Below are positions 1 through 39,066 of a stretch of DNA of 39,066 nucleotides, in pieces. Location of the stretch: assembly GCA_947458405.1 (NCBI GenBank), contig CANGZW010000021.1, positions 1 to 39,066 of the forward strand, in the 5' to 3' direction. Both the position numbers and the translations under genes were made by a program. The first letter of the stretch is position 1. Each line of letters begins with the position of its first letter. The notes under the pieces are model-generated. The model saw nothing but the letters and a program-made list of their open reading frames with translations. It was not told where the DNA came from and ran no database searches. Source of the stretch: Leptospiraceae bacterium. GTDB lineage: Bacteria > Spirochaetota > Leptospiria > Leptospirales > Leptospiraceae.

Positions 1-40
1 AATAAATTAAATCAAATGTAAAAATTATTCAAAAATATTA

Positions 41-69
41 TTGACAACACCAACTAAAGTTAGTATTCT
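41..69 (+). promoter_or_regulatory. hicAB promoter with internal palindrome
   Basis: A -35 box TTGACA (41-46) and a -10 box TATTCT (64-69) are separated by 17 bases. The spacer holds the palindrome ACTAA-ag-TTAGT (53-64), a plausible operator for the HicB DNA-binding domain. The -10 box ends 6 bases before the GTG start of hicA at 76, so the transcript would begin at or next to the start codon. No Shine-Dalgarno sequence is visible. Confidence 0.65.
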
Positions 70-75
70 ATTTAA

Positions 76-270
76 GTGCCTTTGAGTGGAAAAGACATGC
101 TAAATCTTTATCTAAAGCAAGGTTGGGTTATTTTAAGACAAAAAGGTAGCCACTTAATCTTAGGTAAAGGAAATGATAGAGAGACTATTCCTATGCATAA
201 AGAACTTAAGAAGGGATTAGAAAAAAGTCTTTTAAAGAAATTAAAACTTAAAGGAGATAAAGATAAGTAA
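76..270 (+). CDS. hicA: HicA mRNA interferase toxin
   Basis: This 64-residue protein matches the HicA family, a double-stranded-RNA-binding-fold toxin that cleaves mRNA. Visible features are the N-terminal LSGKDML helix start, the GW turn and the QKGSH motif whose His26 corresponds to the catalytic histidine. The GTG start at 76 is preferred to the ATG at 97 because it keeps the family's N-terminal LSGK segment, and because the promoter's -10 box lies 6 bases upstream. The stop codon overlaps the hicB start by one base (TAATG), which implies translational coupling. Length is normal for HicA. Confidence 0.9.
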   Translation: MPLSGKDMLNLYLKQGWVILRQKGSHLILGKGNDRETIPMHKELKKGLEKSLLKKLKLKGDKDK

Positions 271-695
271 TGCAATATCATTTTAAGATATATAAAGAAA
301 AAAATGGTTACTGGGCAAAATGTATCGAATTACAAGGATGTAATACTCAAGCAGATACTTTAGAGGAATTAAAAATAAATTCAACTGAAGCTCTTAATTT
401 ATTCTTGAATGAAACATTTGATTCTAAAACTATTTTTCCTCTTCCTAAAATAAATTATAAAGGAAAAGATATAATCAAAGTTCAAGTTAATCCTAAAATA
501 GCATTTGCTCAAATTCTTAGAATGGAAAGGCATAAACGAGGATTAAGTCAAAAAGAAGTGGCTGATATGATTGGTTTAAAGAATCTATATAGTTATCAAA
601 GACTTGAATCTCCCAAAAGTGCAAATCCAGCTTTATTAACAATCTCCAAGATCAAACAAATATTTCCTGATTTAAAATTAGATTTAGTTGTTTAA
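270..695 (+). CDS. hicB: HicB antitoxin with C-terminal HTH
   Basis: This 141-residue antitoxin partners HicA. The N-terminal half is a partial RNase H-like HicB fold (YHFKIYKEKNGYWAKCIELQG, with the family's aromatic and GC motif). The C-terminal half, about residues 88-135, is a helix-turn-helix of the XRE type (RMERHKRGLSQKEVADMIG). The HTH probably represses the operon through the palindrome at 53-64. It directly follows hicA with a one-base overlap. The start codon is fixed by this overlap. Confidence 0.9.
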   Translation: MQYHFKIYKEKNGYWAKCIELQGCNTQADTLEELKINSTEALNLFLNETFDSKTIFPLPKINYKGKDIIKVQVNPKIAFAQILRMERHKRGLSQKEVADMIGLKNLYSYQRLESPKSANPALLTISKIKQIFPDLKLDLVV

Positions 696-760
696 GCCTG
701 AATATTGCTAGAGCCATAACTAATAAAACACCAGCCTCAATAGATCAGCTACTCAATAAC

Positions 761-783
761 GTTATGCGAGCTTCGAGCATAAC
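761..783. other. Hairpin between hicAB and doc modules
   Basis: A perfect 7-base stem, GTTATGC (761-767) and GCATAAC (777-783), encloses a 9-base loop. No T-run follows, so it is not a standard intrinsic terminator. It may mark the boundary between two TA cassettes. The AAC/GTT-type ends loosely resemble recombination core sites, but no second site supports that. Confidence 0.35.
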
Positions 784-820
784 CATCTTTCGAAACTGAT
801 TGTATAATCAAAAAAAATGA

Positions 821-859
821 TTGACTGATCCATTGTTATAACATATATTATAACAATGG
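821..859 (+). promoter_or_regulatory. doc-module promoter with long palindromic operator
   Basis: TTGACT (821-826), a 17-base spacer and TATATT (844-849) form the promoter. A perfect 12-base inverted repeat, CCATTGTTATAA (830-841) and TTATAACAATGG (848-859), covers the spacer, the -10 box and the start codon at 856. This is the expected place for an autorepressing AbrB-type antitoxin to bind. The -10 box ends 6 bases before the ATG, which again predicts a leaderless mRNA. Confidence 0.75.
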
Positions 860-1095
860 AAACTTCTTCAGTTAAAAAAACTACGATTCGGGCAATTGGA
901 AATTCAGCGGGTGCTACCATTCCAAAAGTCCTTTTAGAAAAATATAATTTTCATGAAGGTGATACAGTATTTCTAATAGAAACAGAAAATGGAATTCTCT
1001 TATCTCCTTATGACCCTGAATTTGAAACTTCAATGGAGTTTTACCAGGAGGCATCTAAAAAGTATAGAAATGCTCTTAAAGAACTTGCTAAATGA
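856..1095 (+). CDS. AbrB/MazE-type antitoxin of a Doc module
   Basis: This 79-residue protein has the SpoVT/AbrB swapped-hairpin signature: RAIGNSAGATIPKVLLEKY followed by the GD turn and a hydrophobic strand. It is a DNA-binding antitoxin. The tail, about residues 55-79, is charged and helical and should neutralise the toxin. The 3' end overlaps the toxin gene by 4 bases (ATGA). In the classic P1 module the Doc partner is Phd; pairing with an AbrB-fold antitoxin is a known variation. The long palindrome over the start codon is the likely autoregulatory site. Confidence 0.85.
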   Translation: METSSVKKTTIRAIGNSAGATIPKVLLEKYNFHEGDTVFLIETENGILLSPYDPEFETSMEFYQEASKKYRNALKELAK

Positions 1096-1484
1096 AGTCA
1101 GAACCGAAATGGTTAAATAAGAAAATTGCTGAGGCGATTCATCTTGATCAAATTAAACAACACGGGGGTTCTTTGGGTATTCGGGATGAAGGTTTGTTAG
1201 AATCAGCACTAGATAGACCAAAGAATACATGGTACTATCATCCTAAATCTACCATGTTTGAACTTGCTTCTTCTCTTGGAATAGGCATTGCTAAAAATCA
1301 TCCTTTTATAGATGGAAACAAGAGAACTTCCTTTCTTTTTATGTATGTTTTTCTTGCAATGAATGGATTTAAAATTGAAACTTCAGAGAACGATGTTGTT
1401 CAAGTAATGTTAAAAGTTGCAGATGGATCAATAAAAGAATCTGCTTTGGCAAAGTGGCTCGAGAAAAATTCAATTCTAATTTAA
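1092..1484 (+). CDS. doc: Doc-family toxin (Fic fold)
   Basis: This 130-residue protein matches the death-on-curing family, which phosphorylates and inactivates elongation factor Tu. The central motif HPFIDGNKRT starts at His70. The GNKR form, with Lys77 where AMP-transferring Fic enzymes have Gly, is typical of Doc kinases. An N-terminal region containing HGGSLGIRDEGLLESAL is also characteristic of the family. It is translated from an ATG overlapping the antitoxin stop. All expected catalytic residues are present, so it looks active. Confidence 0.9.
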   Translation: MKSEPKWLNKKIAEAIHLDQIKQHGGSLGIRDEGLLESALDRPKNTWYYHPKSTMFELASSLGIGIAKNHPFIDGNKRTSFLFMYVFLAMNGFKIETSENDVVQVMLKVADGSIKESALAKWLEKNSILI

Positions 1485-1915
1485 TAGGTACTACATTATC
1501 TTCATTAAAGGAGTTTTAAAAAAAATATGTAATAAATTTCCAACCCCCATAATTTCTTCAATTCTTAGAGAAGAGTTTCTTTAACTTATTAATATTCCTT
1601 GATATAAACTATAAAAAAAACTGTAAGTCTCTACTTCTAATATTTTAGATATTATACATGGACGAAGATAAATTACTTTGGATATTCTATGAGTCTTTCG
1701 AAATTCTTTGGCATGTACTAACTTTTTTTAGAAAGTCAACTTAGATGAAAAAGAAAACTTGATATGGACTTTAGATAAAAAAATTACCGGCATTTTAAAT
1801 AAAAATGAATTGTATAATTCGAAGATATAAACGTTAGGTGAAAGCCATTCAAAAAATCTTAATATATAATTGACAATTTGAATAATTATGAATATATTTG
1901 AGACGAGGTAATTTA
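1485..1915 (+). pseudogene. Intergenic stretch with a small decayed reading frame
   Basis: This 431-base gap has no intact gene. An ATG at 1658 opens 28 codons (MDEDKLLWIFYESFEILWHV and onward) ending at 1744. The adjacent frame then runs from 1741 to a stop at 1828-1830 (LDEKENLIWTLDKKITGILN and onward). The two pieces read like one small acidic/aromatic protein broken by a single-base indel in a T-run. I do not recognise the protein. The rest of the gap shows nothing else I can name. Confidence 0.3.
1870..1898 (+). promoter_or_regulatory. Promoter of the RHH/RelE module
   Basis: TTGACA (1870-1875), a 17-base spacer and TATATT (1893-1898). The palindrome AATTG-a-CAATT (1868-1878) overlaps the -35 box and could be the operator for the ribbon-helix-helix antitoxin. 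Transcription would start near 1905, at the GAGGT sequence that precedes the start codon. Confidence 0.6.
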
Positions 1916-2155
1916 ATGAAAACTATTACAATTCGAGTTGATGAAACTGTGTATAATTTACTAAAAAAAGCAGCAGATGGAGAGAGGCGTACGATCTCTA
2001 ATTTTATCGAAAATGCTTCCCTTTCTTATCTTACAAATGAAATCTATGTTTCTGATGATGAAATGGATCAAATTTTAAATGAACCTTCACTTGTGAGAAG
2101 CCTAAAAAAGGGGATGGATGAGGTAAAGAAAGGCAAGTATAAAATTGTTAAATAA
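1916..2155 (+). CDS. Ribbon-helix-helix (CopG/RelB-like) antitoxin
   Basis: A 79-residue protein starting MKTITIRVDETVYNLLKKAA, the typical beta-strand then two-helix RHH DNA-binding fold. The acidic C-terminal part (SDDEMDQILNEPSLV) would wrap the toxin. The start is placed at ATG 1916 rather than the in-frame TTG at 1898, because GAGGT (1905-1909) sits 6 bases upstream of 1916 and the TTG overlaps the -10 box. It overlaps the downstream toxin by 11 bases. Its role is antitoxin and probable repressor of its own promoter. Confidence 0.8.
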   Translation: MKTITIRVDETVYNLLKKAADGERRTISNFIENASLSYLTNEIYVSDDEMDQILNEPSLVRSLKKGMDEVKKGKYKIVK

Positions 2156-2420
2156 CTTTGAAATTGCAGAAACGGAAAGTTTTATTTCTAAAATTGAAGA
2201 TAGAAAATTTAAAAAGATCTACCAAAAAATTAAAGATTATGTGTACCCTCAGTTGAGATTGAATCCTTTTTTTGGAAGTAATATTAAAAAATTGAAGGGC
2301 GAATTTGAAGGAATTTATAGGTATCGAATAGGTGATAATCGAATATTCTATAAAATTGAAAATGATAAAGTATTAATTATAGTCCTTGATATCTCTGATA
2401 GAAAAGATGCTTATAGATAA
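2145..2420 (+). CDS. RelE/ParE-family toxin
   Basis: A 91-residue protein with the RelE/ParE fold pattern: an N-terminal strand and helices (IYQKIKDYVYPQL), then the family's core GSNIKKLKGEFEGIYRYRIGDNRIFY and a final strand LIIVLDISDRKDAYR. Such toxins cleave mRNA on the ribosome (RelE) or poison gyrase (ParE); the sequence does not separate the two. The start is a TTG at 2145 overlapping the antitoxin gene by 11 bases, with AAAGG at 2129-2133. No better start exists in frame. Confidence 0.8.
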   Translation: MLNNFEIAETESFISKIEDRKFKKIYQKIKDYVYPQLRLNPFFGSNIKKLKGEFEGIYRYRIGDNRIFYKIENDKVLIIVLDISDRKDAYR

Positions 2421-2830
2421 AAGAACCAAACATTTACCTAATAATCAGGCTCGATTCTTTTATTCTATTTGAATGTATGATAGGAAGAGAAGTATAGAAA
2501 ATGATAACTGAACGTCTCCTAAATTTTAGGACATTTTTTTATGTATCTCAGAGAATCAGTAAATATCAAAGTATTGCGAAGATTCATTTAAGAAAGAAAA
2601 AAGAAATAATATTCGTATTTCTCTGAGAAATTATTTAAATTCTTTTCTTATATATTTAATTCACATATCAAAATGTACTACACATATTTTTTTTGGTTTG
2701 TATCTCTGTCTTGATATTTATATTTAAGTCTATCGATAAGATTTATAGTTATTATAATTATATATAACAGAATAACATTTTCAATTTTATTTATTTATGA
2801 TTGAAATATATTTCGAAGTATGTATATTAG

Positions 2831-2901
2831 AGGTTAGATGCAATACACTGAAAAAATATTATAGAATCTATTCTTTAGGAATAGATTTTTCCATCTAACC
2901 T
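2831..2901. other. Nested 71-base stem-loop
   Basis: The outer stem AGGTTAGATG (2831-2840) pairs exactly with CATCTAACCT (2892-2901). GAAAAA (2850-2855) can pair with TTTTTC (2886-2891). Inside lies a perfect 9-base hairpin, AATCTATTC (2865-2873) with GAATAGATT (2879-2887), around a 5-base loop. The last pairing overlaps the second by two bases, so not all pairs form at once. It could be a small structured RNA or a miniature inverted-repeat element. No T-run follows on either strand. Confidence 0.5.
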
Positions 2902-2971
2902 AACTCGTTATAATAAATAAAAACTTAATTAAAACTGATAAATTAATAATAGAAATAAAAAAAATATGCAC

Positions 2972-3000
2972 TTGACAACATATGTCTTAGATGAAATAAT
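2972..3000 (+). promoter_or_regulatory. Promoter of the HigB-like/XRE module
   Basis: TTGACA (2972-2977), a 17-base spacer and AATAAT (2995-3000). The 8-base palindrome ACATATGT (2978-2985) in the spacer is a possible operator for the XRE antitoxin. The -10 box ends 6 bases before the ATG at 3007, and no Shine-Dalgarno sequence is present. Confidence 0.65.
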
Positions 3001-3006
3001 TACTTT

Positions 3007-3348
3007 ATGTGGCAAATATTACAAACGGAAGAATTTGGAGAATGGCTTTTAACTCTAAATGAAACCTGTAATGAAGATATTTATGCCAATGTTACTATTT
3101 TAAGTGTTCATGGACCTTCATTGGGAAGACCAAGGGTTGATACAATAAAAAATAGTAATTTTAAAAATATGAAAGAATTGAGAGTTCAAAGTTCGGGTAA
3201 TCCATATCGAATTTTCTTTGCATTCGATCCCGAAAGAAAAGCAATTTTACTGATTGGTGGAAACAAAAAAGGTGATAAACGTTTTTATGAAAAATATATA
3301 CCTATCGCTGATAAACTTTTTGAAAAATATCTGGAGGATATGTCATGA
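3007..3348 (+). CDS. HigB-like (Gp49/RelE superfamily) toxin
   Basis: A 113-residue protein with the phage-derived Gp49-like/HigB pattern: EFGEWLLTL at the N-terminus, then LGRPRVDTIKNSNFKNMKEL, the core strand LRVQSSGNPYRIFFAFDP, and the ending ILLIGGNKKGDKRFYEKYIPIADKLF with pieces of the family's typical GNK motif. These toxins act as ribosome-dependent or free mRNA interferases. The toxin gene comes first and the antitoxin second, the reverse-order arrangement of higBA modules. The antitoxin start overlaps its stop by 4 bases. Confidence 0.85.
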   Translation: MWQILQTEEFGEWLLTLNETCNEDIYANVTILSVHGPSLGRPRVDTIKNSNFKNMKELRVQSSGNPYRIFFAFDPERKAILLIGGNKKGDKRFYEKYIPIADKLFEKYLEDMS

Positions 3349-3668
3349 AAAATAAAAAAAAGTATACCGACTTCTTTGAAAGTGCTAAAAAAACAATGTC
3401 TACTGAAAGTATTGAAAGGGCTCAAATCAAAGCTAATAAATTTATTTTTAATATGAAACTCGCAGATCTAAGAAAACATTCTGGAGTTAAACAATCTGAT
3501 ATTGAAGGCTTTAGTCAAACAAGTATCTCCAGAATTGAAGGAAGAGATGATATTAAATTATCTACACTCGTTGACTACATTCATGCTTTAGGAATGGAGA
3601 TAGAAATTAATGTAATTAACAAAAAAATAAAAAATCAGAATAAGAAAATATTATTAATGAAAGCTTAA
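3345..3668 (+). CDS. XRE-family antitoxin (HigA-like)
   Basis: A 107-residue protein with an N-terminal helical extension (residues 1-35) and an XRE helix-turn-helix at about 38-85 (LADLRKHSGVKQSDIEG, then TSISRIEGRDDIKLSTLVDY). The wording MEIEINV near residues 86-92 is common to HigA-like antitoxins. It neutralises the preceding toxin and probably binds the ACATATGT palindrome in the promoter. The C-terminal tail is rich in Lys and Asn. Confidence 0.85.
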   Translation: MKNKKKYTDFFESAKKTMSTESIERAQIKANKFIFNMKLADLRKHSGVKQSDIEGFSQTSISRIEGRDDIKLSTLVDYIHALGMEIEINVINKKIKNQNKKILLMKA

Positions 3669-3810
3669 TATAAAAATTCCTTTTATAGAAAATGAGAATG
3701 AAATTTTTTTAAAAACAATTTACCCAAGTCGTAAAGATAGATACAATAGCAGACGAGAAAAAATAAAGGCAATTCACTATGTCAGAAAGAACCCTAATCA
3801 AAAATATTAG
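3667..3810 (+). pseudogene. Probable 3' remnant of another small gene
   Basis: Between the XRE antitoxin and the dihydroorotase-like gene, one frame stays open to a stop at 3808-3810 and reads protein-like (IPFIENENEIFLKTIYPSRK and onward). It has no start codon: the previous in-frame stop is at 3658. The TIYPSRK wording resembles the last strand of small toxin folds such as DUF4258 or BrnT proteins, but this is weak. I infer a decayed tail of a further TA gene; a chance open frame remains possible. Confidence 0.3.
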
Positions 3811-5125
3811 CATCGTTAACGAAAGACAAACTATCATATCAGACCTACTCATTGACAATGGAATCATTCAAAAGATAGGACAACTTGGTGATGACCTAAA
3901 TGCAAGTATAATTGATGGAAATGGAAAGTATCTATTTCCGGGGATCATAGATGGACAGGTTCATTTCCGTGAACCGGGACTTACTCATAAAGCTGACCTT
4001 TACACAGAGAGTAAAGCGGCCATTGCAGGTGGTGTGACTTCTTTTATTGATATGCCAAATACAAAGCCAAATGTATTGACGATGGAAATCCTAAATGAAA
4101 AATACCAAATTGCTTCTGAAAAATCTTTAGCGAATTTCGGTTTCTTTTTGGGTGTCAATGGTGACAATCTTGATTATGTACTCAATCTTGATACATCCAA
4201 ACTGTTGGGCGTATCTGATGATGGACTTTACTTTACCAAAAAAGGAAATCTACTTGCCGACAATCCAAAAACAATGGAAAGGCTTTTTGCAAACTGCAAA
4301 TCCATCATTGCAATACATTCCGAGAAAGAGCAAATTGTAGATGAGAACGAGAAACTTTACAGAGAAAAATATGGTGAGAATGTTCCGATGGAGTATCACC
4401 CCATCATAAGAAGCGAAAAAGCCTGTTATGAAGCAACGCAAAGAGCAATAGACTTAGCCAATCAGTACAGAGCACGCCTTCATATTCTTCACCTGTCCAC
4501 TGAAAGAGAGACACATCTTTTTAGAAATGATATTCCCCTAAAAGAGAAAAATATAACTACTGAAGTATCGGTTCATCATTTGTGGTTTTGTGATAAAGAT
4601 TACGAGCGTTTGGGAACACTAATAAAATGGAACCCTGCTATAAAAACAGAAAAAGATAAACAAGGACTTTTTAAAGCATTATTGGATGATAGAATTGATA
4701 TCATAACTACAGACCATGCACCCCATACGTTAGACGAAAAACAAAAACCTTATTTTCAATCCATGTCGGGTGCACCAATCGTACAACATTCGTTTAATAT
4801 TATGCTGGAATTTTACAAACAGGGACTGATATCGTTAGAGAAAATAACAGAAAAGATGTGCCACAATCCAGCAATACTATATAATATTGAAAAAAGAGGT
4901 TATATACGGGAAGGATACTTTGCAGACCTAACAATTGTTGACATGAACTCAAGTTCGACAGTTGAAAAAAAGAATATACTCTATAAATGTGGCTGGTCTC
5001 CGTTGGAAGGAACAACTTTTCAAACCAAAGTTACTCATACATTTGTGAATGGTAATTTGGTTTATGAGAATGGGAAATTCAATGAATCAATCAAGGGGCA
5101 GGCATTAAAAAAATCAATTGAATAA
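3779..5125 (+). CDS. pyrC: Dihydroorotase-like amidohydrolase
   Basis: A 448-residue amidohydrolase-superfamily enzyme related to type I dihydroorotase, the third step of pyrimidine synthesis, and to allantoinase/hydantoinase. Visible metal and substrate motifs are DGQVHFREPG (residues 58-67), IAIHSE, HILHLST and TTDHAPHT with its catalytic Asp. The first His of the usual HxH pair is Gln60, a variant I associate with Bacteroidetes-type dihydroorotases. AAAGG (3763-3767) lies 11 bases before the ATG. It is not next to other pyr genes, sits in an accessory island and may be transferred. A carbamoyl-hydrolase role other than PyrC cannot be excluded. Confidence 0.75.
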   Translation: MSERTLIKNISIVNERQTIISDLLIDNGIIQKIGQLGDDLNASIIDGNGKYLFPGIIDGQVHFREPGLTHKADLYTESKAAIAGGVTSFIDMPNTKPNVLTMEILNEKYQIASEKSLANFGFFLGVNGDNLDYVLNLDTSKLLGVSDDGLYFTKKGNLLADNPKTMERLFANCKSIIAIHSEKEQIVDENEKLYREKYGENVPMEYHPIIRSEKACYEATQRAIDLANQYRARLHILHLSTERETHLFRNDIPLKEKNITTEVSVHHLWFCDKDYERLGTLIKWNPAIKTEKDKQGLFKALLDDRIDIITTDHAPHTLDEKQKPYFQSMSGAPIVQHSFNIMLEFYKQGLISLEKITEKMCHNPAILYNIEKRGYIREGYFADLTIVDMNSSSTVEKKNILYKCGWSPLEGTTFQTKVTHTFVNGNLVYENGKFNESIKGQALKKSIE

Positions 5126-5173
5126 TATGAAAATTAGATAGTATAAATACTTATTAAAAAAATCCAGATTACC

Positions 5174-6010
5174 ATGTTTCAAGGCAGAAAAATCATAATC
5201 GCTACCAAGCATCATAAAGAAAAAGTGATTGCTCCCATCTTTGAAAAAGAATTGGGAGTGAGTTGTTTTACAGATAACACTTTTGATACAGATTTACTAG
5301 GAACTTTTACGGGTGAAGTAGAAAGAGAACAGGATCCAATTTCAACTGCCAGAGAAAAGTGTTTGCAAGCAATGAAATTAAACAACTTTGATTTAGGTAT
5401 TGCAAGTGAGGGTTCGTTCGGACCCCATCCATCCCTGTTTTTTGTCAGTGCAGATGATGAGTTTTTAATTTTTATTGATACAAGAAATAACATAGAAGTT
5501 GTGGTGAGAGAATTAAGTACATCTACTAATTTCAATGGCAAACAAATTCAATCACAAGAAGAACTAATTTCATTTGCCAAAGTCATAGGCTTTCCTGAAC
5601 ACGGGTTAATCCTACGCAAATCAAAAGACGAAAATTTGGATATTCACAAAGGAATAACAGATATTGATACACTAAAGAAATCATATAAAGAGCTTTCCTC
5701 CAAGTACAAATCTATTTATGCAGAAACAGACATGAGAGCGATGTACAACCCAACACGTATGAATGTAATACGAGAAGCAACTAAAAAGCTAATTCTAAAA
5801 ATTAAATCAACCTGTCCTCAATGTCAAATGCCGGGCTTTGGAATTACCGATGCCAAAAAAGGACTTGAGTGTAGTTTATGTGGATCACCAACAAATTCAA
5901 TCCTGAGTTACATTTATGTATGTCAGCATTGTCAATTCACAAAAGAGGATATGTATCCAAATAAAAAAACATCAGAAGACCCCTCGTACTGCGACTACTG
6001 TAATCCATAA
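5174..6010 (+). CDS. DUF6671-like zinc-binding protein
   Basis: A 278-residue protein. The N-terminal two-thirds (residues 1-200) is a mixed alpha/beta domain with motifs HHKEKVIAPIFEKELGV, FDTDLLGTFTGE, TAREKC and LGIASEGSFGPHP. The C-terminus (about 207-278) carries four cysteine pairs (CPQC, CSLC, CQHC, CDYC), which predict two zinc ribbons. This matches my memory of the DUF6671 family, which has no established function. It follows the dihydroorotase-like gene by 48 bases and may be co-transcribed. The ASEGSFGPHP loop looks like an active-site or ligand-binding turn, but this is inference. Confidence 0.65.
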   Translation: MFQGRKIIIATKHHKEKVIAPIFEKELGVSCFTDNTFDTDLLGTFTGEVEREQDPISTAREKCLQAMKLNNFDLGIASEGSFGPHPSLFFVSADDEFLIFIDTRNNIEVVVRELSTSTNFNGKQIQSQEELISFAKVIGFPEHGLILRKSKDENLDIHKGITDIDTLKKSYKELSSKYKSIYAETDMRAMYNPTRMNVIREATKKLILKIKSTCPQCQMPGFGITDAKKGLECSLCGSPTNSILSYIYVCQHCQFTKEDMYPNKKTSEDPSYCDYCNP

Positions 6011-6170
6011 AATCAAAACAAAATATTAAAATTTAGAAAACTAAAAATAATCATTTAAACAATACAAAAATAAATTGCAAAATAAATCCGTCCTCTTTAA
6101 AATCAATATGTATGAATAGTAAATACAAATCGGAATTAGAAAATTCCCTAAGAAGGAAATATTTAAACTA

Positions 6171-6914
6171 GTGAAAAAAGAAAAAGGTATCACTCGATTC
6201 TTTGGTGCTAATTTAGCCGAAATGCTTTCTGATAAAATCTCCGAAGTTTATAAAGATTTTAATAAAAAAGAATATATAAAGGCAATCCATACTAATTGTG
6301 GAAATCTAACTTATACCCAAAGAATAGAACTGCATGCAGAAGTGTTAAAATTGCATCTTCCAAAAAACTATAAGAGAGCAGTGAAAATTTTGATGAATAT
6401 CTTGGGTGAAGAAAATAAAAAAGAAACAGGAATGTTCAAAGAGTTCTATTGGATTTTACCAATTGGGAAGTACATAGAAAAATATGGTTTGGAGAATTTA
6501 GAGATTTCCATAAATGCCATCGAAGAAATAACAAAAAGAAATACAGGTGAGTATGCCATCAGACCATTCATTCGAAAGTACCCTGAGGAAGTATTAGCTG
6601 TAATGATAAAGTGGGCTCAATCGGAAAATTTTCATTTGAGACGATTGGCAAGCGAAGGACTAAGACCCAAACTTCCCTGGGCTACAAAATTGGACATCTT
6701 TACTGATGACCCTACACCGGTATTTAAGATATTGGAATTGTTAAAAGAAGATGAGATTCTTTTTGTAAAAAAATCAGTTGCAAATCATTTGACTGATTAC
6801 TTGAAAGTAAACAAAGATCCAACGGTTAAACTAATACAAAGATGGAAAGCGTCAGACAATATTCATACAAATTGGATTATCAAAAGAGCTACAAGAAAGA
6901 TAAGCATTGATTAA
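6171..6914 (+). CDS. AlkD-like HEAT-repeat DNA alkylation repair protein
   Basis: A 247-residue all-helical protein resembling the AlkD/COG4335 branch of HEAT-like DNA glycosylases, which remove bulky or cationic alkylated bases without base flipping. Supporting motifs are ENFHLRRLASEGLRPKLPWA (near residues 162-181), VKKSVANHLTDYLKVNKD and the terminal HTNWIIKRATRK. The start is a GTG at 6171; AAGGAA about 13 bases upstream is a poor ribosome site, so the start is uncertain. Length is normal for the family. Predicted substrate and activity are by family only. Confidence 0.7.
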   Translation: MKKEKGITRFFGANLAEMLSDKISEVYKDFNKKEYIKAIHTNCGNLTYTQRIELHAEVLKLHLPKNYKRAVKILMNILGEENKKETGMFKEFYWILPIGKYIEKYGLENLEISINAIEEITKRNTGEYAIRPFIRKYPEEVLAVMIKWAQSENFHLRRLASEGLRPKLPWATKLDIFTDDPTPVFKILELLKEDEILFVKKSVANHLTDYLKVNKDPTVKLIQRWKASDNIHTNWIIKRATRKISID

Positions 6915-6997
6915 ATAAAGGTTTCCAAATAAATTAAGAAAATTTATAACTTATAGTAAAGTAAAAACTTAAAACATTAACTATCATATTGAATAAA

Positions 6998-7402
6998 ATG
7001 AAAATATTCTTACTAGATAAAATAGATAAAAAAATACTACTCCTAGATAGCTTGGGAGCGTTACTAACAGCAATCAATTTATTGGTTATCCCACTTCTTG
7101 AGAGCTATACAGGAATACCAAGAGATATTGCTATAATTTTGGTTCCACTCCCAATTCTATATTCTATTTTTTCTTTTTTATCCTATAAATTTGGTAATCA
7201 TAACTGGAGATCGTTGTTAAAAATGATTGCAATCGCTAATTTAATTTATTGCTGTCTTACACTTTATGTAACTTGGATTAATTTCGATACGTTTAAAATT
7301 TTAGGAATTATATATTTTATTGTTGAGATAATTATTATTATAATACTTGCAACTTTAGAATTAAAAATTGCTATAAATCATAATGAACTAAAAAATAAAT
7401 AA
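6998..7402 (+). CDS. Small four-helix membrane protein
   Basis: About 134 residues with four hydrophobic segments: near LLLDSLGALLTAINLLVIPLL, IAIILVPLPILYSIFSFL, LLKMIAIANLIYCCLTLYV and ILGIIYFIVEIIIIIILATL. The pattern matches small uncharacterised inner-membrane proteins. ATG 6998 is used; an in-frame TTG at 6989 adds three residues. No clear ribosome site is visible for either. Function is unknown. Confidence 0.6.
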   Translation: MKIFLLDKIDKKILLLDSLGALLTAINLLVIPLLESYTGIPRDIAIILVPLPILYSIFSFLSYKFGNHNWRSLLKMIAIANLIYCCLTLYVTWINFDTFKILGIIYFIVEIIIIIILATLELKIAINHNELKNK

Positions 7403-7553
7403 AATTTTATTTACAAAAAAATATCATATATATTGAAATCCACTCGGAACTTTTAGATTTTATTATGATTACAAATTTAAAAAACATGAATTGATGTCTA
7501 AAAAGTCATTAACTTTGATTGACTAAATATGACCATTGTAGTTACATAAAATT

Positions 7554-7850
7554 ATGATTTCCGTAGGTATTAGAGAGTTAAAATCACATTTAAGCCAATA
7601 CATAGAATTGGTAAAAAATGGAGAGAATATTATAATTACTGAGCACAACAAGGTTGTTGCTGAGCTAAAGACTCCTGAACCAAACAAGGCTCAGGAAAAT
7701 GAAGTACAGAAAATTTTGAATAAATTAATGGATGAGGGTAAAATTATTCCCGCTAAGAGAAAAAAGGAAATTATTTCTACTAAGGGTAAATCCTTAACGA
7801 AACAAAAGGAATGGTGGGGTTTGTATCAAAACTCCAAAGAGGAACTATAA
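7554..7850 (+). CDS. Phd/YefM-type antitoxin
   Basis: A 98-residue antitoxin beginning ISVGIRELKSHLSQYIELVK, the Phd/YefM DNA-binding fold, followed by GENIIITEHNKVVAELK. The C-terminal part (KGKSLTKQKEWWGLY) would bind the toxin. It lies 8 bases before a PIN-domain gene, a usual pairing. TTGACT at 7519-7524 is a -35 candidate, but the matching -10 is weak; no Shine-Dalgarno sequence precedes the ATG, as in the other TA modules here. Confidence 0.85.
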   Translation: MISVGIRELKSHLSQYIELVKNGENIIITEHNKVVAELKTPEPNKAQENEVQKILNKLMDEGKIIPAKRKKEIISTKGKSLTKQKEWWGLYQNSKEEL

Positions 7851-7858
7851 TCTATTAA

Positions 7859-8296
7859 ATGATACAGTATATAGAATCAAGTTTACTCTTATCATTGATT
7901 TTAGAGGATGAATTCCAAGAAAAAGCCTCAATTATCTGGAATCAAAAACATGAAAATGTAAGTTCCATTCTTACATCAATAGAGACTACCATTGTTGTAA
8001 GACGTTTTTTCAAATTAAATAAAAGTAAATTGCCCCAAAATTGGCTTTCAAAAAATGAAAAAAAGCTGAAAGAATTACTCTCCGAATGCTCGCTTGTCAA
8101 AATTGATGAGAGTATTCTTTCTATACTTGAATTAAAAAAAGATATCTCAGAATGTCGATCTTTAGACGCTATTCATATAGCTACAGCAATTTTCTTAAAA
8201 AACTATTTCAATGAATCAAAATTGCTTTTCTATAGCTTTGATAAAAGAGTCAACGAAGTAGCAAAAAAATTTGGCTTAAAACCGCTAGATGTATAA
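7859..8296 (+). CDS. PIN-domain ribonuclease toxin (VapC-like)
   Basis: A 145-residue PIN-domain protein, predicted to be a Mg2+-dependent RNase. Visible family positions are the N-terminal MIQYIESSLLL, the middle Glu in TSIETT, SLDAIHIATAIF and YSFDKRVNEVAKKFGL near the end. The first acidic residue, normally Asp in YLDTS, is Glu6 here; activity may be altered. The start ATG lies 8 bases after the antitoxin stop. A decayed paralogous module lies at 16993-17379. Confidence 0.85.
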   Translation: MIQYIESSLLLSLILEDEFQEKASIIWNQKHENVSSILTSIETTIVVRRFFKLNKSKLPQNWLSKNEKKLKELLSECSLVKIDESILSILELKKDISECRSLDAIHIATAIFLKNYFNESKLLFYSFDKRVNEVAKKFGLKPLDV

Positions 8297-8309
8297 CAAG
8301 GAATAAACC

Positions 8310-8762
8310 ATGAAACAAGATAAAATCACCCCAGCACTATGGTATCACACTAGTGATGGAAAAATAGAGCATGTAATTAATTATTACAAATCCATTTTTA
8401 AAAATAAATTTAAATCTGAAAGCATAATCCCACTTGGAAAAACGCCAAGCGGATATGCTGAAATGTGTAACATCCAATTTTTTGGAAATAAATATTTAAT
8501 TATGAGCACCTCCATTGAGCATCACAAATTCAATGATACTTTTGCCATCGTACTTCATTGCAAAGACCAATCTGAAATTGATAAATATTGGGATTATTTC
8601 ACAAAAGAGGGAAAGGAAGCTATGTGTGGATGGTGCGAGGATAAATTTGGATTGAGATGGCAAATCATCCCGAAAAATATGGGTAAACTGATGAGTAAGA
8701 CAGGAGCAACAGAAGTGATGATGAAACAAAGAAAAATTATAATAGAGGAATATTGTAAGTAA
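8310..8762 (+). CDS. VOC/PhnB-like protein
   Basis: A 150-residue protein of the PhnB-like branch of the vicinal oxygen chelate (glyoxalase/bleomycin resistance) superfamily: ALWYHTSDGKIEHVINYYKS at the start, a CNIQFFGNKYLIMST strand, and CGWCEDKFGLRWQIIPKNMG, where the family has the GWxxDxFGxxWQI motif. Such proteins are often annotated as 3-demethylubiquinone methyltransferase-like, without proof. AAGGA at 8299-8303 gives a good ribosome site. A second VOC gene follows 4 bases later, so the two form an operon. Confidence 0.8.
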   Translation: MKQDKITPALWYHTSDGKIEHVINYYKSIFKNKFKSESIIPLGKTPSGYAEMCNIQFFGNKYLIMSTSIEHHKFNDTFAIVLHCKDQSEIDKYWDYFTKEGKEAMCGWCEDKFGLRWQIIPKNMGKLMSKTGATEVMMKQRKIIIEEYCK

Positions 8763-8766
8763 TCAA

Positions 8767-9195
8767 ATGGCACAGATCAACCCACACATTAACTTCAATG
8801 GAAATGCCGAAGAAGCATTCAATTTTTATAAATCAATCTTTGGAGGAGACTTTGCTAAAGTTACCCGTTTAAAAGAAATCTCCAGTCCAGATTTTCCTGT
8901 ACCGGAAAGTGATGCAGAAAAAATATTGCACATCTCTTTGCCCATAGGTAAAAATAAATTAATAGGAAATGATGTTCCTTCCTTTTTAGGAAGTGTGAAT
9001 GAAAATGAAAACAGATCTAAGATATCTATCAGTGCGGAAAGTCGTGAAGAAGCTGATAAATTATTCCATGGGCTATCAAATGGTGGATCGGTTGAAATGC
9101 CCATGGAAGATAGTCCCTGGGGAGTTTACTTCGGAATGTTCCGAGATAAATATGGTATTGAATGGATCATAGAATTTGAAACAAAATATGTATGA
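8767..9195 (+). CDS. VOC/PhnB-like protein
   Basis: A 142-residue VOC-fold protein: MAQINPHINFNGNAEEAFNF and YKSIFGGDF at the N-terminus, the LPIGKNKLIGND strand, and the DSPWGVYFGMFRDKYGIEW motif near the C-terminus that is diagnostic for PhnB-like proteins. Substrate is unknown. The gene begins 4 bases after its paralogue's stop and overlaps the acetyltransferase gene by 4 bases (ATGA), so the three are probably translated from one mRNA. Confidence 0.85.
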   Translation: MAQINPHINFNGNAEEAFNFYKSIFGGDFAKVTRLKEISSPDFPVPESDAEKILHISLPIGKNKLIGNDVPSFLGSVNENENRSKISISAESREEADKLFHGLSNGGSVEMPMEDSPWGVYFGMFRDKYGIEWIIEFETKYV

Positions 9196-9782
9196 CAGAA
9201 AAAGATAAAATGTTAGCAGGCTTCCCCTACGATTGTAGTGATAAAGAATTACTGGATCGATGGCATAAAGCTAAATCCTTACTTTTAGAATACAATACAA
9301 CCTCATCAATTGATAAAGATAAATTGGATTCAATCCTGTATCAACTCTTAGGAAAAAGAGGAAAAAATCTATGGATTACAGCACCCTTCTTCTGCGATTA
9401 TGGTGATAATATTGAAATAGGTGAAAATTCCGAGATAAATTATAATTGTGTATTTCTAGATTGCAATCGAATAACTATCGGTAAAAATGCTCTGATCGGA
9501 CCGGCTGTTCAAATATATACAGCATTCCATCCATCTAAAGCAAGTGATAGAATCCAAGAAGAGAAATTTGAAAACGATACAAAAATGATCTATTGTAAGA
9601 CACAATCATCCCCTATAGTTATTGGAGATAATGTTTGGATTGGAGGCGGATCTATTTTATTACCAGGTGTAGAAATTGGTCAAAATGTTACAATTGGTGC
9701 TGGTAGCGTTGTTGTAAAATCGATTCCAAGTGATACACTAGCATTCGGTAATCCATGTATTCCAATAAAATCATTAAAATAG
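9192..9782 (+). CDS. NodL/Maa-type sugar O-acetyltransferase
   Basis: A 196-residue left-handed beta-helix acyltransferase. The N-terminal Mac domain begins KDKMLAGFPYDCSDKELL. Hexapeptide repeats follow (IEIGENSEINYNCVFLDC, ITIGKNALIGPAVQ, VIGDNVWIGGGSILLPGVEI, VTIGAGSVVVKSI). His113 in YTAFHP is the expected catalytic base. The enzyme would move acetyl from acetyl-CoA to a hydroxyl of a sugar or similar acceptor, in the cytoplasm. Length fits maltose or galactoside acetyltransferases (about 180-200). It overlaps the VOC gene upstream. Confidence 0.85.
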   Translation: MTEKDKMLAGFPYDCSDKELLDRWHKAKSLLLEYNTTSSIDKDKLDSILYQLLGKRGKNLWITAPFFCDYGDNIEIGENSEINYNCVFLDCNRITIGKNALIGPAVQIYTAFHPSKASDRIQEEKFENDTKMIYCKTQSSPIVIGDNVWIGGGSILLPGVEIGQNVTIGAGSVVVKSIPSDTLAFGNPCIPIKSLK

Positions 9783-9840
9783 AATAGACTAAAAATATTG
9801 TGGTCAAGTAAAATAATTTTATGAAAACAATTCCAATTCC

Positions 9841-10683
9841 TCAAATTATATTTATCCATGATAACATATCACTAGCAACATCTTTCCAATTGGGTTCCGA
9901 TTGAAATGTATGACTCATCCCGGGGAAAATTCGATAGGGAGCCTGTATTGCACTAGCGGAACGCTCAACTTCACTGGCGGGAATGATGTGATCTCCCTCT
10001 GCGCCCCAGAAATGAACGGGGCAGGGAAAAGATTTTTCAACCTCCGACTGATGAAATAGACTCTGTATGAGCACTGATATAGATTCAGCCTGTAATCTTC
10101 CTGTAAATTCATTTCGGATTTCCTGTGCCACGTCTTCCGAGTAAATCCCTATTGGTGCATCTGCCAGTCTTGAAATCCTTGGCTCCAAAGTAATCATAGC
10201 AAGTTTGAGTAAACTGAGTGGTGATTTCAATGCTAAAGACAAAGTACTACGAGCCATCCCATCGATTGGTATGGGTGCTAACAATGCCAATGCCTTTACA
10301 GGGACCTGCAATGCAGTACGCTGTGCGATAAGCCCTCCTAGAGAATGTGCAACCAATATAGGTGGAGTGTCAAATTGTGAAATCGCCGTCATCAAGTCTC
10401 TATCAAAATCACTAACACCCCGTTGCCAGAGATCCCATCCGCGCCACCCGTGACTTCTAAAGCTCATGGCGGCCACATTATAGCCTTCACTATGGAAATA
10501 TTCTAAAAAATTACCCTTCCAAATCCAAGCCCCGGAGAAAGAACCCGGAACAAACAAAATCGGCGGACGCTTGGAACTTTTATGATTCAGTCTTATCTTT
10601 ATAGGTCCTTCTTGGTTCTCAAACTCATCGGTAATCTGAGGTGAAAGTAGTGTGTTTATATTTAAAAATTCCAAAGGATTCAA
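9841..10683 (-). CDS. Alpha/beta-fold hydrolase, high G+C
   Basis: A 280-residue alpha/beta hydrolase. The oxyanion region is FVPGSFSGAWIW, the nucleophile elbow is AHSLGG with Ser114, the acid is Asp231 in GAEGDHIIP, and the base is His258 in GMSHTF, so the triad is complete. Substrate is unknown. It is the only minus-strand gene in the first 19 kb. Its base composition differs: two 60-base lines inside it (from 9961 and 10441) count to about 57% and 50% G+C, against about a third around it. This suggests a recent transfer from a higher-G+C donor. Confidence 0.8.
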   Translation of the reverse strand: MNPLEFLNINTLLSPQITDEFENQEGPIKIRLNHKSSKRPPILFVPGSFSGAWIWKGNFLEYFHSEGYNVAAMSFRSHGWRGWDLWQRGVSDFDRDLMTAISQFDTPPILVAHSLGGLIAQRTALQVPVKALALLAPIPIDGMARSTLSLALKSPLSLLKLAMITLEPRISRLADAPIGIYSEDVAQEIRNEFTGRLQAESISVLIQSLFHQSEVEKSFPCPVHFWGAEGDHIIPASEVERSASAIQAPYRIFPGMSHTFQSEPNWKDVASDMLSWINII

Positions 10684-11120
10684 TTATAGCCTCTCTTTCG
10701 TAAAAGAAATTACTGTTTCAATACGAATTTTGTATTTTGGTAAATTATGGAAGAATATAATTTAAGACAATATCAGGCAAACACCATAGCAAGATATTTT
10801 TAGTGTGTTACCACAATTTACTCGAAAAAAAGTTTATCCTACTTGAACTTATAGTTTGTATATTTGGGAGAGAATAATCTATATGTTTTATACTTAAATT
10901 TCTAATGAATTCCAAAATGAATTAGTTAATCATTGAATAAAATTCATTTTTATAAATACCTAACTGTGAAATTATTTTGTTGCAAAAAACCCCCACAAAG
11001 GTTTTAATATTTTAGTAAAAATGCCTTTTCCCAAATTTCTGATTTGAAAATATGCATTTAAATTAAATAGTTAAAAACTTAAAATACTTTATTCAAAATA
11101 TTTTTAAAACTGGAGCTAAA
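10684..11120. other. 437-base intergenic region
   Basis: A+T-rich region between the divergent hydrolase and repeat-protein genes; it should contain both promoters. A short stem AAAACC/GGTTTT with an 8-base loop lies near 10986-11006, too weak to call. I see no coding remnant. Confidence 0.4.
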
Positions 11121-11471
11121 ATGAAAATAATAATTAAATTTATAATAATTTTATTAACTTTATGTACTACATTGCATGCAGAATGCAAGATTTACAAAGG
11201 GAAATATACTTCCTACTCAAACCAAGTTGCCACTTTCGATAATGGTAAGATTTTCAGAGGAAAAACAAATTCATATTCAAATCAAATTGGAATCATTGAA
11301 GAGGGTAAGATTTACAAAGGTAAAAATACTTCTTATTCAAACCAAGTAGGAATCATTGAAGATGGCAAGATTTACAAAGGAAAATATACCTCCTACTCTA
11401 ATCAAATTGGAATCGTAGATGGTGGTGATGCTTGTGCATCAGCAGGAGCGGCATTTCTTTTTCTTTTATGA
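11121..11471 (+). CDS. Secreted four-repeat protein
   Basis: A 116-residue protein with a signal peptide (residues 1-20, cleavage after LHA) and four 20-residue repeats at 23-42, 43-62, 63-82 and 83-102 on the pattern KIYKGKYTSYSNQVGIIEDG. A short tail with a Cys and a hydrophobic end (AGAAFLFLL) closes it. Each repeat looks like two or three short beta strands, which suggests a small beta-solenoid or flower-like closed fold. CTGGAG (11111-11116) is a good ribosome site. Export to periplasm or outside is likely. Function is unknown. Confidence 0.7.
   Translation: MKIIIKFIIILLTLCTTLHAECKIYKGKYTSYSNQVATFDNGKIFRGKTNSYSNQIGIIEEGKIYKGKNTSYSNQVGIIEDGKIYKGKYTSYSNQIGIVDGGDACASAGAAFLFLL
11187..11426 (+). 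repeat. Four tandem 60-base coding repeats
   Basis: The repeats encode the four 20-residue units of the secreted protein. They differ at scattered positions: unit 1 has ATFDN and unit 2 has FRGKTN, while units 3 and 4 are closest. This points to a duplication history with later divergence rather than very recent expansion. Confidence 0.8.
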
Positions 11472-11508
11472 GTATGACTAGAAAGCTAGAAATAAAAAGA
11501 GGCTAACC

Positions 11509-12138
11509 ATGAAAATGGAACTAAATCCACAGGTTGATAAATACTTAATTGATGGATGTATGCGTTGTAAGTTTGGTGCAACACCAAAGTGCAAAGTCAA
11601 TAGCTGGAAAAAAGAATTAGAACTACTTAGAAAAATTGTGTTAGAAACAGGATTAAAAGAAGAATTAAAATGGGGAGCGCCCATCTACACTCACAATGGT
11701 AAAAATATTGTTTCGGTGGGTGCTTTAAAGGAGTCGGCAACCATTGGTTTTTTCAAAGGAGTCCTGTTGACCGATGAGCATAAAATTTTACAGCAACAAG
11801 GGAACTTACAGTCAGACAGAATTCTAAAGTTCACAAATATTGTAGATATTGAAAAGATAAAAGATATTATAAAATCCTATATAATAGAAGCAATAGCCAT
11901 TGAAGAAAGTGGAAAGAAAGTAGAATTCAAAAAAAATCCCGAACCTATTCCCACTGAGCTCCTACAGGCTTTTGAAGCCGATCCTGCCTTTAAGAAAGCA
12001 TTCTATGCCTTAACACCGGGAAGACAGAGAGGTTATACAATTCACTTTTCACAACCCAAACAAGAACAGACGAGAATCGGACGAATAGAAAAGTGCAAAG
12101 AACAAATTTTTAATGGTGTAGGACTAAATGATAGGTAG
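11509..12138 (+). CDS. YdeI/DUF1801-type protein
   Basis: A 209-residue protein of the YdeI/OmpD-associated group: an N-terminal DUF1801 fold (LKWGAPIYTHNGKNIVSVGALKE, with IGFFKG after it) and a C-terminal helical tail with FEADPAFKKAFYALTPGRQRGY and a QTRIGRIEKC ending, both typical. Members have been linked to bacteriocin or peptide sensitivity in some enterics, but the biochemical role is unclear. ATG 11509 and a second ATG at 11515 are both possible; AGAGGC lies just upstream. It sits among VOC and stress-type cargo genes. Confidence 0.75.
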   Translation: MKMELNPQVDKYLIDGCMRCKFGATPKCKVNSWKKELELLRKIVLETGLKEELKWGAPIYTHNGKNIVSVGALKESATIGFFKGVLLTDEHKILQQQGNLQSDRILKFTNIVDIEKIKDIIKSYIIEAIAIEESGKKVEFKKNPEPIPTELLQAFEADPAFKKAFYALTPGRQRGYTIHFSQPKQEQTRIGRIEKCKEQIFNGVGLNDR

Positions 12139-12168
12139 TGGGTAGTTTTCAAACCAACATAAAAAAAT

Positions 12169-12576
12169 ATGAAACCTAAAATTAACTTTATCACACTTGC
12201 AGTGACAGATCTTAACAAATCAATTGACTTTTACAAAAATGGTTTTGGTTTTCCGTCAAAAGGAATTAGGGACGGCAATGAAGACCATTGTATGTTTGAC
12301 CTTGACGATAAGTTTAGCCTGGTTCTTTATCGGAGACAAGATTTTTTAGCTCTAACAGCTAATCCTAATCAGACAGAAAAATCCGCTGGATTTATTCTAA
12401 GTCATACAGCTCAAAGCAAAGAAGAAGTGGACGAAATTCTTAAGTCCGCTATGAAATTTGGACGAACCCAAATCGGACAGACCAAAGATGAGCCTTGGGG
12501 CTATTCGGTAAATATAACAGACCCAGACGGACACCAATGGGAAATTATTTGTATGACATTTTCCGAGAGTAGCTAA
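12169..12576 (+). CDS. VOC/glyoxalase-like protein
   Basis: A 135-residue glyoxalase/bleomycin-resistance-fold protein: INFITLAVTDLNKSIDFYKN at the N-terminus and WGYSVNITDPDGHQWEI at the C-terminus, the latter giving the usual metal ligand Glu. Substrate is unknown. A 78-base piece of a near-identical gene reappears at 16935-17012, so this gene or its close relative has been copied within the region. It follows the YdeI-like gene by 30 bases. Confidence 0.85.
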   Translation: MKPKINFITLAVTDLNKSIDFYKNGFGFPSKGIRDGNEDHCMFDLDDKFSLVLYRRQDFLALTANPNQTEKSAGFILSHTAQSKEEVDEILKSAMKFGRTQIGQTKDEPWGYSVNITDPDGHQWEIICMTFSESS

Positions 12577-12904
12577 GTACTACAATAGATAAGAAATAAT
12601 GAATCGATGATAGGGTTTAATCACATCTAGAATAGAGACAAGTATTGAATCGAATTAACAAAAGTTTAGAATTAAATTTCTAACAAAGTTATTTATGGAA
12701 AGAGGAAATTTTTAAGTCTTAAATATAGACATTGACAAATCAAATCATTAAGGAATTCTATCATTTGAGTTACCTCAAGCAGAATATCCCTTCTTTAAGA
12801 AACCAACTTTTAGATTAGAAATAAAATTATTAGTAAGTTTTAGTAATCTACCATTTAAAATCAAGTCTAACAAATTACCAAAAAGTACAGATAGGAGTAT
12901 GAAT
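12577..12904. other. 328-base region upstream of the GH15 gene
   Basis: No intact gene. TTGACA occurs at 12732-12737, but no good -10 box lies 16-18 bases on. One frame stays open from about 12771 towards 12900 without a start codon. I see no recognisable protein in it. AGGAG at 12893-12897 is the ribosome site of the GH15 gene. Confidence 0.4.
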
Positions 12905-14689
12905 ATGCATATACCTCACAAATATAATTTAGGTGTCATAGGGAACTGTTCCTACATTGCTTATATAGATAGAAGTGATGCAAATGTAAAATGGTTATCC
13001 TTTCCAAGGTTTGATAGCAGTTGTATATTTGGATCACTATTAGATGAAGAAAAGGGAGGCGAATTTTCGATTACTCCCGTTTCTGAAAATTATTCCTCAA
13101 AGCAATACTATATTGAAAATACAAATATTTTATGTACAGAATTTGAATCATTAGAAGGATCGTTTCGAGTAATTGATGTGGCACCACGTTTTTTCCAATA
13201 TGATCGTTATTATAAACCTTTATTATTAGCAAGAAAAATTGAAGTAATACAAGGGAGACCAGTTATTAAAGTTATCTGTTTACCTATTGGAGAGTATGGA
13301 ACACTTACACCGGAAGCACTCATAGGAAGCAATCATATTCGCTACATGCACATTGGAAACCAAGTAAGGCTAACAACCAATATTCCTATTAATACTATAT
13401 TAGATCAGAGTGCATTCGTTTTAACTGAAAATAAACATCTTGCCTTTTCATATGGAATACCACTTGAAGCACAATTAGAATTTACGATTGATAATTTTAT
13501 AGAGAGAACTAAAAAATATTGGCTGGATTGGGTAAAGACAATGTCAATCCCCTACTTTAGCCAACGAGAAATTATTCGCTCGGCACTTGTTTTGAAAATT
13601 CATCAGTATGAAGATACAGGTGGAATTATTGCGTCTGGAACTACCAGTCTTCCTGAGATTGATAAGGCAGGTAGAAATTGGGATTATAGATATTGTTGGA
13701 TAAGAGATGCCTATTATTCTCTGAATGCATTGAATAATATAGGTCACTTTGAAGAATTAGAAAAATACTTTCAATATATTGAAAACATCGTTGTAAGTGA
13801 AAAGCATAGAATTCAACCATTGTATTCCATTACAGGAGAAAAAATTCTTACAGAAAGAGAAATTCCACTTAGTGGCTACTTAGGAAATAGACCTGTGCGA
13901 ATTGGAAATCAGGCATATACCCATATTCAGAATGATGTATATGGTCAATTATTGGTTAGTCTTTTGCCTATATACATTGATAAGAGATTAAACATAAAAT
14001 CAAATCGTAAAACAAAGGAAATGATTTATTTCTTATTGGATCGGATTGAAATGACTATTGACGAAAAAGATGCTGGGATATGGGAGTTCAGAGATAGAAG
14101 TAATTATTATTGCTATACTCAATTATTTCACTGGGCTGGCAGTAAGGCGGCTTATAGAATTGGTGAATCATTTTCAGATGACAACATGAAAGTAAAAGCA
14201 TCTCTTTTACAAGAAAGAGCAAGTGCAAGAATCGAAAAATGCTATAATCCAAATATAAAAGCGTACACACAAGCAGAGGGCGTAGATGAATTAGATGCAA
14301 GTTGCCTTCAATTAATTTCTATGAACTATTTGTCATACAATTCTCAGAGAGCAAAAGATCATTTAGCCGCATTAGAGAAAGAATTAAAAACAGATCATGG
14401 ACTTTTTTATAGATATAAGCATGAAGATGATTTTGGTAAGCCACAAACAACTTTTTTAATCTGTGCTTTCTGGTATGTGGAAGCCTTAGCATGCGTTGGG
14501 CGAGTAGATGAGGCAGTTAAAAACTATGAAAAATTATTAATGTTATCTAATCATCTCGGTATATTCAGCGAAGATGTTGATTTATATGGTGGACAGTGGG
14601 GAAATTTTCCACAGACCTACAGTCATGTTGGTCTCATGAATGCCGCGTTTCGGATATCGAGAAAATTAGACTTGCCTATATTTTCTTAA
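12905..14689 (+). CDS. GH15 family glucoamylase/trehalase-like enzyme
   Basis: About 594 residues with the bacterial GH15 layout: an N-terminal beta domain (YNLGVIGNCSYIAYIDRSD to about 200) and an (alpha/alpha)6 barrel. Barrel motifs are NWDYRYCWIRDAYYSLNAL, GIWEFRDR with the probable general acid Glu394, and GIFSEDVD with the probable base Glu556, followed by GNFPQTYSHVGLMNAA. The ATG at 12905 is chosen over 12899 because AGGAG (12893-12897) is spaced correctly for it. GH15 includes glucoamylases and trehalases. The trehalose synthase gene 16 bases downstream favours trehalose or a related alpha-glucan as substrate. Confidence 0.85.
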   Translation: MHIPHKYNLGVIGNCSYIAYIDRSDANVKWLSFPRFDSSCIFGSLLDEEKGGEFSITPVSENYSSKQYYIENTNILCTEFESLEGSFRVIDVAPRFFQYDRYYKPLLLARKIEVIQGRPVIKVICLPIGEYGTLTPEALIGSNHIRYMHIGNQVRLTTNIPINTILDQSAFVLTENKHLAFSYGIPLEAQLEFTIDNFIERTKKYWLDWVKTMSIPYFSQREIIRSALVLKIHQYEDTGGIIASGTTSLPEIDKAGRNWDYRYCWIRDAYYSLNALNNIGHFEELEKYFQYIENIVVSEKHRIQPLYSITGEKILTEREIPLSGYLGNRPVRIGNQAYTHIQNDVYGQLLVSLLPIYIDKRLNIKSNRKTKEMIYFLLDRIEMTIDEKDAGIWEFRDRSNYYCYTQLFHWAGSKAAYRIGESFSDDNMKVKASLLQERASARIEKCYNPNIKAYTQAEGVDELDASCLQLISMNYLSYNSQRAKDHLAALEKELKTDHGLFYRYKHEDDFGKPQTTFLICAFWYVEALACVGRVDEAVKNYEKLLMLSNHLGIFSEDVDLYGGQWGNFPQTYSHVGLMNAAFRISRKLDLPIFS

Positions 14690-14705
14690 AGAGTAATACT
14701 GACTG

Positions 14706-16928
14706 ATGAATAACAAGTCATTTAATCGAATCATCATTATATCAAATCGACTTCCGTTTAAAATAATAAATACAAACGGTGAAAAAAAATTAATACAAAA
14801 CTCTGGAGGCTTAGTCTCCGCAATATTATCCTTATCAGAGAAAAAAAATGATTATATAAATGATTCATCAGGAAAAATTATTTGGATTGGAAATTCTGAC
14901 TATACTAGAGAAGATTTTAAAGAAGTAGACAATCAAAGTAATGATTTCGATATTTATCCTGTTCAAATTGATAAACAAGTATATGAAAAGTATTATGAAG
15001 GATTTTGTAACGATACACTTTGGCCCTTATTTCACTACTTTACTACATATGCAGTTTATGATGAAGCGTACTACGAAAATTATACCATTGCTAACCAATT
15101 ATTTTTTTTAGAATTAGAAAAAATTATACAACCAAATGATTTTGTATGGGTTCATGATTACCAATTATGTTTACTTCCGAAATTGATACGAAATAAATTT
15201 CCAGAGGCTAATATTGGTTTTTTCCTTCATATTCCATTCCCTTCCTATGAAATATTTAGATTACTCAGAAGAAAATGGAGAGAAGAAATATTAAACGGAA
15301 TTTTGGGAGCTGATCTTGTCGGATTTCATACATATGATTACACACAGCATTTTTTACAATCTGTCAGAAGACTCTTGGGTTATGAAACCACTTTGAGGTA
15401 TATATACACTGAGGATAGAATTATTAAAGTAGAAACTTTTCCAATCGGGATTGATTTTGAAAAATTTGAAAATGCAAGTAAAAGCCCTGATGTACAAAAA
15501 GAAATTCATAAATTACAAAATACTTTGGGCGAAAAAAAATTAATTTTTTCTGTAGATAGGCTGGATTATACAAAAGGGATTCTAGATAAATTGAAAGGAG
15601 TGAAATACTTTTTAAGAACATACCCAGAGTGGCATAAAAAGGTAATTTTTAATATGGTGGTGGTTCCCTCTAGAGATACAATTCCGAGATACGCTAATAT
15701 GAAAAAAGAATTAGAATCAATAGTTGGGCAAATCAACGGGAAATATAGTAATCTGGATTGGCGTCCGATTGCGTACCAATATAAATCCTTAGAATTCAAT
15801 GAAATGATTGCCCTTTATAGTTATAGTCATATTGGACTTATTACTCCTCTGAGGGATGGAATGAATTTAGTTGCCAAAGAATATATTGCATCCCAAAAAC
15901 ACAACCAGGGTGTATTGATTATTAGTGAATTAGCAGGAGCTGTAACTGAACTAGGAGAGGCTATTATCATTAATCCAACAGATTCAAAAGAAGTGGGAGA
16001 GGCAATCTATCGTGCTCTTGAAATGGATCAAAAGGAAATAGAAATAAAAAACAAAAGAATGAAAATTAGATTAAAAAATTATGATGTCTTTGCATGGACA
16101 AATGATTTTATTGAACAATTGTTTTTGCTGAAAAAAGATTTAAAAGGTATGCAAGTGAAAATTTTAAATAATATAGTCGAAGAGGATTTAATCAATCATT
16201 ATAAAGTAGCAAACAAAAGATTATTCTTGTTTGATTATGATGGCACATTAGTACCATTTTCCAAATATCCAGAAAATGCTATTCCATCAAACGATTTAAT
16301 AGAGCAATTAAGTACTTTATCCATTAATTCTAAGAATTTGATTGCTATTGTTAGTGGAAGGGATCGAACTTTTTTAGAAAAGTATTTTGGGAATTCAAAT
16401 TTAATACTCATTGGAGAGCATGGGGCATTCCATAAATTTCCGCACAAAGATTGGATAGGGCAAGCAGAGAAAAATGATGATTGGAAAATAAAAATACGAG
16501 AACTATTGGAGAGATATACAAATAGATGCAATGGTTCAATCATTGAAGAAAAAGAAGTTTCTCTCGCATGGCATTATCGAAATTCTGAAATAGAATTTAC
16601 AAGTGTAAGATACCAAGAACTTAAAGAAGAATTATCTGAATTTTTAAATTATGATCATAGCCTTCAAACTCTAGAAGGGAATAAAGTTATAGAAATAAAA
16701 AAAATAGGATATGATAAAGGAACTATTGTTCAGAAACTATTTTTAGATTCTGAACAATTTGATTTTATTATGGCGATTGGTGATGACAAAACGGATGAAG
16801 ATTTATTTAAAGTAATGCCAAAAGATTCTTATACCATAAAAGTTGGTATGACAGTATCAATTGCAAAATATAATTTGAAAGCACAATCTAATGTGATAGA
16901 CTTAATAAAAAAATTAAATACTATTTGA
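14706..16928 (+). CDS. otsAB: Fused trehalose-6-P synthase/phosphatase
   Basis: A 740-residue bifunctional enzyme. Residues 1-480 are GT20 trehalose-6-phosphate synthase (IIISNRLPFKI, GGLVSAI, WVHDYQLCLLP, GFFLHIPFPS, SVDRLDYTKGI, PLRDGMNLVAKEY). Residues about 505-738 are the HAD-type phosphatase with the nucleophile motif DYDGTL (Asp510, Asp512), SGRD and GDDKTDEDLF. The pair converts UDP-glucose and glucose-6-P to trehalose, an osmo- and desiccation protectant. Gene fusion ensures channelling. It is co-directional with the GH15 gene 16 bases upstream, so synthesis and turnover may be co-regulated. All key motifs are intact. Confidence 0.95.
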   Translation: MNNKSFNRIIIISNRLPFKIINTNGEKKLIQNSGGLVSAILSLSEKKNDYINDSSGKIIWIGNSDYTREDFKEVDNQSNDFDIYPVQIDKQVYEKYYEGFCNDTLWPLFHYFTTYAVYDEAYYENYTIANQLFFLELEKIIQPNDFVWVHDYQLCLLPKLIRNKFPEANIGFFLHIPFPSYEIFRLLRRKWREEILNGILGADLVGFHTYDYTQHFLQSVRRLLGYETTLRYIYTEDRIIKVETFPIGIDFEKFENASKSPDVQKEIHKLQNTLGEKKLIFSVDRLDYTKGILDKLKGVKYFLRTYPEWHKKVIFNMVVVPSRDTIPRYANMKKELESIVGQINGKYSNLDWRPIAYQYKSLEFNEMIALYSYSHIGLITPLRDGMNLVAKEYIASQKHNQGVLIISELAGAVTELGEAIIINPTDSKEVGEAIYRALEMDQKEIEIKNKRMKIRLKNYDVFAWTNDFIEQLFLLKKDLKGMQVKILNNIVEEDLINHYKVANKRLFLFDYDGTLVPFSKYPENAIPSNDLIEQLSTLSINSKNLIAIVSGRDRTFLEKYFGNSNLILIGEHGAFHKFPHKDWIGQAEKNDDWKIKIRELLERYTNRCNGSIIEEKEVSLAWHYRNSEIEFTSVRYQELKEELSEFLNYDHSLQTLEGNKVIEIKKIGYDKGTIVQKLFLDSEQFDFIMAIGDDKTDEDLFKVMPKDSYTIKVGMTVSIAKYNLKAQSNVIDLIKKLNTI

Positions 16929-16934
16929 GTTAAT

Positions 16935-17012
16935 GTATTTATAAGACAAGATTTTTTGCCTCTAACAGCAAATCCTAATCAGACAGAAAAATGTTCTGGA
17001 TTCAATTGCTAG
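16935..17012 (+). pseudogene. Fragment of a VOC gene
   Basis: This piece translates as VFIRQDFLPLTANPNQTEKC followed by SGF and a stop. It matches residues 56-76 of the VOC protein encoded at 12169-12576. At DNA level 16944-17004 aligns with 12334-12394 with about 7 differences in 61 bases by my count. It is a displaced internal fragment with no start codon, so it is a scar of duplication or recombination. Confidence 0.8.
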
Positions 17013-17181
17013 ATTAATCAAGGAACCAAATAAGCAAAAGTCAACAATTGAAAAAATGTACTTTTTAGCTGAAAAAGGCTTAGTACAACTTCCAAGTAAG
17101 GAAAGAAAAGCTAAGTCAAATTCTTTATTTAAATCCAAGTCTAGGATAACTGCTACCGAACTCTTATTAAAGGATCGCTAG
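16993..17181 (+). pseudogene. Truncated Phd-type antitoxin
   Basis: An open frame of 62 codons without a start, fused to the VOC fragment in another frame. It reads IARLIKEPNKQKSTIEKMYF, then GLVQLPSKERK and ends TATELLLKDR, the C-terminal half of a Phd/YefM antitoxin (compare the ending LLLEDR common in that family). The DNA-binding N-terminus is gone. Its stop overlaps the GTG of the following PIN remnant (TAGTG), keeping the original operon junction. Confidence 0.65.
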
Positions 17182-17379
17182 TGTTTATCTATTTAGATTC
17201 AAGTGTTCTTATATAAAAAGAATCCATTCGAAATATCTACTTCGGGGCTTCGATGCTATTCACCTAGTATCTGCAATCATTCTTTTCAGAGAATTAGAGG
17301 AAGAAACTTTGTTTCTCAGTGCTGATGATACTTTAGCTAAAGCGGCCTAGAAAGATGGTTTGAATATTGGAGAATATAG
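17181..17379 (+). pseudogene. Deleted PIN-domain toxin
   Basis: The GTG at 17181 opens FIYLDSSVLI, the canonical PIN N-terminus, and then hits a stop at once. After a jump the frame LLRGFDAIHLVSAIILFREL continues into LFLSADDTLAKAA, an in-frame stop (17348-17350) and KDGLNIGEYS. Roughly 80 central residues are missing and two stops interrupt it. The left end of the IS3 element abuts it at 17380. It is a dead relative of PIN toxins such as that at 7859-8296. Confidence 0.75.
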
Positions 17380-17427
17380 TGTCTTGTCCTGAGAAAAGTT
17401 GATATAAAAAAAACTTAGGAGCAAGAT

Positions 17428-17829
17428 ATGGAACCATTAAAAGGCAGAAGATTTGATGAGAGCTTTAAGAGACTAGTAATAAAGGAGATAAATGAGGGGA
17501 AATTCACTCCAGCCGAAGCTGAAAGACATTATGGGATTAAGGGACATAGTACGGTAAATAAATGGTTGAAAAAATATTCTAAGGAAGGTTTAAATCGTAA
17601 AAAGGTAATAGAGAGATTGGAAAAAGAAGAAACAAAAGTTGAGAAATTAGAACACAGAATAAGGGAATTAGAGAAAGCCTTATCTGATTCTATGATTGAA
17701 AATTTGGTAAACAAAGAATTAGTAAAACTTGCAAAGATACACTATGGTATAGATTTAAAAAAAAACTCCGATATGAATGTCTCGAATCAATCATTCGGAG
17801 TAACGATAAAAAGAAAAAAAGACCAATAG
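17428..17829 (+). CDS. IS3 transposase OrfA
   Basis: A 133-residue protein. The N-terminal helix-turn-helix (FDESFKRLVIKEINEGKFTP, then AERHYGIKGHSTVNKWLKKY) binds the IS ends. A leucine/glutamate-rich coiled coil (about 70-105) should mediate dimerisation. AGGAGC (17417-17422) is the ribosome site. Near its end is A7 (17814-17820) read as A-AAA-AAA, an expected -1 slip site that fuses OrfA to OrfB. Confidence 0.9.
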   Translation: MEPLKGRRFDESFKRLVIKEINEGKFTPAEAERHYGIKGHSTVNKWLKKYSKEGLNRKKVIERLEKEETKVEKLEHRIRELEKALSDSMIENLVNKELVKLAKIHYGIDLKKNSDMNVSNQSFGVTIKRKKDQ

Positions 17830-18647
17830 TACGAATTTGCGAATACCTAGAAATCACTCCTCAGGCTTACTACAAGCATCTTAGAATAGAACAAGAGAGT
17901 AATGAGAAATTACTCCTCTTGTTAAATGAGATTAAACGAATCAGATTGCTAATGCCTAAGTTAGGCACAAGAAAAGTATATCAGTTATTGAAAGATACTA
18001 TCAAAGAATTAAGCCTGAAAATAGGGCGCGATAAACTCTTTAAAATACTCAGAGAAAATGATATGTTAATAAGAAGAAAAAGAAGGAGCATAAAAACAAC
18101 TAATTCTAATCATCAATTTAGAAAATATAAGAATTTGATAAAAGATGAAGAAGTGAAGAGGAACTATCAAGTATTGGTATCGGATTTAACATATATCCGA
18201 GTAAATGAAAAATTCATGTATCTTACACTAGTAAGTGACTATCAATCAAGAAAGATAATAGGCTATAATTTAAGTCATGACATGACAGTTAGAAGTTCAA
18301 TAGAATCTTTGAAAATGGCTATTGGGAATCTAAAGGGAGATAAAGAAGTGATACATCATTCTGACAGAGGAATTCAATATTGTTCATTAGATTATACTAA
18401 TATATTAATTAAAAATAATATAAAAATTAGTATGACAGAAGAGAATCATGCTTATGAGAATGCTACGGCTGAAAGGATAAATGGAATTCTCAAAGGTGAA
18501 TTTTCTCTAGATTCAGTTTTTACATCGAGAAGAGATGCAGCGATGGCAGTGGACAATGCAATCCATATCTATAATAATCTTAGACCTCATATGAGCCTCA
18601 GTTATAAAACCCCAAGTGAGATATATAAGAGTGTAAACTTTTTTTAG
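17820..18647 (+). CDS. IS3 transposase OrfB (DDE integrase)
   Basis: The catalytic subunit, in the -1 frame relative to OrfA. Written here from the predicted slip site; the frame has a TTG at 17919 as its first plausible independent start (242 residues). It contains the IS3 helical region (RPIVRICEYLEITPQAYYKH) and the rve domain with the DDE triad: VSDLTYIRV (Asp), HHSDRGIQY (Asp) and NATAERINGILKGEF (Glu). The triad and the final NNLRPHMSLSYKTPSE motif are intact, so the element may be active as an OrfAB fusion. Confidence 0.88.
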   Translation, partial: RPIVRICEYLEITPQAYYKHLRIEQESNEKLLLLLNEIKRIRLLMPKLGTRKVYQLLKDTIKELSLKIGRDKLFKILRENDMLIRRKRRSIKTTNSNHQFRKYKNLIKDEEVKRNYQVLVSDLTYIRVNEKFMYLTLVSDYQSRKIIGYNLSHDMTVRSSIESLKMAIGNLKGDKEVIHHSDRGIQYCSLDYTNILIKNNIKISMTEENHAYENATAERINGILKGEFSLDSVFTSRRDAAMAVDNAIHIYNNLRPHMSLSYKTPSEIYKSVNFF

Positions 18648-18656
18648 GACTTGACA

Positions 18657-18841
18657 ATATGTTTGGTAAACTAATATTGGTAATCGGATAGTGTGCTATT
18701 TATTATAATAAGTTTACTTATTAGTTATTGGATACTGGTTACTGTATAGTTGGTTTCGAGATGGTTCCCGAGCCTGAGTCGAGGGACAACCAACGAATTT
18801 TTTTTGTTAGAAGATATATTTTATCTCATACTATAAAAATA
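18657..18841. other. Noncoding region with terminator-like hairpin
   Basis: No gene. GTTGGTT (18749-18755) pairs with AACCAAC (18788-18794) around a loop that contains further short complementary pieces (CGAG, CCCGAG, GTCGAG). An eight-T run follows at 18798-18805, so on the + strand it has the form of an intrinsic terminator. Its G+C is higher than its surroundings. The loop wording, with GAGCCTGAGTCGA, resembles widespread palindromic intergenic repeats. Confidence 0.5.
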
Positions 18842-19140
18842 GTAAACGTATACTGGTAACTATAAAGTTACCCCTCTCTGTTGCGTCTCTTTTTAAACGT
18901 AATGGAGAGGCGGTGTATGCAGATTTGTAGTACAAAACAGTATAATAGGGGTGAGGTAATAATGATCTAAAATTTTTAAAAGAGTCTAGGTTTTCAAGCG
19001 TTATACACAGAAAAGTCCAGTGGATCGAGCGCCGTGATGAGCCTGTCGAATTATGCGGGCGTACTACATTTAGACTTTTCTATTATTGGAAAAATTCCTA
19101 GTAAACAAAAAATCTGCCAGTGTGTATCTAGACCCCGCGT
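18842..19140 (+). repeat. rpn-associated structured repeat, copy A
   Basis: About 300 bases, closely similar to 20368-20640. It begins GTAAACGTAT, then has palindrome GTAACTATAAAGTTAC (18856-18871) and a 14-base stem, CCTCTCTGTTGCGT (18873-18886) with ACGTAATGGAGAGG (18897-18910), which pairs fully if G-U pairs are allowed. Later shared blocks include TCAAGCGTT, CTATTATTGGAAAAATTCCT and CCAGTGT-GTAT-GAGACCCC-like text. Here it is not directly followed by an rpn gene. Confidence 0.75.
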
Positions 19141-19369
19141 ATACAGACAAATTCTGTATTTCGGCATCTCGATACATCCGCGAGAAGATGCGGATACTCG
19201 ATGACCGTACATTTTTGTATAGAGGTGATTGAGAGAGATACTGTTAATAAAGAGATTTATGCGTAGTACGTCTAGCTATACAGAAAGGTTCGGTGGTCGA
19301 GTGCTCTGCTTAAACTAGAAAGATAAGCAAAATCAAAAAAGTTAGGCAGAGTGTATCGAGACCCCCGTA
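19141..19369 (+). repeat. Partial repeat end joined to the rpn 3' side
   Basis: The section 19282-19369 repeats the last part of the element (GTTCGGTGGTCGAGTGCT, later GTGTATCGAGACCCCCG) and runs directly into the rpn stop codon, as copy B does. CTCTGC (19303-19308) and GCAGAG (19346-19351) form a stem within it. At 19162-19207 another imperfect hairpin contains ATCCGC/GCGGAT. No coding sequence is visible. Confidence 0.6.
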
Positions 19370-20296
19370 TTACAAAATCCCATTCTCTTTCAGCTGGTCA
19401 TCCGATAGCCCTGTAATGTCCTGAATCTCAGAGACCGAAAATCCTTTTACTTTCATTTTTCGCGCGGTTTCGAGTGCTTTTTCCAGTTTACCCTTTATCT
19501 CACCTTCTAACTTTCCTTCAAGCTTTCCTTCTAACTTTCCTTCTTCCCTAATTTTTTCTAATAAATTCATGTAATCACCCTCAATTTCTTTTATAATTTC
19601 TCTTTTGGTGTATTTATCTGCGTCGTTTCTGGCTCTAAACAAATAATCTAACAGGTTCTTAAGAATGTAAATTCTTTTTGCTTCTTCTTTTTCTTCTAAA
19701 ATGGAAAGATAAATTTCTTTTATATGCTTGAGAAACATTTCTGGCTTATCCCGAATAATCTGAATCATTCTCATGTAGAGCCTGAGAGCCAAGTTTTTTG
19801 TTTGAAATGTATCTCCTCCACTTTTTAGTTCTAAAAGTTGAATTGAAAAATTAGGGATGAATTTTAGAAATTCATCTGGAATCGAGTTATATTCAAAACT
19901 TTCCAAGAAATTTTGTCCTAGGTCCCATCCTTTTTTCCCATGATAGAATACAAATGGAATGACTATTTTTAAATCTTCATTACCCATTTTTTGCCAGGTG
20001 TAAATCTTTGAAAGATACTCCAAGATCTGGGTAAAAATATTTGGATCATAGTAACTTTTGTGTTCAAAGAGCAGGTAAATATAGACAGGAGTTCCTGATT
20101 TTAGTGGTATTTTAAAGAGAAGATCTGTTCTGGATTCATCCCCGTCATTTCCGATGAAAGTTTCTTTGGTGAGTTCTAGTTTTTCTAAATCCAGCAAATT
20201 AGTAGTACTTTTCGGCAAGGAACCATCGAAAAAATCAATCGCTTCGGTAAGATTAGAAAGAAATCCTTTTACGAATAGGTCGTGAGAAGATGGCAT
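19370..20296 (-). CDS. Rpn-family PD-(D/E)XK nuclease
   Basis: A 308-residue protein of the Rpn/YhgA-like family (recombination-promoting nuclease, also annotated as PD-(D/E)XK transposase). The opening SSHDLFVKGFLSN and the nuclease core RTDLLFKI...YLLFEHKS give Asp58, Glu78 and Lys80. Helical middle region to about 225. A variable EGKL-type repeat tract (about 250-270) links to a C-terminal module ALETARKMKVKGFSVSEIQD and onward. Rpn proteins promote RecA-independent recombination in E. coli. Its 3' side abuts a structured repeat, duplicated beside a truncated second copy. Confidence 0.85.
   Translation of the reverse strand: MPSSHDLFVKGFLSNLTEAIDFFDGSLPKSTTNLLDLEKLELTKETFIGNDGDESRTDLLFKIPLKSGTPVYIYLLFEHKSYYDPNIFTQILEYLSKIYTWQKMGNEDLKIVIPFVFYHGKKGWDLGQNFLESFEYNSIPDEFLKFIPNFSIQLLELKSGGDTFQTKNLALRLYMRMIQIIRDKPEMFLKHIKEIYLSILEEKEEAKRIYILKNLLDYLFRARNDADKYTKREIIKEIEGDYMNLLEKIREEGKLEGKLEGKLEGEIKGKLEKALETARKMKVKGFSVSEIQDITGLSDDQLKENGIL
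19504..19539 (-). repeat. 12-base tandem repeat inside rpn
   Basis: Three units of a 12-base sequence of the type CTTCTAACTTTC (19504-19515, 19516-19527, 19528-19539) encode EGKL repeats in the linker of the Rpn protein. In-frame units can be gained or lost by slippage without changing the reading frame, so linker length may vary between strains. Confidence 0.75.
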
Positions 20297-20367
20297 AATA
20301 GGGATAGCTTTATTTTTTAGAGAAAAAAGGCAAGAAAAATAAACTAATGTTTAGTATAATAATGTTG

Positions 20368-20640
20368 GTAAACGTATAATGGTAACTATAAAGTTACCCC
20401 TCTCTGTTGCGTCTCTTTTTTAACGCAATGGAGAGGCGGTGTACACTAAAATGTACTACAAATCTAAATAGTGGGGGTGAGGTACATTATATCTAAAAAC
20501 TTAAAGAAAGTCCTGATACTCAAGCGTTGTACACAAAAAAGTTCGGTGGTCGAGTGCTGGCATGACACAGATAATTTAATCTATTATTGGAAAAATTCCT
20601 AGTAAATAGAAAATCCGCCAGTGTATCGAGACCCCCGCAC
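20368..20640 (+). repeat. rpn-associated structured repeat, copy B
   Basis: Second copy of the repeat of 18842-19140. Palindrome GTAACTATAAAGTTAC is at 20382-20397. The stem CCTCTCTGTTGCGT (20399-20412) pairs with ACGCAATGGAGAGG (20423-20436). One stem base differs from copy A (ACGC against ACGT), changing a G-C pair to G-U, so pairing is kept in + strand RNA. It runs into a truncated rpn 3' end. 20297-20367, upstream of the intact rpn, shows nothing else. Confidence 0.75.
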
Positions 20641-20757
20641 TACAAAATCCCATTCTCCCTAAGTTGATCTACTGAGAGACCTGTAATTCGGATGATTTGC
20701 TCTGGATTAAAGCCTTCATCTTTCATTTTTTGGGCGGTTTCAAGTGCTTTTTTTAGT
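20640..20757 (-). pseudogene. 3' remnant of a second rpn gene
   Basis: The minus strand reads KKALETAQKMKDEGFNPEQI, then IRITGLSVDQLRENGIL and a TAG stop. It matches the last 37 residues of the Rpn protein at 19370-20296 with a number of substitutions. The rest of the gene is missing, and 20758-20943 holds nothing recognisable. The repeat-plus-rpn unit was therefore present at least twice. Confidence 0.8.
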
Positions 20758-20943
20758 TACAGCAATTTCCAGAATATATCATGATAGTCGGGCATTTATG
20801 CCTCCTACCTATATATGTAAAAAAAAGAAGGAAAATGATCGAAATTTTAGCAAAAAAATTTGGAATTATGGAAAAAATATAGGATGGGGTTCAATAAGAG
20901 ACATAGTTTACTACAAAAAGTATTTACGAATTCCATGAAATTC

Positions 20944-20971
20944 TTGTAGATTTTTGGGGTTGATATATAAT
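20944..20971 (+). promoter_or_regulatory. Promoter of the GDPD-like gene
   Basis: TTGTAG (20944-20949), a 16-base spacer and a perfect TATAAT (20966-20971). Transcription would begin near 20978, 26 bases before the ATG. No strong ribosome site is seen. Confidence 0.5.
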
Positions 20972-21003
20972 AATTTTAGTATCAAGGATTAAAAAAAATA
21001 AAA

Positions 21004-22002
21004 ATGCAATACATTGAAATCTTAAATTTTCTTTATAGTCAAATTCTTCATATGGGGAATCATCATAGGTATAAAAATTTTCCATTCCCCCGAAACCGTA
21101 TTAGTTTAGAAAATGCTTTTAATAGATTGAAAAATTATATTGAGCCCAAAGAAAATTTTAATTTTGTCGGACATCGATTGGGTGATTTTTTGCATTATCC
21201 AAAAAATGTTAATGAAGTAGAATATATTAAGACTTATAAAGGTACAACCGAACTGATGCAAAAGGGATTCAATGACTCAGGTTTAAACGGGCTGGAATTA
21301 GATCTTAGAAAGAGCTCTGATGGAGAGGTGTATGTTACTCATGATGAGATAAAAAATGAATTACATCCAGATTCCCTCAACTATTTAAGTAATAATACAT
21401 TCTATAAATTTATAAATAATTATATTGATAATCAGTACTACAAATATAATAAATTATTTATAGAATTAAAGGTATCCCCTAAAATATTAGATATAGAGAC
21501 TTTTTCACTTTTTCCAGATACACTCAATTTAACAGAAAAACAATTAATTGAGAATATATTTACTATTCTGGATAAGGCTTTAATTCCATATCCAGAGCTG
21601 AAGGGTGAAATTAAAAAATCGATTTCCTTTGTATCATTTAGCAAGCGATCATTGGAATATGCGTTTGAATATTCCAAAGATATATATGAGTATTTTTTAA
21701 TCGTTTCAACCAATCAGTTTATAAAAAAAGAACTTTCCCCACTTTTGTACTACACTCCCTTCGATGAAAATCAAATTTTAGCAATTAAAAAGGCAGATTG
21801 GTTAACGGGAATCTGGTTTGATCCCTTTCATGTAGATAATTTATTTGAAATCTTTTTAGATATAAATTCAAATAGAGAGAAAAAACTGAAGTACTACGTA
21901 TCAACCTATGGAATGGATTTTAATGAACTACTAAATAAATTTAAAAGTAGTTTTAGAAACAGTAAACTTCCCGTGAGTGGAATGATTTTTGATATAATTT
22001 AA
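21004..22002 (+). CDS. GDPD-like phosphodiesterase
   Basis: A 332-residue protein with the glycerophosphodiester phosphodiesterase signature: GHR (His57-Arg58), GLELD (Glu98 and Asp100) and VTHDE (His113-Asp114), spaced as in the TIM-barrel GDPD family. The FIELK motif further on fits the conserved ELK strand. Family enzymes release glycerol-3-phosphate from deacylated phospholipids or cleave related diesters. No signal peptide is visible, so it is likely cytoplasmic. The rest of the barrel is divergent, so the substrate is uncertain. An intrinsic terminator follows. Confidence 0.7.
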   Translation: MQYIEILNFLYSQILHMGNHHRYKNFPFPRNRISLENAFNRLKNYIEPKENFNFVGHRLGDFLHYPKNVNEVEYIKTYKGTTELMQKGFNDSGLNGLELDLRKSSDGEVYVTHDEIKNELHPDSLNYLSNNTFYKFINNYIDNQYYKYNKLFIELKVSPKILDIETFSLFPDTLNLTEKQLIENIFTILDKALIPYPELKGEIKKSISFVSFSKRSLEYAFEYSKDIYEYFLIVSTNQFIKKELSPLLYYTPFDENQILAIKKADWLTGIWFDPFHVDNLFEIFLDINSNREKKLKYYVSTYGMDFNELLNKFKSSFRNSKLPVSGMIFDII

Positions 22003-22014
22003 GGATAGAAATGT

Positions 22015-22044
22015 ATATGGAATAAATAACTTATTCCATATTTT
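22015..22044 (+). terminator. Intrinsic terminator of the GDPD-like gene
   Basis: A perfect 11-base stem, ATATGGAATAA (22015-22025) and TTATTCCATAT (22031-22041), with a 5-base loop is followed by a T-rich run (22041-22054). It lies between convergent genes and serves the + strand gene best. Confidence 0.75.
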
Positions 22045-22049
22045 CCTTT

Positions 22050-22454
22050 TTATTTCACTACAACAGAAATTGATTTACTCAAAGCAGGACCATAGCTTTG
22101 GTGTGCACCATTAGCAAATTGAAGGGTGATCTTGTATGTTCCTGGCTCTAAGGTGAGGCTAGTCTCTGTTTGTCCCTTCCCAAAATGAATGTGTTTTTCA
22201 TCTGCTGGAATGTTTTCACCGGGGGCGATAGAGTCTAAATTGATAAGGAGATGATGGTGCCCTGAATTTGGTTTGATTTCTCCCGCTGGTGCGACTTCTA
22301 GATCCTTCACTCCAAATTTAACTACAAAGGGTGATGTTACTTCTGCATTATCGAGTGGTTCCACAAAAAATACTTCCCCGGTTGGTTCTGATTTTTTACA
22401 GCTCCAAAGAAGGATTAGGCTAAATATAAAAAAATTTATTAATATTTTATTCAT
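22050..22454 (-). CDS. DUF4399-like lipoprotein
   Basis: A 134-residue lipoprotein: a signal peptide ending LLWSC, with Cys19 as the lipidation site. The body matches the DUF4399 pattern: VFFVEPLDNAEVTSPFVVKF, then SGHHHLLINLD and KHIHFGKGQTETSLTLEPGT. The HHH and HIHFG histidines could bind a metal. The fold is predicted to be an immunoglobulin-like sandwich located in the periplasm or outer envelope. Function is unknown. Confidence 0.75.
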   Translation of the reverse strand: MNKILINFFIFSLILLWSCKKSEPTGEVFFVEPLDNAEVTSPFVVKFGVKDLEVAPAGEIKPNSGHHHLLINLDSIAPGENIPADEKHIHFGKGQTETSLTLEPGTYKITLQFANGAHQSYGPALSKSISVVVK

Positions 22455-22511
22455 AATATAATTTTAAGGATTAAGGAGAAACTTGCAAGCTAAAAATGAT
22501 AAATAATCATC

Positions 22512-23549
22512 TTAATTTTTAATAAGTAATTTATTAATAAATTCTAGTTCTTTATTAGATCTTCCTATTTTCATCCCGTTTTCAAAAAAGAGCAATTGTC
22601 CATTTTTCTTTTTTATTGTTAAAATCCATGGTTGTTTATAAATATTGAGAGAAATGTATGACACGAAGCACTCCGAAAAATAATCATCGGGATTCATTGC
22701 TGAATAAAGTGTAGGAAAAGATGTTTTATTCAAGGAATTATAAATATCTTCAGCATTAGAATCAATTTCAAATTCAGGATTGGTGGAATAAAATTTTATT
22801 TTATTTCTATTTGGAAAGAGAGTATCGTCATACCTAGAAAAATCTTCATTTAACCAGATATCCTTAGTAAATTCATATTTAGTAAAATCCCTATATTTAT
22901 CTCTTTGGTCGGGCAGTACGGACAAAGTTTGGCTAATAATATGACCTAATTCATGTAAGAGGATATAGTTTAATGCATATTCTTCTGTATTATTAGAGGA
23001 GTCAGCTATTGTAATGGCTATACTTGAGCTAACTGTATTTTGAAATACGGACGATTCTTTATAACTTATCCATTCATTGGCTTTTTTATAAATCACATCC
23101 CCATCAATTACAATATATCCTCCGACAATCTTATCATTGTCATACACAAAGCCAGTAATTCCTGTACCTCCTAGGTTTGAACAAATATAAATTGCTAGTA
23201 TATTCTTTTCTTTTAAATTATTTACTAAACTATCTTCTTTTTGGGCAATATTTCTAATTAATTTATGAATCACATCGAAGTTTTTGTACTCTCTTGGAAT
23301 TTCTTTAAAATTATCTAAAATATTCATCTGAATGATAAGATCTTTATGAATTTCATCTAAAGGATAAACTCTCTCCTGCCATGGCTTAAGAGTGGAATAT
23401 AATTCTTTATTACCAGCTTTATGATTAGTAAATAATTGAGAGTATATATTTTCTTTTATATGTGATGTATTTTCCTTGCAATTAATTATAACTATTAAGA
23501 AAAATAGTATCAGAAAATTTAATTTAGAATATTTATTAAATGTAAACAT
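22512..23549 (-). CDS. HExxH lipoprotein, putative zinc protease
   Basis: About 345 residues. Starting at the ATG at 23549 gives a signal peptide of about 23 residues with a lipobox-like IIINC end; an in-frame TTG at 23573 would add eight residues and suits the signal less well. The motif LLHELGHII is a zinc metalloprotease HExxH core. FSECF about 105 residues later could give the third ligand Glu. No family is recognised. Predicted to be an envelope-anchored peptidase, with no defined substrate. It follows the DUF4399-like gene's orientation. Confidence 0.65.
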   Translation of the reverse strand: MFTFNKYSKLNFLILFFLIVIINCKENTSHIKENIYSQLFTNHKAGNKELYSTLKPWQERVYPLDEIHKDLIIQMNILDNFKEIPREYKNFDVIHKLIRNIAQKEDSLVNNLKEKNILAIYICSNLGGTGITGFVYDNDKIVGGYIVIDGDVIYKKANEWISYKESSVFQNTVSSSIAITIADSSNNTEEYALNYILLHELGHIISQTLSVLPDQRDKYRDFTKYEFTKDIWLNEDFSRYDDTLFPNRNKIKFYSTNPEFEIDSNAEDIYNSLNKTSFPTLYSAMNPDDYFSECFVSYISLNIYKQPWILTIKKKNGQLLFFENGMKIGRSNKELEFINKLLIKN

Positions 23550-23752
23550 ATAGTACTTTATATAGCCCTGCAATATTTTTAAAATAAGAATATATTTATT
23601 TCAAAAAAAAATCATTTAAATTTATGGAAAAATACGAATCTCTTTAACCCCTAAATTATTTTAACCTCATCTAAGGTTTGATAGCATTTTTCATGATTTT
23701 CAGGTCTGGAATACTTTATAATACCCAATTCCGATAAGCTCACAGCCCTTAT

Positions 23753-23784
23753 TTGTATTGATACAATAAAACTATTCCAATAAT
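23753..23784 (+). promoter_or_regulatory. P450 promoter region with palindrome
   Basis: The palindrome TTGTAT-tg-ATACAA (23753-23766) lies 27 bases before the P450 start. It overlaps a TTGATA -35 candidate (23758-23763). AATAAT (23779-23784) or TAATTT (23781-23786) could be the -10, with suboptimal spacing for the first and a poor match for the second. No Shine-Dalgarno sequence precedes the ATG. A repressor operator is plausible. Confidence 0.45.
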
Positions 23785-23792
23785 TTGTCTAT

Positions 23793-25133
23793 ATGACAAC
23801 TCAAAATAATTTTGCACCGGGTCCTCCCGGATTTTTTCCTGTAGGCAAATACTCTAAAATTTTTAAAAATGATCCAATGGAATTATTTATGAGGATAAAT
23901 AATGATTTTGGATCGATTGCTTCTTTTAGTATTTTTGGAATTCGGGTTACTAGTATCACTAATCCTGTGGATGTAAAATATGTATTACAGGAAAATTCTT
24001 CTAATTATACAAAATCTATAACATACAATGAATTAAAACATATATTAGGACAGGGTCTTCTTACAAGTGAAGGATCTTTTTGGAAGAGGCAAAGGAGAAT
24101 TTCCCAGCCAGCTTTTAAAAAGTCAATGATTGAGGGATTTGCAATAATAGTTTTAGAAGAAATTGATAAAGTTTTAAAATCCTATGAAAATAAAAGTATC
24201 ACAGATATTTCTGATGATATGATGAAGATTACGTTTACTGTAGTAGGTAAAGCACTCTTTCAAAAAGATTTAGGGGAGAGGGCAGAAATTATTGGTAAAG
24301 CTCTAGAAACATCTTTAGAGCTAGTTCAGGATAGGATTCAAACATTGTTAAAGTTTCCATTAACATTTCCCACACCTACTAATACCAAATTAAATCAAGC
24401 AATACATACAATGAAGTCTATGGTCGATGAGCTAATTCTAGAGAGAAGAAAAAGTGGAGGGGGGCAGGGTGATCTTATGGATTTTCTCATGTTCACTAAG
24501 GATGAGGAAACCGGAGAAACAATGACCGACTCTCAAATTAGAGATGAGGTTCTTACATTTCTATTAGCAGGTCATGAAACAACATCCAATGCCTTATCCT
24601 GGACATTTTATCTTTTGAGCTTACATCCTGATATTAGAAATAAAGTTAGAGAAGAAGTTTACCCTGTGATGCGCACAGGACTTGGGTACAGTTCACTCGA
24701 ACATCTTCCATACACAAGAAACGTAATACAAGAAGCAATGAGATTATTTCCTCCTATTTGGATTATTGAAAGATCACCCATAAAAGATGATATAATAGGT
24801 GGATATAAGGTTCCAAAAGGCTCTATTGTTTCTGTATGTATTAATTCCATACATAAAGATAAAGACTATTGGATCAATCCAGAAGGATTTGATCCGGAGA
24901 GATTTAATGCAGAAAATTCGGCTGGTAGGCATGGATTCTCCTACTTACCATTTGGAGGAGGACCTAGAATATGCATTGGAAATCACTTTGCAATGATGGA
25001 AGCAACTCTAATACTGGCAAGTATTGTGCATCATTATGATTTGAATCTAACGAGTCTAGCAAAAGTTACCCGTAATCCAGTGATAACTCTTCGACCCAAA
25101 AATGGTATAGAGATGAGTCTTCATAAGGTATAA
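23793..25133 (+). CDS. Cytochrome P450
   Basis: A 446-residue P450 monooxygenase without a membrane anchor. The I-helix AGHETTSNALSW carries the oxygen-activation motif, EAMRLFPP holds the ExxR of the K helix, and FGGGPRICIGNHFA is the haem loop with Cys394 as thiolate ligand. The sequence style resembles the CYP4/CYP102-like branch that oxidises fatty acids and similar lipids. No ferredoxin or reductase is adjacent, so electron donors must come from elsewhere. Substrate cannot be deduced. Confidence 0.93.
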   Translation: MTTQNNFAPGPPGFFPVGKYSKIFKNDPMELFMRINNDFGSIASFSIFGIRVTSITNPVDVKYVLQENSSNYTKSITYNELKHILGQGLLTSEGSFWKRQRRISQPAFKKSMIEGFAIIVLEEIDKVLKSYENKSITDISDDMMKITFTVVGKALFQKDLGERAEIIGKALETSLELVQDRIQTLLKFPLTFPTPTNTKLNQAIHTMKSMVDELILERRKSGGGQGDLMDFLMFTKDEETGETMTDSQIRDEVLTFLLAGHETTSNALSWTFYLLSLHPDIRNKVREEVYPVMRTGLGYSSLEHLPYTRNVIQEAMRLFPPIWIIERSPIKDDIIGGYKVPKGSIVSVCINSIHKDKDYWINPEGFDPERFNAENSAGRHGFSYLPFGGGPRICIGNHFAMMEATLILASIVHHYDLNLTSLAKVTRNPVITLRPKNGIEMSLHKV

Positions 25134-25185
25134 TTTCTGATAATATCTAGTGTTTATAAAACTAATAATTAATTGACATAAATAA

Positions 25186-25224
25186 ATTCTAATTACTCTT
25201 TTTACATATAAGGGTAATTAGAAT
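25186..25224 (+). terminator. Inverted repeat after the P450 gene
   Basis: A perfect 11-base inverted repeat, ATTCTAATTAC (25186-25196) and GTAATTAGAAT (25214-25224), with a 17-base loop. No clear T-run follows, so termination efficiency is uncertain; it could instead be an operator for the downstream operon. Confidence 0.5.
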
Positions 25225-25293
25225 CCAAATTATTTCCAAAAAAATAAAAGATAATATTTATTTCTTGCCTAAAAAAATAAACCATTTTATCCT

Positions 25294-25322
25294 TTGAAAA
25301 ATATCCTAAATTTTCATAAAAT
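25294..25322 (+). promoter_or_regulatory. Promoter of the kinase-acylase-HD-GYP unit
   Basis: TTGAAA (25294-25299), a 17-base spacer and TAAAAT (25317-25322). Transcription would begin near 25329, giving a leader of about 19 bases with no ribosome site before the ATG at 25348. Confidence 0.55.
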
Positions 25323-25347
25323 CTTGGGATAAAACCTGTGTTTATAT

Positions 25348-27744
25348 ATGATATTAAAGGATATTAATCAATTATTTAGGCATCTGCTATTTTTCTTTTT
25401 TATATTTTGTTTTAATATTTTTTCAGATCCCATCTATAAATTTGATCCTCCGGGTTTTGATAAATCTCCAATTATAGTACAAAATGATTTCAGTTCTCAA
25501 TTACTTGATAATAACTTATATTTTGTCAAAACCACATCTAATGAATCTTTTGAGACAATCTTAAAAAATAACGATTATTCTCGAATTATTTTGCCGGAAA
25601 ACAAGACTCCCAATTTTGGTTATAATGATAGTACTTTTATTGCATATTTCCGTTTAGATAATCAGAGAGAGAGTACCCGGGATTTAATTCTCTTAGTTGA
25701 CTATGCTCCATTTGATACCCTTGAATTGAATTGTTATAATAATGGAGAGTTAATTCTCAGGCAAAGATCGGGAGATCATGTTCCTTTTGAAGAATGGGTC
25801 ATAAAAAATAATAAGCCCGCTTTTTTATTACATAAATCAGTAAATGAATGCATCTTAAAAGCTGTATCTACTTCTTCCTTACAATTTACTCTTGAGCTTT
25901 TCACAAAGGATGAATTTGTCTCTGAGAAAAATTTTGATAATTTAGTTCAATCTGCTTTCTTTGGGGCTTTGATTTGTATTTTATTTTATAATATTCTTTT
26001 GGGTATAGTCACAAAATTAGAGATTTACTATTACTATATTATTTATTTATTATTTTGGGGATTATACATCGCACAGATAAATGGATATATTTTTCAATTT
26101 ATATTAAATAAATTTTCTTTCTATTGGATTGACTATTCTGTTACTATTTTTGTATTTATATTTACGATTTTTATATATGTCTTTTATGCTAAACTATTAG
26201 AAGCCAAAAAATTAGCCCCAAGTATTTATAAAAAGTCAAATTATGTTTTTATAGCATTGTATATTATAACATTTATTACATTTTTTATGCCCTATAAATA
26301 TAATATTCTTTTCATTTTATTTCAATTAACATTTACAATTTTTTACGCTATCGGCGGAGCAATTTATTTTTCCATTCAGAAAAATAAAATGGCTCAGATA
26401 TATTTGTTATCCTGGTTTATTTTTGGTGCAGGGGCATTTGGATATATACTTTTAACTTTAGGCTTGGTTAATAAAAACTTTATCACGATCTATGGTCCTC
26501 AAATTGGAAATGTTTTAGAATTTATCCTTCTTTCATTAGCAATGGGTTACAGAATAAATTTGGCTCAAAAAGAAACATCAATTGCTCTTCAAAGTATTAT
26601 TTCAGAAAAAACCAATTTATTAAAAGAAGAACAAGATAGAGCCACGAAACAACAGGATCTCCTGGATATAATAGAAAAAGAAAAAGAGAATGCTAAAAAT
26701 GCTTACTTTCAATTGGAAGCATCTCAAAAGCAATTAGCACAGTCAGACAAAATGATAACACTCGGAACAATGGTTGCTGGTGTAGCACATGAAATCAATA
26801 CACCCCTTGGGGCTATAAAAGCTAATTCTGAAACTATTGTTCAAAGTATTGAGGAGTTAATTGGAAGGAAATCTGATAATTTGGATCTTACGAAAGCTGA
26901 ATGGAAAATTGTGATTGATATTTTAAAAATAACTTATGAGTCTCCCCGAACACTTTCAACAAAAGAAAGTAGGATGATAAATAAGAATGTAAGAAAATAT
27001 TTAGAAGAAAAAAAGATGGAAGATATAGACTCACTATCTGATTATATAGTAGAGTTAGGATTAGGAGAAAAATTAGAAAAAATTGAATCCGTTTTAATTC
27101 ATCCAAAATGTAGTACACTATTTTATATTGCAAATGTCTTATATAGTATAAGAAGAAAATCAGTTGTTATCGATCTATCGGTTCAAAAGGTTTCGAAAAT
27201 AGTTAAGTCATTAAAATCTTATATGCATTTCGAACAATCCGAAGAAATGAAGATGGCAAATATTTCGGAAGGGATAGAAACTGTACTTATTATTTTGCAG
27301 AGTAAAATAAAAAATGGAATTGAAGTGATAAAAGAATATGAAGATATTCCTGAAATTTTATGCTTTTTTGATGAATTAAATCAAATATGGACAAATCTTA
27401 TTCACAATTCTATTCAGGCAATGCAGGGAAATGGGAAAATTACCATCTCTATTGCCACACACACTGACATGAATGTAACACCCGAAATTGATAAGAGAGA
27501 TACTGAGTATAAAGGAGAGTATATTTCTATCTCTATAGAAGACAATGGTCCTGGTATTCCACCTGAGATACGTTCTAAAATATTTACAGCTTTTTTTACC
27601 ACAAAACCTGTGGGAGAAGGAAGTGGCTTAGGTTTACATATAATAGGAAAAATTTTAGAAAAACACAAAGGAATCCTCTGTTTAGATAGCAATCCCGGGA
27701 AGACACGTTTTACAGTTTTACTCCCAAAGATTACAAAAGCATAA
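25348..27744 (+). CDS. 7TMR-DISM sensor histidine kinase
   Basis: A 798-residue membrane sensor. It has a signal peptide (about 1-26), an extracytoplasmic 7TMR-DISM-type beta domain (about 35-190), seven membrane helices (about 195-405), a coiled coil (410-465), then a HisKA-like segment with GVAHEINTPLGAI (His481) and an HATPase domain with NLIHNSIQAM (Asn687), DNGPGIP and GSGLGLHI. The 206 residues from His481 to Asn687 are roughly 90 more than usual; the extra part is helical. No response regulator is adjacent. It is the first gene of a unit with a penicillin-acylase-like gene 16 bases downstream. Confidence 0.9.
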   Translation: MILKDINQLFRHLLFFFFIFCFNIFSDPIYKFDPPGFDKSPIIVQNDFSSQLLDNNLYFVKTTSNESFETILKNNDYSRIILPENKTPNFGYNDSTFIAYFRLDNQRESTRDLILLVDYAPFDTLELNCYNNGELILRQRSGDHVPFEEWVIKNNKPAFLLHKSVNECILKAVSTSSLQFTLELFTKDEFVSEKNFDNLVQSAFFGALICILFYNILLGIVTKLEIYYYYIIYLLFWGLYIAQINGYIFQFILNKFSFYWIDYSVTIFVFIFTIFIYVFYAKLLEAKKLAPSIYKKSNYVFIALYIITFITFFMPYKYNILFILFQLTFTIFYAIGGAIYFSIQKNKMAQIYLLSWFIFGAGAFGYILLTLGLVNKNFITIYGPQIGNVLEFILLSLAMGYRINLAQKETSIALQSIISEKTNLLKEEQDRATKQQDLLDIIEKEKENAKNAYFQLEASQKQLAQSDKMITLGTMVAGVAHEINTPLGAIKANSETIVQSIEELIGRKSDNLDLTKAEWKIVIDILKITYESPRTLSTKESRMINKNVRKYLEEKKMEDIDSLSDYIVELGLGEKLEKIESVLIHPKCSTLFYIANVLYSIRRKSVVIDLSVQKVSKIVKSLKSYMHFEQSEEMKMANISEGIETVLIILQSKIKNGIEVIKEYEDIPEILCFFDELNQIWTNLIHNSIQAMQGNGKITISIATHTDMNVTPEIDKRDTEYKGEYISISIEDNGPGIPPEIRSKIFTAFFTTKPVGEGSGLGLHIIGKILEKHKGILCLDSNPGKTRFTVLLPKITKA

Positions 27745-27760
27745 ATTTAGGAGAAATCTA

Positions 27761-30157
27761 ATGAAAAAAAAGGTTTTATGGAGTATAGGTCTTTTTGTTT
27801 TTCTTTCAATAAGTACTACAATATTATATATTTTTATAAAAATGAGAATAGCTCTTCCCGATTATGGGGAAAGTCTAACAAATCCCGATCTTTCTGAAAA
27901 AGTGGAAATACATACGGATGAATATGGAGTTCCTCACATATTTGCTTCAAATAAAAATGATTTATATTTTGCTTTGGGATATGCACAGGCTAGAGAAAGG
28001 TATTTTCAGTTACAAATTTTAAAACGAGTATGCTCCGGCAGAATTTCAGAAGTAGTCGGTGAGAAAGGACTTAAAGTAGATATACTATTCAGACATATAG
28101 GTTTAAAGCGTAACTCACGAAAATGGATTAAAGAAAACTTATCTACATCTCCACCCGATGCTATTAATTATATAGACCAATATTTAAAGGGGATAAATTA
28201 CTACGGTAGTACAAAGCCTCTTCCAATTGAATTTACTCTTCTTGGTATGTCAAATGAAGCAATTGAAAGAGAAGATATTCTAGCATTTGTAGGATTTATG
28301 GGATTTGGCTTTGGGGAGGGCATTCATGTTGATCCTCTCATATCCGAACTTGAGGAAGAATTGGGTAGCGAGAGAGTAAATGAAATCACTGAAGATATTT
28401 CAGCTATTGCTCTTGGTACTACAAATCAAACCAAAGAAATAAAAGAATTGGCAGAACTTCCTAAAGAATTAAAAAATTTAATGAGAGAAATTGGTCTTCC
28501 TCTTTTTCAGGGCTCGAATTCTTGGGTTATCTCTCCCTCAAGGTCTAAGAGTAAAAAGGCATTATTTTCCAATGACCCACATATAGGATTTTCCAATCCA
28601 TCCATCTGGTTTGAAGCCTATCTTGAGTCACCCAATTTTAAACTTTATGGACACTTCCTTCCCATGGTTCCTTTTGCACCGGTTGGATTTACAGATAAAT
28701 ATGCCTGGGGATTGACCATGTTTGAAAATGATGATATGGATTTTTATCTAGAAAAAAATAATCCGAATAATCCAGATGAATATATATATAAAGGAAAGAC
28801 ATATAAATACGAAATAATAGAAGAAAAAATAAAAGTAAGATTTTCTAAAGATGTGGATATTCGAATAAAAATCAGTAATCATGGACCAGTTTTATCCGGA
28901 ACTACTAAAAGTATGACTAATCCACAAAAATCTATCTCCATGAAATGGCCAATGTATGACAAAAGAAATAATCCTCTTCAGACATTTTATAATTTTAATT
29001 ATGCTAGAAATATGAAAGATTTTGACATAGGATCGGAGTACTTACTAGTTCCGGGATTAAATGTCGTTTATGCGGATATTGGGGGGAATATTGCTTATTT
29101 TCCATGTGGCGTAATACCTAAGAGAAATTTTGCTAGTGATAGAATTTTGGATGGAGAATCAGGGAATTATGAATGGGGAGATTATATCACAGGAAATGCA
29201 CGTCCAAAGAAAATTAACCCTCCCGAAGGATTTATATACACTGCAAACCATAAACATTTTGGAAAACTTCCCTATAAAATAGAAGGATATTGGCAGGCGG
29301 ATGATAGGTCTACTAGACTTCAAAAATTACTCTCCGAAAAATCAGAATATTCCATGGAAGATATGAAAAATATTGTCTTAGATGATACATTTGACTCAGC
29401 AAATTATATTCTACCTCCCTTATTTGAAAGATTAAAACCCAATTTGAATTTACTCAGTTCCACAGAAGTCACTGCACTCGAAATTCTAAAAAGTTGGGAT
29501 AAGAGGGGAAATCCCAATGAAGCAGGCGCGCTTATTTTCTCAGAATTAAGAATCCAATTTATGAGATCAATATTTTTAGATGAATTTGGGGAAGAGAGAT
29601 TTTCTACATTTGGAGATACTTCTAAATTGTATCACTATTTAAAAAAAGTATATAAGCATGAATCGAGTAAGTGGTGGGATAATATTTCCACTAAAGAGAT
29701 TGAGTCACCGACCGATATTACATTACAAGCCTTTAGAAATACTGTTTCCATTTTAACAAAAAAACAAGGATCGAATCCCCAGGCTTGGAAATGGGGGAAA
29801 GAACATACCTTAGAGTTAAAACATGCCTTGAGTGAGATTCCACTCATTGGATCTTTCTTCAATTCAGGACCTAGAACTGTTCCTGGAGGATCGGAAACGG
29901 TAAACAATTTGCTATCTAAAGTTTCTAAGGGTGAGCATAGAGTAACAGCAGGACCATCCATGAGAACACAAATTGATTTTGCAAATTTAGATGGAATTCA
30001 AATTATCAATCCTTTGGGACAATCGGGTCATCGATTGAGTCCGCATTTTCAGGATCAAAGTGAGAAATATGTAATGGGAGAATTTAGAAATATTTCTATT
30101 AATAAAATGAAGGTAGATTCAAATAATCGTATTACAGTTATTTCTCCAAAATTATAA
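27761..30157 (+). CDS. Penicillin acylase family amidohydrolase
   Basis: A 798-residue Ntn-hydrolase precursor. N-terminal membrane anchor or signal (residues 7-28), alpha-chain motifs (GVPHIFASNKNDLYFALGYA, QARERYFQLQ), a spacer, then the nucleophile Ser252 in QGSNSWVIS, which would become the beta-chain N-terminus after self-cleavage, and SNDPHIGFSNPSIWFEAYL. The family cleaves amide bonds of beta-lactams, acyl-homoserine lactones or other acylated amines. TAGGAG (27748-27753) is the ribosome site. It lies between a sensor kinase and an HD-GYP protein, which suggests a signalling rather than purely catabolic role. Substrate is unknown. Confidence 0.9.
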   Translation: MKKKVLWSIGLFVFLSISTTILYIFIKMRIALPDYGESLTNPDLSEKVEIHTDEYGVPHIFASNKNDLYFALGYAQARERYFQLQILKRVCSGRISEVVGEKGLKVDILFRHIGLKRNSRKWIKENLSTSPPDAINYIDQYLKGINYYGSTKPLPIEFTLLGMSNEAIEREDILAFVGFMGFGFGEGIHVDPLISELEEELGSERVNEITEDISAIALGTTNQTKEIKELAELPKELKNLMREIGLPLFQGSNSWVISPSRSKSKKALFSNDPHIGFSNPSIWFEAYLESPNFKLYGHFLPMVPFAPVGFTDKYAWGLTMFENDDMDFYLEKNNPNNPDEYIYKGKTYKYEIIEEKIKVRFSKDVDIRIKISNHGPVLSGTTKSMTNPQKSISMKWPMYDKRNNPLQTFYNFNYARNMKDFDIGSEYLLVPGLNVVYADIGGNIAYFPCGVIPKRNFASDRILDGESGNYEWGDYITGNARPKKINPPEGFIYTANHKHFGKLPYKIEGYWQADDRSTRLQKLLSEKSEYSMEDMKNIVLDDTFDSANYILPPLFERLKPNLNLLSSTEVTALEILKSWDKRGNPNEAGALIFSELRIQFMRSIFLDEFGEERFSTFGDTSKLYHYLKKVYKHESSKWWDNISTKEIESPTDITLQAFRNTVSILTKKQGSNPQAWKWGKEHTLELKHALSEIPLIGSFFNSGPRTVPGGSETVNNLLSKVSKGEHRVTAGPSMRTQIDFANLDGIQIINPLGQSGHRLSPHFQDQSEKYVMGEFRNISINKMKVDSNNRITVISPKL

Positions 30158-30185
30158 ATAATTATGCAATTACTCAGAGGTCATT

Positions 30186-33110
30186 ATGAAAACAAAAAGA
30201 ATTAAATTACCATTAGCAGTTTCAATATCAATTAGTCTTGCTTTAATATTAATCCTAGCTGGATCCTTTATTGGTTGGTTTAACTATTCAGGAACAAGAA
30301 GGATTTTACTTTCAACTACATTAGAAATCATCCAACGCTCAGGTAAAAATACAGTATCCGAACTCCAAAGAATATATGATCCCGTAGAAGGTTTTGTTAA
30401 AATTTTAGTTAATCATCCCATCACAAAGGCAAGTAGTACAAAAGAAAGACTTGAGTATGTTTCATTTTTAGAAGCAGGGCTGAGTAATAATATTGGTATG
30501 TCAGCTGCATATATTGGATATGCTGATGGCTCTTTTTTTCTAATGAGAGTTTTGGAAAAAAATTACCAAACAAATTTTGAAATTCCAGAGGGGAGTAAAT
30601 ATTTAATACAATCTGTGGAAATTACTCCTAAAGAAAAAATAAATTTATTTATCTTTTATGATAAAGATCTTCATCAGATTAGTTCATTTTCTCCTGAAAA
30701 TTACGATTATGACCCTAGAACGAGAGAGTGGTACTCGACAGCACTTGAAAAAGATAATTTAATTAGAACCGAACCTTATGTATTTTTTACCACAAGAGAA
30801 GTTGGTAAGACATTTGCAATGAGAACCGAGTCTAAAAATGCAGTTATAGGTGCAGATGTTACTTTGGTAAAAATTAGTAATTCTCTTGAATCACAAAAAA
30901 TTACTAAATCAACTGAGATTATATTGATAGATAAAAATCTAAATGGACTTGCCTATCTCAATTCACAAAAATTAATTTTACCCTCAGATGATGGAAAAGT
31001 AAGGCTCGCTCACCTAAATGAACTAAGGATTCCTATTTTAAATAAAATTTCACAAGAGTATCTTATAAATAGGGATAAAACAGGATATTCCATAGATGTT
31101 AATGAGGAAACCTGGTTAGTATACTCAGCCGTAATACCAGTTAGCGGAGAAGAGCCTAATACTCTTTTGATAGCATCACCGGAAGACGAATTATTAGAAG
31201 AGGCTAAGGATAGTTTAAATAAAACATTACTTATCACATTAATACTAATCATATTAACACTACCTATAAATTGGCTAGTTGTAAATATGATCTCGAGTTC
31301 CATGAAAAAATTAATTAAATTTACTACTGCAATACAAAACTTAGATTTTTCAGGGAATCCTCCCAGAGGCTCTAGAGTAACTGAACTTGATGAATTAAGT
31401 AACACAGTTGGACAAATGAAGAATACTATCCAAAAATTTTTGGAAATTTCTTCAATATTGACGGGTGAAAAAGATTTTAACAAATTGATGAATCATATAT
31501 TAAGTGAGACTGCTTCTGCTTCCAATGGTGAGGCAGGAGTATTATATTTAGTCTCTAATGATGAAAATTACTTAGAGGCAGCGGCGGTATTTTTAAAAGA
31601 TGGAAATTCTGTTTCTATTTTAGATGCACCCAAAGTATCACTAAAAGAATATTCACAATCTTTTCCTATTTTACATATAATAAATGAAAATAAATCTGCT
31701 ATAATAAAATTAAGTGAATCTGCCTTTACCAATGAACTAAACTTTTTTGGGGTCGAAAGAGAAAATGATTTCTCCTACATGATAGGTGTTCCACTTAAAA
31801 ATCAGGAAAATGAACTCATTGGATTTTTGTGTATTTTAGAACGAAATGATATTTCAAACAATACAGCACTAATATCCTTTGTGGAAGCTCTTTCCGGGAC
31901 ATCCTCTGTTGCCATAGAAAATCATAGACTAATTGAGGCACAAAAGAAATTATTTGAAGCCTTTATAAAATTAATCGCTTCTGCTATAGATACAAAATCT
32001 CCATACACTGGTGGTCACTGCACGAGAGTTCCCGAGATAGCGAAGGATCTTGCCTCTGCTCTTGTACAAGAGAAGAATGGCCCCTTTGCCAATTTCACAA
32101 TGACAAACAATGAGAAAGAAGCCCTGCATATCGGTGCATGGTTACATGATTGTGGTAAAATTGTAACTCCAGAAAATGTTGTAGATAAAGCTACCAAACT
32201 CGAAATGATCTATGATAGAATTCATGAGATACGGATGAGATTTGAAGTAGTAAAACGGGATAAAATTATTGAGTACTACAAAAAATTAGTAAGTGGTGGG
32301 GATAAAGTTTCCTTAGATGGGGAATTAACAAATATTATAAAACTTATAGATGAAGAGTATATTTTTATTGCTAATTGTAACGTGGGGGGAGAATTTATGG
32401 CTCCCGAGAAAATAGAGAGAGTTAAAAAAATTGCCGAGAGGACATGGGAGAGAACTCTTGATGATACGATTGGTATCTCAGGAGAAGCGACTCTAAAAAT
32501 AGCTGGTAAGACAAAAACTCTACCCTTTACTGAAAAACTATTAACAGACAAACCTGAACATATTGTCGAGAGAAGAGAATCTGATAAACTAGAACCAAAT
32601 AACCCATGGAATTTTAAAGTGAAAGTTCCCAAAAATAAGTTTAATCATGGGGAAATATATAATTTATGTATTGAACGTGGTACACTTAGTGAAGAAGAAA
32701 GATTTATCATTAATGCTCACATGATACAAACAATTAAAATGCTGGAAGAACTACCCTTTCCCAAACACCTTCGATCCGTTCCTGAAATTGCAGGAGGGCA
32801 TCATGAAAAAATGGATGGCACTGGGTATCCACGAAGACTAAAGAAAGAGGAAATGAGTATTCAAGCAAGAATCATGGCTATAGCTGATATTTTTGAAGCA
32901 CTCACCGCTATTGATCGTCCCTATAAAAAAGGAAAAACACTTTCCGAATCCATTAAAATAATGGATAAAATGAGAAAAGAACAACATATAGATTCTGATT
33001 TATTTGATATGTTTTTATCAACCGGGGTTTATATGCAATACGCACAAAAGTATATGAAACCTTATCAGATAGATGAGATTGATGTAAAACAATTTATAGC
33101 AATGAAATAG
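30186..33110 (+). CDS. dCache-HAMP-GAF-HD-GYP phosphodiesterase
   Basis: A 974-residue inner-membrane protein. TM1 (about 9-31), a periplasmic double-Cache-like sensor (about 35-345, with YDPRTREWYSTA), TM2 (about 346-368), HAMP, a GAF domain (about 430-590) and a C-terminal HD-GYP domain with HDCGK (His654-Asp655) and GHHEKMDGTGYP (His872 to Pro882). HD-GYP enzymes degrade cyclic di-GMP. The two halves of the active site are 218 residues apart, against about 60 in the common form, so an insert of about 155 residues is present. The IYDRIHEIRMRFEV wording is, to my memory, typical of one HD-GYP subgroup. Confidence 0.92.
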   Translation: MKTKRIKLPLAVSISISLALILILAGSFIGWFNYSGTRRILLSTTLEIIQRSGKNTVSELQRIYDPVEGFVKILVNHPITKASSTKERLEYVSFLEAGLSNNIGMSAAYIGYADGSFFLMRVLEKNYQTNFEIPEGSKYLIQSVEITPKEKINLFIFYDKDLHQISSFSPENYDYDPRTREWYSTALEKDNLIRTEPYVFFTTREVGKTFAMRTESKNAVIGADVTLVKISNSLESQKITKSTEIILIDKNLNGLAYLNSQKLILPSDDGKVRLAHLNELRIPILNKISQEYLINRDKTGYSIDVNEETWLVYSAVIPVSGEEPNTLLIASPEDELLEEAKDSLNKTLLITLILIILTLPINWLVVNMISSSMKKLIKFTTAIQNLDFSGNPPRGSRVTELDELSNTVGQMKNTIQKFLEISSILTGEKDFNKLMNHILSETASASNGEAGVLYLVSNDENYLEAAAVFLKDGNSVSILDAPKVSLKEYSQSFPILHIINENKSAIIKLSESAFTNELNFFGVERENDFSYMIGVPLKNQENELIGFLCILERNDISNNTALISFVEALSGTSSVAIENHRLIEAQKKLFEAFIKLIASAIDTKSPYTGGHCTRVPEIAKDLASALVQEKNGPFANFTMTNNEKEALHIGAWLHDCGKIVTPENVVDKATKLEMIYDRIHEIRMRFEVVKRDKIIEYYKKLVSGGDKVSLDGELTNIIKLIDEEYIFIANCNVGGEFMAPEKIERVKKIAERTWERTLDDTIGISGEATLKIAGKTKTLPFTEKLLTDKPEHIVERRESDKLEPNNPWNFKVKVPKNKFNHGEIYNLCIERGTLSEEERFIINAHMIQTIKMLEELPFPKHLRSVPEIAGGHHEKMDGTGYPRRLKKEEMSIQARIMAIADIFEALTAIDRPYKKGKTLSESIKIMDKMRKEQHIDSDLFDMFLSTGVYMQYAQKYMKPYQIDEIDVKQFIAMK

Positions 33111-33123
33111 GGGAGTTAAGAAA

Positions 33124-34077
33124 TTATTTCGGTAAATCAGATATTTTTACCGAGAAAAGCCTGTTTTTGTAACCACCAATGCCATTATCGTACAAACTTA
33201 TGATGATTAAATCTTTATAAGGAAGAATTCCGACTACGTTGGTTCCACCGTCTGAACCTCTTAGATTTAATACAGTAGTAATATTTGTAGAGTACGTTTT
33301 CCATTTATTTGTCTCATTGTATACTGATAGATTTCCATAATCACTAAGTATATAAAGATTATTATTAACATAGAAAAAGGCTGTAGTAGATGATATAGTT
33401 CTACCAAATTGATCTAATGGTAATGAGATATTTGTATTTGTTATACCATCACTTGACCTATATAAGTTATAATTATTTATATAGTATATATAATTATAAC
33501 TAGTAGTGCATGATGTACCATAATTACTAGAAAGTAAAGTCCAAGTCACTCCATCATCAGATTGATAAAAACCTTGTTGTGTGTCGTAATAAGCAATATA
33601 AGCATAACTTATATATAATTTATCCGAGAAGGTAAACAAACAATAACCCGAGGATTGAGTGGAAATATTCGTCCAGCTTACACCTTCGTCGGTTGATTTC
33701 CAAATTCTTCCGTTCACTGATGCGTATAAATCTCCTTTGAAAGCTACAATTTTATGATAAGAAACCTTTCCAAACGCATTCGAATTTTTTTGAACCCAAG
33801 TGATTCCATTTTCTGATGCCCAAACATCGCTTATGTTTTCTCCTCCTGAAAAGAAGAGTTTATTATTTAACACCGTTATACTATGGTATCTTCTTCCCTG
33901 AAAGGGTGGAGTAGAAAGTTCTTTGAATATGTTTACAAATGGCGCCCGTGCAGAGTTTACATTAAATAAGGCTTCAATGAGTGTAAATCCTTTATTATCA
34001 TATAAATTTTTATAGTCATTTATATTGTAACAATTAAGAGTAGTTATAATTAATATTAAAATTGATAATCGTCTCAT
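33124..34077 (-). CDS. Beta-propeller lipoprotein
   Basis: A 317-residue lipoprotein (signal peptide ending TTLNC, Cys16) with repeated short blocks such as WASENGITWVQKN, IWKSTDEGVSWTNI, FYQSDDGVTWTLL and LYRSSDGITNTNI. These are BNR/sialidase-like Asp-box repeats, so a beta-propeller of about 6 blades is likely. No catalytic sialidase residues are apparent. Envelope-exposed binding or adhesion is possible. The start codon overlaps the upstream gene's stop by one base (TAATG), so it is the last gene of an operon. Confidence 0.75.
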   Translation of the reverse strand: MRRLSILILIITTLNCYNINDYKNLYDNKGFTLIEALFNVNSARAPFVNIFKELSTPPFQGRRYHSITVLNNKLFFSGGENISDVWASENGITWVQKNSNAFGKVSYHKIVAFKGDLYASVNGRIWKSTDEGVSWTNISTQSSGYCLFTFSDKLYISYAYIAYYDTQQGFYQSDDGVTWTLLSSNYGTSCTTSYNYIYYINNYNLYRSSDGITNTNISLPLDQFGRTISSTTAFFYVNNNLYILSDYGNLSVYNETNKWKTYSTNITTVLNLRGSDGGTNVVGILPYKDLIIISLYDNGIGGYKNRLFSVKISDLPK

Positions 34078-35129
34078 TAAAATCTCCTATAGTAATTTAT
34101 TTGGATTGAACTATCGATTTGAGTAGAGTTCATCTTCTCTACTTTAGAGTTTAGATTTATACCTTCATTCTCCGAAGATCTGTGTTTTGTATAACCTGAA
34201 TCTATGGCGGAAAATATAGAAACAAATAATAAGAAATAAATTGAATTATTCCCCTCTCGCACTGAATCTTTTAAGGTTTCATTTAATTCAGAATAAGTTT
34301 TGTACCTTAAAAATGGAATTAAATTATTTCCACTATTATTTAGTAATACATCATAAATTAAAGGATTAAAAGATTTATATTCCTTAGCAGAATGATTTAA
34401 TTCATTGTACTTATCAATAGCATTGAGAGTGGATAGAATAAACAAACTGGAATAAACATATTTTTTCCATTGGCTTTCACTATCATTGTGCCCCCAATAG
34501 GGAAATACAAGAGACTTTCCAAAGTAATCCCACTGGAAATCGTCCCCGTTTTCTTTTTCTGCAATCATGGGACTATTGGGACATTCTTTGTCTTTTAATA
34601 ATTTAGTCTGGTACTTCAGTTCGCTCCCCATATTTCTAATTTCTTTGCTTAGAAAGGCGAATTCCTCGAATTGTTGTACTATTCCATCCTTTAATTTCAG
34701 TTTTTCTTTATCCAAAACAGTTGGAATCTCTACCGATTCGACAATTGTTAATTTGGAATTTGATTCCAGAGGATACTCATCCAATAATTTAGATAATTCT
34801 GATTTCAGTATTTCAATATTTTTTAAAAGTACTTCTATATCTTTCTCCTGACTGGCGATGATCTCTTTTTTATCCACTTGAATTTCATTAATTTTGGGTT
34901 CATTTTTATCGAATGGAAATAGATAAATATCTTTACTATAAGTAAATTTATATTGTAATTTGATGGATTCTATTTTTACCTTGATTTCCTTTATTTCTTT
35001 ATTTATTCTCAATAGTTCATTGTTATTTTTTAAAAGGGACTTTAAAAAAACTTTATCTTTCAAAAACATGTCTATACTCTCTGAATAAATAGAAATAAAG
35101 ATCAAATTGAAGAGTATAAAAATTTTCAT
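34077..35129 (-). CDS. Exported coiled-coil protein of unknown function
   Basis: A 350-residue protein with a signal peptide (cleavage after about IYSES). Residues 25-180 are charged coiled coil (KEIKEIKVKIESIKLQYKF and similar). The C-terminal part (about 205-330) has two hydrophobic segments (YVYSSLFILSTLNAID and IYFLLFVSIFSAIDSGYT) resembling DUF5683-like membrane domains. It overlaps the upstream lipoprotein by 4 bases and the downstream one by 1, so the three are co-translated. Envelope location is likely; a structural or assembly role is guesswork. Confidence 0.6.
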   Translation of the reverse strand: MKIFILFNLIFISIYSESIDMFLKDKVFLKSLLKNNNELLRINKEIKEIKVKIESIKLQYKFTYSKDIYLFPFDKNEPKINEIQVDKKEIIASQEKDIEVLLKNIEILKSELSKLLDEYPLESNSKLTIVESVEIPTVLDKEKLKLKDGIVQQFEEFAFLSKEIRNMGSELKYQTKLLKDKECPNSPMIAEKENGDDFQWDYFGKSLVFPYWGHNDSESQWKKYVYSSLFILSTLNAIDKYNELNHSAKEYKSFNPLIYDVLLNNSGNNLIPFLRYKTYSELNETLKDSVREGNNSIYFLLFVSIFSAIDSGYTKHRSSENEGINLNSKVEKMNSTQIDSSIQINYYRRF

Positions 35130-35806
35130 TTGCTCTCCTTTTTTAGAAGTTTAGCAAATTTTCTATTTCTTAACTCTATCTCAATCAACTGTTTCATTCG
35201 TTCTTCAAAATCAGAGCTTACAATCTCTTTTGGTTCAGAAGTATTTGTAATACTTTTTCTATTATCCGCTAATTTTTCAGGTTCAGAATCTATAAATTGT
35301 GCTACCTGTTTTGTATCTTTACTGATAGAAATGAGCTCAGTTAAAATAGTTTTGATTTCATTTAAGGCAGTGGGTGCTTTAGTGGCGTTGATTCCCTGAA
35401 AGTCATCTTTTACTGTTTTGGATATAGATTCTCCTGTCTCGATCAATGTAGCAAGATCTTTAATAGATGTGAGTAGTTCTACTTTTAATAAGGTTTTAAT
35501 TTCAGTATTTTTACTTAAAAATTCTGGATCTGTTTTTGATAAGGAATTGACTTTCAGAAGAAGCCTTATTTTTATTATCAACTTTTTAGCAGAAAGAAAA
35601 AAATCATCGTACTTTTGCATTCCAATTTCTACTTTTTGGATTGCAGTTTCTTCGTTCACTTGTGGGTCTATTTTGGATTCTTCATATTTTTGGAAACTGG
35701 GAACAAGTTCTCCAAGTCGATAGGGCTCGCTTGTACTACAATTAATAAAAAATATTATAATAAATAATAAATTAAAAGTAAATTTCATTATAATATCTCT
35801 ATTCAT
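35126..35806 (-). CDS. Helical lipoprotein of unknown function
   Basis: A 226-residue lipoprotein with a signal peptide ending FFINC (Cys23) and a largely helical, charged body (LIIKIRLLLKVNSLSKTDPE, TSIKDLATLIETGESISKTV) with a basic C-terminus. The ATG at 35806 is supported by AGGGGA (35815-35820) 8-9 bases upstream; an ATG at 35788 has none. Its start overlaps the stop of a 34-residue ORF by eight bases. It is followed by a coiled-coil gene overlapping by 4 bases. No family is recognised. Confidence 0.7.
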   Translation of the reverse strand: MNRDIIMKFTFNLLFIIIFFINCSTSEPYRLGELVPSFQKYEESKIDPQVNEETAIQKVEIGMQKYDDFFLSAKKLIIKIRLLLKVNSLSKTDPEFLSKNTEIKTLLKVELLTSIKDLATLIETGESISKTVKDDFQGINATKAPTALNEIKTILTELISISKDTKQVAQFIDSEPEKLADNRKSITNTSEPKEIVSSDFEERMKQLIEIELRNRKFAKLLKKESK

Positions 35807-35903
35807 CTAAAAGATCCCCTGATTGGATTTCTTCCACCGACTTGATTTCGCAGACAACCTTAGCAACTTTTTTCATTGGATTGAAAAGACGGATTTTGTA
35901 CAT
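35799..35903 (-). CDS. Small ORF at the head of the lipoprotein operon
   Basis: Thirty-four codons beginning MYKIRLFNPMKKVAKVVCEI and ending QSGDLLDE. The ATG at 35903 is preceded by AAGGAG (35909-35914) at a spacing of 5-6 bases, the best ribosome site in this area. The composition is coding-like: a basic amphipathic first half and an acidic second half. Its stop codon overlaps the lipoprotein start (ATGAATAG), so it could be a real small protein or a leader peptide coupling translation. No family is recognised. Confidence 0.6.
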   Translation of the reverse strand: MYKIRLFNPMKKVAKVVCEIKSVEEIQSGDLLDE

Positions 35904-35913
35904 AGATTTCTCC

Positions 35914-35954
35914 TTTTTGAGGAAGAATGGATTTTTTGTTTCTTTCCTCAAAAA
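35914..35954 (-). promoter_or_regulatory. Hairpin abutting the ribosome site
   Basis: A perfect 11-base stem, TTTTTGAGGAA (35914-35924) and TTCCTCAAAAA (35944-35954), with a 19-base loop. In minus-strand RNA it ends where the AAGGAG of the small ORF begins, so folding could limit ribosome access. It could be a thermosensor or attenuator; this is inference. Confidence 0.5.
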
Positions 35955-36003
35955 TATATATACCCTTTAAATATATTTTTATTTCACGGTTTGGATTTTT
36001 TTT

Positions 36004-36045
36004 GTGGGGTAGGGAGGTTTTCTTATTAAAACCTTATCATCCCAC
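36004..36045. other. Two-part palindrome
   Basis: Outer arms GTGGGGT (36004-36010) and ATCCCAC (36039-36045), one G-T mismatch that can wobble-pair in + strand RNA, enclose a perfect 7-base stem AGGTTTT (36015-36021) and AAAACCT (36028-36034). It lies upstream of the minus-strand lipoprotein operon, in a 352-base gap (35904-36255) with no other gene. Confidence 0.45.
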
Positions 36046-36126
36046 TTGCAGACTAAAGTTTTTAATCGTATTTTTATTTTAGTGGATTGTTCTTCTCCGA
36101 ACTTTTTGGGTTCTCTCCCTCATATC

Positions 36127-36194
36127 GAAAAAACCCACTTTTTTCATCATAACCCACATCTCATGATGAAAAATTCGCTAAATTTCATCATGAG
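36127..36194. promoter_or_regulatory. Alternative-hairpin element
   Basis: The middle segment CTCATGATGAAA (36160-36171) pairs perfectly with TTTCATCATGAG (36183-36194), but its overlap ATGATGAAAAA (36163-36173) also pairs perfectly with TTTTTCATCAT (36140-36150). A third hairpin, GAAAAAA (36127-36133) with TTTTTTC (36139-36145), competes with the second. Only one of the first two can form at a time, the layout of a conformational RNA switch. The orientation and ligand are unknown. Confidence 0.5.
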
Positions 36195-36255
36195 AAGCCT
36201 TTTGGAAGAGGTTTAGGAGGGGACGATTGATAAAATAGTGTTGTTTTCCGAGTAT

Positions 36256-36462
36256 TTACATTTCTAGAAATCCACCTTCTACGAGCTGTTCTAGATACTT
36301 GGAAGCTGTCTGTCTGTGAATTTTTAGGTCTTTTTCCAAATACTCAATTTTTGTATAGGGGTGAGAGAATAAATTGTTGAGTAGGTCATTAGAGTAGAAT
36401 TTGTATTTCTCTCGAATTCTTACTTTGTAACTTTGCATGAGCTCTCCCACTTGACTGATGAT
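36256..36462 (-). pseudogene. C-terminal fragment of a Fic protein
   Basis: The minus strand from about 36462 reads QVGELMQSYKVRIREKYKFY, then LLNNLFSHPYTKIEYLEKDL and QTASKYLEQLVEGGFLE. This is the C-terminal winged-helix region of Fic-family AMP-transferases. The catalytic Fic domain is absent, and the last 25 or so residues usual for the family are also missing. Upstream of 36462 the minus frame merely mirrors the cytochrome gene on the + strand, so that part is not coding. Confidence 0.75.
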
Positions 36463-37191
36463 AATGTTGTATTGAGGGATTGGACTGATCCTATTTTTAG
36501 TGAAGAAGAGGGAGTTTGGATTTATAAAGATATACTTAGATCGGGAAAACCGGGGGAAGCTATAATATACAAGTGGTTTAATGGATCTGGAACATTTATG
36601 GCAGGAGCCCTCGGAGACAATCCCAATGGTCAAAAATTATTCAAGTCATTTAAAACTACACCAGATGAAAATTATAAAAATTTTGATTATGATACGTACT
36701 ACGAAAAAGTATTCAGACCAATTGCTATAAAAGGTGAGTCCAAAATTACTCCATTTAAAAGATTTAATGCGAAAATGTATGAAGATATGGGAAATCAGGG
36801 TCCATTTGGAGGAATGTTACTTCCTTTTGATTATAATGTATATTATGAAACAGGAAAACCAAAAGAGTCTGTTGCAAAAGCTGTACAGGATCCATTAATT
36901 CAAATGATGTATGGTCCATTATTCAAATATTATATGATGGATAAATTTATGTACTTCATGGGGATTGAAAAAGGATGGACGATCCCATTTAGTGGAAAGA
37001 TGGAAGCGAGATGGATGCGTCAGGATGCAACTCTTATGATTAATCACTCCATTACCAAAGAATCTATGGCTTGTGAAAGCTGTCATACTTCTAAGGAGAA
37101 AGGTGTGATGTCTTACGAAGATTTGGGATATACCTTGGAAAGAATCAAAGATTTGAGAAATCTAGAAGAGTTAAAGTTAATTAAGAAATAA
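36463..37191 (+). pseudogene. N-terminally truncated cytochrome c-type protein
   Basis: Residues read DWTDPIFSEEEGVWIYKDIL to the end, with a single haem motif CESCH near the C-terminus (TKESMACESCHTSKEKGVMS). The style resembles the C-terminal part of periplasmic multihaem cytochromes such as octahaem tetrathionate-reductase-like proteins. There is no signal peptide, which such a protein needs, and the only start is a TTG at 36433 inside the Fic fragment. I infer a decapitated gene joined to Fic DNA at about 36460. Confidence 0.65.
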
Positions 37192-37198
37192 AATAATA

Positions 37199-37235
37199 AG
37201 CCAATTTACTCTGATTTAAGTTAAGTGAATTGGCT
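37199..37235. terminator. Hairpin between convergent genes
   Basis: AGCCAATTTACT (37199-37210) and AGTGAATTGGCT (37224-37235) form a 12-base stem with one U-G pair in + strand RNA and a 13-base loop. It overlaps the prsW stop codon. No strong T-run follows, so it is a probable but weak terminator. Confidence 0.5.
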
Positions 37236-37905
37236 AATCCATATAAATAGAAGCATCACTCAACTCTTTGATTCTTTTTTTAGATCGAGACCATAGAAAT
37301 ATCATAAAGGGAATAAAGCCCAAAAGTAAGAGTCCGTCATTAGACATTAAAATAAAATCATAAATTCCATGGAGTATAAAGGGAACTATAAATGAAAAGA
37401 TTAAATAAAAGGCTCTCTTATTTTTATTAAATTTTGCCAGTCCAAAATTATAACCCATGGCTACTCCGAAAAGAGTATGCGCGGGAACTGCTGTAAATGC
37501 TCTGAGTAGTGCAACTGATGTTCCCCCGCTAAAAACATAGATCACATTTTCTATACCTGCAAATCCAAGTGATACGAATACACAATATACGATACCATCA
37601 AATAACTCATTAAAATTAGGATTTTTCCAGATTAGCCAATACACTGCAATTAATTTAAAAAGTTCTTCACTAAAACTTGCCACTATAAATGCCGAAAAAC
37701 CTGCTTTCATATAAGAATCATCCCCCGCAATGGAAATGAAATTTTCTAGGTATTTTTCAAGGAGTATCACAGGCAGTGAAATAAATACTCCTAAAAGTAA
37801 GGTTTTTAATAGAAGGATAATTGGCTCTTTTTCATACTTATCACGATAGTAGAAATAGATAGCAAAAATTAGTATCGGTGCAAGAGCGGCTATGAGTAAT
37901 TCCAT
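37234..37905 (-). CDS. prsW: PrsW-family intramembrane metalloprotease
   Basis: A 223-residue multipass membrane protein with the family signatures: SFSEELFKLIAVYWLIW (Glu80, Glu81, Lys84), NELFDGIVYCVFVSLGFAGI plus EN, AVPAHTLFGVAMGYNFG (His143) and FILHGIYDFIL (His179). PrsW in Bacillus starts cleavage of the anti-sigma factor RsiW; other substrates are unknown for most members. Seven or eight membrane segments are expected. There is no anti-sigma gene nearby, so its target is elsewhere. Confidence 0.88.
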   Translation of the reverse strand: MELLIAALAPILIFAIYFYYRDKYEKEPIILLLKTLLLGVFISLPVILLEKYLENFISIAGDDSYMKAGFSAFIVASFSEELFKLIAVYWLIWKNPNFNELFDGIVYCVFVSLGFAGIENVIYVFSGGTSVALLRAFTAVPAHTLFGVAMGYNFGLAKFNKNKRAFYLIFSFIVPFILHGIYDFILMSNDGLLLLGFIPFMIFLWSRSKKRIKELSDASIYMD

Positions 37906-38040
37906 GAGTATAATTCCTTAATAAAACTTTTTTATTCATAAAAAAATCGTATAGAAATAAATTTAATTTATATAATATTTTTGACTACCTATTTTAAGGG
38001 CATTTATTATCCTATATTCAAGTATAATTAGGAGAAAAAA

Positions 38041-38532
38041 ATGAGCCTATCTTTAGAAGAAGCAGCTGTGAAAGCTGAAAATTTCTTAAAAGCAAATAAT
38101 ATAGAGATATATAAAGGTCTGTTAGCGGCTAGTGATAATTCACATTTCATCACATCCTATTGGGATGAGGAAGAAGATTTTAATGTAGAAAATTTTTTAA
38201 GTATAGCAAATAAATTTAAAATCAATATGGTTTATATATCAAAAGATGTGTATCATAAAAATGATTTTGAAGATTTACGAGATTTATATCAAGGGATGTT
38301 ACACAATAAAAAAACAGATAAGGATATAAAAGCGGATATTCAACAGCAATTAGCTAAGTTGGATGATTTAGATACTTATGATGGGCAAATGAAATCATTA
38401 GAGATATCATTTGCAGTTGGAAATGTAATACATTCATATTTGATAACAACTGAATGGAATGAGCTTTACAACTATTTACAGGATGAATTAGAAGCCTTAG
38501 ATGAAGATGACGATGACGAAGAAGACGATTAA
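38041..38532 (+). CDS. Acidic-tailed protein of unknown function
   Basis: A 163-residue soluble protein with a good ribosome site (TAGGAG, 38029-38034). The body has LEEAAVKAENFLKANNIEIY, YWDEEEDFNVENFLSIANKF and a Q-rich helix, and it ends in a run of Asp and Glu (about 14 acidic residues of the last 15). Such tails occur in proteins binding basic partners or RNA. No family is recognised. Its stop overlaps the stop of mqnD on the other strand by 3 bases. Confidence 0.6.
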   Translation: MSLSLEEAAVKAENFLKANNIEIYKGLLAASDNSHFITSYWDEEEDFNVENFLSIANKFKINMVYISKDVYHKNDFEDLRDLYQGMLHNKKTDKDIKADIQQQLAKLDDLDTYDGQMKSLEISFAVGNVIHSYLITTEWNELYNYLQDELEALDEDDDDEEDD

Positions 38533-39066
38533 ATAAATAAAGATTCCTCTTTCTTCATCTTCACTAGATTTAGAGAGAGGGCTTTTTCTAATAAAAATTC
38601 TATTGCTTTTTTACCTTTCTCCCCTAAATCTAAAGAATAATTATTTACATAAAGATCAATATGACTCTGCACCACATTTTCATCTTTTTCTTGGGCATTT
38701 TCTAATATATAGGACTTTGCTTCAATGGGATTAGAATAAGCCATTTCCAGACTTTTTTTGATAACAGAATCAAAGGATTTTTGTAATACCTTATCTATCG
38801 ACTTTTTTATAGAAATTGCACCCAATGGTATTGGATGCCCAAATCTTCCTTCCCAAAAATCACCCAAATCAACAATTTTCTCAAGCCCTCGTTTTTCAAA
38901 AGTAAATCTTTCTTCATGAATTATTACACCAGCGTCATACTCATCACTAAGAATTTTATCCATAATCAGATCATACCGTAAGGGAATAGGTGTAAATTTT
39001 GAATTGAGATACACATTTGTTAAAAGATTAGCAGTAGTCAATAGACCTGGAACTAAAATATTCTTA
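38529..39066 (-). CDS. mqnD: 1,4-dihydroxy-6-naphthoate synthase, partial
   Basis: The frame is open to the window edge, so the 5' end is missing and at least 178 codons remain. The TTG at 39041 is an internal codon: upstream in frame the sequence NILVPGLLTTANLL matches the family's VPG-LTTA strand. Further motifs are GVIIHEERFTFEKRGL and DLGDFWEGRFGHPIPLGAI. MqnD forms dihydroxynaphthoate from cyclic futalosine products in the futalosine menaquinone route. The window therefore comes from an organism making menaquinone by that path. Confidence 0.88.
   Translation of the reverse strand, partial: KNILVPGLLTTANLLTNVYLNSKFTPIPLRYDLIMDKILSDEYDAGVIIHEERFTFEKRGLEKIVDLGDFWEGRFGHPIPLGAISIKKSIDKVLQKSFDSVIKKSLEMAYSNPIEAKSYILENAQEKDENVVQSHIDLYVNNYSLDLGEKGKKAIEFLLEKALSLNLVKMKKEESLFI

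Follow-up and report, generated by a model that had tools for sequence, protein, structure and literature searches.

The structured repeat that flanks the rpn nuclease gene in the window (the whole stretch of Leptospiraceae DNA analysed, 39,066 nucleotides) is very probably a non-coding palindromic intergenic element with a MITE-like architecture and the words of a triplex repeat, which was presumably multiplied with rpn by array duplication. The element spans at least two genera of one Leptospirales family independently of rpn, and is often found just past a stop codon. The rpn nuclease family is thereby separated from the repeats that surround it, which represent a palindromic element with triplex words common to related genera, and this element becomes a concrete, testable candidate for a source of instability beside the phage-defence arrays of rpn. 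Two of its features deserve attention in themselves: it can lie exactly flush with stop codons, and its stem tips change in concert.

Repeat modules and rpn genes in the window

A repeat of about 300 bases, present twice and with its end a third time, had been described in an initial annotation, and copies and ends were found as described. Positions 18833-19023 match 20359-20549, and 19054-19123 match 20555-20624, both with 79% identity, while the third end, 19350-19417, matches 20620-20687 with 82%. The duplication is real, but the 300 bases do not form a single unit; 48 partial blast matches in the genome of the window (G000, 3.94 Mb in 198 contigs, which are given C-numbers below) split into modules. 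The core arm (M1), a right arm detected by blastn and a covariance model on the plus strand, occupies 18842-18960 in copy 1 and 20368-20486 in copy 2, the latter about 71 nt upstream of an rpn start. The stretch from there to rpn is made up of individual REP-like hairpins, of which copy 1 contains three and copy 2 a single one, so that the two copies are unequal in length. On the plus strand of copy 1 these are an M2 hairpin with an extended loop (19017-19134), an M3 hairpin of the form CTCGATAC-tip-ACTCGATGACC (19168-19206), whose motif also occurs in other Leptospirae genomes, and a second M2 hairpin (19290-19363) located 6 nt from the rpn stop codon. The M2 hairpin of copy 2 (20543-20633, plus strand) lies between the core arm and a truncated rpn. 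M1 gave 26 blast matches in the genome and 29 with the covariance model, inverted arms included, corresponding to about 25 core copies.

Both core copies hold a short plus-strand palindrome, GGTAACTATAAAGTTACC (18855-18872 and 20381-20398), with the 16-base palindrome GTAACTATAAAGTTAC at 18856-18871 and 20382-20397, followed directly by a 14-bp covarying hairpin on the plus strand (18873-18910 and 20399-20436), which agrees with the palindrome and 14-base stem noted previously. The element end TACCTCACCCC is found on the minus strand at 18948-18958 and 20474-20484. This exact end occurs 27 times in the genome, compared with once for the reversed pattern, and the window has two occurrences of CCTCACCCC where 0.06 would be expected. 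Upstream of copy 1, a plus-strand remnant of the inner part of the left arm (18657-18721), with 91% identity to the left arm at G000:C12, adjoins IS3-type transposase ORFs (17428-18647, plus strand) with HTH_Tnp_1 and rve Pfam matches.

The repeat ends were also said to run into the 3' ends of two rpn genes, one intact and one truncated, and this was confirmed for both genes, which lie on the minus strand. The intact gene (19370-20296, 308 aa) encodes a PD-(D/E)XK nuclease (PF04754, E=1e-44; TIGR01784), while the truncated one (20640-20757) is an RpnS-like remnant of 38 codons with the C-terminal domain alone. RpnS is an antitoxin derived from the Rpn C-terminus, which also exists as separate genes (PMC10327210). 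Judged by its sequence, the intact gene belongs to the Rpn family, with the PF04754 domain, FEHK and GKLEGKLEGKLEGE, an ExK motif, KLEG repeats and, probably, an internal RpnS start at the ATG at 19570, which follows GAGGG. The PD-(D/E)XK N-terminus, the KLEG four-residue repeats, the internal start, the standalone C-terminal copies and the tandem arrays all resemble the Rpn/RpnS genes-within-genes (PMC10327210); unlike here, a word search of the main text of that paper gave no palindrome and no noncoding repeat. The genome contains 22 PF04754 matches, and the rpn C-terminal domain was found at 43 places. The RpnS-like C-terminal domain is about twice as frequent as the PF04754 nuclease domain and often forms a short ORF or remnant, and at C41 and C32 it comes after N-terminal parts lying in another frame. 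Elsewhere in the window, at 76-8296, gene pairs resembling toxin-antitoxin systems by sequence appearance (HicAB, AbrB/Doc, RelBE, HigBA and Phd/VapC types) are arranged in series.

A palindromic element with two ends and a covarying stem

M1 was found to be one arm of a palindromic element of about 222 bp, which is ordered as TACCTCACCCC - hairpin - spacer - hairpin - GGGGTGAGGTA, M1 terminating in GGGGTGAGGTA. Full or nearly full copies number five: those at C75, C180 and C82 and two less perfect ones at C144 and C192. The arms are about 73% inverted-repeat, the terminal repeats read (TA)CCTCACCCC...GGGGTGAGG(TA), and the longest open frame is 50 codons. Next to the ends there is mostly a TA or a comparable dinucleotide; no duplication could be told apart from the terminal inverted repeat, and no clean target-site duplication was found in G000. 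In a weakly supported tree of the arms, full-length copies group together and the rpn-linked arms do not form one clade. A nested insert, TTGTGGTGAGC...CGAACCA, is carried by some copies. The nested palindrome TTGTGGTGAGCG(N)AG(N)CGAACCA was observed at an identical point inside the hairpin at C41:9260, C39:1, C70:930 and C192:2668, and twice at C192.

The covariance model proposed in the initial annotation was built, and its helices covary in further copies. An earlier version (R1), made from an RNAalifold consensus, was dropped as inserts spoiled the structure, and the second version (R2) was used. In 14 insert-free copies the named helices are paired in 93.5% of cells. In the core stem of these copies, both partners have changed in seven pairs. 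The covariation of 0.246, versus 0.103 after shuffling, was reached by none of 500 shuffles, and shifting the helix partners abolishes the signal. The base of the hairpin is conserved while the tip covaries, with variants such as GTTGCGT/ACGCAAT, GTTTCGT/ACGAAAT, ATGCCAT/ATGGCAT and GTCTCTG/CAGAGAT. Pairing is therefore kept by selection or by another force. Such a force could be template-switch correction of quasipalindromes during replication, changing the tips in concert without selection on structure. This is possible though doubtful, concerns the covariation alone and is compatible with a MITE-like element; it would fit the arbitrary but self-complementary tips of both the core element and the REP-like hairpins, while the tandem G-U at the stem base is left uncorrected in most copies.

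It had been argued that the single stem difference between the window copies, ACGC against ACGT, keeps a G-U pair in plus-strand RNA and hints at selection on RNA structure. The G-U pair is indeed kept on the plus strand, and across copies a plus-strand G-U stands where the minus strand would have A-C in 25 cells versus 1, mostly in two inherited columns. Copies without the nested insert also fold better on the plus strand, except that at C180. A plus-strand structured RNA that partners or regulates rpn, as an antisense RNA, an antitoxin or a 3' UTR element, would account for these features and for the covariation. Yet the G-U argument for the strand is weak. The stem of the sister genus described below is a near-perfect palindrome with about equal energy on both strands, and the G-U pairs were for that reason not taken as proof of plus-strand RNA. 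Furthermore, each form is present on each strand of the full element, which is palindromic with an inverted arm; a search of the repeat against Rfam matched no known RNA; promoter-like sites are near the chance level; and the element is not restricted to rpn. Such an RNA is very unlikely. What stood of the argument is the maintenance of pairing rather than its strand.

Occurrence beside rpn and independently of it

When 120 genomes were searched with the covariance model of the arm, matches were obtained only in G000 and in three genomes of one sister genus of the same family (G003, G006 and G007; E 5e-5 to 5e-3), the latter confirmed by a second search. No match to PF04754 was found in these three. 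Occurrence of the repeat without rpn had been named beforehand as evidence against a dedicated link, and it is what these genomes present. In the sister genus the element is compact, 105-135 bp with both ends: CCTCACCCC - CCCCTCTCCATTGCGG-tip-CCGCAATGGAGAGGGG - GGGGTGAGG. Three of its seven copies abut the stop codon of a gene at gap 0, for example as TAG|CCTCACCCC or TAA|CCTCACCCC. A start of the element 0-2 nt past the stop of the upstream gene, an unusually precise placement, was observed at three sister-genus loci (L153, L151 and L148) and at two on viral contigs (L173 and L174). A pattern scan of viral contigs found element words in unrelated contigs with unrelated tips, including two copies on L173 that directly follow a stop codon (gap 0); being selected by pattern, these serve only as a lead. 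A blast search of plasmids with the element, or with an actinobacterial REP, found nothing.

In G000, association with rpn is strong but not exclusive. By pattern and similarity searches, some of which scored part of their candidates, a convergent rpn stop lies outside 12 of the 27 exact element ends, at a distance of 6-10 nt in seven of them, with one further, partial case at C169. About 0.15 would be expected by a rough estimate (43 rpn 3' ends, within 1 kb, 3.94 Mb, one orientation), and this excess, far above what passive insertion would give, speaks against the palindromic element favoured here. A blast check of each match for rpn 3' neighbours, as suggested earlier, revealed the clustering at rpn 3' ends together with several copies at unrelated genes: no rpn lies directly beside the element at C82, C191, C192 or C147, nor on the outer side at C127, and unrelated genes are found there. 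The repeat thus occurs independently of rpn, at unrelated genes in G000 and in a sister genus that has no PF04754 rpn, and does not qualify as an RNA partner dedicated to the nuclease.

In at least seven copies, a shared leader of about 70 nt and an rpn start come next on the inner side. This arrangement, with a minus-strand -35/-10-like pair overlapping the palindrome in both window copies, would suit an arm that is retained because it serves as the 5' leader of the downstream rpn, the short palindrome acting as promoter or operator. Such a role, compatible with the palindromic element proposed here, seems unlikely: promoter-like sites are not enriched (11 versus 7.7 plus or minus 3.1), and the arm is equally present where no rpn start follows.

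The initial annotation had further suggested that nuclease and structure may together make up a single mobile or recombination-promoting unit. In a unit of this kind, Rpn would cleave the hairpins while the flanking direct repeats drive array growth. Most intact rpn genes of the window's type carry an arm about 70 nt upstream, many also carry one after the stop, and Rpn has been described as an endonuclease that acts on DNA and is linked to recombination independent of RecA (PMC5350276). However, the copies at C82, C191, C192, C127 and C147 and the sister-genus elements without PF04754 rpn do not agree with one unit, the arm is found at junctions between different rpn types, and Zhong et al. 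found varying unit ends and no evidence for rpn transposition (PMC10327210). A single unit is thus very unlikely. The same slight probability is given to the related idea that Rpn nucleases cut or resolve the hairpins, direct arm copies around rpn acting as recombination sites; if true, recombination between arm copies would let the rpn defence arrays grow, contract and be reshuffled.

The favoured reading, a palindromic element multiplied within rpn arrays, draws in part on how these arrays are built. Arrays of rpn form by direct duplication in tandem, with no terminal repeats involved (PMC10327210). In G000 their order is rpn - arm - rpn - arm, and C41 has different rpn types on the two sides. 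In G000, one arm may have ended up in a spacer between the genes of a tandem rpn array. Direct duplication and unequal recombination would then have multiplied it along with rpn, and REP-like hairpins unrelated to the arm would have piled up beside it. As single-stranded DNA the element might fold into a cruciform or triplex, or in read-through RNA into a hairpin, and it may promote rearrangement. Most likely it is palindromic and non-autonomous, and either inserts beside stop codons or persists there. Neither element nor Rpn would need the other.

Comparison with known repeats and candidate mobilisers

The element resembles bacterial MITEs (QMITE2, Correia, Nezha; PMC10969869) in being non-coding, under 500 bp, multicopy, intergenic and strongly folding, with inverted terminal repeats, here within 4-30 bp, and many truncated copies. 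It differs in that neither a parent insertion sequence, among the Y1 transposases searched, nor a clear target duplication was found for it. With 42.7% G+C in a window of 31% G+C, it is also not AT-rich, unlike MITEs.

Likeness to the intrastrand triplex repeats of E. coli (TM/PIT; Hoyne et al.; Holder et al. 2015, PMC4666352) was found in the order CCTCTC-loop-GAGAGG-loop-GGGTGAGG, with the third-strand T at the same place, and in the intergenic, multicopy occurrence as inverted pairs linked to genomic instability. CCTCTC, GAGAGG and GGGGTGAGG are invariant or nearly so in the element, and the required order of a pyrimidine stem, a purine stem and a purine third strand, each of 6-15 nt, is present on one strand. 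The loops of about 24 and 37 nt, however, exceed the 1-6 nt of that definition (0-10 in Hoyne), so M1 is not a TM/PIT member by PMC4666352, and this failure of the published limits speaks against the triplex part of the preferred explanation. Moreover, the first loop contains its own covarying stem, and the pairs make a two-ended element.

With the terminal repeats of TIRYT (PMC3733652), which are double-palindromic with a motif fitting GGGGWSAS, the element shares a near-invariant GGGGTGAG and two adjacent palindromes, though it was not found to flank a Y1 transposase gene. Among 26 loci with Y1 (HUH) transposase genes in G000 and 40 relatives, none had paired element ends. A Y1 (RAYT/TIRYT) mobiliser was rejected: G000 has one weak gene with its own, different palindromes, and the 25 genes in relatives lack these ends. 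The missing parent transposase, with the Y1 families searched, and the absence of a clean target-site duplication in G000 weigh against the mobile character of the proposed element. At L097 (G000:C83), a Y1-type transposase gene has near-perfect palindromes (CCGTTGGGAATGCAGATCTGCATTCCCAACGG) after and inside it, at 1416-1447 and 1717-1748.

The M2 and M3 hairpins resemble REP elements in their fixed base, variable stem and clustering downstream of genes, and differ in lacking a GTAG or CGTC tag in its published form and in having a base stem of TCGA/TCGA. The CGTC-REP class was rejected, as the stems do not begin with AT as published. An attC/integron reading was also rejected: although the conserved base and variable tip resemble those of attC, the core, inspected by eye, lacks the R-box words RYYYAAC/GTTRRRY. 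All REP-like hairpins combine the fixed TCGA base with an arbitrary self-complementary tip. Their simple form, CTCGATAC-tip-ACTCGAYGACC, was found in 8 of 61 genomes including G000, and the reversed pattern never. This hairpin, with a fully variable tip, was seen across the class and beyond, in G005, G006, G007, G017, G034, G040 and G053.
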